Positions 1 to 64,000 of a stretch of DNA of 64,000 nt are shown piece after piece. The notes beneath the pieces are model-generated. The model was not told the DNA's origin. It ran no database searches and saw nothing but the letters and a program-made list of their open reading frames with translations. Within the stretch, counting starts at the first letter, position 1. Every line of letters starts with the position of its first letter. A program made the position numbers and the translations under genes. The stretch spans positions 1 through 64,000 of the forward strand of contig NZ_CAJYMB010000087.1 in assembly GCF_913775985.1 (NCBI RefSeq). Direction: 5' to 3'. The DNA is from an uncultured Pluralibacter sp. GTDB lineage: Bacteria; Pseudomonadota; Gammaproteobacteria; Enterobacterales; Enterobacteriaceae.

Positions 1-49
1 TTAAGCAGTAAGCCGGGGTACTAAACCGGTGGTTACAGAAGTATTCGGT

Positions 50-126
50 GGAGCGGTAGTTCAGTCGGTTAGAATACCTGCCTGTCACGCAGGGGGTCGC
101 GGGTTCGAGTCCCGTCCGTTCCGCCA
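50..126 (+). tRNA. aspT: tRNA-Asp (anticodon GTC)
   Basis: A 77-nt cloverleaf starts GGAGCGG and ends CCGTTCC plus discriminator G and encoded CCA. The anticodon loop CTGTCAC carries GTC and the T-loop GTTCGAGTC is canonical. It is followed 8 nt later by tRNA-Trp. In E. coli this Asp-Trp pair is the distal end of rrnC just upstream of hdfR, and the same neighbours here imply that the window opens just after an rRNA operon. No 5S rRNA sequence is visible in bases 1-49. Confidence 0.97.
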
Positions 127-134
127 CCCTATTT

Positions 135-210
135 AGGGGCGTAGTTCAATTGGTAGAGCACCGGTCTCCAAAACCGGGTGTTGGGAGTTCGAGTCTCTCC
201 GCCCCTGCCA
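135..210 (+). tRNA. trpT: tRNA-Trp (anticodon CCA)
   Basis: A 76-nt cloverleaf starts AGGGGCG and ends CGCCCCT plus G and encoded CCA. The anticodon loop CTCCAAA gives CCA. It is cotranscribed with tRNA-Asp 8 nt upstream and followed by a strong terminator, as at the end of the E. coli rrnC operon. Confidence 0.97.
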
Positions 211-214
211 GATA

Positions 215-249
215 AGAAAAAACCTTAGCAAACGCTAAGGTTTTTTTTT
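215..249 (+). terminator. Terminator of the rRNA/tRNA operon (bidirectional)
   Basis: The arms CCTTAGC (223-229) and GCTAAGG (234-240) form a 7-bp hairpin with loop AAAC, extended by A:T pairs and followed by nine T. The run of A on the upstream side gives a T tract on the other strand, so the same hairpin can also stop hdfR transcripts arriving from the right. Confidence 0.9.
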
Positions 250-296
250 GCCCGTAATCTGCGCTCTCCTACCCCTACCATCCGGGTTTGCAACCC

Positions 297-1118
297 TCAG
301 TCGAAAATACTCACTTTAAGAAGCTCTTTAATTTGCGGCTGTTTGTCGCTGTTCTGCAGCCAAATGGCATATAGCGGACGCGACAGGATCGAGCCGTCCG
401 CCACCATATGCAAATCGCACTGCGCGTCAGCCCATTTTGACGGAAGCCAGGAATAGCCGTTTAGCGCGGCCAGCTGCTGCCGTACGAGCTGTGCTGAGCT
501 GGTTGTCAAAAGAGGAATATCGTCAGGTGCAATAAGGCCAGACTCATGCTGCTGAAAATCGGGACCCCACTCGAGGCGCAGATAGTTCATATCCGATTTC
601 GTCTTTGCTGGCCCATCGCAGTACAGGCCTAGTGTGAAATTCCCCAGCAGCTGGCTGCCAAACTCATCCATCTTTGGTGCTTCGGTAGTGATCAGCAGAT
701 CCAGCTGCCGCTCGTGCAGCTGCTTAACCAGCGACTGGCGCTGCGCAATGCGGGCTTCGAACTGAAGTGCGCTCTGCGCCCGGTATAGCCGGCCGAGCCA
801 CGTATTAAGCATGCACTCCCACAGAGAAGCGCTGGCACCTATAGAAAATTCATTGTGCCGTGAGGTATTCGCCACCTCTTTACGTGCAGCCTGCCAGGTA
901 CTCATCAGCGTCTCGGCATAAGGCAGCAGCTTCTCTCCGGCAGGCGTCAGGCGAATATTATTCCGGTGGCGGGTGAAGAGGTTCACGCCCAACTGATTCT
1001 CCAGCTGACGGATGCGAAAGCTAACGGCTGACTGAGTAAGATAAAGAGCTTCTGCCGCCCGGCCAAAATGGCGAGTCTTACTCACTTCGAGGAAAGTTTT
1101 TAGCAATTCCGTATCCAC
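297..1118 (-). CDS. hdfR: LysR-family regulator HdfR (represses flhDC)
   Basis: A LysR-type regulator of about 273 aa. The N-terminal winged helix-turn-helix (roughly residues 1-60) contains the family pattern [20 protein letters not shown], followed by a substrate-binding domain. In E. coli, HdfR represses the flagellar master operon flhDC and is itself under H-NS control. I chose the GTG at 1116-1118 because GGAG lies 7-8 nt upstream and the E. coli protein begins at the same VDTELLK; a second in-frame GTG sits at 1128-1130. The gene is divergent from maoP, as in E. coli. The C-terminus is slightly shorter than in E. coli (279 aa). Confidence 0.93.
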
Positions 1119-1236
1119 AGCCGTCTCCACAATTTTATTTGTCGTAATGATTTAAATCTTTTGTTTTACACTCTGTCAAGCGTAACTAATACTCCGCGCC
1201 ATAAATAGCTCAGCCAAAGAATTAGGAGCGTGCAGG
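1119..1236. promoter_or_regulatory. Divergent hdfR/maoP control region
   Basis: This 118-bp AT-rich spacer separates the two divergent genes. It holds the maoP ribosome-binding site (TAGGAG, 1222-1227). In E. coli the short cis element maoS, which acts with MaoP to organise the Ori macrodomain, lies next to maoP. I expect it here but cannot recall its sequence well enough to mark it, so this is inference from position. Confidence 0.4.
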
Positions 1237-1575
1237 ATGGCGGATAGCTTTACGACAACTAATCGTTTTTTCGACAATAAACATTATCCCCGCGGGTTCT
1301 CGCGTCACGGTGATTTCACCATCAAGGAAGCGCAATTACTGGAGCGCCACGGTTACGCATTTAACGAGCTGGATCTCGGCAAGCGTGAGCCGGTAACCGA
1401 AGATGAAAAACAGTTCGTTGCCGTATGCCGCGGCGAACGCGAGCCGGTAACTGAAATTGAGCGCGTGTGGACCAAATACATGTCGCGCATCAAGCGGCCG
1501 AAGCGTTTTCATACGCTGTCAGGCGGCAAGCCGCAGGCCGACGGTGCTGAAGAGTACACGGAAAGCGAAGATTGA
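1237..1575 (+). CDS. maoP: Macrodomain Ori organisation protein MaoP (DUF413)
   Basis: A 112-aa protein, the same length as E. coli MaoP (formerly YifE) and nearly identical through its core, including two copies of a REPVTE motif (about residues 50-55 and 69-74). In E. coli, MaoP with the cis site maoS constrains mobility of the origin-proximal chromosome. It is basic and has no membrane segment or signal peptide. ATG follows TAGGAG at a distance suited to initiation. It stands alone between divergent hdfR and convergent yifB, with a short hairpin terminator after the stop. Confidence 0.95.
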
Positions 1576-1579
1576 TAAT

Positions 1580-1601
1580 AAGGGGCGTTGGCCCCTTTTT
1601 T
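1580..1601 (+). terminator. maoP terminator
   Basis: The stem AGGGGC/GCCCCT with loop GTTG is followed by six T, starting a few bases after the maoP stop. Its T tract reaches the last base of the convergent yifB gene. Confidence 0.8.
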
Positions 1602-3123
1602 ACGCCATCATTTTCTGCAAATGAAGCAGCAGCCGCTCAACTGCCCGATAACTTAATGCCTCCTGCAGGTGCATTCGTGAGATTTGCCCAGCATCCTCCA
1701 AATCGGCAATGGTTCTGGAGACTTTTAGCAGCCTTTGCCAGGCGCGAATAGACAGCCCAAGCCGAACCAGCGTCTGTTCAAGCCAGACGGCATCCGCATC
1801 ACTCAATGCGCAGAAGGTCTTGATTTGCGGATTACCCAGTAACGCATTCAGAGTCCCTTGCCTTGCGAGTTGTCTCTCTCTGGCGATCAGAACGCGTGCT
1901 TTTACCTCCTTACTGCTTTCACCCGCGGCCTGTGGCTGACTTAGTAATCCTGCGGGCGGGAGCGGTATCTCTAGTGAAAGATCGAAGCGGTCAAGAAAGG
2001 GGCCCGACAGCCTCCCCAGATAACGCATGGTTTGCTCCGGAGTACAGCGATTGTGCGTACCCTGATAATGTCCGGTCGGGCTTGGGTTCATAGCGGCAAT
2101 AAGCTGAAAGCGTGCCGGATAGCTGATTTTTGCCCGGGTGCGGGAGATGTGCACTTTGCCTGACTCTATCGGCTCTCTTAATGCATCCAGTACCCGACGC
2201 TCAAACTCAGGCAGCTCGTCGAGAAAAAGAATGCCGTTATGGGCTAATGAGATCTCACCGGGCAGAGGGATTGCGCCACCGCCAACCATCGCCGTGAGCG
2301 ACGCGCTGTGGTGCGGCGCGCGAAAAGGGCGCTTCTGCCACTGATGCTGAACACGCCCCGCATTGACGAGGCTTAAAATAGCCGCACTCTCCAGTGCCTC
2401 GTGATTGCTCAGGTCGGGGAGCAGGCCCGGTAGGCGGCTGGCCAGCATGGTTTTTCCGGTACCCGGCGGCCCGATGAAAAGCAGATTGTGGCCGCCCGCG
2501 GCCGCTATCTCCAGCGCGCGCTTCCCCTGCTGCTGGCCGATAACATCGCTGATGTCCGCCTCGTCGTCCACAAGGCAGTCTATCAACTGCGGCTGCGGGT
2601 GTTCGAGCGAGGCCTTTCCCTCCAGGAACGCGCATACCTCCAGCAGATGGCTGGCGACAAAGCAGTTTGATCCCTCAATGAGTCCGGCTTCGGATCCATT
2701 CTCTGCCGGCAAAATCATCTGTCTGCCGGCAGAGATAGCCTCCATCGCGCCGGAGATGGTGCCGCTGACGCCGCGTAATGCCCCCGTAAGAGCCAGTTCG
2801 CCCATCAACTCATACAGATTGAGCCCTGGCGCTTTGAGCTGCTCAGAGGCTGTCAGAAGCGCAATGGCGATAGGCAGGTCGTATCGACCTCCCTCTTTCG
2901 GCAGATCCGCCGGTGCAAGGTTAATCGTAATTTTCTTTGCCGGAAATTCGTAGCCACTGTTGATAACCGCGCTACGTACTCTGTCCCGTGATTCTTTAAC
3001 CGCCGTCTCCGGGAGGCCGACGAGCGTTAATCCGGGGAGACCATTGCTGATATGCACTTCAACGGTAATGAGCGGCGCATTGACGCCGAGTGCTGCACGT
3101 GTATAAACAATCGCCAGTGCCAT
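1600..3123 (-). CDS. yifB: ComM/YifB AAA+ helicase (Mg-chelatase-like family)
   Basis: A 507-aa protein co-linear with E. coli YifB (506 aa). The order is an N-terminal Lon-protease-like fold (about 1-190), an AAA+ domain with Walker A GPPGTGKT near residue 220 and a Walker B/FLDELPEF segment about 85 residues later, then a C-terminal Mg-chelatase lid. Vibrio ComM is a hexameric branch-migration helicase that integrates DNA during natural transformation; the enterobacterial role is not settled. Initiation at 3121-3123 is preferred over longer in-frame starts because GGAGG precedes it and E. coli begins at the same place. It is transcribed towards maoP. Confidence 0.95.
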   Translation of the reverse strand: MALAIVYTRAALGVNAPLITVEVHISNGLPGLTLVGLPETAVKESRDRVRSAVINSGYEFPAKKITINLAPADLPKEGGRYDLPIAIALLTASEQLKAPGLNLYELMGELALTGALRGVSGTISGAMEAISAGRQMILPAENGSEAGLIEGSNCFVASHLLEVCAFLEGKASLEHPQPQLIDCLVDDEADISDVIGQQQGKRALEIAAAGGHNLLFIGPPGTGKTMLASRLPGLLPDLSNHEALESAAILSLVNAGRVQHQWQKRPFRAPHHSASLTAMVGGGAIPLPGEISLAHNGILFLDELPEFERRVLDALREPIESGKVHISRTRAKISYPARFQLIAAMNPSPTGHYQGTHNRCTPEQTMRYLGRLSGPFLDRFDLSLEIPLPPAGLLSQPQAAGESSKEVKARVLIARERQLARQGTLNALLGNPQIKTFCALSDADAVWLEQTLVRLGLSIRAWQRLLKVSRTIADLEDAGQISRMHLQEALSYRAVERLLLHLQKMMA

Positions 3124-3437
3124 AACATCCTCCAGGCAGGCACTGTAGAGCGGGTAGTAGATAAGTACCACAAGCGACATTGCCGATTACGGCGATGATT
3201 CCGCACTTTTTTCGTTATTTCCCTGACGTACGTGATATTTGCGCGCACGATCGCACAAAGAATAGATGTTTAAATCTTTAAAATCTTTCATCATGCCTTT
3301 TTGTTATATTTAACAATTGATTAGATAAATAGTGTTAATAACTCAACGCGCAAGGTTATAAAAAAATCTTGTGATCTTTGTAATGTCTGTGGTAACTCTT
3401 TAGGTATTCCTTCGAACAAGATACAAGAAAAGCCAAG
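3124..3437 (+). promoter_or_regulatory. Control region upstream of ilvL
   Basis: This 314-bp AT-rich spacer (especially 3265-3365) separates divergent yifB and ilvL. Its A/T runs are where E. coli has IHF binding and upstream activation of the ilvGMEDA promoter. A candidate sigma-70 pair is TTGTGA (3369-3374) and GTAACT (3392-3397), 17 bp apart. It would start the transcript near 3405, giving a leader of roughly 185 nt to the attenuator, as in E. coli. The exact -10 assignment is tentative. Confidence 0.5.
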
Positions 3438-3536
3438 ATGAAAGCCCTTCTACGAGTGATTAGCCTAGTCGTGATTAGCGTGGTGGTGATTATTATCCCA
3501 CCGTGCGGGGCTGCACTTGGACGAGGAAAGGCTTAA
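3438..3536 (+). CDS. ilvL: ilv operon leader peptide IlvL
   Basis: A 32-aa leader peptide, too short for most gene finders. Fifteen residues are the regulatory amino acids (6 Val, 5 Ile, 4 Leu), clustered in a VVISVVVIII run before PPCG. It matches the E. coli IlvL peptide except for Lys in place of Thr at position 2. Ribosome stalling at Ile, Val or Leu codons lets an antiterminator form; efficient translation lets the terminator at 3560-3591 form. The peptide ends 23 nt before that hairpin. Confidence 0.96.
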   Translation: MKALLRVISLVVISVVVIIIPPCGAALGRGKA

Positions 3537-3559
3537 AGATCAGGCCTTAACGAACTAAG

Positions 3560-3591
3560 ACCCCCGCACCGAAAGGTTCGGGGGTTTTTTT
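3560..3591 (+). terminator. ilvGMEDA attenuator
   Basis: A GC-rich hairpin has arms CCCCCG...ACC and GGT...CGGGGG around a GAAA loop, followed directly by seven T. It stands between ilvL and ilvG and is the classical Ile/Val/Leu attenuator. Its 5' arm can pair alternatively with upstream leader sequence when the ribosome stalls in ilvL. Confidence 0.93.
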
Positions 3592-3675
3592 ATGACCTAA
3601 AAATATCAGCGAGCGGCAGAGAAGCGGTATCAGCATAAAATTCTGTTTCTCCAAAAATGTGACGGGAAAATGACT

Positions 3676-5322
3676 ATGAACGGGGCTCAGTGGGTGGTAC
3701 ATGCGTTGCGAGAGCGGGGTGTCGATACGGTTTTCGGCTATCCGGGTGGCGCAATCATGCCAATTTACGATGCATTGTATGACGGCGGCGTCGAACACCT
3801 GCTGTGCCGGCACGAACAGGGGGCCGCGATGGCCGCGATCGGCTATGCGCGGGCCACCGGTAAAACCGGTGTATGCATGGCCACCTCCGGCCCGGGGGCA
3901 ACCAATTTAATTACCGGGCTGGCGGATGCGCTGCTCGACTCTGTGCCGGTGGTTGCTATCACCGGACAGGTCTCTTCGCCCTTTATCGGCACCGATGCTT
4001 TTCAGGAAGTTGATGTGCTCGGCCTGTCTCTCGCCTGCACCAAGCACAGCTTTCTGGTGCAGTCCATGGAAGAACTGCCGCGCATCATGGCTGAGGCTTT
4101 TGAGCTTGCGAACTCGGGTCGTCCGGGCCCGGTTCTGGTTGATATCCCGAAAGACATTCAGCAGGGCAGCACCAGTTTCGAGCCCTGGCTGTCCACCGTT
4201 GATGAGCCGTTTTCATTCCCGCACGCCGATGTCGCTCAGGCAAAACAGATGATTGCCGCTGCCGGCAAACCCGTTCTGTATGTGGGCGGCGGTGTTGGCA
4301 TGGCGCAGGCGGTGCCCGCGCTGCGCGAGTTCCTTGAAGTCACCCGGATGCCGGCAACCTGCACGTTAAAAGGGCTGGGCGTAGTTGACGCTGACTATCC
4401 CGGGTATCTGGGCATGCTGGGCATGCACGGCACCAAAGCCGCGAACCTCGCCGTCCAGCAGTGTGATTTACTGATTGCCGTCGGCGCACGCTTCGATGAC
4501 CGGGTGACCGGCAAGCTGAATACCTTCGCGCCCGACGCAAAAGTTATCCACATCGATATCGATCCTGCGGAACTCAACAAGCTGCGCCAGGCGCATGTTG
4601 GCTTACAGGGCGATTTAAACGCTATTCTGCCCGCGCTTCAGCAGCCGTTGGCGATTGATGGCTGGCGACAGCACGCGGCGGATATGCGTCGCGAGTTCGA
4701 ATGGCGCTACGATCACCCGGGCGAGGCTATCTACGCGCCCCTGTTGTTAAAGCAGCTCTCCGCGCGTAAAGCGAAAGATGCCGTTGTCACCACCGACGTT
4801 GGCCAGCATCAGATGTGGTCCGCGCAGCACATGACCTATACGCGGCCGGAAAATTTTATTACCTCCAGCGGCCTCGGCACGATGGGCTTTGGTTTACCGG
4901 CCGCCGTCGGCGCACAGGTTGCACGCCCGGACGATACGGTTATTTGTATCTCCGGTGACGGCTCTTTCATGATGAACGTGCAGGAGCTCGGCACCGTTAA
5001 GCGCAAACAGCTGCCGCTGAAGATTGTGTTGCTGGATAACCAGCGTCTGGGAATGGTTCGCCAGTGGCAGCAACTCTTCTTCCAGGAGCGTTACAGCGAA
5101 ACTACGCTCACCGACAATCCCGACTTCCTCACGCTGGCCAGCGCCTTCGGCATTCCGGGCCAGCATATCACCCGTAAAGACCAGGTTGAAGCCGCGCTCG
5201 ACACCATGCTGAACAGCAAAGGGCCCTATTTGCTTCACGTCTCAATCGACGAGCTTGAGAACGTCTGGCCTCTGGTGCCGCCCGGCGCCAGCAATGCAGA
5301 AATGCTGGAGAAATTATCATGA
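3676..5322 (+). CDS. ilvG: Acetolactate synthase II large subunit IlvG (intact)
   Basis: The 548-aa catalytic subunit of valine-insensitive acetohydroxyacid synthase II. It condenses pyruvate with pyruvate or 2-oxobutyrate, the first common step to valine and isoleucine. The thiamine-diphosphate fold is complete: an N-terminal Pyr domain with the glutamate-containing [10 protein letters not shown] near residue 45, a central FAD-binding domain, and the GDGS...N metal/ThDP motif at about 427-454. I start at 3676 (MNGAQWVV) as in E. coli; another in-frame ATG lies 6 nt upstream. The frame is open throughout, unlike E. coli K-12, whose ilvG is frameshifted. The 3' end overlaps ilvM by 4 nt. Confidence 0.96.
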
Positions 5323-5582
5323 TGCAACATCAGGTCGCTGTGCAGGCCCGCTTTAACCCTGAAACGTTAGAACGCGTGCTGCGCGTGGTGCGCCACCGCG
5401 GATTTCAGATCCGCGCCATGAATATGGAAACGGCTGCCGACGCGCAAAATATAAATATTGAATTGACCGTTGCCAGCCTCCGCCCGGTCGAATTACTGTT
5501 TAGCCAGCTAAGTAAGCTGGTCGACGTGGCCTGCGTCGAGATTTTGCAACACGCAACAACATCACAACAAATCCGCGCCTGA
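5319..5582 (+). CDS. ilvM: Acetolactate synthase II small subunit IlvM
   Basis: An 87-aa regulatory subunit, identical in length to E. coli IlvM and containing a single ACT-like domain. The ATG overlaps the ilvG stop by 4 nt (ATGA), indicating translational coupling that suits the stoichiometric partners. IlvM stabilises and activates the IlvG dimer but does not confer valine feedback inhibition. The 17 nt to ilvE carry AGGAAG, the ilvE ribosome-binding site. Confidence 0.95.
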
Positions 5583-5599
5583 GCGCAAAAGGAAGAAAA

Positions 5600-6526
5600 A
5601 TGACGACGAAAAAAGCTGATTACATCTGGTTCAACGGTGAGATGGTTCCGTGGGGCGAGGCCAAAGTACACGTGATGTCACACGCGCTGCACTACGGTAC
5701 ATCTGTGTTTGAAGGTATTCGCTGCTACGACTCGCACAAAGGCCCGGTGGTTTTCCGCCACCGCGAGCACATGCAGCGCCTGCGCGATTCAGCCAAAATT
5801 TACCGTTTCCCGGTGTCTCAGAGCGTCGATGAATTAATGGAAGCCTGCCGTGAAGTCATCCGTAAAAATAATCTCACCAGCGCCTACATCCGCCCGCTGG
5901 TTTTTGTCGGCGACGTGGGCATGGGCGTTAACCCGCCGGACGGCTACAGCACCGATGTGATTATTGCCGCCTTCCCGTGGGGCGCCTATCTCGGTGCAGA
6001 AGCGCTGGAGCAGGGCATTGACGCAATGGTCTCTTCCTGGAACCGCGCCGCGCCAAACACCATTCCGACGGCGGCAAAAGCCGGTGGTAACTATCTTTCG
6101 TCCCTGCTGGTCGGCAGCGAGGCGCGCCGCCACGGCTATCAGGAAGGTATCGCGCTGGATGTGAACGGCTACATTTCCGAAGGCGCGGGTGAAAACCTGT
6201 TTGAAGTGAAAGATGGCATCGTGTTCACCCCGCCGTTCACCTCTTCCGCGCTGCCGGGCATTACCCGCGATGCCATCATCAAGCTGGCAAAAGATCTGGG
6301 TATTGAGGTTCGCGAGCAGGTGCTGTCGCGCGAGTCGCTGTACCTGGCTGACGAAGTCTTTATGTCCGGTACCGCCGCGGAAATAACCCCGGTGCGCAGC
6401 GTTGACGGTATTCAGGTGGGCGAAGGCCGCCGCGGTCCGGTGACCAAACGCATTCAGGAAGCATTCTTTGGCCTCTTCACCGGTGAAACGGAAGATAAAT
6501 GGGGCTGGTTGGATCAGGTTAATTAA
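5600..6526 (+). CDS. ilvE: Branched-chain amino-acid aminotransferase IlvE
   Basis: A 308-aa fold-type IV PLP enzyme (E. coli 309 aa). It transfers amino groups between glutamate and the 2-oxo acids of valine, leucine and isoleucine. The PLP-binding lysine is K160 in [11 protein letters not shown], and the family signature EGAGENLF follows at about 194-201. The N-terminus ([16 protein letters not shown]) agrees with E. coli. It is the third gene of ilvGMEDA, and 61 nt separate it from ilvD. Confidence 0.97.
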
Positions 6527-6587
6527 GATTAAAAATGGGGACGGCACGCATCGTCCCCCTAATGAGACAGACGGGAGTAAAAAGAGC

Positions 6588-8438
6588 ATGCCTAAGTATC
6601 GTTCCGCCACCACCACACACGGCCGCAATATGGCGGGTGCCCGCGCGCTGTGGCGCGCAACCGGGATGACCGACGCCGATTTCGGTAAGCCGATTATCGC
6701 CGTGGTTAACTCCTTTACCCAGTTCGTGCCGGGCCACGTGCATCTGCGCGATCTCGGTAAGCTGGTTGCCGAGCAGATTGAAGCCGCCGGCGGCGTGGCG
6801 AAAGAGTTCAATACCATCGCGGTGGATGACGGTATCGCAATGGGGCACGGGGGCATGCTGTATTCACTGCCGTCGCGCGAGCTTATCGCCGACTCCGTGG
6901 AATACATGGTTAACGCACACTGCGCCGATGCAATGGTGTGCATCTCCAACTGCGACAAGATCACCCCGGGGATGTTGATGGCCTCCCTGCGCCTCAACAT
7001 TCCGGTGATTTTCGTCTCCGGCGGCCCGATGGAAGCCGGTAAAACCAAGCTTTCCGATCAGCTGATCAAGCTCGACCTGGTGGATGCGATGATTCAGGGT
7101 GCTAACCCGAACGTGTCCGACGAGCAAAGCGACCAGATTGAGCGATCTGCCTGCCCGACCTGCGGCTCCTGTTCGGGTATGTTCACGGCTAACTCCATGA
7201 ACTGCCTGACGGAAGCGCTGGGTCTGTCGCAGCCGGGTAACGGCTCGCTGCTCGCCACTCACGCCGACCGCAAAGAGCTGTTTATCAACGCCGGCAAGCG
7301 GATTGTCGCGCTGACTAAGCGCTACTACGAGCAGGATGACGACTCTGCTCTGCCGCGCAACATCGCCTGCAAGTCTGCTTTCGAGAATGCCATGACGCTG
7401 GACATTGCGATGGGCGGTTCGACCAACACCGTTCTGCACCTGCTGGCGGCGGCGCAGGAAGCGGAAATCGACTTCACCATGAGTGATATCGACAAACTGT
7501 CCCGCAAGGTGCCGCAGCTGTGTAAAGTGGCGCCCAGCACCCAGAAATACCATATGGAAGACGTTCACCGCGCCGGCGGCGTGCTCGGCATTCTCGGCGA
7601 GCTGGATCGCGCCGGTCTGCTGAACCGCGACGTGAAAAACGTTCTTGGCCTGACGCTGCCGGAAACGCTGCAGCGCTACGACGTCATGCTGACCGACGAT
7701 CCGGCGGTAAAAGAGATGTTCCGCGCTGGTCCGGCGGGCATCCGCACCACCCAGGCATTTTCGCAGAACTGCCGCTGGGATACGCTCGACGACGATCGCG
7801 CCGAGGGCTGCATCCGCTCGCTGGAGCACGCCTACAGTAAAGATGGCGGGCTGGCGGTGCTGTACGGCAACTTCGCGGAAAACGGCTGCATCGTGAAAAC
7901 TGCGGGCGTGGACGACAGCATTCTGAAATTTACCGGCCCGGCGAAAGTCTATGAGAGCCAGGACGACGCGGTCGACGCGATCCTTGGCGGCAAAGTAGTT
8001 GCCGGCGACGTGGTGGTTATCCGCTACGAAGGGCCAAAAGGCGGCCCGGGTATGCAGGAGATGCTCTATCCGACCACGTACCTCAAATCCATGGGCCTCG
8101 GCAAAGCCTGCGCCCTGATCACCGACGGGCGCTTCTCCGGCGGCACCTCCGGGTTATCCATCGGTCACGTCTCTCCGGAAGCGGCCAGCGGCGGCAACAT
8201 CGCGCTGATTGAAGATGGCGACCTGATTGAAATCGACATCCCGAACCGCGGTATTCAGCTGCAGCTCAGCGATCGCGAGATTGCGGCCCGCCGCGAAGCG
8301 CAGGAGGCCCGGGGCGACAGCGCCTGGACGCCGCGCGATCGCCAGCGTCAGGTTTCCTTCGCCCTGCGCGCCTACTCCAGCCTTGCCACCAGCGCAGATA
8401 AGGGCGCGGTGCGCGATAAATCGAAGCTGGGAGGCTAA
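6588..8438 (+). CDS. ilvD: Dihydroxy-acid dehydratase IlvD
   Basis: A 616-aa iron-sulfur dehydratase producing the 2-oxo acid precursors of valine and isoleucine. Cysteines expected to bind the cluster are visible at C122 (SNCDKITPG) and C195 ([11 protein letters not shown]), and the C-terminal DGRFSGGT motif is present. The reading frame opens 120 nt earlier inside ilvE, but the ATG at 6588 (MPKYRS) has GGGAG 10-14 nt upstream and equals the E. coli start. The stop is 2 nt before ilvA. Confidence 0.97.
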
Positions 8439-8440
8439 CA

Positions 8441-9985
8441 ATGGCCGAGTCCCAGCCGCTATCTGCCGCCCCGGAGGGGGCGGAGTACCTTCGGGCCGTG
8501 CTGCGCGCGCCGGTGTATGAAGCCGCGCAGGTAACGCCGCTGCAAAAAATGGAAAAGCTCTCTTCGCGCCTCGGCAACGTGGTGTTGGTCAAGCGCGAAG
8601 ATCGCCAGCCGGTGCACAGCTTCAAGCTGCGCGGGGCCTACGCGATGATGGCCGGACTGACGGAAGAGCAAAAGTCGCACGGCGTGATCACCGCCTCGGC
8701 GGGCAACCACGCCCAGGGCGTGGCATTTTCCTCTGCCCGACTCGGCATCAAAGCGCTGATCGTCATGCCTGTCGCTACTGCGGATATCAAAGTGGACGCG
8801 GTGCGCGGCTTCGGCGGCGAGGTGCTGCTGCACGGCGCGAATTTTGACGAAGCGAAAGCAAAAGCCATCGAGCTGGCGCAGCAGCAGGGATTTACCTGGG
8901 TGCCGCCGTTCGATCATCCGATGGTAATTGCGGGGCAGGGCACGCTGGCGCTGGAGCTTATCCAGCAGGATGCCCATCTTGACCGCGTATTCGTGCCGGT
9001 GGGCGGTGGCGGTCTGGCGGCAGGGGTTGCGGTGCTTATCAAGCAGCTGATGCCGCAGATCAAAGTCATCGGCGTCGAGGCAGAGGACTCCGCGTGCCTG
9101 AAGGCGGCGCTGGACGCGGGCGAGCCGGTTGACTTGCCCCGCGTCGGGCTGTTCGCGGAAGGCGTCGCGGTTAAGCGCATCGGAGACGAAACGTTCCGCC
9201 TGTGCCAGGCGTATCTGGACGATATTATCACCGTCGACAGCGATGCTATCTGCGCGGCGATGAAGGATCTGTTTGAGGACGTTCGCGCCATCGGCGAACC
9301 GTCCGGCGCGCTGGCGCTGGCGGGCATGAAGAAATATATCGCTCAGCACAATATTCGCGGCGAGCGGCTGGCGCACGTGCTGTCGGGAGCCAACGTCAAC
9401 TTCCACGGCCTGCGCTATGTTTCCGAGCGCTGCGAGTTGGGCGAGCAGCGCGAAGCCCTGCTGGCAGTCACCATCCCGGAAGAGCAGGGCAGCTTCCTCA
9501 AGTTTTGCCAGCTGCTGGGCGGGCGCTCGGTGACCGAGTTCAACTACCGTTTTGCCGACGCGAAAAACGCCTGCATTTTTGTCGGCGTGCGGCTCAGCCG
9601 CGGCGTAGAAGAGCGTAAAGAGATCCTGAATCTGCTCCACGACGGCGGCTACAGCGTGGTGGATCTTTCTGATGATGAAATGGCGAAGTTGCACGTGCGC
9701 TACATGGTGGGTGGCCGCCCGTCAATGCCGCTGCAGGAGCGGCTTTACAGCTTCGAGTTTCCGGAATCGCCCGGCGCGCTGCTGAAGTTTCTCTATACGC
9801 TGGGCACCCACTGGAACATCTCCCTGTTTCACTACCGCAGCCACGGCACCGACTACGGGCGCGTGCTGGCGGCATTCGAACTCGGCGAGCACGAACCGGA
9901 CTTTGAAACCCGGCTCAACGAGCTGGGCTACGACTGCCACGACGAAACAAACAACCCGGCATTTCGCTTTTTCCTCGCCGGTTAA
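8441..9985 (+). CDS. ilvA: Threonine deaminase (biosynthetic) IlvA
   Basis: A 514-aa PLP enzyme converting threonine to 2-oxobutyrate, the committed step of isoleucine synthesis, inhibited by isoleucine. The PLP lysine is K62 in HSFKLRGAY, and the phosphate-binding glycine loop GGGGL lies near residue 188. Two C-terminal ACT-like regulatory domains occupy roughly residues 335-514. It begins 2 nt after ilvD and is the last gene of ilvGMEDA. It converges on ilvY with only 14 nt between stops, and I see no obvious intrinsic terminator there. Confidence 0.97.
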   Translation: MAESQPLSAAPEGAEYLRAVLRAPVYEAAQVTPLQKMEKLSSRLGNVVLVKREDRQPVHSFKLRGAYAMMAGLTEEQKSHGVITASAGNHAQGVAFSSARLGIKALIVMPVATADIKVDAVRGFGGEVLLHGANFDEAKAKAIELAQQQGFTWVPPFDHPMVIAGQGTLALELIQQDAHLDRVFVPVGGGGLAAGVAVLIKQLMPQIKVIGVEAEDSACLKAALDAGEPVDLPRVGLFAEGVAVKRIGDETFRLCQAYLDDIITVDSDAICAAMKDLFEDVRAIGEPSGALALAGMKKYIAQHNIRGERLAHVLSGANVNFHGLRYVSERCELGEQREALLAVTIPEEQGSFLKFCQLLGGRSVTEFNYRFADAKNACIFVGVRLSRGVEERKEILNLLHDGGYSVVDLSDDEMAKLHVRYMVGGRPSMPLQERLYSFEFPESPGALLKFLYTLGTHWNISLFHYRSHGTDYGRVLAAFELGEHEPDFETRLNELGYDCHDETNNPAFRFFLAG

Positions 9986-9999
9986 GGCCCGCCTGCCGG

Positions 10000-10890
10000 T
10001 TAATTGCCCGGCAGCAGGTGCCAGAACGCATCAATCAGCGGCTCGTGCAGCCGCTTTTTTTGTACGCACACGCCCAGCTCGAACGGTGTTTTCTCGTCGC
10101 TGCGCTCCAGAATCATTACCCTGTTGCGCACCGGCTCCGGGCTGTTTTCCAGCACGATTTCCGGGATCAGCGCCACGCCGCAGCCCAGCGCCACCATTGA
10201 GACCATCGCCTCGTGTCCGCCTACCGTAGCGTAAATCGACGGGTTGCTGATTTTGTGCCGTCGGAACCACAGCTCGATGCGCCGCCGCACCGGCCCCTGA
10301 TCGGGCATGATAAACGGTACCGTCGCCCAGTCCGGCTTCTCCTGGGTGACCTGAGTACGTACCGGACAAGGCAGCGCCGGGGCAATCAGCACCACCGCCA
10401 GATTTTCGAGGATTGAAAAGGCCACTGCGCCGGGTAGGGTTTCCGGCTTTCCGGCAATCGCCAGATCGGCTTCGCCGGTCACCACTTTTTCCATTGCGTC
10501 GGCGGCGTCACCAGTGGAGAGCTTAATTTCAACCGAGGGATGCTCGGCCCGGAAGCGATCAAGAATAGGCGGCAGATGGCTGTAGGCTGCGGTAACGGAG
10601 CAGAAGAGGTGCAGCTCGCCGGAGAGGGAAGGCCCTTTCTGATCGATAGCGTGGCGCAGCTGCTGATACTGCAGCAGAGTTTGCTGGGCAAACGTGCGCA
10701 GTTCTTCACCCGCTTCAGTGAGGGTCACCGCGCGGTTATCGCGTACGAACAGCGGCTGGCCGAGATCCTCTTCGAGGCGCTGGATCTGCCGGGAGAGCGT
10801 TGACGGGCTGACGTGCATTGCCCGGGCGCTGCGGCCAAAATGGCGGCTTTCCGCCAGGTGAAGAAACATCTTCAGTTCGCGTAAATCCAT
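10000..10890 (-). CDS. ilvY: LysR-family activator IlvY
   Basis: A 296-aa LysR-type regulator (E. coli 297 aa) with an N-terminal helix-turn-helix at about residues 17-40 (FGRSARAMHVSPSTLSRQIQRLE) and an inducer-binding domain. IlvY activates ilvC when it binds acetolactate or acetohydroxybutyrate and represses itself. It is divergent from ilvC across a 151-bp spacer carrying the operators. Confidence 0.96.
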   Translation of the reverse strand: MDLRELKMFLHLAESRHFGRSARAMHVSPSTLSRQIQRLEEDLGQPLFVRDNRAVTLTEAGEELRTFAQQTLLQYQQLRHAIDQKGPSLSGELHLFCSVTAAYSHLPPILDRFRAEHPSVEIKLSTGDAADAMEKVVTGEADLAIAGKPETLPGAVAFSILENLAVVLIAPALPCPVRTQVTQEKPDWATVPFIMPDQGPVRRRIELWFRRHKISNPSIYATVGGHEAMVSMVALGCGVALIPEIVLENSPEPVRNRVMILERSDEKTPFELGVCVQKKRLHEPLIDAFWHLLPGN

Positions 10891-11041
10891 CGCTTATCTC
10901 ACCTGTTTTAATGTTGCATAAGCTGCAATGTGATGTTGTGAATATATCAATTTGCGCAATGAATTTCCTGCTGTAATGTGGGTACATCGTCGCCAGAAGG
11001 CGAAACAAATAATAAGCAGCACAACACAACGAGGAATCACC
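10891..11041. promoter_or_regulatory. ilvY-ilvC divergent operator/promoter region
   Basis: This spacer contains two LysR-type inverted repeats: TTGCATAAGCTGCAA at 10914-10928, near the ilvY side, and TTGCGCAA at 10952-10959, nearer the ilvC promoter. This fits the tandem O1/O2 operators known in E. coli. The ilvC ribosome-binding site GAGGAA lies just before the ATG at 11042. Assignment of each repeat to a specific operator is inference. Confidence 0.6.
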
Positions 11042-12517
11042 ATGGCTAACTACTTCAATACACTGAACCTGCGCCAGCAGCTGGCGCAGCTGGGCAAATG
11101 TCGCTTTATGGCGCGCGACGAATTCGCCGATGGCGCGAGCTACCTTCAGGGTAAAAAAGTGGTCATCGTCGGCTGCGGCGCGCAGGGCCTGAACCAGGGC
11201 CTCAATATGCGTGATTCCGGTCTGGATATCTCTTACGCTTTGCGCAAAGAAGCGATTGCTGAGAAGCGCGCTTCCTGGCGTAAAGCCACTGAAAACGGTT
11301 TTAAAGTCGGCACCTATGAGGAGCTGATCCCGCAGGCGGATCTGGTGGTTAACCTGACGCCGGACAAGCAGCACTCTGATGTTGTGCGCTCGGTACAGCC
11401 GCTGATGAAAGACGGTGCGGCGCTGGGCTACTCTCACGGTTTCAACATCGTGGAAGTGGGCGAGCAGATCCGTAAAGACATCACCGTCGTGATGGTAGCG
11501 CCGAAGTGCCCGGGCACCGAAGTGCGCGAAGAGTACAAGCGCGGCTTCGGCGTGCCGACGCTCATCGCCGTTCACCCGGAAAACGATCCGAAAGGCGAAG
11601 GCATGGCGATTGCCAAAGCCTGGGCTGCGGCCACCGGCGGTCACCGCGCGGGCGTGCTGGAATCTTCCTTCGTTGCCGAAGTGAAATCTGACCTGATGGG
11701 CGAGCAGACTATTCTGTGCGGTATGCTGCAGGCGGGTTCTCTGCTGTGCTTCGACAAGCTGGTGCAGGATGGTACCGATCCGGCCTATGCCGAAAAACTG
11801 ATTCAGTACGGCTGGGAAACCATCACCGAAGCGCTGAAGCAGGGCGGCATCACCCTGATGATGGACCGCCTCTCCAACCCGGCGAAACTGCGCGCCTACG
11901 CGCTGTCTGAACAGTTGAAAGAGATCATGGCGCCGCTGTTCCAGAAGCACATGGACGATATCATTTCCGGTGAATTCTCCTCCGGCATGATGGCGGACTG
12001 GGCCGAAGATGATAAGAAACTGCTGACCTGGCGCGAAGAGACCGGCAAAACTGCTTTTGAAACCGCGGCGCAGTACGAAGGTAAAATTGGCGAGCAGGAG
12101 TACTTCGACAAAGGCGTGCTGATGATTGCAATGGTGAAAGCCGGTGTTGAACTGGCCTTTGAAACCATGGTAGATGCCGGCATCATCGAAGAGTCTGCCT
12201 ACTACGAATCGCTGCACGAGCTGCCGCTGATTGCAAACACCATTGCCCGCAAGCGCCTGTATGAAATGAACGTGGTTATCTCTGATACCGCCGAGTACGG
12301 TAACTACCTGTTCTCCTACGCCTGCGTGCCGCTGCTGAAAGAGTTTATGACCACGCTGCAGGCGGGCGATCTGGGTAAAGCCATCGCCGAAGGCGCGGTA
12401 GACAACGCCCAGCTGCGCGATGTGAACGAAGCCGTTCGCGGCCATGCCATTGAGCAGGTGGGTAAAAAACTGCGCGGCTACATGACCGATATGAAGCGTA
12501 TCGCCGTCGCGGGATAA
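11042..12517 (+). CDS. ilvC: Ketol-acid reductoisomerase IlvC (class II)
   Basis: A 491-aa NADPH-dependent enzyme, the long class II form typical of enterobacteria, with a duplicated knotted C-terminal domain. It isomerises and reduces acetolactate or acetohydroxybutyrate to the dihydroxy acid. The Rossmann motif [10 protein letters not shown] is at 44-53. The frame extends 90 nt further upstream, but the ATG at 11042 is preceded by GAGGAA and begins [10 protein letters not shown] as in E. coli. It is transcribed alone, divergent from its activator ilvY. Confidence 0.98.
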
Positions 12518-12531
12518 TATACAGTGAAGGT

Positions 12532-12567
12532 AAAGCCCGGCAGGTGTTCGCATCCGCCGGGCTTTTT
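12532..12567 (+). terminator. ilvC terminator
   Basis: The stem AAAGCCCGGC...GCCGGGCTTT has a 14-nt loop and is followed by T-rich sequence. It lies between convergent ilvC and ppiC and can also act on ppiC transcripts. Confidence 0.85.
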
Positions 12568-12568
12568 A

Positions 12569-12931
<363 letters not shown>

Positions 12932-12933
12932 CT

Positions 12934-14958
12934 ATGCGTTTAAATCCCGGACAACAGCAAGCCGTCGAATTCGTCACCGGACCCTGCCTGGTGCTGGCGG
13001 GCGCGGGATCCGGTAAAACGCGCGTTATCACCAATAAAATCGCGCATCTGATCCACCACTGCGGCTATCAGGCCCGCCACATTGCGGCGGTGACCTTCAC
13101 CAATAAAGCGGCGCGGGAGATGAAAGAGCGCGTGGCGCAAACCCTGGGGCGCAAAGAGGCCCGCGGGCTGATGATTTCCACCTTCCACACGCTGGGCCTG
13201 GAGATCATCAAGCGCGAATTTGCCGCGCTGGGGATGAAATCTAACTTCTCCCTGTTTGACGATACCGATCAGACCGCGCTGCTGAAAGAGCTGACCGAGA
13301 ACCTGATCGAAGATGACAAAGTGCTGCTGCAGCAGCTGATCTCCACGATCTCAAACTGGAAAAACGATCTGCTGACGCCGGCGCAGGCCGCCGCTCAGGC
13401 CAAAGGCGAGCGGGACCGGATCTTCGCCCACTGCTACAGCTTGTACGATGCGCACATGAAAGCCTGCAACGTGCTGGATTTTGACGACCTGATCCTGCTC
13501 CCGACGCTGTTGCTGCAGCGTAACGAAGAGGTGCGCGAGCGCTGGCAGAATAAAATTCGCTACCTGCTGGTGGATGAGTATCAGGATACCAACACCAGCC
13601 AGTACGAGCTGGTTAAGCTGCTGGTGGGCGCGCGGGCGCGCTTTACCGTGGTCGGCGACGACGACCAGTCCATCTACTCCTGGCGCGGCGCGCGGCCGCA
13701 GAACCTGGTACTGCTGAGCCAGGACTTTCCGGCGCTGCAGGTGATTAAGCTCGAGCAGAACTATCGCTCATCCGGGCGGATCCTGAAGGCGGCCAATATC
13801 CTGATTGCTAATAATCCCCACGTGTTTGAGAAGAAGCTTTTTTCCGAACTGGGCTACGGCGTTGAGCTGAAGGTGCTGAGCGCAAACCACGAAGAGCACG
13901 AGGCGGAGCGCGTGGCCGGGGAACTTATCGCGCACCACTTCATCAACAAAACGCAGTATAAAGATTACGCCATCCTGTATCGCGGCAACCACCAGTCCCG
14001 GGTATTTGAAAAGCTGCTGATGCAAAACCGCATTCCCTACCGCATTTCCGGCGGCACCTCTTTCTTCTCGCGGCCGGAAATTAAAGATCTGCTGGCCTAT
14101 CTGCGGGTGCTGACCAATCCGGATGACGACAGCGCGTTCCTGCGCATCGTCAACACACCAAAGCGCGAGATCGGCCCGGCGACGCTGCAGAAGCTGGGTG
14201 AATGGTCGGGCAGCCGCAACAAAGGGCTGTTTGCCGCCAGTTTTGATATGGGGCTCACGCAAACCCTCACCGGCCGCGGCTATGAATCCCTGACGCGCTT
14301 CACCCACTGGCTGGCAGAAGTGCAGCGCCTGGCGGAGCGGGAGCCGATTGCCGCCGTTCGCGATCTGATCCACGGTATCGACTACGAGTCGTGGCTGTTT
14401 GAGACCTCGCCGAGCCCGAAAGCGGCCGAAATGCGGATGAAAAACGTTAATACGCTGTTCGGCTGGATGACGGAGATGCTGGAGGGATCGGAGCTTGAAG
14501 AGCCGATGACCCTGACCCAGGTGGTAACCCGCTTTACCCTGCGCGACATGATGGAGCGCGGCGAAAGTGACGAAGAGGTCGATCAGGTCCAGCTGATGAC
14601 GCTGCATGCCTCGAAAGGGCTGGAGTTTCCGTATGTTTATCTGGTGGGGATGGAGGAGGGACTGCTGCCGCACCAGAGCAGCATTGATGAAGATAATGTG
14701 GACGAGGAGCGTCGGCTGGCCTACGTAGGCATCACCCGCGCCCAGAAAGAGCTGACCTTTACCTTATGCAAAGAGCGGCGGCAATACGGCGAACTGGTGC
14801 GTCCGGAGCCCAGCCGTTTTCTGCTTGAGCTGCCGCAGGACGATTTAGTTTGGGAGCAGGCGCGCAAGGTAATCTCTGCGGAAGAGCGAATGCACAAGGG
14901 GCAGGCCAACGTGGCCAGCATTAAAGAGATGCTGGCCCGGGCAAAAGGCAAGTCGTAG
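12934..14958 (+). CDS. rep: ATP-dependent DNA helicase Rep
   Basis: A 674-aa superfamily 1A 3'-5' helicase (E. coli 673 aa). It has Walker A GAGSGKT at about 23-29, DEYQDTN (motif II), [13 protein letters not shown] (motif III), and the C-terminal motifs [14 protein letters not shown] and VGITRAQ. Rep travels with the replisome and clears protein blocks such as RNA polymerase. It is a paralogue of UvrD encoded at 44518-46680 in the same window. Confidence 0.97.
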
Positions 14959-14983
14959 CCTGGCGGGGCCGGGCAAAAAGGGC

Positions 14984-16471
14984 TTACTGAATTATCAGCG
15001 GCCAGTGGGCGTAACTTTGCCACTGGCTTTCCTGCTGCATCAGCTCCGCACCGAGTGGATGGGCGGGTAGCCAGCCTGCGGGCAGCGTCAGTGTGAGCGT
15101 CTCGCCTTCGGCGGCGAGCGTGATATTGGGCACAATATCGTCCCGGCGCCGGGTGGCAAACAGGATTGCCAGCCGCAGCAGGCGGCAGAGCCGGTCTGCG
15201 GTCTGCGGCGGGACGGCATTTTGTTGATGCAGAGTGGATAAATCCAGCGGGTTGGTCTGATTCATTACCAGCGCCGCCAGCAGCTTTTTCTGCGCCGGCG
15301 TGAATCCCGGCATCGCCAGATTTTTTACCAGGTAGGCCGCGTGCTGCGGTGCATACTTAAAATCGACGCCCAGGCCAATTTCGTGCAGCTGGCAGGCGGC
15401 GAGCAGCAGCTCTCGGCTCAGCGGATCCAGCACCCAGCTATGGGCCAGACTATCGACAAACCAGGAGGCCAGCTGCGTGACGCGCTGTGCCTGCTCGGTA
15501 TCAACCATAAACCGGCGCTGGATATTACGCAGCGTGCGGCTGCGGATGTCTTCATCTACCGTGAGATGCAGCATGCCGTAAATCAGTCCCTCGCGCAGCG
15601 CGCCGCCGGCAAGGGTCATATAGTCAATTTTTAGCTCGCTGAAAATAGCCAGCAGAATGGCCAACCCGCTGGGGAAAACCAGCGCCCGCTCCAGAGTCAG
15701 ACCTTCAATTTCCAGCTCTTCAAGGCGGCCGCACTGAATAGCACGTTGCTTGAGCTGCAGCAGTTTGTCGAGGGTGATGCGCTCATCCATGCCCTGCGCC
15801 ATCATGATTTCCTGCAGCGCCTGCACGGTGCCGGAGGCACCGACGCAGACTCGCCAGCCGTGATGCCGCAGCGTATCTGCCACAGGACGCAGCACGTCGC
15901 GCGCGGCCTGCTCGGCGGCATCGAAATGGGCCTGATCGAGATTGCGATCGGAAAAGTAGCGTTCAAGCCAGGTGACGCAGCCCATCGAGAGGCTGTTAAG
16001 CGATGTGGTCTGCGCGCCGGTGCCGGTTACCAGTTCGGTGCTGGCGCCGCCGATATCAACAACAAGACGGCGATCGTCTCCACCGGTGGTATGCGCCACG
16101 CCCTGATAAATCAGGCGCGCTTCCTCTTCGCCGCTGATGACCTGCACCGGACAGCCGAGGATCTCTTCGGCGCGGGAGATAAACTCACCGGCGTTGGTGG
16201 CTATCCGCAGGGTGGCGGTGGCGGTGGCGCGCGTCTGGACATGGGGAATGTCCTGCAGACGCTCGGCGAACAGGCGCAGGCACTGCCAGCCGCGTTCCAT
16301 AGCCTCTTCAGATAGCGTGTTGTCTGCATTAAGACCGGCGGCGAGCCTGACTTTACGCTTGATGCGGGCCAGCGTTTGAATACTTCCCGCGACTTCGCGC
16401 ACTACCAGCATATGAAAACTATTGGAACCAAGATCGATAGCGGCATACAGCGAAGAGGCGGGGCTGAGCAT
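14984..16471 (-). CDS. gppA: Guanosine pentaphosphate phosphohydrolase GppA
   Basis: A 495-aa Ppx/GppA family phosphatase (E. coli 494 aa) that converts pppGpp to ppGpp and also acts as an exopolyphosphatase. The N-terminal actin-like ATPase fold has [10 protein letters not shown] at about 12-21 and the glycine loop VDIGGASTE near 147. A C-terminal HD-like domain follows. It begins 7 nt after the rhlB stop on the same strand, so the two are probably cotranscribed. Confidence 0.96.
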
Positions 16472-16478
16472 AGCGTAA

Positions 16479-17747
16479 TTAACCTGTGCGACGACGATTG
16501 CGCGGTGCGCCGCCGGAGCGTCGCGGACCGTTGGCCGGGCGAGTGCGCGCCAGGCGCAGCGCTCTTGGCAGATCTTTCATCAGCGCATCCGGATTGTACT
16601 TGCTGACCGGAATTGAGTGGCCGATGTAGGCTTCAATGGCCGGTACATTCAGCGCGTACTCTTCGCAGGCCAGGCTGATGGAGTGACCACTGGCGCCAGC
16701 GCGGCCGGTACGCCCGATGCGGTGAACGTAGTCCTCGCAGTCGTCAGGCAGATCGTAGTTAAAGACGTGCGTAACGGCCGGAATGTGCAGCCCACGGGCG
16801 GCAACGTCGGTTGCGACCAGAATATCCAGATCGCCGCGGGTGAAATCTTCAAGAATACGCAGGCGCTTTTTCTGCGGAACGTCGCCGGTCAGCAGACCAA
16901 CGCGGTGCCCGTCGGCGGCCAGGTGGCCCCAGATGTCTTCACAGCGGTGCTTAGTGTTAGCGAAGATAATCGCGCGATCCGGCCACTCTTCTTCCAGCAG
17001 CGTCTGCAGCAGGCGCATTTTCTCTTCGTTGGAAGGATAGAACAGCTCTTCTTTAATGCGGTGCCCGGTTTTCTGATCCGGCTCCACTTCAACGTATTCG
17101 GCGTTGTTCATCTGCTCGAACGCCAGCTCGCGCACGCGGTAGGAGAGCGTTGCGGAGAACAGCATATTCAGGCGCTGGGTAACCGGCGGCATGCGGCGGA
17201 ACAGCCAGCGAATATCTTTAATGAAGCCCAGATCGTACATGCGATCGGCTTCGTCCAGCACGACAACCTGGATCGCGCCGAGGTTAATGTAATTCTGTTT
17301 GGCGTAGTCAATAAGGCGACCGGTAGTGCCGATAAGAATATCGACGCCGCTTTCCAGCACTTTAAGCTGTTTGTCGTAGCCGTCGCCACCGTAGGCGAGA
17401 CCCAGCTTGAGGCCAGTAGTTTTCGCCAGCGGCTCTGCATCAGCGTGGATCTGAACGGCCAGCTCGCGGGTCGGGGCCATAATCAGCGCCCGGGGCTGAT
17501 TTACCTGACGGCCTTCAGCCGCCGGATGAGAGAGAAGATAATGAAACGCTGACGTCAGGAATGCCATCGTTTTGCCGGTACCGGTTTGCGCCTGTCCCGC
17601 CACATCGCGGCCCGCAAGCGTTAGCGGAAGCGCTAATGCCTGAATGGGCGTGCAGTGCTGAAACCCTTTAGTTTCAAGGGCTTCTATGACTTTTGGGTGC
17701 AGGGCGAAGTCGGAAAACTTCTGTTCAGTTAAATGTGTTTTGCTCAT
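16479..17747 (-). CDS. rhlB: ATP-dependent RNA helicase RhlB
   Basis: A 422-aa DEAD-box helicase, a component of the RNase E degradosome. Motifs seen are the Q motif near FQHCTPIQ, Walker A AQTGTGKT at 53-60, DEAD at 165-168, SAT near 200, and HRIGRTGR in the second RecA domain. The basic tail is rich in Arg/Pro, as in E. coli (421 aa). No clear Shine-Dalgarno precedes the ATG. It lies upstream of gppA and divergent from trxA. Confidence 0.97.
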
Positions 17748-18081
17748 AGTGTGGTAGAATATCAGCTTACTATTGCATTAAGAAAGCGTATCCGGTGAAA
17801 TAACGTCAACCTAAAGTTGGCTAACGCGATACGCAAATCACTCAGGTTGCATCCATCGGTTGACGAAGCAAGTCCCACAGGCGCCTACTCCGGTATGGTG
17901 ACTGGGAGCGATAATCCGTGAATCACAGATTTGAATCTTGCGAAGCGCTGTTCTGGCACATGGATAAGCCGGTTCGCGCCATACGAGCGCAATCTGAACG
18001 ATTAACTGTATACATTAATATGGCTTTGTTTGCTGGTTAATGCTACACCAACGCATCAGGCTTATTCCTGCGGAGTTATAT
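17748..18081. promoter_or_regulatory. rhlB-trxA divergent spacer
   Basis: This 334-bp non-coding spacer separates two divergent genes and must hold promoters for both. The trxA ribosome-binding site is the CGGAG at 18071-18075. I found no hairpin terminator, repeat or convincing small gene in it. A clear -35/-10 pair could not be assigned with confidence by eye. Confidence 0.4.
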
Positions 18082-18411
18082 ATGAGCGATAAAATTATTC
18101 ACCTGACTGACGATAGTTTTGACACGGACGTACTCAAGGCTGACGGGCTTACCCTCGTCGATTTCTGGGCAGAGTGGTGTGGTCCGTGCAAAATGATCGC
18201 CCCGATTCTGGATGAAGTCGCTACTGAGTACGACGGTAAGCTGACCATTGCTAAACTGAACATTGACCAGAACCCGGGCACGGCGCCGAAATACGGCATC
18301 CGCGGCATCCCGACTCTGCTGCTGTTCAAAAACGGCGAAGTGGTTGCTACCAAGGTCGGCGCGCTGTCCAAAGGCCAGCTGAAAGAGTTCCTGGACGCTA
18401 ATCTCGCCTGA
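18082..18411 (+). CDS. trxA: Thioredoxin 1
   Basis: A 109-aa thioredoxin, the same length as E. coli TrxA, with the redox-active WCGPC at residues 32-36 and the cis-proline segment RGIPT near 74-78. It is a general cytoplasmic disulfide reductase supplying ribonucleotide reductase, PAPS reductase and methionine sulfoxide reductases. The frame opens 42 nt earlier, but CGGAG plus the conserved MSDKIIHL start fix the ATG at 18082. Confidence 0.98.
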
Positions 18412-18490
18412 TTCGCGCCCGCGAGCGGCGTCCGGCGTTCCTAAAGTGAATGGACCGCTGGACGCTTGCTTGAAGTCGTGCTAAGTTAAG

Positions 18491-18519
18491 TTGACTTCGT
18501 TTTAAACATACCTTATGTA
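18491..18519 (+). promoter_or_regulatory. Probable rho promoter; long rho leader follows
   Basis: TTGACT (18491-18496) and TATGTA (18514-18519) are separated by 17 bp, a good sigma-70 match. A start near 18526 would give a leader of about 210 nt before rho at 18736. In E. coli the rho leader is where Rho terminates its own transcript. The 324-nt trxA-rho spacer contains no convincing rhoL start codon (see rejected items) and no intrinsic terminator for trxA. Confidence 0.6.
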
Positions 18520-18735
18520 GTTTGACTCTGATTTAGCCAGCGCTTCCCGTACTTTCTATACCTACGCGTGAAGCCGAAAGATTCCAGGCTTTCTACTTTT
18601 CCGTCTCAACGTCCCGGTTCTGCGCTCTTATCTTGACCAGACCACGTACAGACACAAGTGATAAGCCGCAAACAGGCATGGATGTTCCTGCCATACCATT
18701 CACAATTACGTTCGAGATTTACCCCTCACACCATT

Positions 18736-19995
18736 ATGAATCTTACCGAATTAAAGAATACGCCGGTTTCTGAGCTGATTACTCTCGGCGAAAATATGGG
18801 GCTAGAGAACCTCGCCCGTATGCGCAAGCAGGACATCATTTTTGCCATCCTGAAGCAGCATGCAAAGAGTGGCGAAGATATCTTTGGCGACGGCGTGTTG
18901 GAGATTCTGCAGGATGGATTTGGATTCCTCCGCTCCGCAGACAGCTCCTACCTCGCAGGCCCCGACGACATCTACGTATCTCCCAGCCAAATCCGCCGTT
19001 TCAACCTCCGCACCGGTGACACCATTTCAGGTAAGATTCGTCCTCCTAAAGAGGGTGAGCGTTACTTTGCACTGTTGAAAGTTAACGAAGTTAACTACGA
19101 CAAGCCTGAAAATGCGCGTAACAAGATCCTGTTTGAGAACTTAACGCCGCTGCACGCAAATTCACGTTTGCGCATGGAGCGCGGTAACGGCTCAACGGAA
19201 GACTTAACCGCTCGCGTACTGGATCTGGCCTCGCCGATTGGTCGCGGCCAGCGTGGTCTGATCGTGGCACCGCCGAAAGCCGGTAAAACGATGCTGCTGC
19301 AGAACATCGCCCAGAGCATTGCTTATAACCATCCGGACTGCGTACTGATGGTGCTGCTGATTGACGAACGTCCTGAAGAAGTGACCGAGATGCAGCGTCT
19401 GGTTAAAGGTGAAGTGGTTGCTTCTACCTTTGACGAGCCGGCATCCCGCCACGTGCAGGTCGCCGAAATGGTTATCGAAAAGGCTAAACGCCTGGTCGAG
19501 CACAAGAAAGACGTTATCATTCTGCTCGACTCCATTACCCGTCTGGCGCGCGCCTACAACACCGTGGTTCCTGCTTCCGGTAAAGTACTGACCGGCGGCG
19601 TGGATGCTAACGCCCTGCATCGTCCGAAGCGCTTCTTCGGCGCGGCCCGTAACGTTGAAGAGGGCGGCAGCCTGACTATCATCGCCACGGCGCTTGTGGA
19701 TACCGGCTCCAAAATGGACGAAGTGATTTACGAAGAGTTTAAAGGCACCGGTAACATGGAGCTCCATCTCGCACGTAAAATCGCTGAAAAACGCGTCTTC
19801 CCGGCCATCGACTACAACCGTTCCGGTACGCGTAAAGAAGAGCTGCTTACCACTCAGGAAGAGCTGCAGAAGATGTGGATCCTGCGTAAAATCATCCATC
19901 CAATGGGTGAAATTGACGCGATGGAGTTCCTCATCAACAAGTTAGCGATGACGAAAACGAATGATGACTTCTTCGATATGATGAAGCGTTCGTAA
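18736..19995 (+). CDS. rho: Transcription termination factor Rho
   Basis: A 419-aa hexameric RNA-dependent ATPase, almost identical to E. coli Rho. It has an N-terminal helical bundle, a cold-shock-like primary RNA site containing GFGFLR (62-67), Walker A PPKAGKT at 179-185, and the Q/R-loop region in the C-terminal half. The frame extends 78 nt upstream, but the ATG at 18736 (MNLTELKN) is the conserved start. A strong terminator follows. Confidence 0.98.
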
Positions 19996-20010
19996 GCGTT
20001 AATCTGTCTG

Positions 20011-20042
20011 AACGCCACGCGCTGCGTGGCGTTTTTGTTTTG
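20011..20042 (+). terminator. rho terminator
   Basis: A perfect 9-bp stem, ACGCCACGC/GCGTGGCGT (20012-20020 and 20024-20032), has a 3-nt loop and is followed by TTTTGTTTT. It separates rho from the wec operon. Confidence 0.93.
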
Positions 20043-20160
20043 GGATGTGCCAGGGCGATGTGGTCTGCATAAAGCTATTGCGTCCGTTATTGTAGCTCGC
20101 TAATACAACAATATTTTGAGCAATTACAGGCGACTTACCGAAATCTCAGTTTTCTACCTC

Positions 20161-20189
20161 TTCTGAATGCTGACTATCGTGAGTATACT
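20161..20189 (+). promoter_or_regulatory. Candidate wecA operon promoter
   Basis: TATACT at 20184-20189 is a good -10, with the weaker TTCTGA at 20161-20166 spaced 17 bp. It would start transcription about 25 nt before the wecA GTG. No ops/JUMPstart element was seen between the rho terminator and wecA, unlike O-antigen operons. Confidence 0.35.
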
Positions 20190-20220
20190 TTCGCTAACAA
20201 TTTTTCAGAGAGCACCTACT

Positions 20221-21315
20221 GTGAATTTACTGACCGCAAGTACTGATCTGATCAGTATTTTTTTATTCACAACCCTGTTCCTTTTCTTTGCGCGAAAAGT
20301 AGCAAAACGAATTGGGCTGGTAGATAAACCGAACTACCGCAAGCGCCATCAGGGCCTCATTCCACTTGTTGGTGGCATATCAGTCTTTGCAGGTCTTTGT
20401 TTCACCTTCTTAATCGCCCGATACTATATTCCGCATGCCGCGCTCTATCTTTCCTGCGCAGGCGTTCTGGTGCTGGTCGGTGCACTGGATGACCGATTCG
20501 ACATCAGTGTGAAATTTCGCGCTACCGTTCAGGCGCTAATCGGCGTTGTCATGATGGTCCTCGGAGGACTTTATCTTCGCAGTCTGGGATATATCTTTGG
20601 ATCCTGGGAGCTGGTTCTGGGGCCTTTTGGCTATTTCCTGACGCTTTTCGCGGTGTGGGCCGCCATCAATGCCTTCAACATGGTGGACGGCATCGACGGC
20701 CTGCTCGGCGGGCTCTCCTGCGTCTCCTTTGCCGCTATCGGTATCATCCTGCTGTTTGACGGCCAGACCAGCCTTGCAATGTGGTGTTTTGCCATGATTG
20801 CCGCAATTCTCCCCTACATCATGCTGAATCTGGGCGTGCTAGGGCGCCGCTACAAAGTCTTTATGGGCGACGCGGGCAGTACGCTGATCGGTTTTACCGT
20901 TATCTGGATCCTGATGGAAACCACTCAGGGTAAAACGCACCCTATCAGTCCCGTTACCGCACTGTGGCTTATCGCTATTCCGCTGATGGATATGGTGGCG
21001 ATTATGTACCGCCGACTGCGCAAAGGGATGAGCCCGTTCTCACCGGACAGACAGCACATTCATCACCTTATCATGCGCGCCGGGTTTACTTCCCGTCAGG
21101 CCTTTGTGCTGATTACGGTTGCCGCAGCCCTGCTGGCCGGTATTGGCGTGCTGGGCGAGTACACGCACATTCTTCCCGAGTGGGGAATGTTGATTCTGTT
21201 CGGTATGGCCTTCTTCCTCTATGGTTATTGCATCAAGCGTGCCTGGAAGGTTGCCCGCTTTATCAAACGCATTAAAAGACGGATGCGCCGCAATAGCGAC
21301 AAGTCACCGACATAA
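20221..21315 (+). CDS. wecA: UDP-GlcNAc:undecaprenyl-phosphate GlcNAc-1-P transferase WecA
   Basis: A 364-aa polytopic inner-membrane enzyme (about 11 helices) that starts ECA, and often O-antigen, synthesis by making GlcNAc-PP-undecaprenol. Catalytic aspartates are seen at D90-D91 (LDDRFD) and D156/D159 (NMVDGIDG), with the HIHH motif near residue 280. The start is GTG at 20221, matching the E. coli N-terminus (NLLTASTDLIS). The tail lacks the last few residues of the E. coli protein (367 aa). First gene of the wec operon. Confidence 0.96.
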   Translation: MNLLTASTDLISIFLFTTLFLFFARKVAKRIGLVDKPNYRKRHQGLIPLVGGISVFAGLCFTFLIARYYIPHAALYLSCAGVLVLVGALDDRFDISVKFRATVQALIGVVMMVLGGLYLRSLGYIFGSWELVLGPFGYFLTLFAVWAAINAFNMVDGIDGLLGGLSCVSFAAIGIILLFDGQTSLAMWCFAMIAAILPYIMLNLGVLGRRYKVFMGDAGSTLIGFTVIWILMETTQGKTHPISPVTALWLIAIPLMDMVAIMYRRLRKGMSPFSPDRQHIHHLIMRAGFTSRQAFVLITVAAALLAGIGVLGEYTHILPEWGMLILFGMAFFLYGYCIKRAWKVARFIKRIKRRMRRNSDKSPT

Positions 21316-21336
21316 CTTAATCAATACGGACGAAAG

Positions 21337-22383
21337 ATGATGCAACAATTGCCGGGAACACCCGCCGTAAACGCTGAGAGCGAACTCGATATCCGCGGCC
21401 TGTTCTGTACGCTGTGGTCCGGAAAGCGCTGGATCCTGGGCATCGCCTTTCTGTTCGCGCTGGCGGCGCTCGTCTACACTTTTTTTGCCCGCCAGGAGTG
21501 GAGCGCAACGGCCATTACCGATCGTCCGACGGTAAACATGCTGGGCGGGTTCTACTCCCAGCAGCAGTTCCTGCGCAACCTTGATATTCGTGCTAATCCT
21601 ACCGCGGCGGATCAGCCTTCGGTAATGGATGAGTCGTACAAAGAGTTCATTATGCAGCTCGCTTCCTGGGATACCCGCCGCGAGTTTTGGGCCCAGACGG
21701 ATTATTACAAGCAGCGCCAGTCGGGCAACGCGCGCAACGATGCGGCGCTGCTGGATGAGCTGATTAGCGATATCCAGTTTACCCCAGGTGACGCCCTTAA
21801 AAATCTCAATGACAGCGTCAAGCTGGTGGCCGAGACCGCCCCGGATGCGAACAACCTGCTGCGCCAGTATGTGGCATTTGCCAGCGAGCGCGCGGCGCGC
21901 CATCTGAACGATGAACTGAAAGGTGCCTGGGCGGCGCGCACTATCCAGACCAAGGCGCAAGTTAAGCGTCAGGAAGAGGTTGCCCGCACTATCTATGAAC
22001 GACGGATCCACAATATTGAGCAGGGACTAAAGGTCGCACAGCAGAACAACATTTCGCGCAGCGCTACCGACGTACCTGCCGAAGAGCTGCCGGACTCCGA
22101 ACTTTTCCTGCTGGGGCGCCCGATGCTGCAGGCCCGGCTGGAAAATCTGCAGGCCGTTGGCCCGGATTTTAATCTCGACTACGACCAGAATCGCGCGATG
22201 CTGACTACCCTGAACGTGGGGCCGACCCTCGATCCGCGTTTTCAGACCTACCGATATTTGCGAACTCCGGAAGAACCGGTAAAACGCGACAGCCCCCGCC
22301 GGCTCTTTCTGATGGTGATGTGGGGAATTGTTGGCGCCCTGATCGGCGCGGGTGTTGCGCTGGTACGCCGTCGCGCAGCGTAA
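21337..22383 (+). CDS. wzzE: ECA polysaccharide chain-length regulator WzzE
   Basis: A 348-aa polysaccharide co-polymerase, the same length as E. coli WzzE. It has a cytoplasmic N-terminus, a first membrane helix at about 34-54, a large periplasmic coiled-coil domain and a second helix near 320-340 preceded by a Pro-rich segment (PEEPVKRDSPRR). It sets the ECA modal length with WzyE. It begins 21 nt after wecA. Confidence 0.96.
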   Translation: MMQQLPGTPAVNAESELDIRGLFCTLWSGKRWILGIAFLFALAALVYTFFARQEWSATAITDRPTVNMLGGFYSQQQFLRNLDIRANPTAADQPSVMDESYKEFIMQLASWDTRREFWAQTDYYKQRQSGNARNDAALLDELISDIQFTPGDALKNLNDSVKLVAETAPDANNLLRQYVAFASERAARHLNDELKGAWAARTIQTKAQVKRQEEVARTIYERRIHNIEQGLKVAQQNNISRSATDVPAEELPDSELFLLGRPMLQARLENLQAVGPDFNLDYDQNRAMLTTLNVGPTLDPRFQTYRYLRTPEEPVKRDSPRRLFLMVMWGIVGALIGAGVALVRRRAA

Positions 22384-22438
22384 ATGGCTTCCGGGATGAG
22401 GACAATACGGCCCTCGCCCACAATTTAAGAGAAAAGAT

Positions 22439-23569
22439 GTGAAAGTATTGACTGTATTTGGCACCCGGCCCGAAGCCATCAAAATGGCGCCGCTGGTTCA
22501 CGCGCTGGCAGAAGACCCCTATTTTGAGGCGAAAGTCTGTGTTACCGCGCAGCATCGCGAAATGCTCGATCAGGTTCTCCAGCTGTTTTCTATTACGCCA
22601 GATTACGACCTCAATATTATGAAAGCAGGTCAGGGGCTTACTGAAATCACCTGCCGGATACTTGAAGGTTTGAAGCCGGTTCTGGAATCGTTTAAACCCG
22701 ACGTAGTGCTGGTACATGGCGATACCACCACGACGCTGGCGGCGAGCCTGGCGGCCTTTTACCAGCGTATTCCGGTCGGGCACGTCGAAGCGGGGCTGAG
22801 GACGGGCGATATGCTTTCCCCCTGGCCGGAAGAGGCTAACCGCACCCTGACGGGACACCTGGCAAAATACCACTTTGCGCCTACGGAAAACTCGCGGCGT
22901 AACCTGCTGACGGAAAACCTGCGCGACGGCGACATCACCGTCACCGGCAATACCGTGATCGACGCACTGCTGTGGGTACGCGATCGGGTGCTGAGTGACG
23001 ACGCGCAGCAGGCGGAAATGGCCGCGCGCTACCCGTTTTTCACCGGCGATAAAAAAATGATCCTGGTCACCGGCCACCGCCGCGAAAGCTTTGGTGAAGG
23101 CTTTGAGCACATTTGTCACGCGCTGGCCGATATTGCTGCCGCCCATCCCGAGGTGCAGATTGTTTATCCGGTGCACATGAATCCCCACGTCAGGGAGCCG
23201 GTGACGCGCACTCTCGACCACATTGATAACGTGATTCTCATCGAGCCTCAGGAGTATCTGCCCTTTGTCTGGCTGATGAACCACGCGTGGATCATTTTGA
23301 CCGACTCCGGCGGCATCCAGGAAGAAGCCCCTTCTCTCGGGAAGCCGGTGCTGGTGATGCGCGATACCACCGAGCGGCCGGAAGCGGTAGATGCCGGCAC
23401 CGTGAAGCTGGTAGGCACCGATCGCCAGCGCATCATTGATGAAGTGACGCGCCTCCTCACCGACGAAGAGGCGTATCACGCAATGAGCCGCGCGCACAAT
23501 CCATACGGCGACGGTAAGGCCTGCAGCCGCATCCTCGCCGCACTTAAGCACAATCAGGGACAACGATGA
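22439..23569 (+). CDS. wecB: UDP-GlcNAc 2-epimerase (non-hydrolysing) WecB
   Basis: A 376-aa GT-B fold epimerase making UDP-ManNAc. Catalytic acids correspond to D95 (VHGDTTTT), E117 (HVEAGLRTG) and E131 (WPEEANR), with the GHRRES histidine near 213. The start is GTG at 22439, an enterobacterial feature of this gene. The stop overlaps the wecC ATG by 4 nt. Confidence 0.96.
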
Positions 23570-24828
23570 GCTTCTCTACCATTTCAGTGATCGGCCTTGG
23601 CTACATCGGACTGCCGACGGTGGCCGCTTTTGCTTCACATCGAAAGCGGGTTATCGGCGTCGATATCAATCAAAACACCGTGGATACCATTAACCGCGGG
23701 GAGATTCATATCGTTGAACCGGATCTGGATAAGGTAGTGAAAGCGGCGGTCTCTGACGGCTATCTGCAGGCCTGCACGGTGCCGGTTGAGGCTGATGCCT
23801 ACCTGATTGCCGTCCCGACGCCGTTTAAAGAACAGCACGAACCTGACATGGCTTATGTTGAGGCCGCGGCCAGATCCATTGCGCCCGTACTGACGCCGGG
23901 CGCGCTGGTGATCCTGGAGTCCACCTCACCGGTGGGCACCACCGAGCAGATGGCCGAGTGGCTTGCGGATATGCGCCCGGACCTCACGTTCCCCCAGCAG
24001 GCGGGGGAGCAGGCGCAGGTGAATATTGCCTACTGCCCGGAGCGCGTGCTGCCGGGGCAGGTGATGGTGGAACTGATTAATAACGATCGGGTGATTGGCG
24101 GCATGACGCCGGTATGTTCCGCCCGCGCCAGCGAGCTGTATAAAATTTTCCTCAAGGGCGAGTGCATCGAAACCAACGCCCGCACCGCCGAAATGTGCAA
24201 ACTCACCGAAAACAGCTTTCGCGATGTGAACATCGCCTTTGCCAATGAACTGTCGCTGATCTGCGCCGATCAGGGCATTGACGTCTGGGAGCTGATTCGC
24301 CTGGCGAACCGCCACCCCCGGGTCAATATCCTCAAGCCGGGCCCCGGCGTCGGCGGGCACTGCATTGCGGTCGACCCGTGGTTTATCGTAGCCCAGAACC
24401 CCGAGCAGGCGCGCCTGATCCGCACCGCCCGCGAGGTTAACGACCACAAGCCGCACTGGGTGATGAATCAGGTTAAAGCCACCGTTGCGGACTGTCTGGC
24501 CGAAAGCGGCAGGCGCGCTGACGATGTCCGCATCGCCTGCTTCGGCCTGGCTTTTAAGCCCGATATTGACGATCTGCGCGAGAGTCCGGCAATGGAGATT
24601 GCGCAGCTGATCGCCGACTGGCACCGGGGCGAAACGCTGGTGGTTGAACCCAACGTCCATCATCTGCCGAAAAAACTGGAAGGGAAATGCACCCTCGCAA
24701 GCCTTGAGTCCGCGCTGCAAAGTGCCGACGTGCTGGTGATGCTGGTGGATCATAAAGCGTTTAAAACAGTCAGCGGCGATGCCGTTTCTCAACGCTATAT
24801 TGTTGATACCAAAGGCGTGTGGCGGTGA
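23566..24828 (+). CDS. wecC: UDP-ManNAc dehydrogenase WecC
   Basis: A 420-aa UDP-glucose/GDP-mannose dehydrogenase family enzyme oxidising UDP-ManNAc to UDP-ManNAcA with NAD+. The N-terminal Rossmann motif GLGYIGLP is at 10-17 and the catalytic cysteine lies in [12 protein letters not shown] near residue 266. It overlaps wecB by 4 nt. Downstream, where other enterobacteria have rffG and rffH, only 33 nt separate it from wecD. Confidence 0.96.
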
Positions 24829-24861
24829 GCCGCTTCCTGAATATTCGCCCGGAGCATCGCC

Positions 24862-25539
24862 GTGACCCTGCGCGCCCGCATTGAGCCGCTGAGCTGGGAG
24901 AGCGCTTTCTTCGGCATTAACAGCGCTATCCTGCGCCCTGACGACGCCGCGCCGGACGTAATGGCGGAATCGCTGGCGCCCTGGGCGCGGGTACAGGCCA
25001 AAATTGCCGCCCGGGATAGCGCGCAGCTGGACGCGCTGCAGCAGCTCGGATTCCGGCTGGTGGAAGGGGAAGTGGATTTTTGCCTTGCTATTGGCAGTGC
25101 CGCGGTCGATCCGCAGGCCGCTGTTGCTACGCAAGACGATATTCCCGCACTGAGATCGCTGGCCGCAGGAATATTTTCTCAAAGCCGCTTTCGCGCACCC
25201 TGGTACGATCCGCAGGACAGCGGCCGCTTTTACGCGCAGTGGATTGAAAACGCCGTGCGCGGCACCTTCGATCACCAGTGCCTGGTTTTTCGCGGTGCCG
25301 GCGGTGACGTTCGCGCCTTTGTTTCCCTGCGCCAGCTTAACGCGTCCGAAGCGCGCATCGGCCTGCTGGCCGGCTGGGGCGCGGGCGAAATGCTTATGCA
25401 GGCGGCTGTCCACTGGGCGCAGCAGCGCGGGTTGACCGCGCTGCGCGTTGCAACTCAGGCCGGCAACACCGCCGCACAGAACCTTTACATAAAAAGCGGC
25501 GCGGCCATTGCGGGCACCGCTTACTGGCTATACAGGTGA
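24862..25539 (+). CDS. wecD: dTDP-fucosamine acetyltransferase WecD
   Basis: A 225-aa GNAT N-acetyltransferase that acetylates dTDP-4-amino-4,6-dideoxygalactose to dTDP-Fuc4NAc for ECA. The C-terminal GNAT fold includes [11 protein letters not shown] and the acetyl-CoA segment [11 protein letters not shown]. The start is GTG at 24862 with GGAG 9-12 nt upstream, as in E. coli. Codons 1-7 overlap, in another frame, a short open stretch resembling the end of rffH (24861-24884). It is 4 nt upstream of wecE. Confidence 0.94.
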
Positions 25540-25543
25540 AACG

Positions 25544-26674
25544 ATGATCCCTTTTAACGCCCCGCCGGTTGTCGGCAGCGAGCTGGACTATATGCAGGCC
25601 GCCATGAACAGCGGCAAACTCTGCGGCGATGGCGGCTTTACCCGTCGCTGCCAGCAGTGGATGGAGCAGCGCTTTGGCAGCGCGAAGGTGCTGCTGACGC
25701 CCTCCTGCACCGCCTCGCTGGAGATGGCGGCGCTGCTACTGGACATTCAGCCGGGTGATGAAGTCATCATGCCGAGCTACACCTTCGTCTCTACCGCTAA
25801 CGCCTTCGTTCTGCGCGGGGCGAAAATTATCTTTGTCGACGTGCGGCCCGATACGCTGAATATCGACGAAACGCTGATCGAAGCGGCGATCACGGATAAA
25901 ACCCGCGCTATCGTGCCGGTCCACTACGCGGGGGTCGCCTGCGAAATGGACGCGATCATAGCCATCGCCGACCGCCATAATCTGTTTGTGGTCGAGGATG
26001 CTGCGCAGGGCGTGATGTCCACCTATAAAGGAAAAGCGCTCGGCACCATCGGCCATATCGGCTGCTTCAGCTTTCACGAAACCAAAAACTACACCGCGGG
26101 CGGAGAAGGTGGCGCTACGCTTATCAACGATCGCGCGCTGGTGGAGCGGGCGGAGATTATCCGTGAGAAGGGCACTAACCGCAGCCAGTTTTTCCGCGGC
26201 CAGGTGGACAAATACACCTGGCGCGATATCGGCTCCAGCTACCTGATGGCGGATCTGCAGGCCGCATACCTGTGGGCGCAGCTGGAGGCGGCAGACCGCA
26301 TTAACCAGCAGCGCCTGAGCCTGTGGCAGACCTACTATGACGCCCTGAAGCCGCTGGCCGATGCCGGACGCATCGCGCTGCCTACCATTCCAGCGGAGTG
26401 CGTCCACAACGCCCACATGTTTTATATCAAGCTGCGCGACGAAGCCGATCGCAGCCGCCTGATCGCCTGGCTGAAAGAGGCCGAGATCCTGGCCGTGTTC
26501 CACTACATCCCTCTGCACTCTTCTCCTGCGGGTGAGGCATTTGGCGAGTTTCGCGGTGAGGACCGCGTCACCACGCGCGAGAGCGAGCGCCTCCTGCGCC
26601 TGCCGCTGTTCTACAACCTCTCCCCGGTAAATCAGCGGACGGTGATCAACTCTCTGCTGAGCTATTTCGCCTGA
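25544..26674 (+). CDS. wecE: dTDP-4-amino-4,6-dideoxygalactose transaminase WecE
   Basis: A 376-aa DegT/DnrJ/EryC1 family sugar aminotransferase, the same length as E. coli WecE, with the PLP lysine at K181 (HETKNYTAGGEGG). It aminates dTDP-4-keto-6-deoxyglucose, the product that RffG would normally supply. Initiation at 25544 (MIPFNAPPV) rather than 36 nt upstream follows E. coli. The stop is 1 nt before wzxE. Confidence 0.96.
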   Translation: MIPFNAPPVVGSELDYMQAAMNSGKLCGDGGFTRRCQQWMEQRFGSAKVLLTPSCTASLEMAALLLDIQPGDEVIMPSYTFVSTANAFVLRGAKIIFVDVRPDTLNIDETLIEAAITDKTRAIVPVHYAGVACEMDAIIAIADRHNLFVVEDAAQGVMSTYKGKALGTIGHIGCFSFHETKNYTAGGEGGATLINDRALVERAEIIREKGTNRSQFFRGQVDKYTWRDIGSSYLMADLQAAYLWAQLEAADRINQQRLSLWQTYYDALKPLADAGRIALPTIPAECVHNAHMFYIKLRDEADRSRLIAWLKEAEILAVFHYIPLHSSPAGEAFGEFRGEDRVTTRESERLLRLPLFYNLSPVNQRTVINSLLSYFA

Positions 26675-26675
26675 T

Positions 26676-27926
26676 ATGTCGCTGGCAAAAGCGTCCATCT
26701 GGACGGCGGCCAGCACGCTGGTCAAAATCGGCGCCGGGCTGCTGGTGGTTAAGCTGCTGGCGGTCTCGTACGGACCTTCCGGTATCGGCCAGGCGGGCAA
26801 CTTTCGCCAGCTGGTGACGGTGCTCGGCGTGCTGGCGGGCGCGGGCATTTTTAACGGCGTGACGAAATACGTGGCCCAGTACCGCGACGATCCGCAGCAG
26901 CTGCGCAGCGTGGTCGGCACCTCGTCGGCCATGGTGCTCGGCTTCTCAACGCTGCTGGCGATTGCGTTCGTATTAGCGGCTGCTCCGGTCAGCCAGGCGC
27001 TGTTTGGCCACGATCGCTATCAGGGCCTGGTACGCCTGGTGGCGCTGGTGCAGCTGGGCATTGCGTGGGCAAACCTGCTACTGGCGCTGCTAAAAGGCTT
27101 TCGCGATGCCGCCGGCAATGCGCTGGCGCTGATGATCGGCAGCGCTATCGGCGTAGCGGCCTATTTGCTCTGCTGGAGGATCGGCGGCTACCAGGGCGCG
27201 CTGCTGGGGCTGGCGCTGGTGCCGGCGCTGGTGGTGGTTCCGGCGGCCGTGATGCTGGCCCGCCGGGGGGCGATACCTTTTGCCTGGCTGCGGCCGCGCT
27301 GGGATAATCTGCTGGCAGGCCAGCTCGGCAAGTTTACGCTGATGGCGCTTATCACTTCTGTTACGCTGCCGGTGGCCTACGTCATGATGCGAAATCTGCT
27401 GGCGTCCCGCTACAGCTGGGACGAGGTGGGGATCTGGCAGGGCGTCAGCAGCATCTCCGATGCCTATCTTCAGTTCATTACCGCATCATTCAGCGTCTAC
27501 CTGCTGCCCACGCTGTCGCGGCTCAGTGAAAAAAAAGAGATTACGCGCGAGATTGGCAAGGCGCTAAAATTTGTCCTGCCTGCGGTTGCCGCCGCCAGCC
27601 TGACGGTCTGGCTGCTGCGCGATGTAGCTATCTGGCTGCTTTTTTCGTCTCAGTTTACCGCCATGCGCGATCTGTTTGCCTGGCAGCTGGTTGGCGATGT
27701 CCTGAAGGTGGGCGCCTACGTCTACGGTTATCTGGTGATCGCCAGGGCTTCGCTGCGACTGTACATCCTGGCTGAAATTAGCCAGTTTGCGCTACTGACC
27801 GCGTTCTCGCACTGGCTGATCCCGGTTCACGGTGCGGCAGGTGCCGCGCAGGCTTACATGGCGACCTATATCGTCTATTTTGCGCTGTGCAGCGGCGTAT
27901 TCCTTATCTGGCGTAAACGGGCATGA
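26676..27926 (+). CDS. wzxE: ECA lipid III flippase WzxE
   Basis: A 416-aa polytopic protein of the MOP/Wzx flippase family, equal in length to E. coli WzxE, with about 12 hydrophobic segments. It moves undecaprenyl-PP-trisaccharide across the inner membrane to the periplasm. It starts directly after wecE, and its stop overlaps the wecF ATG by 4 nt. Confidence 0.96.
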
Positions 27927-29002
27927 CAGCACTGATACACGTACTGGGATCGGATATCCCACACCACAACCTGACCGTCCTGCGGTTTTTTAACGACGAG
28001 CTGGCGGCGGGCAGCGAGCACGCCCGCGAGTTTATGGTGGTGGGCGACGAGCGGGCGCTGGCAGAAGGTAATTCGGCCCTGCGGCTGCGCTGCTTTGCCA
28101 GCAAGAAGGCGCTGGCGCAGGCGGTAGTTGCACTGGCGAAAGCGGATCGCCAGCAGCGCTTCTTTTTCCATGGCCAGTTCAATACCAGCCTGTGGCTGGC
28201 GCTGCTGTCGGGCGGCATCCGGCCCGCGCAGTTTCGCTGGCATATCTGGGGCGCGGATCTGTATGAAGTCTCCCGGGGCCTCAAGTTTCGCCTTTTTTAT
28301 CCGCTGCGCCGGATGGCGCAGGGGCGCGCGGGCTGCGTATTCGCGACCCGCGGCGATCTTCACTATTTTTCTGCCCGTCATCCCAACGTGCGCACGGCGC
28401 TACTCTATTTCCCAACCCGCATGGATCCGGCCTTGAATAACCTCGCGCCCGCACCGCGCGAGGCCGGGCCGCTGACGATTCTGGTGGGCAACTCCGGGGA
28501 TCGCAGCAATGAGCATGTTGCGGCCCTGCGCGCGATCCACCAGCAGTTTGGCGATACCGTTAACGTGGTGGTGCCGATGGGCTATCCGGACAACAATGAC
28601 GCCTATATCGAGGAAGTGCGCGCCGCCGGCGCATCGCTGTTCAGCGGTGAACGTCTGCAGGTGCTGCGCGACAGGCTGGCGTTTGATGATTATCTGACGC
28701 TCCTGCGACGCTGCGATTTAGGTTATTTCCTGTTTCCGCGCCAGCAGGGTATCGGTACTCTGTGCCTGCTTATTCAGGCGGGCATTCCCTGCGTGCTGAA
28801 TCGCGAGAATCCCTTCTGGCAGGACATGGCCGAACAGAACATCCCGGTACTGTTCAGCGGCGATCCGCTGGACGAGGCAACGGTCCGCGAGGCGCGCCGC
28901 CAGCTGGCGAGCGTGGACAAAACCCAAATTGCCTTTTTCCGTCCCAACTATATGCAGCCCTGGCATCGGGCGTTGCGCATTGCCGCAGGTGAAGAGTCAT
29001 GA
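27923..29002 (+). CDS. wecF: TDP-Fuc4NAc:lipid II Fuc4NAc transferase WecF
   Basis: A 359-aa GT56-family glycosyltransferase (E. coli 359 aa) that adds Fuc4NAc to lipid II, completing the ECA trisaccharide (lipid III). It is soluble or membrane-associated, with no transmembrane helix. Four-nt overlaps with wzxE upstream and wzyE downstream indicate tight coupling. Its donor, dTDP-Fuc4NAc, depends on the missing rffGH step. Confidence 0.95.
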
Positions 29003-30345
29003 GTCTGATGCAGTTTACCGGCCTGTTTACGGTCTGGCTGTTTGCCTCTCTGTTTATCGCGACCCTGACATACCGCGAGTTTCGCCGGGTGCGCTTCAAT
29101 TTTAACGTCTTCTTTTCGCTTCTCTTTTTACTGACCTTCTTCTTCGGCTTTCCTTTGTCGATGACGCTGGTGTTCCGCTTTGACGTAGGTATCGCCCCAC
29201 CGGAGGTGCTGCTGCAGGCTCAGCTGTTTGCCGCCTGTTTTTACGCCGTCTACTACGTGACCTACAAAACCCGCCTGCGCAGCGCGTCCGCGCAGGGCGA
29301 GCGGCGGCCGCTATTTACGATGAACCGCGTGGAAACGCATCTGATGTGGTTTCTGCTGGCGGCGATGGCGCTGCTGTGCGTCGGCATTTTCTTTATGCAT
29401 AACGGCTTCCTGCTGTTTAAGCTGCATTCCTACAGCCAGATATTTTCAAGCCAGGTTTCCGGCGTAGCCCTGAAGCGCTTTTTCTACTTCTTCATTCCCG
29501 CGATGCTGGTGATCTACTTTCTGCGCCAGGACAGCAGGGCGTGGATCTTCTTTCTTATCAGCACCGTGGCCTTTGGGCTGCTGACTTACGTTATCGTCGG
29601 CGGTACGCGGGCGAACATCATCATCGCTTTCGCCATTTTTCTGTTTATTGGCATTATTCGCGGCTGGATCTCGCTGTGGATGCTGGCGGCGGCGGGCGTG
29701 CTGGGGATTGTGGGCATGTTCTGGCTGGCGCTTAAGCGCTATGGTCTTAACGTCAGCGGTGACGAAGCTTTTTACACATTCCTCTACCTGACGCGCGATA
29801 CTTTCTCACCGTGGGAGAACCTGGCCCTGCTGCTGCAAAACTACGATAAAATTGAGTTTCAGGGGCTGGCGCCTATCGTGCGCGATTTTTACGTGTTCAT
29901 CCCGGGCTCTTTGTGGCCGGACCGCCCGACGATGGTGCTGAATACGGCAAACTACTTTACCTGGGAAGTGCTGAATAACCATTCGGGCCTGGCTATCTCC
30001 CCCACGCTGATTGGATCGCTGGTGGTGATGGGCGGAATGTGGTTTATTCCCCTCGGCGCGATTGTCGTCGGGCTGATTATCAAATGGTTCGACTGGCTGT
30101 ATCAGCAGGGCCTGCAGGAGACGAATCGCTATAAAGCGGCGATCCTGCACAGTTTCTGCTTTGGGGCGATCTTTAACATGATCGTGCTGGCAAGAGAGGG
30201 GCTTGATTCCTTTGTTTCACGGGTAGTCTTTTTTATGGTGATTTTCGGGCTGTGCCTGCTGATTGCCAAATTGCTTTACTGGCTGCTGGATAGCGCGGGG
30301 CTGATTCACCAGCGCCCGGGCGCGACGCGGCAACCTCTGGTCTGA
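28999..30345 (+). CDS. wzyE: ECA polymerase WzyE
   Basis: A 448-aa inner-membrane protein with about 11 hydrophobic segments and a large periplasmic loop near residues 260-330 (E. coli 450 aa). It polymerises ECA trisaccharide repeats at the periplasmic face, working with WzzE. It overlaps wecF by 4 nt and lies 11 nt before wecG. Confidence 0.95.
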
Positions 30346-30356
30346 CGGGAAAATAG

Positions 30357-31097
30357 ATGACGGAACTCAATGCTGCCCCGCTGTACAGCATTCGCGGGCT
30401 GCAGCTGATCGGCTGGCGGGATATGCAGCACGCGCTGAACTACCTCTTCGCCGACAATAATATTAAGCAGGGCACGCTGGTGGCGATCAACGCGGAAAAA
30501 GTGCTCACTACGGAAGATAATGCCGAGGTGAGGGCGCTGATGGATGACGCCGAGTTTAAGTACGCCGACGGCATCAGCGTGGTGCGCTCCATTCGCAAAA
30601 AATATCCGCAGGCGAACGTCTCGCGGGTGGCGGGTGCCGATCTTTGGGAAGCAATAATGGCCCGCGCAGGCAAAGAGGGTACGCCGGTGTTTCTGATTGG
30701 CGGCAAAGCCGAGGTGCTGGCAGAAACTACCGCGCGGCTGCGCAAGCAGTGGAACGTTAACATCGTCGGCAGCCAGGACGGTTACTTCACTGCCGAGACG
30801 CGGGATGCGCTGTTTGAACGCGTCCGCCAGAGCGGGGCAAAAATTGTGACCGTGGCGATGGGCTCTCCGAAACAGGAGCTGCTGATGCGCGACTGCCGGC
30901 GCGTGCATCCCCGGGCGCTGTATATGGGCGTTGGCGGTACCTACGACGTGTTCACCGGGCGCGTGAAGCGCGCGCCGCGCGTCTGGCAGAAGCTCGGCCT
31001 GGAGTGGCTGTACCGCCTGCTGTCTCAGCCGAGCCGCATCACGCGACAGCTGCGCCTGCTGCGCTACCTCCGCTGGCATTATACTGGCCGCCTCTAA
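30357..31097 (+). CDS. wecG: UDP-ManNAcA transferase WecG
   Basis: A 246-aa GT26 (WecG/TagA/CpsF) glycosyltransferase, the same length as E. coli WecG, adding ManNAcA to lipid I. Conserved blocks seen are ADGISVVR (about 63-70), FLIGGK near 110 and VAMGSPKQE near 165. It ends the wec operon; I saw no clear hairpin terminator in the 203 nt before yifK. Confidence 0.96.
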
Positions 31098-31300
31098 TCT
31101 TTTAGCTTTTTCAACTGCGTTGTGCAGCAAATGCGCAACGCGATCGCATATTTGAGAGTTTATTTGCCATTTATCGCGAATTGTTAAACCATTCGCATCC
31201 TTAAGAGGCTGTTTGCCATTAAAACAGACTGCTATCGGCAATTTATTCGTTACATAACAATAACCGGCGTTGACCGGAACATTGCAAATACAGAGGATCT

Positions 31301-32686
31301 ATGTCTGAAAAACAACCAACTCTGCAGCGAGGGCTGGAAGCGCGGCACATTGAGCTTATTGCTCTGGGCGGCACCATTGGTGTCGGGCTGTTTATGGGAT
31401 CGGCGAGTACCTTAAAATGGGCCGGTCCTTCGGTGCTGCTGGCCTATATTATCGCTGGCCTGTTCGTCTTCTTCATCATGCGATCAATGGGCGAGATGCT
31501 GTTCCTGGAGCCGGTGACCGGCTCCTTTGCGGTTTATGCACATCGCTACATGAGCCCCTTCTTCGGCTACCTGACGGCGTGGTCCTACTGGTTTATGTGG
31601 ATGGCGGTGGGGATTTCGGAGATAACCGCTATTGGCGTGTACGTGCAGTTTTGGTTCCCGGAGATGGCGCAGTGGATACCGGCGCTAATCGCCGTCGGGC
31701 TGGTGGCGCTGGCGAATCTGGCGGCGGTGCGCCTGTACGGCGAGCTGGAGTTCTGGTTTGCGATGATCAAAGTCACCACCATTATCGTGATGATCGTTAT
31801 CGGCCTCGGAGTTATCTTCTTCGGTTTCGGCAACGGCGGCCACTCCATTGGTTTTGATAACCTGACGCAGAACGGCGGTTTCTTTGCCGGCGGCTGGAAG
31901 GGCTTCCTGACGGCGCTGTGTATTGTTGTCGCCTCCTATCAGGGCGTCGAGCTTATCGGCATCACTGCCGGTGAGGCTAAAAATCCGCAGGTGACACTGC
32001 GCAGCGCGGTAGGCAAGGTGCTGTGGCGGATCCTGATTTTTTACGTGGGCGCCATTTTCGTCATCGTCACCATTTTCCCGTGGAATGAAATAGGTACAAA
32101 CGGCAGCCCGTTTGTGCTGACCTTCGCGAAAATAGGTATTACCGCTGCGGCCGGTATTATTAACTTCGTGGTGCTGACCGCAGCGCTCTCCGGCTGCAAC
32201 AGCGGCATGTACAGCTGCGGGCGCATGCTGTACGCGCTGGCGAAAAACCGCCAGCTGCCGCAGGCAATGGCGAAAGTCTCACGCCACGGTGTGCCGGTGA
32301 TGGGCGTGGCGGTCTCTATCGCAATTCTGCTGATTGGCTCCTGCCTGAACTACATTATCCCGAATCCGCAGCGGGTATTTGTTTATGTCTACAGTGCCAG
32401 CGTGCTGCCCGGCATGGTGCCGTGGTTCGTGATCCTGATTAGCCAGCTGCGCTTTCGCGAAAAGCACAAGCAGGCGCTGATGAGCCATCCGTTTCGCTCG
32501 GTGCTTTTCCCGTACGCGAACTGGCTGACGATGGCGTTTTTGGTTTGTGTGCTGGTCGGAATGGGCATTAACGAAGATACGCGTATGTCGCTGTTTGTCG
32601 GCATTATCTTCCTCGCCGTCGTCACCCTGCTTTATAAGCTGTTAGGCTTTAGCCGGGGCACTGAGCAGGCGGATTCGCAGCAATAA
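31301..32686 (+). CDS. yifK: Amino-acid permease YifK (Thr/Ser:H+ symporter family)
   Basis: A 461-aa APC-superfamily permease with 12 predicted helices. The family signature [13 protein letters not shown] is in helix 1 (about 24-36), and a conserved FMWMAVG..EITA segment follows. E. coli YifK (ThrP) imports threonine and serine, and its mRNA is a target of the small RNA GcvB. The ATG has GAGGA upstream. The gene has its own 203-nt leader and stands between the wec operon and a tRNA cluster. Confidence 0.93.
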
Positions 32687-32738
32687 GCGGCAAAATGCGT
32701 AAAGCATAACCAAACGCGCGTATTCTTTAAAAAAGCAC

Positions 32739-32767
32739 TAGACAGCGGGGCGTGACGTCCGTATTAT
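32739..32767 (+). promoter_or_regulatory. Promoter of the Arg-His-Leu-Pro tRNA operon
   Basis: TAGACA (32739-32744) and TATTAT (32762-32767) are spaced 17 bp and followed by a GC-rich discriminator (CCACCCCCGC). This is the pattern of stringently controlled stable-RNA promoters. It lies about 20 nt before the first tRNA. Confidence 0.75.
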
Positions 32768-32788
32768 CCACCCCCGCAACGGCGCTAA

Positions 32789-32865
<77 letters not shown>

Positions 32866-32930
32866 TTTTCTTCCGGTGCTGGAGCTGCGGTGGCCTGTGA
32901 AGTGACAGGACCGCGTAAAAGAATACAGTG

Positions 32931-33006
32931 GTGGCTATAGCTCAGTTGGTAGAGCCCTGGATTGTGATTCCAGTTGTCGTGGGTTCGAGTCCCATTAGCC
33001 ACCCCA
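32931..33006 (+). tRNA. hisR: tRNA-His (anticodon GTG)
   Basis: A 76-nt cloverleaf starts GTGGCTA and ends TAGCCAC plus C and encoded CCA, so it includes the extra G at position -1 required by histidyl-tRNA synthetase. The anticodon loop TTGTGAT carries GTG. It lies 65 nt after tRNA-Arg. Confidence 0.97.
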
Positions 33007-33027
33007 TTATTTAGAGTTTTGTGATAT

Positions 33028-33114
33028 GCGAAGGTGGCGGAATTGGTAGACGCGCTAGCTTCAGGTGTTAGTGTCCTTACGGACGTGGGGGTTCAAGTCC
33101 CCCCCCTCGCACCA
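33028..33114 (+). tRNA. leuT: tRNA-Leu (anticodon CAG)
   Basis: An 87-nt class II tRNA with a long variable arm (TGTCCTTACGGACG) and encoded CCA. The anticodon loop TTCAGGT carries CAG. Third in the tRNA operon. Confidence 0.97.
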
Positions 33115-33157
33115 CAGCTCTGAACGAATTGAACTAAAAATTCAAAAAGCAGTATTT

Positions 33158-33234
33158 CGGCGAGTAGCGCAGCTTGGTAGCGCAACTGGTTTGGGACCAG
33201 TGGGTCGGAGGTTCGAATCCTCTCTCGCCGACCA
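33158..33234 (+). tRNA. proM: tRNA-Pro (anticodon TGG)
   Basis: A 77-nt cloverleaf starts CGGCGAG and ends CTCGCCG plus A and encoded CCA. The anticodon loop TTTGGGA carries TGG. Last of the cluster and followed by a terminator. Confidence 0.97.
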
Positions 33235-33240
33235 AATTTG

Positions 33241-33264
33241 AACCCCGCTTCGGCGGGGTTTTTT
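33241..33264 (+). terminator. tRNA operon terminator
   Basis: The stem AACCCCGC/GCGGGGTT with a TTCG loop is followed by six T, 6 nt after tRNA-Pro. Confidence 0.92.
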
Positions 33265-33398
33265 CTATTCTGAAATCAGCTGTCTGCACGCAAATATACT
33301 GCCTTGTCGCCATTCGACGACATCTCATTTAATCCTAAATCACTTTTGCCGCTGATTCTGCGGTGTCAGAGTTGCTCCGGCTATGCAATAATAGTGGC

Positions 33399-33600
33399 GT
33401 AGATGCTCATTCCATCTCTTATGTTCGCGAAAGCCTCATAAACTCCGGAATGATGCAGAGCCATTTGCGGTGCTTATCGTCCACTGAAAGATGTCGCTTC
33501 GGCCTCATCAAACCCCCTGGACACAACGTTGAGTGAAGCACCTTTTGTTGTCATACAGACCTGTTAACGCCTGCGCTGGTTTCAGCGCGGGCGTTTTTTT
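33399..33600 (+). ncRNA. glmZ: Small RNA GlmZ
   Basis: About 202 nt co-linear with E. coli GlmZ. It begins GTAGATGCTCATTCCATC and contains the conserved CATAAACTCCGGAATGA, AACGTTGAGTGAAGCACC and TTGTTGTCATACAGACCTG blocks. The last block is the Hfq-dependent glmS-pairing region next to the RNase E/RapZ cleavage site. It ends in a hairpin (AACGCCTGCGCTG...CAGCGCGGGCGTT) with seven T. An AATAAT -10 box sits at 33387-33392, 6 nt before the inferred start. Full-length GlmZ activates glmS translation. It lies between proM and hemY; E. coli has aslBA between glmZ and hemY, absent here. Confidence 0.92.
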
Positions 33601-33616
33601 ATGGGCGGGATTGACC

Positions 33617-33644
33617 GGTAAAAGAAAAGGGCCTTGCGGCCCTT
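33617..33644 (-). terminator. hemCDXY operon terminator
   Basis: A perfect 7-bp stem, AAGGGCC/GGCCCTT (33627-33644), has a 4-nt loop. Read on the minus strand it is followed by TTTTCTTTT. It starts within 5 nt of the hemY stop. Confidence 0.85.
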
Positions 33645-33648
33645 ATGT

Positions 33649-34845
33649 TCAGGAAGGCGGATTGTTTTGCAAGGTGAGCAGTAAACCGTCCCGGCGCATC
33701 GCTGCGGCCTCGGCAGGCTGGCGCAGCTTGTCCAGCGCATCGGCCAGCCACGCGTAGTCAAACGCATCAGGGCGCTGCTTCAGCGCGGCGCGGAAGGCTA
33801 CTGTCGCTTCGTGCCATTCGCCGTGCTTCATTAGAGACTGGCCCAGCGTGCTCCACAGCAGAGGACGATCCCCCACGCTTTTCAGCTGCTGGCGCAGCAC
33901 TTTCTCAAGCTGTTCCGGATTGCTGGTTTTCAGCCGCGGAATAGGCAGCAGCAGGCGATCGTCATACTGGCGCTTCAGGCCGTCAATAATGATCTGCTGC
34001 GCGGTCTCGTGGTCGTCACATTCAATCAGGTGATCGGCCATTGCCACCTGTAGCGCCACCTGATGGCGCGTTTTGCGGCTCTGATTCTTCCACCACGCGC
34101 CGAGCCCGTCGCTGCCGTGCTCTGCCCGCGCCTGATCCATTAAGCCAATCCACGCCTGCTGCTCAAGCGCGGCGCGGTGCTCTTCATCGGCGACGTTAGC
34201 TTTCGCCATTGAAGGCAGAATATCGAGCAGCGACGACCAGGCGCCGGTGCGGATATAGGCCTGCTCTGCCAGACGCAGCACTTCCGGATGGCGCGGAGCG
34301 ATCTCCAGCAGCCGGTCGACGCCGTGGCGCGCGGCATGATCTTCATTGCGGGCCAGCTGCAGGCGCACGCGGGTGATTTCAACCGGGATAAGATCGTTGC
34401 CCGCCATTTCGGCGGCGCGCTCCAGGTGCTGGTTCGCCCGTATTTCATCCCCGCGCTGCTGCGCGGCCTCGGCGGCCAGCAGATAGTTAACCACCGGCTG
34501 CTCGGCGTGATCGGCATTTTTCGACAGCAGCTTTTCTACCTGCTGATGATCCCCTTCTGCCAGCTTGAGCAGCGCCTGTTCAGTCTGCTTGCGGGCGCGG
34601 CGGCGCTTGCGGCCGGTAAACCAGCCCCGGGTGTGCGCCCCGGTGCGGAAAATGCGGCGCAGCAGCCACTCAATAGCAAACAGCACCACGAAAGTCAGGA
34701 TCAGGATAATGACCAGGCCGGTTACGCTGGTTTCGATATTGTAGTTATCGGTCTGGATCAGGACGTAGCCCTGATGTCCTGCCACCATCGGGCCGACGAC
34801 GATGCCGGCAATCAGCAGTGCAAAAAGCAAAAGAACTTTTAACAT
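33649..34845 (-). CDS. hemY: HemY, membrane TPR protein of the hem operon
   Basis: A 398-aa protein, equal in length to E. coli HemY. Two hydrophobic helices (about residues 3-23 and 42-62) anchor it, followed by a basic RKRRRARKQ stretch and a helical TPR region. Despite its name it is not the Bacillus protoporphyrinogen oxidase; it is thought to interact with haem-pathway enzymes. Last gene of hemCDXY, 3 nt after hemX. Confidence 0.94.
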   Translation of the reverse strand: MLKVLLLFALLIAGIVVGPMVAGHQGYVLIQTDNYNIETSVTGLVIILILTFVVLFAIEWLLRRIFRTGAHTRGWFTGRKRRRARKQTEQALLKLAEGDHQQVEKLLSKNADHAEQPVVNYLLAAEAAQQRGDEIRANQHLERAAEMAGNDLIPVEITRVRLQLARNEDHAARHGVDRLLEIAPRHPEVLRLAEQAYIRTGAWSSLLDILPSMAKANVADEEHRAALEQQAWIGLMDQARAEHGSDGLGAWWKNQSRKTRHQVALQVAMADHLIECDDHETAQQIIIDGLKRQYDDRLLLPIPRLKTSNPEQLEKVLRQQLKSVGDRPLLWSTLGQSLMKHGEWHEATVAFRAALKQRPDAFDYAWLADALDKLRQPAEAAAMRRDGLLLTLQNNPPS

Positions 34846-34848
34846 GAC

Positions 34849-36015
34849 TTATTCTCCCTGCGCTGCGGCAGCGGGAGCAGGCTCGGCCGCCGCCTGCGGA
34901 GCCGATGCTGGCTGGGCCATAAGATTACGCACCCGGGTTTGCATCAGCTTTTCCAGAATCGGCTGGCTCTGTAATGAATCCGGCACGTCCATATTAATGC
35001 TCTGCTGGCCGAGCTTATCCAGCTCGTCGAGGAAAGCTTTGGTAGTCGCATCGTCCGTATCATAGTAGGCGCGTACCCACGTAGAGACGTTGTCCAGCGC
35101 CTGCTTGTAAGTCTCTTCCTGGTGGCGCGGCACGGCCTGGGCGGCAACCAGCAGGCGGGATCGGATGTTCTCACGCAGGTAGACATCCTGATTCGGCGCC
35201 AGCAGCGGCACGGCGGTTTCATCCCGGCGGCGAACGGTAATAAAGTTGTCCATGAAATTCTGCCAGCTCTTTTGCAGATTGATGCGCCATTCGTTCAGCG
35301 AGCTGGAGAGTTCGCTGCCGTCGCTGTCCATCGGCATATCGTCGTCGTTATTGTCTGCCAGGCGCAGATTATCTATCTGGTTGGAGAGCTGATTCACCTT
35401 CAGGATAATGCCGTCGTAATCCACCTGCGCAATGCCTGAAAGGGTAGAAATATCGTTGGTGATCGCGCGGCGGGCGCCAATCAGGCTCGGATCGTTCATA
35501 TCCGCCAGGCTGGCGTCGGCGCTTTTCAGCAGCGCGGCGGCAGTGGTGACATCCTGATCGCTCCACAGCTTGCGGCCGGCCAGCTTGACCAGGAAATCTG
35601 CCTGCGCGAGCAGCCAGGTTTTCGCATCGCTGCCGGAAATGGTGGCGACTTTTTGCTGCAGCTCATCCAGCTTTTTCGCCATCGTATCTTCGCGGCTTTT
35701 TGCCTCATCCAGCTGCGTGGACTGCTGCTTGATCACCGACTCCAGCTCGCTTTTTTGCGTATCCTGCGCTTTTTGCAGCGCCGCAACCTGGCTGACCAGC
35801 TCGTCGCGGGAGGCGGTTTGCGAGATGTTCTGCTTCTTCATTAAACCGTACATGCCGGCACCCGCCGCCAGCGCAATGGCGATAGCTACCACGCTCAGCG
35901 TCAGGCTGGTTTTATTGCCGCCATTCTTCTTTTCGGCTGTGTGAGACACTGGCGCGTTGTCCGCGGCCTCCCTGGTCTCTTCAACCACGGCGGAGTTCTC
36001 TTTTTGTTCCGTCAT
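34849..36015 (-). CDS. hemX: HemX, uroporphyrinogen-III C-methyltransferase-like membrane protein
   Basis: A 388-aa protein (E. coli 393 aa) with an acidic cytoplasmic N-terminus, one membrane helix at about 38-60, a coiled-coil segment (about 70-125) and a periplasmic domain, ending in an Ala/Pro-rich low-complexity tail. It was named for supposed SAM methyltransferase activity, but no Rossmann methyltransferase motif is visible, and an assembly or regulatory role with HemY is more likely. Third gene of the operon, 21 nt after hemD. Confidence 0.93.
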
Positions 36016-36036
36016 TATGGCTTCCAGTTGTGAGAG

Positions 36037-36777
36037 TTATTGTAAAGCACGCAGCAGCGCGTCATTGTCAGCGCCATCGGCTACCCTGATATTCCGCCAG
36101 CCCAGCTCCCGGGCCAGTATTGCAAGACGCTCGCTTACCACCAGCAGCTCACAGGTTAACAACCAGCTTTCGCGATACCATTCGGGCGTCAGCGACCAAA
36201 GCCGGTGCAACATTTCACCGCTGGTAACAACCAGCATCGTCACGCCGCGGCGCTGCCAGCGCATCGCCTCTTCAGCGCCGTCGTAATGACGGTCGCAGCG
36301 TTGATAACATTCACAAAACGCCACCGAGGCGCCGCGCTGTCGGAGTGTTTCTCCCAGCAGCTCCCGCCCGCCGTTACCGCGCAGGATGAGCGCTTTCTTA
36401 CCGGCAACATTTTGTAATTCAGGTAATTGTAGCAACACTTCGCTAATCTCCCTGTCGAGAGGGTAGCGAACCGCCATTCCGCTGGCGGTATGCAGTGCCA
36501 GCGCCGTGGCTCTGCCAATGGAGAAATAACCGGGCGACGCAGGCCAGCCCAGCTTCTGCTGTATTAGCTGGCCCTGCGCGAAGTCTACCGCGTGGCGAGA
36601 GAGGGCGAACAGCATATCGCCGCTGCCAAGAGATGCCAGTCCGGCGCCAAGCTGCGCCAGATCGCGTCCGGGTGCGAATTCAATTAACGGAAAGCTCCAG
36701 GCCTCTCGCCCCAGCGCGCGCAGGCGGCTGACTAATTCCTCCCCCTGCGGAGAAGGGCGAGTGACCAGGATGCTCAT
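36037..36777 (-). CDS. hemD: Uroporphyrinogen-III synthase HemD
   Basis: A 246-aa two-lobed enzyme, equal in length to E. coli HemD, that closes and inverts ring D of hydroxymethylbilane to give uroporphyrinogen III. Sequence conservation in this family is low; the opening [15 protein letters not shown] and the motif VTSGEML near residue 170 support the call. Its start overlaps the hemC stop by 4 nt, coupling two consecutive enzymes. Confidence 0.95.
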
Positions 36778-37715
36778 GCCGGACCCTCTCCCTGATAAAC
36801 GTCCGCCAGAATTTCGCGCGCGCCGCTGTTCAGTAGCTCTTCTGCCAGCGAGACGCCCAGCGCGGCGGCATCTTCAGCCGGGCCGCGGCGTTCGCCGCGC
36901 ACCATCGTTTTACCGTCGGGCGAGCCGACCAGCGCGCGCAGCCAGATATCGCCGTCAACCAGCTCGGCATAGCTGCCGATAGGCACCTGGCAGCCGCCTT
37001 CCAGCCGGGTATTCATCGCCCGCTCCGCGGTGACGCGAATGGCGGTTTGTGGATGATTGAGCGGCGCCAGCAGCGCCAGAGTGCGCTCATCGTCAAGACG
37101 GCACTCGATGCCCACCGCACCCTGACCCACCGCGGGCAGAGACTGCTCTGCGGAGAGCGGCTGGCGGATGCGCGATTCGAGGCCCAGACGCTGTAGGCCC
37201 GCCACCGCGAGGATAATGGCGTCGTACTCACCGGCGTCCAGCTTGCTCAACCGGGTGCCGACGTTGCCGCGCAGGGAGCGGATAATCAGATCGGGCCTGC
37301 TGGCCGCGAGCTGGCACTGGCGGCGCAGGCTGGAGGTGCCCACCACGCTGCCGTGCGGCAGCGCAGCGATATTTTCATAGCGGTTTGAGACAAAGGCATC
37401 GCGAGGATCGCCCCGCTCGCAGATAACGGAAAGGCCGAGCCCGTCGGGAAATTCAACCGGAACATCCTTCATGGAATGCACGGCAATGTCGGCGCGATCT
37501 TCAAGCAGCGCCAGCTCAAGCTCTTTAACGAACAGGCCTTTACCGCCGACTTTTGCCAGCGGCGTATCAAGAATAACGTCGCCACGCGTAACCATCGGCA
37601 CCAGCTCGACGCGTAGCTGGGGATGGTGCGCTTCCAGGCGCTCTTTAACGTAATGTGCCTGCCAGAGTGCAAGGGGACTTTGGCGCGTGGCAATCCTTAA
37701 AACTTTGTCTAACAT
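36774..37715 (-). CDS. hemC: Porphobilinogen deaminase HemC
   Basis: A 313-aa hydroxymethylbilane synthase. The dipyrromethane cofactor cysteine is C242 ([10 protein letters not shown]), the catalytic aspartate is D84 (HSMKDVP), and substrate-binding arginines lie in [10 protein letters not shown] (about 127-136). I start at [10 protein letters not shown] as in E. coli; an alternative ATG 21 nt upstream (37734-37736) has a better-looking GAAGGG before it, so a 320-aa form is possible. First gene of hemCDXY, divergent from cyaA. Confidence 0.95.
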
Positions 37716-38055
37716 GCTTGTTACCGTATTTGTCATCTACCCTTCATCCTAACATTGTTGCTATAAGGATGTTAGTTTTCGCATTTTTCCGAAATCGGCA
37801 TTTACCGTAGCGAAAAATGTGCTACAAAATGTAGGCCCTTTAATCAGTGCTAGACTGGTATGTAGTGCATCTTTCTTTACGGTCAAATTGTAAGGTGTTA
37901 AATTGATCACGTTTTAAACCGTTTGTTGCTCCTCGTCAGCGAAGCTATCGGTAACATCCGGAAGCGGTTCTCGTTAAAATCCAAAAAATCTTGCCTCCGA
38001 AAGCGTATAACTCATCTCTCCGGAATCGCAGGGTTCGAACATCAGGCGATATGTC
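37716..38055. promoter_or_regulatory. hemC-cyaA divergent control region with CRP site
   Basis: This 340-bp spacer separates the divergent genes. A CRP site core TGTTA-AATTGA-TCACG lies at 37896-37911 (22-bp site 37893-37914), nearly identical to the E. coli cyaA P2 site through which cAMP-CRP represses cyaA. The hemC promoter must lie on the other strand but I cannot place it. A short ATG frame (38051) overlaps the cyaA TTG and is probably not translated. Confidence 0.8.
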
Positions 38056-40602
38056 TTGTACCTCTATATTGAGACACTAAAACAGAGACTGGATGCCATT
38101 AATCAACTGCGCGTGGATCGTGCGCTAGCAGCCATGGGGCCCGCTTTTCAGCAGGTCTACAGTCTTCTGCCGACATTATTACATTATCATCACCCGCTGA
38201 TGCCGGGTTACCTTGAAGGTAACGTTCCCAAAGGCATCTGCCTCTACACGCCTGATGAAACCCAACGCCACTACTTAGACGAGCTGGAGCTGCATCGCGG
38301 TATGCCGCCGCAGGAATCGGCGGTGGGTGAACTGCCAATCACCGGCATCTATTCAATGGGCAGCACCTCGTCCGTGGGGCAGAGCTGCTCTTCCGATCTG
38401 GACATCTGGGTCTGCCACCAGGCGTGGCTCGATAATGAAGAGCGCCAGCTGCTGCAGCGTAAGTGTAGCCTGCTTGAGAGCTGGGCCGCGTCGCTGGGCG
38501 TGGAAGTCAGCTTTTTCCTGATCGATGAAAACCGTTTTCGCCTGAACGCCAGCGGCAGCCTGGGCGGCGAGGACTGCGGCTCGACGCAACATATTTTACT
38601 GCTGGATGAGTTTTACCGCACCGCCGTCAGGCTGGCGGGCAAGCGCATTCTGTGGAACATGGTGCCCTCTGACGAAGAAGAGCACTACGACGATTACGTG
38701 ATGACGCTGTACGCCCAGGGCGTGCTGACGCCGAACGAGTGGCTGGATCTCGGCGGATTGAGTTCGCTCTCTGCCGAAGAGTATTTTGGCGCCAGCCTGT
38801 GGCAGCTGTACAAGAGCATCGACTCGCCCTACAAGGCGGTGCTGAAAACCCTGCTGCTGGAAGCCTATTCCTGGGAATATCCCAATACCCGCCTGCTGGC
38901 GAAAGATATTAAGCAGCGCCTGCACGATGGCGAAATCGTTTCGTTCGGTCTCGATCCGTACTGCATGATGCTGGAGCGCGTCACCGAATATCTGCAGGCC
39001 ATTGACGACCAGACCCGGCTGGATCTGGTGCGCCGATGTTTCTATCTCAAAGTGTGCGAGAAGCTCAGCCGCGAGCGCGCCTGCGTCGGCTGGCGTCGCG
39101 AGGTATTGAGCCAGCTGGTGAAAGCCTGGGGCTGGAGTGAAGAACGCCTGACGATGCTCGATAATCGGGCTAACTGGAAAATCGATCAGGTGCGCGAAGC
39201 GCACAACGAGCTGCTCGATGCGATGATGCAGACTTACCGCAATCTCATTCGTTTCGCCCGCCGCAACAACCTCAGCGTTTCCGCCAGTCCGCAGGACATC
39301 GGCGTGCTGACCCGCAAGCTGTATGCCGCCTTTGAAGCACTTCCCGGCAAGGTGACGCTGGTTAACCCGCAGATATCGCCGGATCTCTCCGAGCCGAATC
39401 TGACCTTTATCTACGTGCCGCCCGGCCGCGCTAACCGCTCCGGCTGGTATCTGTACAATCGCGCGCCGAACATGGAGTCGATCGTCAGCCACCAGCCGCT
39501 GGAATATAACCGCTACCTGAACAAGCTGGTGGCCTGGGCGTGGTTTAACGGCCTGCTGACGTCCCGCACCCGGCTGTTTATCAAGGGCAACGGGATTGTC
39601 GATCTGGCCAAGCTGCAGGAGATGGTGGCTGACGTATCGCATCACTTCCCGCTGCGGCTTCCGGCCCCAACGCCGAAAGCGCTGTACAGCCCGTGCGAAA
39701 TCCGCCACCTGGCGATCATTGTTAACCTTGAATACGATCCCACCGCGGCGTTCCGCAACCAGGTGGTGCATTTCGATTTTCGCAAGCTGGACGTTTTCAG
39801 CTTCGGCGAAGAGCAAAGCTGCCTTATCGGCAGCGTCGATCTGCTGTACCGCAACTCGTGGAATGAAGTGCGTACTCTGCACTTTAACGGCGAGCAGGCA
39901 ATGATTGAGGCGTTGAAAACCATTCTGGGCAAAATGCATCAGGACGCCGCGCCGCCGGACAGCGTCGAGGTGTTCTGCTACAGCCAGCACCTGCGCGGCC
40001 TGATCCGCACCCGGGTTCAGCAGCTGGTTTCCGAGTGCATCGAGCTGCGTCTTTCAACTACCCGCCACGAAACCGGACGCTTCAAGGCGCTGCGCGTCGC
40101 CGGGCAGACCTGGGGCCTGTTCTTTGAACGCCTGAACGTGTCCGTGCAGAAGCTGGAAAACGCCATTGAGTTTTACGGCGCTATTTCCCACAACAAGCTG
40201 CACGGCCTGTCGGTACAGGTGGGGAGCAATCATGTGAAGCTGCCGGCGGTGGTGGATGGTTTTGCCAGCGAAGGGATTATTCAGTTCTTCTTCGAAGATA
40301 CCAGCAATGATAACGGCTTTAACATCTATATCCTCGATGAGAGCAACCGCGCCGAGGTTTATCATCACTGCGAGGGCAGTAAAGAGGAGCTGGTGCGCGA
40401 CGTAAGCCGCTTCTACTCCTCGTCGCATGACCGCTTTACCTACGGCTCAAGCTTTATAAACTTCAACCTGCCGCAGTTCTATCAGATAGTGCAGGTGGAT
40501 AACCGCGAGCAGGTGATCCCGTTCCGTACGCAGAATATTGCTGCCGCGGCGCCGGCTAACCAGGATTCTCCGACACCGCTGCTCAAGCAATACTTCTCGT
40601 GA
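38056..40602 (+). CDS. cyaA: Class I adenylate cyclase CyaA
   Basis: An 848-aa enzyme, exactly the E. coli length. The N-terminal catalytic domain has the nucleotidyltransferase pattern [17 protein letters not shown] (G102-S103, D114, D116). The C-terminal half receives glucose-PTS (EIIA-Glc) control. Initiation is at TTG (38056-38058), the inefficient start also used in E. coli that limits cyclase levels. A CRP site upstream provides feedback. The stop abuts the convergent cyaY stop without a gap (TGATCA). Confidence 0.97.
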
Positions 40603-40923
40603 TCAGCGAAACGCGATAGCCTCGCCGGCCTGCTGCGAGGCGGCCTCTCCCAGCAAGTCCCAGAAAGCCTGGCCGCTGCGATCGCACACCCACTCGCCCT
40701 CGACGAGATCAAAATGGTAGCCGCCCTGGCGGGTGGCGAGCCACACCTGATGCAGCGGCTCCTGACGGTTAATAATGATCTTGCTGCCGTTGTCAAAACT
40801 CAGGGTCAGCACGCTGCCGTTAATCTCGCAGTCGATATCGCCTTCCCCGTCCCAGCTGTCGATACGCTCTTCAATGGTGAGCCACAGGGCGTCGGCGAGG
40901 CGATGAAATTCACTGTCGTTCAT
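40603..40923 (-). CDS. cyaY: Bacterial frataxin CyaY
   Basis: A 106-aa frataxin homologue, equal in length to E. coli CyaY, with an acidic first helix (residues about 1-35, many Asp/Glu) that binds iron, and a beta sheet containing [13 protein letters not shown] and GGYHFD. It modulates IscS-dependent iron-sulfur assembly. It is convergent with cyaA and divergent from lptM. Confidence 0.96.
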
Positions 40924-41033
40924 TTTTGTTTCCCATTATTGCGTGATGGCGACAGTATATCGCTAAACGCTTGCTTTTACGTCTTCTCCTGCGATGATAG
41001 AAGGCAGAAAGCATCCACTACAGGCACTTTAGA

Positions 41034-41237
41034 ATGAAGAACATTTTTCGACCGCTGGTACTGTTAACCGCTCTACTGACGCTGGCAGGCTGCGGCCTGA
41101 AAGGCCCTCTCTATTTCCCGCCTGCGGACAAAAATGCGCCGCCGCCAACCAAGCCGGTTAAAAATGATATTGAAAGCGATTCCCCAATCCGCAACGACCG
41201 AGGCGATGGCGATGGTCCTTCACAGGTTAACTATTAA
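41034..41237 (+). CDS. lptM: LPS-assembly lipoprotein LptM (YifL)
   Basis: A 67-aa lipoprotein, the same length as E. coli YifL/LptM. A signal peptide ends in the lipobox LAGC (17-20), so C20 would be lipidated. The invariant segment GLKGPLYFPPADK follows, then a Pro/Asp-rich tail ending SQVNY. In E. coli, LptM binds the outer-membrane LPS translocon LptDE and promotes its oxidative maturation. It is 36 nt upstream of dapF. Confidence 0.94.
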   Translation: MKNIFRPLVLLTALLTLAGCGLKGPLYFPPADKNAPPPTKPVKNDIESDSPIRNDRGDGDGPSQVNY

Positions 41238-41273
41238 CGGACCCATTCTGAATCCGCACGACTGGAGCAAAAA

Positions 41274-42098
41274 ATGCAGTTCTCTAAAATGCACGGCCTT
41301 GGCAACGATTTCATGGTCGTCGATGCGGTAACGCAGAATGTGTTCTTTTCTCCGGAGCTAATTCGCCGCCTGGCCGACAGGCATCACGGCGTGGGATTCG
41401 ATCAGCTGCTGGTGGTCGAGCCGCCCTACGATCCGGATCTCGATTTCCACTACCGTATCTTCAATGCCGACGGCAGTGAAGTGAACCAGTGCGGCAACGG
41501 CGCGCGCTGCTTCGCGCGCTTTGTGCGCCTGAAGGGCCTGACCAATAAGCGCGACATCCGCGTCAGCACCGCTAACGGCCGGATGTCTCTCAGCGTGACC
41601 GATAACGATCTGGTTCGCGTCAACATGGGTGAGCCCAATTTTGAGCCGTCCCAGGTGCCTTTTCGCGCCAACAAAGCGGAAAAGACCTATATCATGCGTG
41701 CCTCGGAGCAGACAGTCTTGTGCGGCGTTGTCTCGATGGGCAACCCTCACTGCGTGGTGCAGGTTGATGATGTTGAAACCGCCGCGGTTGAAACATTAGG
41801 CCCCGTTCTGGAAAGCCACGAGCGTTTCCCCGAGCGCGCCAATATTGGCTTTATGCAGGTGGTCAAACAGGATCACATTCGCCTGCGCGTTTACGAGCGC
41901 GGCGCGGGTGAAACCCAGGCCTGCGGCAGCGGCGCTTGCGCGGCGGTTGCCGTTGGCATTCAGCAGGGCCTGCTGACCGAAGAGGTGCGCGTGGAGTTAC
42001 CGGGCGGTCGCCTTGATATCGCCTGGAAAGGTCCGGGCCAGCCGCTGTTTATGACCGGCCCGGCGGCACACGTCTACGACGGATTTATTCACTTATGA
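41274..42098 (+). CDS. dapF: Diaminopimelate epimerase DapF
   Basis: A 274-aa cofactor-independent epimerase converting LL- to meso-diaminopimelate for peptidoglycan and lysine. Both catalytic cysteines are present: C73 (NQCGNGARC) and C217 ([10 protein letters not shown]). The stop overlaps yigA by 4 nt, beginning the tightly packed dapF-yigA-xerC-yigB series. Confidence 0.97.
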
Positions 42099-42802
42099 AA
42101 CAGACAGGGGAAGAGCTGCAGAGCGAGGCCGCCGTGCTTGACGATCGCACGGTGGTGGAGTACCTGCAGCAACATCCTGAATTCTTCATCCGCAATGCCG
42201 CCATTGTCGAACAGATGCGCATTCCCCATCCGGTACGCGGCAGCGTATCGCTGGTCGAGTGGCACATGGCCAGGGCGCGAAAGCAGATTAACGTACTGGA
42301 AGAGAACATCTCCCTGCTGGTGGAGCAGGCCAGCGCTAACGAGAGCCTGTTCTACCGCCTGCTGCAGCTGCAAACTCGGCTGGCGGCAGCGGACAGCCTG
42401 GACGACATGCTCAAGCGCTTCCATCGCTGGGCGCGTGATTTAGGCCTGGCGGGGGCGACGGTACGCCTGTTTGCCGACCGCTGGCGCATCGGCGCACCGT
42501 CGAAGTTCACCCAGCTGGCTCTGTCGCGACAGGCTTTTGAACCGATACGTATTCAGCGCCTCGGCCAGCAGCGCCACTACCTCGGCTCGCTGAACGGCCC
42601 CGAACTGCTGGTGGTGATGCCAGAGGCGAAAGCTATCGGCTCGGTGGCGATGTCGATGCTCGGCAGCGACGAAGATCTGGGGGTTGTGCTGTTCAGCAGC
42701 CGCGACGTGCAACACTATCAGGCGGGACAGGGCACACACCTGCTCGATGAGATTGCTCTGCTGCTGCCCGGCCTGCTGGAACGCTGGGTCGAGCGCATAT
42801 GA
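42095..42802 (+). CDS. yigA: DUF484 family protein YigA
   Basis: A 235-aa GAF-like DUF484 protein, co-linear with E. coli YigA (235 aa). An N-terminal helical segment contains [12 protein letters not shown], then a coiled stretch (about 55-90) and a GAF-type domain. Its biochemical role is unknown. It overlaps dapF and xerC by 4 nt each and is conserved beside xerC, so a link to XerC is possible but unproven. Confidence 0.92.
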
Positions 42803-43701
42803 GTGACGCGGTTCTCTCCGGGGCGGTCGAACGCTTTCTGCGCTACCTGAGCGTTGAGCGCCAGCTCAGCCCGATTACGCTGCTTAATTACCGCCGCCAG
42901 CTCGATACCATTATCGCCCTTGCCGAAGAAGCAGGCATTACGCGCTGGCAGCAGTGCGACGCCGCAACGGTGCGCGGTTTTGCCGTGCGCAGCCGCCGCA
43001 AGGGGCTCGGCCCCGCCAGCCTGGCGCTGCGCCTCTCCGCGCTACGCAGCTTTTTCGACTGGCTGGTCAGCAAGGGCGAGCTGCAGGTCAACCCGGCGAA
43101 AGCCGTATCTGCCCCGAAAACGCCGCGCCACCTGCCCAAAAATATCGACGTTGACGACGTGAATCGGCTGCTGGATATCGATCTTAACGATCCGCTGGCG
43201 GTGCGCGATCGGGCGATGCTGGAGATAATGTACGGCGCGGGCCTGCGCCTGTCCGAGCTGGTTAATCTGGATATCAAGCATCTGGATCTCGATACCGGCG
43301 AAGTGTGGGTGATGGGAAAAGGTAGCAAAGAGCGCCGCCTGCCCATTGGCCGCAGCGCGGTGCAGTGGCTTGAGCACTGGCTGGATCTGCGCGGTTTATT
43401 CGGCGCCGACGAAGACGCGCTGTTTTTGTCAAAGCTCGGCAAACGGATCTCGGCGCGTAACGTGCAGAAGCGCTTCGCCGAGTGGGGAATCAGACAGGGC
43501 CTGAACAGCCACGTGCACCCGCACAAGCTGCGCCACTCCTTCGCCACGCACATGCTCGAATCGAGCGGCGACCTGCGCGGCGTGCAGGAGCTGCTGGGCC
43601 ACGCTAATCTTTCCACCACGCAAATCTATACACATCTCGACTTTCAACATCTCGCCTCGGTATACGACGCAGCGCATCCGCGGGCCAAACGGGGGAAATA
43701 A
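42799..43701 (+). CDS. xerC: Tyrosine recombinase XerC
   Basis: A 300-aa tyrosine recombinase that, with XerD, resolves chromosome dimers at dif. The catalytic set is complete: R150, K174, H242, R245, H268 and Y277, each two higher than in E. coli (298 aa). The N-terminal SAM-like DNA-binding domain covers about 1-105. This is the housekeeping recombinase in its native operon, not an integrase of a mobile element. Confidence 0.97.
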
Positions 43702-44417
43702 TGCGTTTTTATCGTCCACTGGGCCAGATCTCTGCCCTGACTTTCGATCTTGATGACACTCTTTACGATAATCGCCCGGTGATCCTGCGCACGGAGCAGG
43801 AGTCGCTGGCGTTTGTGCGTGGCTACCATCCGGCCCTGAGCCAGATTGAAAACAGCGACTTTAAGCAGCTGCGCCAGGCGCTGCGCGAGGCGGAGCCGGA
43901 CATTTATCATGATGTCACCGAGTGGCGCCGCCGCGCGGTCGAGCAGGCGATGCTCAACGCCGGTCTTTCCGCGCAGGATGCCCGCGCGGGCGCCGATGCG
44001 GCAATGGCGAACTTTGCCCGCTGGCGCAGCGCCATTGACGTCCCGCAGGAGACACACGATACGCTGAAAGCGCTGGCGGCGAAGTGGCCGCTGGTGGCAA
44101 TTACCAACGGCAACGCCGATCCGTCGCTGTTTGGCCTCGACGGCTATTTCAGCTTCGTGCTGCGCGCCGGCCCCGACGGCCGCGCCAAGCCGTTTAGCGA
44201 CATGTATCATCTGGCCGCAGAACGCCTTAACCTGCCGCTCGGTGAGATCCTGCACGTCGGCGACGATCTGACCACCGACGTCGCCGGGGCGATCCGCTGC
44301 GGGGTGCAGGCGTGCTGGATAAACCCCTACGACGCCGACTTAATGCAGGCCTGCGACAGCCGCCTGCTGCCGCATATCGAAATTTCGCGGTTGGCATCCC
44401 TCACTGCGCTGATATAA
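43701..44417 (+). CDS. yigB: HAD-family phosphatase YigB (5-amino-6-(5-phosphoribitylamino)uracil phosphatase)
   Basis: A 238-aa haloacid dehalogenase hydrolase, equal in length to E. coli YigB. HAD motif I is DLDDTLYD (about 14-21), motif II is AITNGNAD near 135, and motif III/IV is the lysine of GRAKPF with [13 protein letters not shown]. coli YigB dephosphorylates a riboflavin intermediate and FMN. Its ATG overlaps the xerC stop by one base (TAATG). Confidence 0.94.
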
Positions 44418-44429
44418 TCGTCAGTAAAT

Positions 44430-44445
44430 CTGTATAAATTACCAG
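44430..44445 (+). promoter_or_regulatory. LexA box upstream of uvrD
   Basis: CTGTATAAATTACCAG fits the SOS consensus CTGT-N8-ACAG with one mismatch in the right half (CCAG). It is in the same place and has the same right-half deviation as the known E. coli uvrD operator. It implies SOS induction of uvrD. Confidence 0.85.
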
Positions 44446-44458
44446 TATCACTCTGTAG

Positions 44459-44484
44459 GCCCGGCCGGCGATGCGCCGCCGGGC
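44459..44484 (+). repeat. REP-like palindrome
   Basis: GCCCGGC...GCCGGGC forms an imperfect GC-rich stem around a CGGCGATGCGCC centre and is preceded by GTAG. This looks like the extragenic palindromes of Enterobacter/Klebsiella-type genomes. It lies between the LexA box and uvrD, inside the uvrD 5' leader. Confidence 0.6.
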
Positions 44485-44517
44485 AATACATCTGTCACAA
44501 CTTACCCGGCGGTGCCA

Positions 44518-46680
44518 ATGGACGTTTCATACCTGCTCGACAGCCTTAATGACAAACAGCGCGAAGCCGTGGCGGCAGATCGCACCAACATGCTGGTGCT
44601 GGCGGGAGCAGGGAGTGGCAAGACGCGGGTGCTGGTACACCGCATTGCGTGGCTGCTGAGCGTGGAGAACTGCTCGCCATACTCAATTATGGCGGTGACC
44701 TTTACCAACAAGGCGGCGGCGGAAATGCGCCACCGCATTGGCCAGCTGATGGGTACCTCCCAGGGCGGCATGTGGGTGGGCACCTTCCACGGCCTGGCGC
44801 ACCGGCTGCTGCGCGCCCACCATCTGGACGCCGGGCTGCCGCAGGACTTCCAGATCCTCGACAGCGAAGACCAGCTTCGGCTGCTCAAGCGGCTGATAAA
44901 AGCCATGAATCTCGACGAGAAGCAGTGGCCGCCGCGTCAGGCGATGTGGTACATCAACGGCCAGAAAGACGAAGGCATCCGCCCGCACCATATTCAGAGC
45001 TACGGCAACCCGGTGGAGCAGACCTGGCAGAAGGTTTATCAGGCCTATCAGGAAGCCTGCGATCGCGCCGGGCTGGTGGATTTTGCCGAGCTGCTACTGC
45101 GCGCGCACGAGCTGTGGCTCAACAAGCCGCACATTCTTCAGCACTACCGCGAGCGCTTCACCAATATTCTGGTGGACGAGTTCCAGGATACCAACAACAT
45201 CCAGTACGCCTGGATCCGCCTGCTGGCGGGCGATACCGGTAAAGTGATGATCGTCGGTGATGACGACCAGTCAATCTACGGCTGGCGCGGGGCGCAGGTT
45301 GAGAACATCCAGCGCTTCCTGAAGGATTTTCCCGGTGCGCACACCATTCGCCTGGAGCAGAACTACCGCTCCACCAGCAATATCCTCAGCGCGGCCAACG
45401 CCCTGATTGAAAACAATAACGGCCGCCTCGGCAAAAAGTTGTGGACCGAGGGCGCGGAAGGCGAACCTATCTCCCTCTACTGCGCGTTCAACGAGCTGGA
45501 CGAAGCGCGGTTCGTGGTTAACCGCATCAAAACCTGGCAAGACAACGGCGGCGCGCTGGAGCAGTGCGCAATTCTCTACCGCAGCAACGCCCAGTCCCGC
45601 GTGCTGGAAGAGGCGCTGCTGCAGGTGAGCATGCCGTACCGAATTTACGGCGGTATGCGCTTCTTCGAGCGCCAGGAAATCAAGGACGCGCTCTCCTATC
45701 TGCGCCTGATCGCCAACCGTAATGACGATGCCGCTTTTGAGCGTGTGGTAAACACGCCGACGCGCGGCATCGGCGACCGCACGCTGGACGTGGTGCGGCA
45801 AACCTCCCGCGACAGGCAGCTGACGTTGTGGCAGGCGTGCCGCGCGCTGCTCAAAGACAAAGTGCTGGCCGGTCGCGCCGCGGGCGCGCTGCAGCGCTTT
45901 ATGGAGCTGATCGAGGCTCTGGCGCAGGAAACGGCGGAGATGCCGCTGCACGTTCAGACCGACCGGGTTATCAAAGACTCCGGCCTGTGGATGATGTACG
46001 AGCAGGAGAAGGGCGAAAAGGGCCAGACGCGCATCGAAAACTTAGAGGAGCTGGTGACCGCCACGCGGCAGTTCAGCTATAACGACGAAGACGAAGATCT
46101 GGTGCCGCTGCAGGCGTTTCTGTCCCACGCCGCGCTGGAAGCAGGCGAGGGCCAGGCCGACACCTGGCAGGACGCGGTGCAGCTGATGACGCTGCACTCG
46201 GCAAAAGGGCTGGAGTTTCCGCAGGTGTTTATCGTCGGCGTGGAAGAGGGGATGTTCCCGAGCCAGATGTCGCTGGACGAAGGCGGACGCCTCGAAGAGG
46301 AGCGCCGGCTGGCGTACGTTGGCGTAACCCGCGCGATGCAAAAGCTGACGCTGACCTACGCCGAAACTCGTCGCCTTTACGGCAAAGAGGTCTATCACCG
46401 CCCTTCACGCTTTATCGGCGAGCTGCCGGAAGCCTGCGTGGAAGAGGTGCGTCTGCGCGCGACTGTCAGCCGCCCGGTGAACCATCAGCGCATGGGTACG
46501 CCGGTTGCGGAAAACGATACCGGCTACAAGCTTGGCCAGCGCGTGCGTCACCCTAAATTCGGCGAAGGCACGATTGTGAACCTGGAGGGCAGCGGCGAGC
46601 ACAGCCGTCTGCAGGTGGCTTTCCAGGGACAAGGTATTAAATGGCTGGTGGCCGCCTACGCGCGGCTCGAAAATTCCTAA
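44518..46680 (+). CDS. uvrD: DNA helicase II UvrD
   Basis: A 720-aa superfamily 1A 3'-5' helicase for nucleotide-excision and mismatch repair, the E. coli length. Walker A GAGSGKT is at about 30-36, then [33 protein letters not shown] and VGVTRAMQ. A C-terminal Tudor-like RNA-polymerase-binding domain (GYKLGQRVRHPKFGEG...) is intact. The ATG at 44518 (MDVSYLL) is preferred over an in-frame codon 6 nt upstream. SOS-regulated by the LexA box above. Confidence 0.97.
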   Translation: MDVSYLLDSLNDKQREAVAADRTNMLVLAGAGSGKTRVLVHRIAWLLSVENCSPYSIMAVTFTNKAAAEMRHRIGQLMGTSQGGMWVGTFHGLAHRLLRAHHLDAGLPQDFQILDSEDQLRLLKRLIKAMNLDEKQWPPRQAMWYINGQKDEGIRPHHIQSYGNPVEQTWQKVYQAYQEACDRAGLVDFAELLLRAHELWLNKPHILQHYRERFTNILVDEFQDTNNIQYAWIRLLAGDTGKVMIVGDDDQSIYGWRGAQVENIQRFLKDFPGAHTIRLEQNYRSTSNILSAANALIENNNGRLGKKLWTEGAEGEPISLYCAFNELDEARFVVNRIKTWQDNGGALEQCAILYRSNAQSRVLEEALLQVSMPYRIYGGMRFFERQEIKDALSYLRLIANRNDDAAFERVVNTPTRGIGDRTLDVVRQTSRDRQLTLWQACRALLKDKVLAGRAAGALQRFMELIEALAQETAEMPLHVQTDRVIKDSGLWMMYEQEKGEKGQTRIENLEELVTATRQFSYNDEDEDLVPLQAFLSHAALEAGEGQADTWQDAVQLMTLHSAKGLEFPQVFIVGVEEGMFPSQMSLDEGGRLEEERRLAYVGVTRAMQKLTLTYAETRRLYGKEVYHRPSRFIGELPEACVEEVRLRATVSRPVNHQRMGTPVAENDTGYKLGQRVRHPKFGEGTIVNLEGSGEHSRLQVAFQGQGIKWLVAAYARLENS

Positions 46681-46767
46681 CATTAAGATAAACATCATAT
46701 TTTTGTAATATTCTGCTAGTCTTATTGGCCGGAGAAGAGGAAATATTCTCTGGCGTTTCGCTGCGTG

Positions 46768-46796
46768 TTGACGCTGGATTTAGGCTGGCGTAACAT
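46768..46796 (+). promoter_or_regulatory. Probable corA promoter
   Basis: TTGACG (46768-46773) and TAACAT (46791-46796) are spaced exactly 17 bp. Transcription from about 46803 would give a corA leader of about 230 nt. In Salmonella the long corA leader is a Mg2+-responsive Rho-dependent attenuator. Confidence 0.65.
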
Positions 46797-46828
46797 GCGC
46801 GCACGATTACGCTAAGAGGACTGATACC

Positions 46829-46885
46829 TTGGACACACCCAGTAGATGCTGGCTCAACTTCCTGCAATCCAGGAACAACTCCTAA
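46829..46885 (+). CDS. Candidate corA leader peptide (corL-like)
   Basis: An 18-codon frame starts with TTG after AGAGGA (SD about 8-9 nt away) and reads (M)DTPSRCWLNFLQSRNNS. It begins about 26 nt into the inferred corA transcript. Its stop codon TAA (46883-46885) lies inside the 5' arm of a hairpin (46882-46913). Salmonella corA has a translated leader, corL, whose translation state controls Rho access. Position and architecture fit, but I have not compared the peptide sequence with Salmonella corL. This is a candidate, not a firm gene. Confidence 0.45.
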   Translation: MDTPSRCWLNFLQSRNNS

Positions 46886-46913
46886 GGCTATCACCTCCTG
46901 CTGATGGCCTTAG
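46882..46913 (+). promoter_or_regulatory. Hairpin in the corA leader
   Basis: CTAAGGC (46882-46888) pairs with GCCTTAG (46907-46913) around an 18-nt loop that contains CACCTCCTGCTG. It has no T tract, so it is a regulatory structure rather than a terminator. Ribosomes finishing the candidate leader peptide would cover its 5' arm. Confidence 0.55.
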
Positions 46914-47034
46914 AGGTTGTCAGCGACCCGCTTTATCCCCGTCGCACTGAGTCAGGCTGAATGGTCTGAAACGCCCAATGTTTCTGTGTGCCCACCGTAC
47001 TGTCCAATAAATTACTGCATTGGGAGTCCCGGTC

Positions 47035-47985
47035 ATGCTGAGCGCATTTCAACTGGAAAACAAACGTTTAACGCGCCTTGAGTCTGACGACATCAAGCAT
47101 CTTGCCAGCTCCGTCTGGGTAGATCTGGTGGAGCCGGATGACGAAGAGCGTAACCGCGTACAGACAGAGCTGGGCCAGAATCTGGCAACCCGGCCCGAAC
47201 TGGAAGACATCGAGGCCTCGGCCCGATTCTTCGAAGACGAAGACGGCCTGCACATCCACTCCTTCTTTTTCTTTGAGGATGCCGAAGATCACGCCGGCAA
47301 CTCTACCGTGGCGTTTACCATTCGCGAAGGGCGGCTGTTCACTTTACGCGAGCGCGAACTGCCCGCGTTCCGTCTGTACCGCATGCGCACCCGCAGCCAG
47401 GAGATGGTTGACGGCAACGCCTACGAGCTGCTGCTGGATCTGTTTGAGACCAAAATCGAGCAGCTGGCGGACGAAATTGAGAATATCTACAGCGCACTGG
47501 AAAAGCTGAGCCGCGTCATTATGGAAGGGCACCAGGGCGACGAGTACGACGAAGCGCTGTCGAAGCTGGCGGAGCTGGAAGATATCGGCTGGAAGGTGCG
47601 CCTGTGCCTGATGGATACCCAGCGCGCGCTGAACTTCCTGGTACGCAAGGCGCGCCTGCCGGCGAATCAGCTTGAGCAGGCTCGCGAGATCCTGCGCGAT
47701 ATCGAATCCCTGCTGCCGCACAACGAATCCCTGTTCCAGAAAGTTAACTTTCTGATGCAGGCGGCGATGGGCTTTATCAACATCGAGCAGAACCGAATCA
47801 TCAAGATCTTCTCAGTAGTTTCCGTGGTCTTCCTGCCGCCGACGCTGGTGGCCTCCAGCTACGGAATGAACTTTGAGTTTATGCCGGAACTGCACTGGAG
47901 CTTCGGCTACCCCGGCGCGATTGTCTTTATGATCCTCGCCGGACTGGCGCCGTATTTGTACTTCAAACGTAAAAACTGGTTATAA
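47035..47985 (+). CDS. corA: Magnesium/cobalt/nickel transporter CorA
   Basis: A 316-aa pentameric Mg2+ channel, the E. coli length. The N-terminal cytoplasmic funnel is acidic. Two C-terminal helices (about 254-275 and 290-310) are separated by the selectivity motif GMN at 277-279, and the protein ends in a basic KRKNWL tail. The ATG at 47035 (MLSAFQLEN) follows GGGAG; a frame 15 nt longer is unlikely. It has a 354-nt upstream spacer with its own promoter and leader. E. coli yigE, normally between uvrD and corA, is absent. Confidence 0.97.
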
Positions 47986-47988
47986 ACG

Positions 47989-48013
47989 AGAGGGAGCTTC
48001 GGCTCCCTTTTTT
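47989..48013 (+). terminator. corA terminator
   Basis: A perfect GGGAGC-TTCG-GCTCCC hairpin (47992-48007) is followed by six T, 4-6 nt after the corA stop. Confidence 0.93.
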
Positions 48014-48140
48014 ATTGTCCGATATTATCTGGCTGAATGTTTTTTATACTCTACACTTTATCAGCAGTTTCCAGCACTGCAGATATCCGCTTTTCCAACT
48101 ACGGCGCCAAGAATAATCACTATTAACAGGGATAATATCT

Positions 48141-48440
48141 ATGAAGTCTCCTCAATGGGTGGAAACGATTTTTGGTAAAGGACCCCTTGATAAACGCGGT
48201 TATATAATTTCCTGGTTCACATACTGGATACTGTTGAGTGTTATTATGGCTCTCGGCCTGGCTTTTTTACCGGAAGGACGGCTCTGGTTTATACCCATTA
48301 TCGTTGCCTTTGGCTTCTGCCAGCTTATTTATCGCTATATGCCCACGCTGGGCTGGCGTAAATTATGGTGCGTGCTGGGCTTTTTCCCCATTACCAATAT
48401 TATCTTCTTTATCGTACTGCTGTTTATTAAGCAGAAATAA
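48141..48440 (+). CDS. Small inner-membrane protein, YigF/YigG-like position
   Basis: A 99-aa very hydrophobic protein with three probable membrane helices (about 23-43, 48-66 and 74-96) after a short polar N-terminus (WVETIFGKGPLDKRGY), and a lysine tail. It occupies the place of E. coli yigF/yigG between corA and rarD, but I cannot confirm orthology from memory. AGGGATA precedes the ATG at a usable distance. The function is unknown. Confidence 0.7.
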   Translation: MKSPQWVETIFGKGPLDKRGYIISWFTYWILLSVIMALGLAFLPEGRLWFIPIIVAFGFCQLIYRYMPTLGWRKLWCVLGFFPITNIIFFIVLLFIKQK

Positions 48441-48475
48441 ACAGAGTAGTGTCCGTTTCACGCCGCCTGGAATCT

Positions 48476-49207
48476 TTAAAATAACTCCTGCGCAAAGTCC
48501 GCATAGCTGTCCCGCTCAATCGCGCTGAAACTCTTAATCAGTAGCGGCCCGGCGATAGCCTCTTCCCGCGCAATTTCCCCCAGTGCCGCTCGCAAGGCAT
48601 TCAGCCCACGCGCGGAGGTTTTCTGCGAGGTGATAAGTGGCAATCCCGGCGTAGAGGCCGTTTCGCCAATAACGGATAATCCGGCCAGGACCTGCGGCTG
48701 GTAGCGGGCCAGCAGGGCGAAGGTGACGCAGTCAATGGCGGCAATGTCGGCTTCTTTCTGCTGGAGTGCCGCCAGCGACTGCCGGTGGCTGCCGCTCCAG
48801 ACAATATGGCTAAAAAAGGCCGCATCGCCGCCTGTTGCGACGAGCAGGGCCCGGTAGCCCGACTGAGAATCCTGTGCGTTGCACGCTGCGGTCAGACCGC
48901 GAAAATCCGCCAGCGTCCGGCTGCTGTTTTCCGCCCGGGTGACCAGCAGGCTGCGGTAGTTTGGCCCCTCGCAGCCCGGCGCGGCGTAGTGGAAGCATCC
49001 CACCACCTGCACGTCGTGCAGCTTTGTCGCCAGCGGGTAGCCGCAGGCCTGACTCAGCAGCACGCTGTCGTGCTGCCAGTGGGCGAGCAGGTCGGCGGGT
49101 CGGCTGAAGTGCGCGTGCGGGAAATAGCGCAGCAGCGCCGCCGCCAGCGCGTCGGTGGCGTGCGGTACGAGGTCGTACATCGGCAGTGCGATTTCATTGG
49201 GGATCAT
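48476..49207 (-). CDS. PhnD/SsuA/transferrin-like substrate-binding protein
   Basis: A 243-aa protein resembling periplasmic phosphonate/phosphate-type binding proteins (PhnD-like fold), with two alpha/beta lobes and the conserved pattern CNAQDSQSGY...L near residues 109-118 and an AAIDCVTFALL segment in lobe 2. It has no signal peptide, lipobox or partner ABC transporter, so it may work in the cytoplasm or as a sensor. Its start overlaps the upstream desaturase stop by 14 nt, so the two are translationally coupled. The pair is not part of the E. coli gene order here. The ligand is unknown. Confidence 0.75.
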   Translation of the reverse strand: MIPNEIALPMYDLVPHATDALAAALLRYFPHAHFSRPADLLAHWQHDSVLLSQACGYPLATKLHDVQVVGCFHYAAPGCEGPNYRSLLVTRAENSSRTLADFRGLTAACNAQDSQSGYRALLVATGGDAAFFSHIVWSGSHRQSLAALQQKEADIAAIDCVTFALLARYQPQVLAGLSVIGETASTPGLPLITSQKTSARGLNALRAALGEIAREEAIAGPLLIKSFSAIERDSYADFAQELF

Positions 49208-50180
49208 GATGTTCCTGCTTTACGCCGGGATGTGCGGTGACGTCTACCGGGCGAAACCGGTATTTGCGCCACCACTCGCGGTAGCCTTTTACCACGAAGC
49301 CGTGGTTGCGCTGCTGGTACAGATCGCGATCCTGCAAATAGATTTTTCGCAGTCCGTACCAGGGAATACCGGGCAAGTCGTGATGTACTGAATGATAGTT
49401 CAGATTGAGGAACAGCAGCCGCCAGGGCAGGGACGTTTCGGTAATTGCCGAGCGATCCAGTGGATCGTCCGCCGCGCGATGCTCCAGAAAGGATCGTACT
49501 TTGGTCAGGGCGAGCGCCGGGTAGCTCACTGCCGCAAGATACCACGCGATGGAAAACTGGTTGTGCCGCAGCCAGAGGAACAGCAGCACCAGCAATACGG
49601 CATGGATAAACCACATGGCGAGAGTGTTTGCTTCACCGCGGCGTACGGCGTTAACGATCCCCGCCAGCACGGCGGCGATATCCAGCAGCGGCGCCAGCAG
49701 CAATCGGCCCGGGAAGGTATTGCGCAGGCGGATCAGGCGCTTTTGCCATCGGGGAAACTGCTGCCAGCGCTGGTCGGAAAAGTAGTAAGTCTCGGGATCG
49801 TCGTCCGGCAGGGTCAGGGCGTGGCTGCGGTGGTGCGCCAGATGCGAGTCGCGGTACAGGCCATAGGGATACCACACGGCCAGCGGCAGCATCCCGAAGA
49901 GCTGGTTGACGCGCGGCCAGCGGGTTGGATGGCCGTGAATCAGCTCGTGCTGCAGCGACATATACCAGGCGGTAAACAGGATCAGCAGCAGCGTTGCGGG
50001 CAGCAGGCCGAGTAGCGGCCAGAAATGGAGCGTCGTGAACCAGCCGCCGTAAATGACGGCCATCAGCAGCCAGGTGGGCAACTCGCTGCGCCACAGCCAG
50101 CCGCGGGCGAGGCGCTGCACATTTTCACGCTGCTGTTCTGATAACCAGGCGCTGCGCCTGGCGGGGGTTGGCGGGGACAT
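49194..50180 (-). CDS. Membrane fatty-acid desaturase
   Basis: A 328-aa integral-membrane di-iron desaturase/hydroxylase. All three histidine boxes are present: HELIHGH (about 78-84), HLAHHRSH (113-120) and HSVHH (263-267), with an extra EH near 233. Four to six hydrophobic segments surround them. I chose the ATG at 50178-50180, which has AGAGAGG 5 nt upstream, over a GTG 30 nt earlier. The substrate could be acyl lipid, carotenoid or another alkyl chain; the sequence does not decide it. Enterobacteria normally make unsaturated fatty acids anaerobically through FabA/FabB, so this is accessory. Followed by the coupled binding-protein gene. Confidence 0.85.
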   Translation of the reverse strand: MSPPTPARRSAWLSEQQRENVQRLARGWLWRSELPTWLLMAVIYGGWFTTLHFWPLLGLLPATLLLILFTAWYMSLQHELIHGHPTRWPRVNQLFGMLPLAVWYPYGLYRDSHLAHHRSHALTLPDDDPETYYFSDQRWQQFPRWQKRLIRLRNTFPGRLLLAPLLDIAAVLAGIVNAVRRGEANTLAMWFIHAVLLVLLFLWLRHNQFSIAWYLAAVSYPALALTKVRSFLEHRAADDPLDRSAITETSLPWRLLFLNLNYHSVHHDLPGIPWYGLRKIYLQDRDLYQQRNHGFVVKGYREWWRKYRFRPVDVTAHPGVKQEHHDPQ

Positions 50181-50287
50181 TTGGCCTCTCTGTCGTCTCT
50201 TTTTATCCACAGACGATGAGAGAGGCCCGTTGAAATCACAACGAATTTAACTGCATGTGCTTTGCCGAAATCCGCGAATGCGGTGCT

Positions 50288-51181
50288 TTAAAGCCTCGGC
50301 GTGCGGCGCAGGGTATACACCGCATCCATCACAAAAACCGCCAGCGCAACCCAGATAAAGGCGAAGGTCACCATTTTATCCGCGCCCGGGGTTTCGCCGT
50401 AAAACAGCACCGCCAGCAGAAACATCAGCGTCGGGCCGATGTACTGGAAAAAGCCGAGCGTTGACAGGCGCAGCTTGGTGGCCGCGCCGGTAAAGCACAG
50501 CAGCGGCACCGTAGTGACCACGCCTGCGGCAATCAGCAGCAGATTGAGCGACCACGGATTGTATCCCATATGGCTGGTGGCGCTGTCGGCGATGCCGAAC
50601 AGATAAATCGCCGCCACCGGCAGCAGCCAGAGGGTTTCAATCAGCATGCCGGTCTGGGCGTCAACGGCGATTTTCTTACGGATCAGCCCGTAAAAAGCAA
50701 AACTGAAGGCCAGCCCGAGGCCGATGATCGGCAGCGAGCCGAAGGTCCAGAGCTGCACCAGCACCCCGCAGGCCGCAAGCGCCACCGCCAGCCACTGCAT
50801 GCGGCGAAAGCGCTCCCCGAGAAAAATCATGCCCAGCACGATATTCACCAGCGGATTGATAAAGTAGCCGAGACTCGCTTCCAGCATGTGGTGATTATTG
50901 ACTGCCCAGATAAACAGCAGCCAGTTGCCGCCGATCAGCACCGCCGAAAGCGCCAGCAGCAGGATTTTTTTCGGGGTTTGCCACAGACGCTTCAGCCCGC
51001 TCCACTGGCGGCTGGCTGAAATCAGCACAATCATAAAAAAGAATGACCAGATAATACGGTGAGTAATAATTTCGTCAGCCGGCACGTAGTCGATAAATTT
51101 GAAATAGGCGGGAGCAATCCCCCAAATAAAATAAGCGGCAAGGGCGAGTAACACGCCCTGCCGCGTCTGTTTTGCTTCCAT
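50288..51181 (-). CDS. rarD: EamA-family permease RarD
   Basis: A 297-aa drug/metabolite transporter with ten membrane helices (E. coli RarD 296 aa), beginning MEAKQTRQGVLLALAAYFIWG. The open frame runs 258 nt further into yigI but without membrane character; the ATG at 51179-51181 matches E. coli. It was named for chloramphenicol resistance when overexpressed in Pseudomonas; the natural substrate is unknown. Confidence 0.95.
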   Translation of the reverse strand: MEAKQTRQGVLLALAAYFIWGIAPAYFKFIDYVPADEIITHRIIWSFFFMIVLISASRQWSGLKRLWQTPKKILLLALSAVLIGGNWLLFIWAVNNHHMLEASLGYFINPLVNIVLGMIFLGERFRRMQWLAVALAACGVLVQLWTFGSLPIIGLGLAFSFAFYGLIRKKIAVDAQTGMLIETLWLLPVAAIYLFGIADSATSHMGYNPWSLNLLLIAAGVVTTVPLLCFTGAATKLRLSTLGFFQYIGPTLMFLLAVLFYGETPGADKMVTFAFIWVALAVFVMDAVYTLRRTPRL

Positions 51182-51233
51182 CGCTAAAATCCATCGTATA
51201 AAAAGTGGGCCAATGTTAACCGATTTAACGGGC

Positions 51234-51710
51234 TCATCCCACCATGTAAGTGGCGGTTGCGCTGGCAATATAGACCTGCTCTTCGTTATGCAGCTCGACC
51301 CGCGCGACGGCGACCTTGTTTCCCGCCCGCAGCAGGCTGCTGGTGCAGGTAAAGCGGTTGCCGCGTCCCGGACGCAGGTAATCCACCCGCAGGTCGATGG
51401 TGCCCATCCGCGAGAGCCGCTGGCGCATCTCATCTTCATTAATGGTGTCGTGGCGGGTTAGCGTACTGCCGACGCACACCAGCCCGGCGGCCACGTCCAG
51501 CGCCGAGGCGATCACCCCACCGTGTAGAATGCTCTGGGCCCAGTTGCCGACCATCATTGGCTGGTTATTAAAGCTGAGCTGCGCGAAGTCTTTTTCGTAG
51601 CGCTCCAGCTCCAGCCCCAGCGCGCGGTTAAAAGGCATGTGGTAAACAAAAATCTCGCCCACCAGCTTCAGCGTGGCTTCGGCGGTCAGTTCTTTAGACA
51701 TTGCGGACAT
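51234..51710 (-). CDS. yigI: Thioesterase-family protein YigI
   Basis: A 158-aa single hot-dog domain protein (PaaI/YigI family; E. coli 155 aa). The helix-preceding motif [17 protein letters not shown] (about 60-76) is typical of acyl-CoA thioesterases of this family. Two in-frame ATGs 9 nt apart are possible starts (51710 and 51701) and neither has a strong ribosome-binding site. It precedes rarD on the same strand, 52 nt away, and is divergent from pldA. Confidence 0.92.
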
Positions 51711-51861
51711 CCATTGGTTAATAAAATGTTGATTTTATGCTTCCGAAGTGTTCATTTCTACTTTTCAGAAAGGATAACCGGGTAATACTTCGTCGATTAT
51801 GTAAAATGCATGTCGAGAAAATTCACCATTTGAAACTTTTTTGTCCAGGAGAACACCATTG

Positions 51862-52731
51862 ATGCGAACCGGTTCGGGTTGGTTACTGGCGGCTGCCGCG
51901 CTGCCTTTTTTTGCCTGCGCGCAGGAAGCAACGATTAAGGATGTGCACGATACACCGGCCGTTCGCGGCAGCATTATCGCGAATATGCTGCAGGAGCACG
52001 ACAATCCCTTTACGCTTTATCCGTATGAAAGCAACTATCTGCTTTATACCTACACCAGTAACATGAACACCAAGGCCATTGAGAGCTATAACTGGTCTGA
52101 TAACGCGAATAAAGACGAAGTTAAGTTTCAGCTGAGCCTCGCTTTCCCGCTGTGGCGCGGCATTCTCGGCGACAACTCGCTGCTGGGCGCTTCCTATACC
52201 CAGAAATCCTGGTGGCAGCTGTCGAACACCGGTGAATCAGCGCCGTTTCGCGAAACCAACTACGAACCGCAGCTGTTTCTCGGCTTTGCTACCGACTACC
52301 GGCTCGGCGACTGGACGCTGCGCGACGCCGAGTTTGGCTACAACCACCAGTCTAACGGCCGCTCCGATCCGACCTCCCGCAGCTGGAACCGCCTCTATAC
52401 GCGCCTGATGGCGCAGAATGGCAACTGGCTGGTAGAAGTCAAACCGTGGTACGTCATTGGTGGCACCAGCGATAACCCGAACATCACCAAGTACATGGGC
52501 TACTACCAGTTAAAAATTGGCTATCAGCTGGGTGAAGCGGTGCTGAGCGCGAAAGGGCAGTACAACTGGAATACCGGCTACGGCGGCGCGGAGATGGGCG
52601 TGAGCTATCCGATAACCCGCCACGTCCGTTTCTACACCCAGGTGTACAGCGGCTACGGCGAATCGCTGATTGACTACAATTACAGACAGACCCGCGTTGG
52701 TGTCGGCGTGATGCTTAACGACCTGTTCTGA
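51862..52731 (+). CDS. pldA: Outer-membrane phospholipase A (OMPLA)
   Basis: A 289-aa outer-membrane beta-barrel, equal in length to E. coli PldA. A 20-residue signal peptide ending CAQ-E is seen, and the catalytic site YNHQSNGRSDP carries the His and Ser of the Asn-His-Ser triad. The enzyme hydrolyses mislocalised outer-leaflet phospholipids and is activated by dimerisation with Ca2+. The start at 51862 (MRTGSGW) follows GGAG; a TTG directly before it is possible. The C-terminal aromatic (LNDLF) is the BAM signal. Confidence 0.96.
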   Translation: MRTGSGWLLAAAALPFFACAQEATIKDVHDTPAVRGSIIANMLQEHDNPFTLYPYESNYLLYTYTSNMNTKAIESYNWSDNANKDEVKFQLSLAFPLWRGILGDNSLLGASYTQKSWWQLSNTGESAPFRETNYEPQLFLGFATDYRLGDWTLRDAEFGYNHQSNGRSDPTSRSWNRLYTRLMAQNGNWLVEVKPWYVIGGTSDNPNITKYMGYYQLKIGYQLGEAVLSAKGQYNWNTGYGGAEMGVSYPITRHVRFYTQVYSGYGESLIDYNYRQTRVGVGVMLNDLF

Positions 52732-52798
52732 CAGCTGTTCTGGAATTACGCTCGACCGCTGACAAATGAATTTGTCTAAAACATTGCACTCTTGCTCT

Positions 52799-52828
52799 CA
52801 GGCGCTGAAAATAGCGCCTGTTTTTATT
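52799..52828 (+). terminator. pldA terminator
   Basis: The stem AGGCGCT/AGCGCCT with loop GAAAAT is followed by TGTTTTTATTT. It ends about 17 nt before the recQ start. Confidence 0.8.
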
Positions 52829-52844
52829 TACAGCAGGGGTGATT

Positions 52845-54674
52845 GTGGCGCAGGCGGAAGTAATGAATCAGATATCGCTGGCAAAACAGGTTTTGCAGGA
52901 GACCTTCGGCTACCAGCAGTTCCGCCCCGGACAGCAAACCATTATCGAGACCGTGCTGGAAGGCCGGGACTGCCTGGTGGTAATGCCCACCGGCGGCGGT
53001 AAATCGCTCTGCTATCAAATTCCCGCGCTGGTGCTGGACGGCCTGACAATCGTCGTGTCGCCGCTTATCTCGCTGATGAAAGACCAGGTCGACCAGCTGC
53101 TTGCCAACGGCGTGTCGGCGGCCTGCCTCAACTCCAGCCAGAGTCGGGAGCAGCAGCAGGAAGTCATGGCGGGCTGCCGCACCGGCAAAGTGCGCCTGCT
53201 CTATATCGCTCCCGAGCGGCTGATGCTCGACAACTTCCTCGACAACCTCGGCCACTGGAATCCGGCGATGGTCGCCGTCGATGAAGCACACTGTATTTCG
53301 CAGTGGGGCCACGACTTCCGCCCGGAATATGCCGCGCTCGGCCAGCTGCGCCAGCGCTTCCCGGCGGTGCCTTTTATGGCTCTGACCGCCACCGCGGATG
53401 ACGCCACCCGCAGCGACATCGTGCGCCTGCTCGGGCTTCACGATCCGCTGATTCAAATCAGCAGCTTTGACCGCCCCAACATTCGCTACATGCTGATGGA
53501 GAAGTTTAAGCCACTCGATCAGCTGATGCGCTACGTTCAGGACCAGCGCGGTAAATCCGGCATTATTTACTGCAACAGCCGCGCCAAGGTCGAAGACACC
53601 GCCGCCCGCCTGCAAAGCCGCGGCATCAGTGCCGGAGCGTACCATGCCGGGCTCGATAATGCGTTGCGCGCCGAGGTACAGGAGAAATTTCAGCGCGACG
53701 ATCTGCAAATCGTGGTAGCAACGGTGGCCTTCGGCATGGGGATCAACAAGCCCAACGTGCGCTTCGTGGTCCACTTCGACATCCCGCGTACTATCGAATC
53801 CTACTATCAGGAAACCGGCCGCGCGGGCCGCGACGGCCTGCCTGCGGAAGCGATGCTGTTTTACGATCCGGCGGACATGGCGTGGCTGCGCCGCTGCCTT
53901 GAGGAGAAGCCGCCGGGACAGCTGCAGGATATTGAACGCCACAAGCTCAACGCGATGGGGGCCTTTGCCGAAGCGCAAACCTGCCGGCGGCTGGTGCTGC
54001 TTAACTACTTCGGCGAAGGGCGGCACGAGCCCTGCGGCAACTGCGATATCTGCCTCGATCCGCCCCGCCAGTACGACGGGCTTGAAGAGGCGCGCAAGGC
54101 GCTCTCCACGATTTATCGCGTCGACCAGCGCTTCGGTATGGGCTATGTGGTGGAAGTGCTGCGCGGTGCCAACAGCCAGCGTATTCGCGAGCTCGGCCAC
54201 GACAAGCTGCCGGTCTACGGTATTGGTCGCGACCAGACGAATGAACACTGGGTCAGCGTCATCCGCCAGCTGATCCACCTGGGCTTCGCCACCCAAAATA
54301 TTGCCCGCCACTCCGCGCTGCAGCTTACCGAAGCCGCGCGCCCGGTGCTGCGCGGGGAGGTTCCGCTTCAGCTGGCCGTACCGCGCGTGCAGGTGCTCAA
54401 GCCGCGGGTGGCGCAGAAATCCTACGCTGGCAACTATGACCGCAAACTGTTTTCCAAATTGCGCAAGCTGCGTAAAGCCATTGCCGACGAGGCGAACGTG
54501 CCGCCGTACGTGGTATTCAACGACGCGACGCTGATTGAGATGGCGGAGCAGATGCCCACCAGCCCCGGCGAAATGCTCAGCGTTAACGGCGTCGGCACCC
54601 GTAAACTTGAGCGCTTCGGCATGGAGTTTCTCGGCCTGATCCGCTCCCACGTTGACGGCGACGACGATGAGTAG
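52845..54674 (+). CDS. recQ: ATP-dependent DNA helicase RecQ
   Basis: A 609-aa superfamily 2 helicase, the E. coli length. Motifs are FRPGQ (motif 0), Walker A PTGGGKS near 53-59, [17 protein letters not shown] with the aromatic-rich loop, and [10 protein letters not shown]. The zinc-binding cysteines (CRR...CGNCDIC), winged helix and C-terminal HRDC domain follow. Start GTG at 52845 (VAQAEV) has AGGGG 6 nt upstream and matches E. coli; another GTG lies 6 nt earlier. Confidence 0.97.
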
Positions 54675-54735
54675 CCAGCAGGGTAAAAAAGTGTCAGGAT
54701 GATTGCTTCCTGAACTATTTCCCTGCGAGTCATCT

Positions 54736-55356
54736 ATGCTGACGCTTTTTCTCACCGTTGCCGCCGTGCACCTGATTGCCCTGATAAGCCCGGGGCCGGA
54801 TTTCTTCTTCGTTTCACAAACCGCCGTTAGTCGCTCCCGCAAAGAAGCGATGATGGGCGTGCTGGGGATCACCGGCGGTGTTATGTTCTGGGCGGGCATT
54901 GCCCTGCTGGGCCTGCATCTGATCATCGAGAAGATGGCCTGGCTGCACAACATTATTACCGTCGGCGGCGGCCTGTACCTGTGCTGGATGGGATATCAGA
55001 TGCTGCGCGGGGCGCTGAAAAAACGCGATCCGGCGCAGAAGCCGCCGGAGGTGGAGCTGGCCCGCGGCGGAAAAAGCTTTTTCAAAGGGCTGCTGACTAA
55101 CCTGGCCAACCCGAAAGCGATTATTTACTTCGGCTCGGTGTTTTCGCTGTTCGTAGGCGACAACGTCGGCAGCGGCGAGCGCTGGGGGATTTTCCTGCTG
55201 ATTATTGTTGAAACCCTGGCTTGGTTTACCGTGGTGGCAAGCCTGTTTGCCATGCCCGCCATGCGCAGCGGCTACCAGCGCATGGCGAAGTGGATCGACG
55301 GCGTGGCGGGGACGCTATTTGCCGGATTCGGCATTCACCTGATCATCTCCCGCTAA
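54736..55356 (+). CDS. rhtC: Threonine efflux protein RhtC
   Basis: A 206-aa LysE/RhtB-family exporter with five to six helices, same length as E. coli RhtC. The signature SPGPDFFFV near residue 18 and GLLTNLANPKAIIYF near 121 are conserved. The start at 54736 (MLTLFLTV) follows E. coli; 33 nt of extra upstream frame is not used. Its stop is immediately adjacent to that of convergent rhtB. Confidence 0.96.
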   Translation: MLTLFLTVAAVHLIALISPGPDFFFVSQTAVSRSRKEAMMGVLGITGGVMFWAGIALLGLHLIIEKMAWLHNIITVGGGLYLCWMGYQMLRGALKKRDPAQKPPEVELARGGKSFFKGLLTNLANPKAIIYFGSVFSLFVGDNVGSGERWGIFLLIIVETLAWFTVVASLFAMPAMRSGYQRMAKWIDGVAGTLFAGFGIHLIISR

Positions 55357-55977
55357 TTACGCGTGGCGCGCTGAGGCCAGCAGCGCGCCCACCAGCATAA
55401 ACAGCGATCCGAACGTTTTGTTCAGCGCCTTCATCTGGCGCGGCCCCTTAATCCAGCGCGCAATCCGCTGCGCCAGCGTGGCGTAACCTATCATCACAAT
55501 AATATCGACCACGATGGTGGTGGTACCGAGCACCGCGTACTGCATCACCTGCGGCGCGTGCGGGACGATAAACTGCGGAAACAGCGCCGCCAAAAACACA
55601 ATGCTTTTCGGATTCGTGAGGTTAACAAATACCGCCCGCTTAAACAGATGCCCGCGGTGCTGAGTTGCCGCCGCGGTATTCAGATCGATAGCCCCGGCGG
55701 TGCGCCACTGCTGAATGCCGAGCCAGATTAAATAGGCGGCGCCGGCCCACTTGAGGATCTCAAAGGCCAGCAGCGACCGGGAAAAGAGAGTGCCTAAACC
55801 GACGCCCACCAGCACGATGTGAATCGCCAGCCCGGTTTGCAGCCCGGCAATCGACGCCGCCGCACCGCGATAGCCGTAGCCGATGGACGTGGTCATGGTA
55901 TTGATCGCGCCGGAACCCGGGGAAAGGCTGAGAATAAGCGACGTCAGCAGATAGGCGAACCACCACTCTACGGTCAT
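55357..55977 (-). CDS. rhtB: Homoserine/homoserine-lactone efflux protein RhtB
   Basis: A 206-aa LysE-family exporter, paralogous to neighbouring RhtC and equal in length to E. coli RhtB. Conserved SPGSGAINT (about 19-27) and [21 protein letters not shown] (about 116-136) are seen. The two stops are contiguous (TAATTA), so rhtC and rhtB must terminate in each other's coding sequence. Confidence 0.96.
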
Positions 55978-56087
55978 GAGAAACTCCCTGAATGTCTGTT
56001 TTTATGCCACAATACGCTATTGTGCGGATGATGTAAGTCGCCCGTTAAAAATGACGATTTTCAGCGGTTAACTGGGGTCTGTACCCG

Positions 56088-57080
56088 ATGTTTCGGCAGC
56101 AAATGGACTGGAATACAAGAGAAAAAGCGTTCGCTGCTTTTACCACGGGCCCGCTGAACGACTTCTGGCGCCGGCGCGAAGAGGGTCAGTTTACGGGCGT
56201 GGATAATGTGCCGGTGCGCTTCGTCCGCTTTCGCTCCCCGCAGCACGATCGCGTCATTGTTGTCTCCACCGGGCGCATCGAAACCTACGTGAAATATGCC
56301 GAGCTGGCCTACGATCTGTTCAACAGCGGGTTTGACGTGCTGATGATCGATCACCGCGGGCAGGGGCTTTCCGGGCGCATGCTGGAGGATACCCACCGCG
56401 GCCACGTCGAGCGCTTTAGCGACTACGTTGACGACTTCAGCACCTTCTGGCAGCAGGAAGTGGCTCCGGGCCCGTGGCGCAAGCGCTACATCCTGGCGCA
56501 CTCGATGGGCGGCGCTATCTCAACCCTGTTTTTACAGCGCCATCCGGGCGCCTGCGACGCCACCGCGCTCTGCGCGCCGATGTTCGGCATTATCATCCGC
56601 CTGCCGGACTGGATGGTGCGCCAGCTGCTCGACTGGTCAGAAGGCCACAACCGCATTCGCGAAAGTTACGCGATGGGCACCGGGCGCTGGCATCCGCTGC
56701 CCTTTGGCCTCAATGTGTTGACCCACAGCCGCACGCGCTACCGGCGCAATCTCGGTTTTTATGCCGATAACCCACAGCTGCGCCTCGGCGGCCCCACCTG
56801 GCACTGGGTGCGCGAAAGCGTGCTGGCCGGCGAGCAGGTGCTGGCCGGTGCCGCAGATGAAAAAACGCCAACGCTGCTGGTTCAGGCCGAAGATGAACGG
56901 GTTGTGGATAATCTTAGCCACGACCGCTATTGTGAACTGCGCGCCGCCGCCGGGCATCCCTGTGAAACGGGCCACCCGCTGGTGATTGAAGGCGCCTACC
57001 ATGAGATCCTTTTTGAAAAGGACACCCTGCGCTCAGTCGCGCTGCACGCCATCGTCGATTTTTTCAATCGGCACGATTAA
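56088..57080 (+). CDS. pldB: Lysophospholipase L2 PldB
   Basis: A 330-aa alpha/beta hydrolase (E. coli 340 aa, so about ten residues shorter at the C-terminus). The nucleophile elbow AHSMGG is near residue 140, and DHRGQGLSG and a C-terminal catalytic His (AYHE) are present. It degrades lysophospholipids at the inner membrane. It is followed 36 nt later by yigL. In Salmonella and E. coli the pldB-yigL mRNA is stabilised by the small RNA SgrS, so the same control is plausible here. Confidence 0.95.
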   Translation: MFRQQMDWNTREKAFAAFTTGPLNDFWRRREEGQFTGVDNVPVRFVRFRSPQHDRVIVVSTGRIETYVKYAELAYDLFNSGFDVLMIDHRGQGLSGRMLEDTHRGHVERFSDYVDDFSTFWQQEVAPGPWRKRYILAHSMGGAISTLFLQRHPGACDATALCAPMFGIIIRLPDWMVRQLLDWSEGHNRIRESYAMGTGRWHPLPFGLNVLTHSRTRYRRNLGFYADNPQLRLGGPTWHWVRESVLAGEQVLAGAADEKTPTLLVQAEDERVVDNLSHDRYCELRAAAGHPCETGHPLVIEGAYHEILFEKDTLRSVALHAIVDFFNRHD

Positions 57081-57116
57081 TCCGGCTCTACGCCGCTTTT
57101 ACTGAAAGGTTGAACT

Positions 57117-57923
57117 ATGTACCAGGTTGTTGCGTCCGATCTCGACGGCACGCTCCTCAGTCCCGACCACACGCTTTCCCCCTACGCCAAAGAGACGTTA
57201 AAGCTGCTGACCGGCAAAGGCGTTAATTTTGTTTTCGCCACCGGCCGGCATCACATTGACGTCGGGCAGATCCGCGACGGCCTGGGCATCCAGGCGTATA
57301 TGATCACCTCCAACGGTGCGCGGGTGCACGATCTCGACGGTAACCTGGTGTTTACCCATAATATCGACAGCGATATTGCCGCCGACCTGTTCGGCGTGGT
57401 GCACGATAATCCGGCGATTGTGACCAACGTTTACCGCAACGACGACTGGTTTATGAACCGCCACCGCCCGGAAGAGATGTGCTTTTTCAAAGAGGCAGTA
57501 TTTAACTACGCGCTGTACGAGCCGGGCCTGCTGGAACCGGAAGGGATCAGTAAGGTATTTTTTATCGCCGAGACGCACGACGCGCTGCTGCCGCTGGAGC
57601 AGGCGATCAACGCCCGCTGGGGCGATCGGGTTAACGTCAGCTTTTCGACGCTGACCTGCCTCGAAGTTATGGCCGGCGGCGTATCGAAAGGCCACGCGCT
57701 TGAGGCGGTTGCCAAAATGATGGGCTATGAACTGAAAGACTGCATCGCGTTCGGCGACGGCATGAATGACGCAGAAATGCTCTCCATGGCCGGGAAAGGC
57801 TGCATCATGCAGGGCGCCCACCAGCGGCTGAAGGACCAGCATCCCGAGCTGGAAGTGATTGGTTCTAATGCCGATGACGCCGTGCCGCACTACCTGCGCC
57901 GCCTCTATTTGAATCAGGCATAG
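57117..57923 (+). CDS. yigL: HAD-family sugar/pyridoxal phosphatase YigL
   Basis: A 268-aa Cof-type HAD phosphatase (E. coli YigL 266 aa) with motif I DLDGTLLS (9-16) and motif IV FGDGMNDAEML near 218-228, with the lysine of VSKGHALEAV. It dephosphorylates sugar phosphates, relieving phosphosugar stress, and pyridoxal phosphate. It is second in the pldB-yigL pair. GAAAGG precedes the ATG. Confidence 0.95.
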   Translation: MYQVVASDLDGTLLSPDHTLSPYAKETLKLLTGKGVNFVFATGRHHIDVGQIRDGLGIQAYMITSNGARVHDLDGNLVFTHNIDSDIAADLFGVVHDNPAIVTNVYRNDDWFMNRHRPEEMCFFKEAVFNYALYEPGLLEPEGISKVFFIAETHDALLPLEQAINARWGDRVNVSFSTLTCLEVMAGGVSKGHALEAVAKMMGYELKDCIAFGDGMNDAEMLSMAGKGCIMQGAHQRLKDQHPELEVIGSNADDAVPHYLRRLYLNQA

Positions 57924-57932
57924 CGCAAACAA

Positions 57933-57953
57933 AGGCCCTGCCCGCCAGGGCCT
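57933..57953 (+). terminator. Hairpin after yigL (possible weak terminator)
   Basis: AGGCCCTG/CAGGGCCT forms an 8-bp stem with a 5-nt loop, 10 nt after the yigL stop. T-rich sequence (CTCTTTTTT) comes only about 8 nt later, so terminator function is uncertain. Confidence 0.4.
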
Positions 57954-58142
57954 CGCCATACTCTTTTTTGAAGAGACTTACACGCTGGCGCAATAATCGG
58001 CGGCAGCGATGTCTCGCCGGGAGCCCACCCGCCGCAGGGCATCCTTCGCTTAAACTGCCGTACTCATTTGCCTGGAATATGCTCAGTTGTCAACCGCTGT
58101 CTCCGCTACAATGGCGACCTGCTAACTCCTGGAACGCTTCCT

Positions 58143-59042
58143 ATGCCGCTGCTGATCGTCACCACCGTTTTATGGGCCTTCTCTTTTAGCCTGTTTGGCG
58201 AATACCTTGCCGGCCACGTCGACAGCTACTTCGCCGTGCTGGCGCGGGTGGGCCTTGCCGCGCTGGTGTTTCTGCCGTTTTTGCGCACTCGCGGGCACAG
58301 TTTTAAAACCGTCTGTCTGTATATGCTGGTGGGGGCGATGCAGCTCGGGGTGATGTACATGCTCAGCTTCCGCGCCTATCTCTACCTGACGGTGTCCGAA
58401 CTGCTGTTGTTTACTGTGCTAACGCCGCTATATATCACCCTGATTTATGACCTGATGAGCCGGCGTCGCCTGCGCTGGGGCTACGCTTTCAGCGCGCTGC
58501 TGGCGGTGGTTGGTGCGGGCATTATTCGCTATGACCAGGTTACCGATCATTTCTGGACCGGGCTAATACTGGTGCAACTCTCGAATATCAGCTTCGCCAT
58601 TGGCATGGTCGGCTACAAGCGGCTGATGGAGACGAGGCCGATGCCCCAGCACAATGCGTTTGCGTGGTTTTATATTGGCGCGTTGCTGGTGGCGATTGTC
58701 GGTTACGCCGCGCTGGGTAATGCCCACAAACTGCCGGAAACGACGCTGCAGTGGAGCATTCTGGTCTTCCTCGGCGTGGCGGCCTCGGGGCTGGGCTACT
58801 TCATGTGGAACTACGGCGCCACCCAGGTGGATGCCGGTACGCTGGGGATCATGAACAATATGCACGTGCCGGCAGGTTTGCTGGTGAATTTCGCCATCTG
58901 GCACCAGCCGCCGCACTGGCCGAGCTTTATCCTTGGCGCGCTGATTATTCTGGCCTCGCTGTGGGTGCACCGCCGCTGGGTTGCTCCGCATTCCGTACAA
59001 AAGGCAAATGATCGCAGGCGTGATTCCGCGCTGAGCGAGTAA
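58143..59042 (+). CDS. bioP: Biotin transporter BioP (YigM)
   Basis: A 299-aa EamA-superfamily carrier with ten helices and the same length as E. coli YigM, which is the high-affinity biotin importer. It begins [16 protein letters not shown] and ends [10 protein letters not shown]. The frame extends 75 nt upstream, but the ATG at 58143 is conserved. Its last 98 nt overlap the 3' end of convergent metR. Confidence 0.93.
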
Positions 59043-59883
59043 AGGCTTCAATGACCGGCTGGCGCTGATCGCCGTCGCGCACGGCGGCGTACAGCCGGCT
59101 CCACAGACCTTCTCCCAGGGTTTTGGTGACCACCAGACCCTGGCGCTCCACGTTTTCGACTACCCAGTGCGGCAGCGCCGCAATGCCCATCCGCGCGGCC
59201 ACCATCTGGATCAGCAGCAAGGTGTTATCGACGCTTTTAAACGCCGGACTTACCCCCGCAGGCTGCAGGAAATGGCGCCAGATATCGAGCCGCTGGCGTT
59301 GAACCGGATAGATAAGCTGGGTTTCACCGGCCAGATCTTCCGGCAAAATGCGCGTTTTTATTGCCAGCGGATGATCTGGGGCCAGCACCAGGCGCACTTC
59401 ATAATCAAACATTGGTGAATAGTGCAGGCCGCTGCGCGGCAGAATATCGGAAGTCAGTACGATATCCAGTTCGCCCTGCTGCAGGGCCGGCTGCGGATCG
59501 AAGGTCACGCCGGATTTAAAATCCATTTCAACCTGCGGCCACTGACTGCGGAAATTCTCCAGCGCCGGGGTCAGCCACTGAATACAGCTGTGGCACTCAA
59601 TGGCGATACGCAGCGTGGCCTGCTGCGGTTCGTTGCAGGCCTGCAGCGCGCTGCTGATCTGCGGTAAAACCTGGTTTGCCAGCTGCAGCAGGATCTCGCC
59701 CTGCGGCGTAAAGCGCAGCGGCTGGCTCTTGCGCACAAACAGCCGAAAGCCAAGACGCTGTTCCAGATCGCTGAACTGGTGCGACAGGGCGGACTGCGTC
59801 TGGTGCAGAACGGCCGCCGCCGCTGCCAGAGAGCCGCTGCTGTGCAGCGCCTGCAGCGTTTTCAGGTGTTTAATCTCGATCAT
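58945..59883 (-). CDS. metR: LysR-family activator MetR
   Basis: A 312-aa LysR-type regulator (E. coli 317 aa) using homocysteine as co-regulator to activate metE, metH and glyA. The N-terminal HTH is at about 17-40 ([23 protein letters not shown]). GAAGGA lies 6 nt before the ATG, inside a perfect MetR consensus palindrome. It is divergent from metE. The C-terminal 98 nt overlap bioP on the opposite strand. Confidence 0.96.
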
Positions 59884-59895
59884 GAAAGTCCTTCA
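59883..59895. promoter_or_regulatory. MetR-box palindrome overlapping the metR start
   Basis: TGAAAGTCCTTCA is a perfect match to the MetR consensus TGAA-N5-TTCA. It begins at the first base of the metR start codon and covers its Shine-Dalgarno. A second, looser inverted repeat (TTCAT...ATGAA) follows at 59892-59907. Confidence 0.6.
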
Positions 59896-59946
59896 TTCCG
59901 GCATGAATAAATTGCGCTTGAGGAATATACACTAACCGCCAATTAT

Positions 59947-59978
59947 GGATGTGTAAACATCTGGACGTCTAAAAGTGT
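59947..59978 (+). promoter_or_regulatory. Tandem MetJ boxes upstream of metE
   Basis: Four in-phase 8-mers resemble the met box AGACGTCT: GGATGTGT, AAACATCT, GGACGTCT and AAAAGTGT, matching at 5, 6, 7 and 5 of 8 positions. Contiguous met boxes are where the SAM-MetJ repressor binds cooperatively. They lie about 105-137 nt before metE. Confidence 0.65.
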
Positions 59979-60083
59979 TTTTCGTGCCGCACGCTCAGGC
60001 CAGCCGACAACGCACTGTTTTCCCCGCGCTGCCCTGCTGCTGCCCGAAACCTGCAAAATGCAAATCAACAGGAAGGGTTAATC

Positions 60084-62345
60084 ATGACAATCATCAATCA
60101 CACTCTCGGATTCCCCCGGGTCGGCCTGCGCCGCGAGCTGAAAAAAGCGCAGGAAAGCTACTGGGCCGGAAAGGCTTCGCGTGAAGAGCTGCTGGCTGTT
60201 GGCCAGGCGCTGCGCGCGCGCCACTGGGCGGCGCAAAAGCAGGCGGGGATCGATCTGCTGCCGGTGGGGGATTTTGCCTGGTACGATCACGTGCTGACCA
60301 CCAGCCTGATGCTCGGCAACGTGCCCGCGCGCCATCAAAACGGCGACGGGACGATAGATATTGATACGCTGTTCCGCATCGGGCGCGGCCGGGCCCCCAG
60401 CGGCGAGCCCGCGGCGGCGGCGGAAATGACCAAGTGGTTTAATACTAACTATCACTACATGGTGCCGGAATTTATCCGGGGCCAGACATTTACCCTGAGC
60501 TGGACTCAGTTGCTCGACGAGGTGGATGAGGCGCTGGCGCTGGGGCACGCGGTGAAGCCGGTGCTGCTCGGCCCGCTGACCTACCTGTGGCTGGGCAAGG
60601 TGAAGGGCGACGCATTCGACAGACTGAGTCTGCTCGACGCTATTCTGCCCGTTTACAGGCAGGTGCTGGACGCGCTGGCGAAGCGCGGCATTGAATGGGT
60701 GCAAATTGATGAACCCGCGCTGGTGCTGGACCTGCCGCCGGAGTGGCTGGCCGCTTTTAAACCGGCTTACGAGGCGCTGCAGGGGCCGGTTAAGCTGCTG
60801 CTGACCACCTACTTCGAAGGGGTGACGCCGAATCTGGAGAGTATTATCGCGCTTCCGGTGCAGGGACTGCACGTGGATCTGGTGCACGGCGGTGATGACG
60901 TTGCCGAGCTGCACCGCCGACTGCCCGCGGACTGGCTGCTGTCGGCGGGACTGATTAACGGCCGCAACGTCTGGCGCGCCGATCTGACGGGAAAATATGC
61001 CGCAGTCAAAGAGATTGTCGGCAGGCGTCCGCTGTGGATAGCGTCATCCTGCTCCCTGCTGCACAGCCCCATCGACCTGAGTGTTGAAACCCGTCTCGAC
61101 CCGGAGGTAAAGAGCTGGTTCGCTTTCGCCCTGCAAAAATGCGAAGAGCTGGCACTGCTGCGCGACGCGCTGAACAGCGGCGAAACCGCGGCAATTGAGG
61201 CATGGAGCGCCCCAATAAAAGCGCGCCAACACTCCGCGCGGGTACACAATCCGGCGGTGGAAAAACGACTGGCGGGCATTACGCCCGCGGACAGCCAGCG
61301 CCAGAGCGGCTATCAGGCGCGGGCCGAACGCCAGCGCGCGCGCTTTCATCTCCCCGCGTGGCCGACCACCACTATCGGCTCCTTCCCGCAGACCAGCGAA
61401 ATTCGCGGCCTGCGCCTGGAGTTTAAAAAGGGCCAGCTCGATGCCGGCAGCTACCGCACCGGGATTGCCGAGCATATCCGGCAGGCCATTCAGGAGCAGG
61501 AGCGGCTGGGGCTCGACGTGCTGGTGCACGGTGAAGCGGAGCGTAACGACATGGTGGAGTATTTCGGCGAGCGGCTGGACGGCTTTGCGTTTACCCAGAA
61601 CGGCTGGGTGCAGAGCTACGGCTCCCGCTGCGTGAAGCCGCCGGTGGTGATTGGCGATATCAGCCGCCCGCATCCGATTACCGTCGAGTGGGCAAAATAC
61701 GCCCAGTCCCTCACTGATAAGCCGGTAAAAGGGATGCTGACCGGCCCGGTCACTATTCTTTGCTGGTCGTTCCCTCGCGAGGACGTGTCGCGCGAAACCA
61801 TTGCCAGACAGATTGCGCTGGCCCTGCGGGACGAGGTGGCCGACCTGGAGGCTGCCGGTATCGGTATTATTCAGATTGACGAGCCGGCGCTGCGCGAAGG
61901 GCTGCCGCTGAGGGAGCGCGATCGGGACGCTTATCTGGCCTGGGGCGTGGAGGTATTTCGCATCACCGCCGGGGTGGCGCGGGACGATACCCAAATTCAC
62001 ACCCACATGTGCTACTGCGAATTCAACGACATTATGGACTCCATCGCCGCGCTGGATGCCGACGTGATTACCATTGAGACGTCGCGTTCTGACATGGAAC
62101 TGCTGGCGTCCTTTGAATCCTTTGACTATCCGAATGAAATCGGGCCCGGCGTGTACGACATTCACTCACCGAACGTGCCGACGGTGGCGTGGATTGAGGA
62201 CCTGCTACGTAAAGCGGCCAGCCGGATCCCGGCAGAGCGGCTGTGGGTCAATCCGGACTGCGGGCTTAAAACCCGCGGCTGGCCAGAAACCCGCGCCGCG
62301 CTGGCGAATATGGTGCAGGCCGCGCAGAATCTGCGTAACGCCTGA
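60084..62345 (+). CDS. metE: Cobalamin-independent methionine synthase MetE
   Basis: A 753-aa zinc methyltransferase (E. coli 753 aa) transferring the methyl of 5-methyl-tetrahydropteroyltri-glutamate to homocysteine. It has two tandem barrels; zinc ligands are H641 and C643 (THMCYC), the Glu of IETSRSD (about 665) and the Cys of NPDCGLKTR (about 726). Divergent from its activator metR, with MetJ boxes and GGAAGG before the ATG. Confidence 0.98.
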
Positions 62346-62370
62346 TATACCCGCGGGCGGTGGTGGCAAA

Positions 62371-62428
62371 AACGCCCGGCAGATGGCCGGGCGCACGGTT
62401 CAGACAAGCGCCGTTACGGCGCTTTTTT
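62371..62428 (+). terminator. metE terminator, with an upstream GC hairpin
   Basis: AAGCGCCG-TTA-CGGCGCTT (62406-62424) is followed by a T run to 62428, an intrinsic terminator that overlaps the last codons of convergent dlhH. A separate hairpin, CGCCCGGC/GCCGGGCG (62371-62391), precedes it and may be a REP-like unit. Confidence 0.85.
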
Positions 62429-63238
62429 ATCGCTCTTTTTACCTGCGTACTGCTGGAACCACGCCAGCATCCGCTGCCAGCCGTCCTGAGCTGAAGCTTC
62501 GTGATAGCTGGCCCGGTAGTCGGCATTGAATGCGTGTCCGGCCTCCGGATAGACCACGATTTCCGCCGCGGCGTTTGCCGCCCGCAGCGCGTGGCGCATC
62601 GTCTCTACGCTCTCCAGCGGTATCCCGTCATCCTTTGCGCCATACAGCCCCAGCACCGGCGCAGTAAGGTCAACCGCGATATCCACCGGATGGCGCGGCG
62701 AGTTCAGGGTTTTATCGCCCGTCAGCCTGCCGTACCACGCCACTGCCGCCTTAAGCTGCGGATTATGTGCCGCGTACAGCCAGGCGATGCGGCCTCCCCA
62801 GCAGAATCCAGTTACCAGCAGGCGGCTTGCGTCGCCGCCGTTGCGTGCGGCCCAGCTGGCCACGTGATCCAGATCGGCCAGCACCTGGGAATCGGGCACC
62901 TTAGCCACCAGCCCCTCAATCAGCGAAGGAATGTCAGCGTAGTCGTTAGGATCGCCCTGGCGGAAGTACAGTTCAGGCGCTACCGCCAGATAGCCCTCAT
63001 TTGCCAGCCGGCGGCAGAGATCGCGGATGTGTTCGTGTACGCCGAAGATCTCCTGGATCACGATGACCACCGGAAGTGGACCTTCGGCATTTTTCGGGCG
63101 GGCCTGCCAGGCGGGCATGCTTTCACCCCGCGTGGGAATTGATGTCTCGCCTGCAACAATGTCGGCTTCCGCGGTGTGAACTGCGGTAGACGCGTGGGGT
63201 GCGGCTGCAGGGGCAAATCCGTCTTTCTTCTCAGTCAT
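62414..63238 (-). CDS. dlhH: Dienelactone hydrolase family protein DlhH (YsgA)
   Basis: A 274-aa alpha/beta hydrolase (E. coli 271 aa). The nucleophile elbow GFCWGGR near residue 151 carries the active-site Cys, with Asp in GAKDDGIP and His in AGHAFNADY completing the triad. The extended hydrophilic N-terminus is as in E. coli. The physiological substrate is unknown. It converges on metE and is divergent from udp. Confidence 0.93.
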   Translation of the reverse strand: MTEKKDGFAPAAAPHASTAVHTAEADIVAGETSIPTRGESMPAWQARPKNAEGPLPVVIVIQEIFGVHEHIRDLCRRLANEGYLAVAPELYFRQGDPNDYADIPSLIEGLVAKVPDSQVLADLDHVASWAARNGGDASRLLVTGFCWGGRIAWLYAAHNPQLKAAVAWYGRLTGDKTLNSPRHPVDIAVDLTAPVLGLYGAKDDGIPLESVETMRHALRAANAAAEIVVYPEAGHAFNADYRASYHEASAQDGWQRMLAWFQQYAGKKSDKKAP

Positions 63239-63349
63239 GGTGTTCTCCGTACCCGTTATTTAGCGCAAAGGTAAATATAGACCCCAGGCCGGGCCTGCGG
63301 AGAGGCAGAAAAAGGCTATTTTATAAGCAATGGGGCAAGCGTTGCCTTC

Positions 63350-63371
63350 TGATGTGATGTGTATCACCTTA
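63350..63371 (+). promoter_or_regulatory. Distal CRP site of udp
   Basis: The core TGTGA-TGTGTA-TCACC (63353-63368) closely matches the CRP consensus. Its centre is 52 bp upstream of the second site, the same separation as the E. coli udp sites at -93.5 and -41.5. Confidence 0.85.
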
Positions 63372-63404
63372 TTACTGATAATGAATGCAATCATTTTCCA
63401 TCGA

Positions 63405-63447
63405 AGTGATGCTTGTCACTAAACGGCGCATCCATGTCCGGTAAAGT
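63405..63447 (+). promoter_or_regulatory. Proximal CRP site and udp promoter
   Basis: AGTGA-TGCTTG-TCACT (63405-63420) is the proximal CRP site, centred 41.5 bp before an inferred start at about 63454. TAAAGT (63442-63447) serves as -10. The 36 bp between the CRP sites contains GCAAT/ATTGC-type elements where CytR binds in E. coli, but I cannot delimit the CytR operator. Confidence 0.75.
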
Positions 63448-63491
63448 GGCCTTTTACCTCTGCTGATAATTTGACCCAGAAAGGAATGTGT

Positions 63492-64000
63492 ATGCCTACG
63501 TCTGACGTTTTTCATCTCGGCCTGACCAAAAACGATTTACATGGCGCAACCCTGGCAATCGTCCCCGGCGATCCGCAGCGCGTGGAGAAAATTGCGGCGC
63601 TAATGGATAACCCCGTTAAGCTCGCCTCCCACCGGGAATTTACTTCATGGCGCGCCGAACTGGATGGTAAGGCCGTGATCGTCTGCTCTACAGGCATCGG
63701 CGGCCCGTCAACCTCCATCGCCGTCGAAGAGCTGGCGCAGCTGGGTATTCGCACCTTCCTGCGGGTTGGCACCACCGGAGCGATTCAGCCGAATATTAAT
63801 GTTGGCGACGTGTTGGTGACCACGGCGTCCGTGCGTCTTGACGGCGCCAGCCTGCACTTTGCCCCGATGGAGTTTCCGGCGGTTGCGGATTTTGCCTGCA
63901 CCACCGCGCTGGTGGAAGCCGCGAAAGCCGCGGGCGCCACCACCCATATCGGCGTGACCGCCTCTTCTGACACCTTCTATCCGGGACAGGAGCGCTACGA
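63492..64000 (+). CDS. udp: Uridine phosphorylase Udp (5' part; runs off window)
   Basis: The first 169 codons are present and the gene continues past base 64000 (E. coli Udp is 253 aa). The start ATG CCT ACG TCT follows AAGGAA, and the translation [30 protein letters not shown] is the nucleoside phosphorylase family N-terminus. The phosphate-binding Arg is in [11 protein letters not shown] near 91 and the [10 protein letters not shown] segment follows. It cleaves uridine to uracil and ribose-1-phosphate. Regulation by CRP and CytR is expected from the upstream sites. Confidence 0.96.

Follow-up and report, generated by a model that had tools for sequence, protein, structure and literature searches.

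In the ECA operon of an uncultured Pluralibacter sp., the genes rffG and rffH are absent from between wecC and wecD, and comparison with related loci indicates that an ancestral rffGH pair was most likely lost in this lineage. Within the window (the whole 64,000-nt stretch of DNA analyzed here), all ten wec genes are present in the order wecA-wzzE-wecB-wecC-wecD-wecE-wzxE-wecF-wzyE-wecG, and each of the ten proteins scores above its curated NCBIfam cut-off (Table 1). By direct reading, wecC ends in TGG CGG TGA (stop codon at 24826-24828), and only 33 nt lie between this stop and the wecD GTG at 24862. A tblastn search of the window with E. coli RffG and RffH returned chance matches only (best E value, 0.22). 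The E. coli operon, otherwise of the same gene order, has rffG (355 aa) and rffH (293 aa) inserted after wecC and before wecD; in the window, wecC and wecD are adjacent with no RmlA or RmlB between them, which is the rffGH-less type of arrangement. The junction yielded no promoter in a promoter scan, and its predicted RNA fold was not more stable than those of shuffled sequences (z = 1.39). The observation in an earlier note on this DNA, that rffG-rffH are missing while wecD, wecE, and wecF are intact, is therefore correct, and its reading was mostly reasonable, with an interpretation that is partly supported by the analysis given below.

Table 1. Features of the wecC-wecD junction and of the neighboring wec genes (positions in the window)
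Feature	Coordinates	Strand	Evidence or remark
wecB, UDP-GlcNAc 2-epimerase	22439..23569	+	TIGR00236, 581.9 bits
wecC, UDP-ManNAc dehydrogenase	23566..24828	+	NF008286, 820.9 bits; 83% identity to E. coli WecC
19-codon open frame, probable rffGH deletion remnant	24825..24884	+	GTG over wecC stop to TGA inside wecD
33-nt wecC-wecD spacer	24829..24861	+	18/33 in register with last 33 nt of P. gergoviae rffH
GGAG, Shine-Dalgarno-like for wecD	24851..24854	+	same place as rffH GGAG in 32/39 rffGH-bearing loci
wecD (rffC), dTDP-Fuc4N acetyltransferase, GTG start	24862..25539	+	NF008212, 321.5 bits; E. coli WecD aligned from residue 1
wecE, dTDP-4-keto-6-deoxyglucose transaminase	25544..26674	+	TIGR02379, 709.3 bits
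wzxE	26676..27926	+	NF011679, 775.6 bits
wecF, Fuc4NAc transferase	27923..29002	+	NF002754, 695.7 bits
wzyE	28999..30345	+	NF002820, 826.9 bits
wecG	30357..31097	+	NF002980, 432.8 bits

The substrate of WecE is described as the product of RffG (PMC7439462), and RffH/RffG and the RmlA/RmlB of the O-antigen locus are described as partly redundant (PMC7439462, PMC12212991). We propose that the loss of rffGH is tolerated because the WecE precursor can come from RmlA/RmlB encoded elsewhere. In the account that we favor, and which as a whole we consider reasonably probable, the lineage of the window, congeneric with Pluralibacter gergoviae, would have started from a standard wec operon, in which rffG-rffH separate wecC from wecD. 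The pair would then have been deleted after the split from P. gergoviae, in an event that probably began near the rffG start (over the wecC stop) and ended some 33 nt short of the wecD start. The end of rffH would have been left as a decaying spacer that still supplies the GGAG ribosome-binding site and the GTG start of wecD, and a 19-codon frame across the junction may couple the translation of wecC and wecD. The dTDP-4-keto-6-deoxyglucose for WecE would be made by RmlA/RmlB encoded elsewhere, typically at the O-antigen locus.

The starting point of the earlier note was the frame CGT GAC CCT GCG CGC CCG CAT TGA at 24861-24884, which reads RDPARPH followed by a stop codon over the wecD GTG and is open upstream, together with the statement that E. 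coli RffH ends in RARPRQY and a stop codon in the same offset over the wecD start. Both statements are accurate, and the frame is in fact longer than claimed: it opens at a GTG at 24825, overlapping the wecC stop, and runs for 19 codons. In P. gergoviae, rffG starts at the corresponding place, with GTGAGTAAAATT over the same wecC stop, and the open frame of the window extends from there to the rffH stop position. In E. coli and P. gergoviae, the frame that overlaps the wecD start in this offset is the rffH tail. As sole evidence of a deletion, however, the open frame is weak because its end is set by wecD codons. The RDPARPH tail was likewise rejected as evidence of a scar: the same bases are wecD codons in another frame, so that the tail is not diagnostic. 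A TGA at the rffH stop position is found in 21 of the 40 rffGH-less loci, the window included, and in two Escherichia loci (L033 and L041) all of CCCGTCCGCGCCAGTATTGA is preserved downstream of sequence without likeness to rffH (9/33 each). Since the seven codons would be kept by wecD conservation alone, a test for a scar must rest on the 33 nt upstream of wecD and not on the codons that overlap it.

P. gergoviae (G001) is the only other genome of the window's genus in the comparison set. Its WecD is 76% identical to that of the window, and WecC, WecD, WecE, and WzxE joined are 89% identical. Between its wecC and wecD, P. gergoviae carries rffG-rffH, and it has a second rmlBA between galF and gnd. 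In a quick maximum-likelihood tree of WecC+WecD+WecE+WzxE with 82 rows (80 loci, the window, and one E. coli), the window pairs with P. gergoviae with an SH-aLRT of 100, and the pair belongs to a starred group of 8 rows, of which all 7 besides the window bear rffGH. The earlier note had named a lineage that never had rffGH in this operon as grounds against a deletion; the window instead falls among rffGH-bearing rows. Counting the window and the 80 loci together (81 in all), both genes are present in 39, neither in 40, and rffG only in 2 (both Kluyvera), in a sample that leans to near relatives because the best 80 of the 178 relatives found were taken. The rffGH-less state requires at least 16 changes on the tree, or 12 if only starred branches are trusted, counts that by themselves fit gain as well as loss. 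An ancestral loss in the lineage of the window is nevertheless the simplest and most likely reading of these comparisons, since P. gergoviae has both genes and the tree places the window among rffGH-bearing rows. Loss rather than gain is also argued for by the constant position and overlaps of rffGH wherever the pair occurs, and by two loci (L059 and L069) that keep pieces of both genes.

These two loci, with a Raoultella terrigena-type junction, resemble the window in that rffGH is deleted, an open frame links the rffG start with the rffH stop, and the wecD GTG is kept. In both, a 78-nt wecC-wecD gap, just upstream of position 4501 in each locus, holds a clear 34-codon rffG'-'rffH fusion frame, which in L069 reads VRTILVTG...GYGQYLLDLVRVRPRQY followed by a stop codon, with the start of rffG fused in frame to the end of rffH. 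Unlike them, with their plain rffG 5' and rffH 3' ends, the window has a junction of 33 nt that is much more diverged. Another locus with a 78-nt gap at that position (L038), which groups with an rffGH-bearing Raoultella in the tree, has a more decayed frame and may also be a decayed scar.

To what extent the 33 nt of the window resemble the end of rffH depends on how the comparison is made. In register with the end of P. gergoviae rffH, 18 of 33 positions are identical (p = 0.00086 against 127,934 33-mers of the window, both strands; p = 0.0134 against the 374 33-mers with GGAG at the same place). The consensus of 39 rffH tails agrees with the spacer at 17 of 33 positions (p = 0.0034; 0.064 given GGAG), and the profile score against the same 39 tails gives p = 0.014 (0.147 given GGAG). 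Across the 16-kb ECA region of P. gergoviae, 27 of 31,936 placements of the spacer reach 18 identities and five forward ones exceed it; within the rffGH span, the in-register site is the sole forward placement with at least 18 among 1,894. Most of the signal comes from the final 11 nt of the spacer: the first 22 nt alone show no significant likeness to the rffH tail (p = 0.29), and neither does the spacer minus GGAG (p = 0.11). When the 33 nt are aligned freely and locally with the rffGH span, they score no better than shuffles (p = 0.91). The profile score of the window is not exceptional either, as control loci without a clear scar reach similar values; the seven other rffGH-less loci of this kind with a gap of at least 33 nt give p values of 0.007 (L038), 0.022 (L093), and up to 0.42. 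A chimera of rffG 5' and rffH 3' sequence was also tried (score 19; p = 0.002, or 0.043 given GGAG) and set aside, because its breakpoint falls at position 1 and it adds nothing beyond the rffH part. The likeness to rffH thus rises weakly above chance.

Two further lines are independent of the likeness of the spacer: (i) the fusion frames of L059 and L069 and (ii) the distribution of GTG at the wecD start. Of the 39 rffGH-bearing loci, 38 have GTG at the projected wecD start. Among the 40 rffGH-less loci, 8 have it, namely five with a -4 wecC overlap, the two scars L059 and L069, and the window. The GGAG in rffH position is found in 6/40 rffGH-less versus 32/39 rffGH-bearing loci. In a different history, the loss was real but the 33 nt do not come from rffH: wecC and wecD would first have overlapped directly, and a new spacer with a selected ribosome-binding site would have arisen afterward. 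Yokenella (L020), next to the window's set in the tree, has such a -4 wecC/wecD overlap, and wecD starts with GTGA in the window as in five loci with such an overlap (L020, L035, L057, L071, and L072), whereas GTG-start loci that bear rffGH show GTGC or GTGT. The nonsignificant free local alignment and the similar profile scores of other unscarred loci point the same way. Against this history stand the 18/33 identities in register with the end of P. gergoviae rffH, the GGAG at a place where few rffGH-less loci have it, and an open frame that joins the rffG start to the rffH stop, and we consider it rather unlikely. An origin of the spacer as a remnant of rffH is, on these sequence comparisons, weakly to moderately supported, and we regard a deletion scar as likely rather than proven.

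The genome of the window (G000) is a 4.78-Mb draft in 160 contigs, 98.55% complete and 3.41% contaminated, with at least one large hole, and this could suggest that rffGH exist in the organism and were dropped at the wecC-wecD junction during assembly. Yet the junction is continuous, both flanking genes are intact, and 33 nt of sequence of its own lie between them; a collapse of two rmlBA copies would presumably break the contig, and the same arrangement is found in 39 of 100 genomes of the family. We consider such an artefact extremely improbable.

The state of the assembly also bears on the source of the WecE precursor. According to the earlier note, the missing activities must come from another locus; in this genome, family searches of the assembly found neither rmlA nor rmlB. 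A search with PF00483 returned three proteins, GlgC and GalU by NCBIfam and a third of 456 aa that we take to be GlmU, none of which (0/3) reaches the RmlA cut-off. No match at the level of RmlB was found, the nearest likeness to RffG being GalE at 26% identity. The region of P. gergoviae that holds the second rmlBA carries alkA, udk, galF, rmlB, rmlA, gnd, hisF, hisD, and hisG. Three stretches around this O-antigen/his region, which between them cover about 44 kb of the 65 kb separating C1:333000 from the interior of hisG, were compared with the genome of the window, with 40 out of 86 to 142 initial candidates scored for each stretch; the middle of the 65 kb, with the O-antigen genes, was covered by the RmlA and RmlB family searches only. 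No orthologous match to the three stretches was found among the candidates scored. Positions C1:333000-352000 gave one 71-nt match, and the 10.6 kb that begin at udk and end beyond galF gave four pieces, none orthologous-looking (about 760 nt; 396 nt at 70% at the GalU gene; and two of less than 150 nt). The gnd-to-his stretch matched at 83-90% only from inside hisG outward, starting at base 1 of contig C145, which opens with a hisG fragment; its other scored matches were two on contig C97 in HisD-like genes (80% and 71%; less than 240 nt) and three of 30-44 nt. The two HisD-family proteins of contig C97 (L157) lie at 5108-6280 and 11392-12576, about 5 kb apart; they were rejected as the gene of the his operon, being about 37% identical to P. 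gergoviae HisD.

The conclusion that the genome lacks rmlBA was therefore rejected, since the assembly lacks sequence flanking the expected place on either side and the absence of rmlBA from it is not readable as absence from the organism. The O-antigen locus of this genome is probably not assembled, and we predict that rmlBA lies in the missing region. If the organism instead had no dTDP-glucose pathway at all, wecD, wecE, and wecF would be idle and ECA synthesis would stop at lipid II. Such a reading would fit the finding that no rmlA or rmlB in the assembled contigs scores above cut-off. However, the missing sequence includes not only the stretches flanking the expected rmlBA but also galF and most of the his operon, with C145 breaking inside hisG, and WecD, WecE, and WecF are intact and score above their cut-offs. 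In addition, G106 (L158, L159), the sole other genome among the 39 rffGH-less ones without rmlA or rmlB found, suggests an assembly gap too: this 99%-complete draft, with adjacent wecC and wecD, has only two NTP-transferases, neither of which is GalU- or GalF-sized, so that a gap is likely there as well. A genome with no such pathway is thus very unlikely in our judgment.

To place the window among its relatives, 159 genomes of its family were surveyed (wecC E ≤ 1e-150, wecD E ≤ 1e-30, RmlA E ≤ 1e-60, and RmlB E ≤ 1e-70). Both wecC and wecD were found in 102 of the 159, with wecD alone at these limits in G025 and G029; G080 and G107, with the two genes on different contigs, were dropped, leaving 100 genomes. 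In 39 of these neither rffG nor rffH lies between wecC and wecD, in 54 both do, in 5 only rffG, and in 2 only rffH. The arrangement of the window is therefore common in the family and not unusual. Both rmlB and rmlA occur elsewhere in 37 of the 39 rffGH-less genomes, the exceptions being the genome of the window and G106, while among the 54 rffGH-bearing genomes 44 carry no rmlB or rmlA at a further site, 7 carry both, and 3 carry a second rmlA. O-antigen/his markers were present within the 12-20 kb around rmlA in 24 of the 37 genomes (galF or gnd in 23, wzz and hisF in one more) and absent from 13; for G111 and G141, one of two rmlA places was inspected. Among the genomes with a one-gene operon, rmlA is found elsewhere in 5/5 rffG-only genomes and rmlB in 2/2 rffH-only genomes.

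Wec operons without rffGH are already known in print for Cronobacter and Dickeya. The ECA1 type of Cronobacter, described as "missing rffG and rmlA2", has 10 genes instead of 12, as in the window; it belongs to a different genus, and the description of it mentions no junction scar (PMC4599207). In Dickeya, the wec cluster is described as ten ORFs from wecA to wecG without rffG/rffH in 51 of 54 strains (PMC7877592). The wec operons of E. coli and P. gergoviae differ from that of the window in having rffG and rffH. At title and abstract level, we found no survey of rffGH loss across the family.

As a single case, the window is ordinary; of more interest is the wider pattern, in which rffGH loss recurs and a second rmlBA often lies at the O-antigen locus. 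It seems to us an evenly balanced proposition that the wec operon of Enterobacteriaceae has lost rffGH on about a dozen occasions or more, wherever there is a second rmlBA, and that the invariant ECA has then come to depend on enzymes often encoded in the variable O-antigen locus, with exchange of O-antigen clusters perhaps limited to those carrying rmlBA; the window would be one more case, with a decaying scar. Dependence of this "constant" antigen on the O-antigen locus may thus be frequent, and loss or exchange of the O-antigen cluster is predicted also to affect ECA and the use of undecaprenyl phosphate in such lineages. A practical caution is that ECA synthesis would be wrongly judged incomplete if annotation stopped at the wec operon.

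Some operons show intermediate states. The gene rffG is kept and rffH lost in two Kluyvera loci (L036 and L039) and in the five genomes G023, G105, G114, G142, and G151, and the presence of rmlA elsewhere in all five of these genomes suggests a stepwise loss. The reverse state, with rffH kept and rffG absent, is seen in G103 (L153) and G148 (L154), both with rmlB elsewhere. Finally, one record titled Chryseobacterium sp. 18061 (L031; CACSKA010000013.1) contains an enterobacterial wec operon that is sister to a Citrobacter-titled record in the tree and is probably mislabelled or contaminated.
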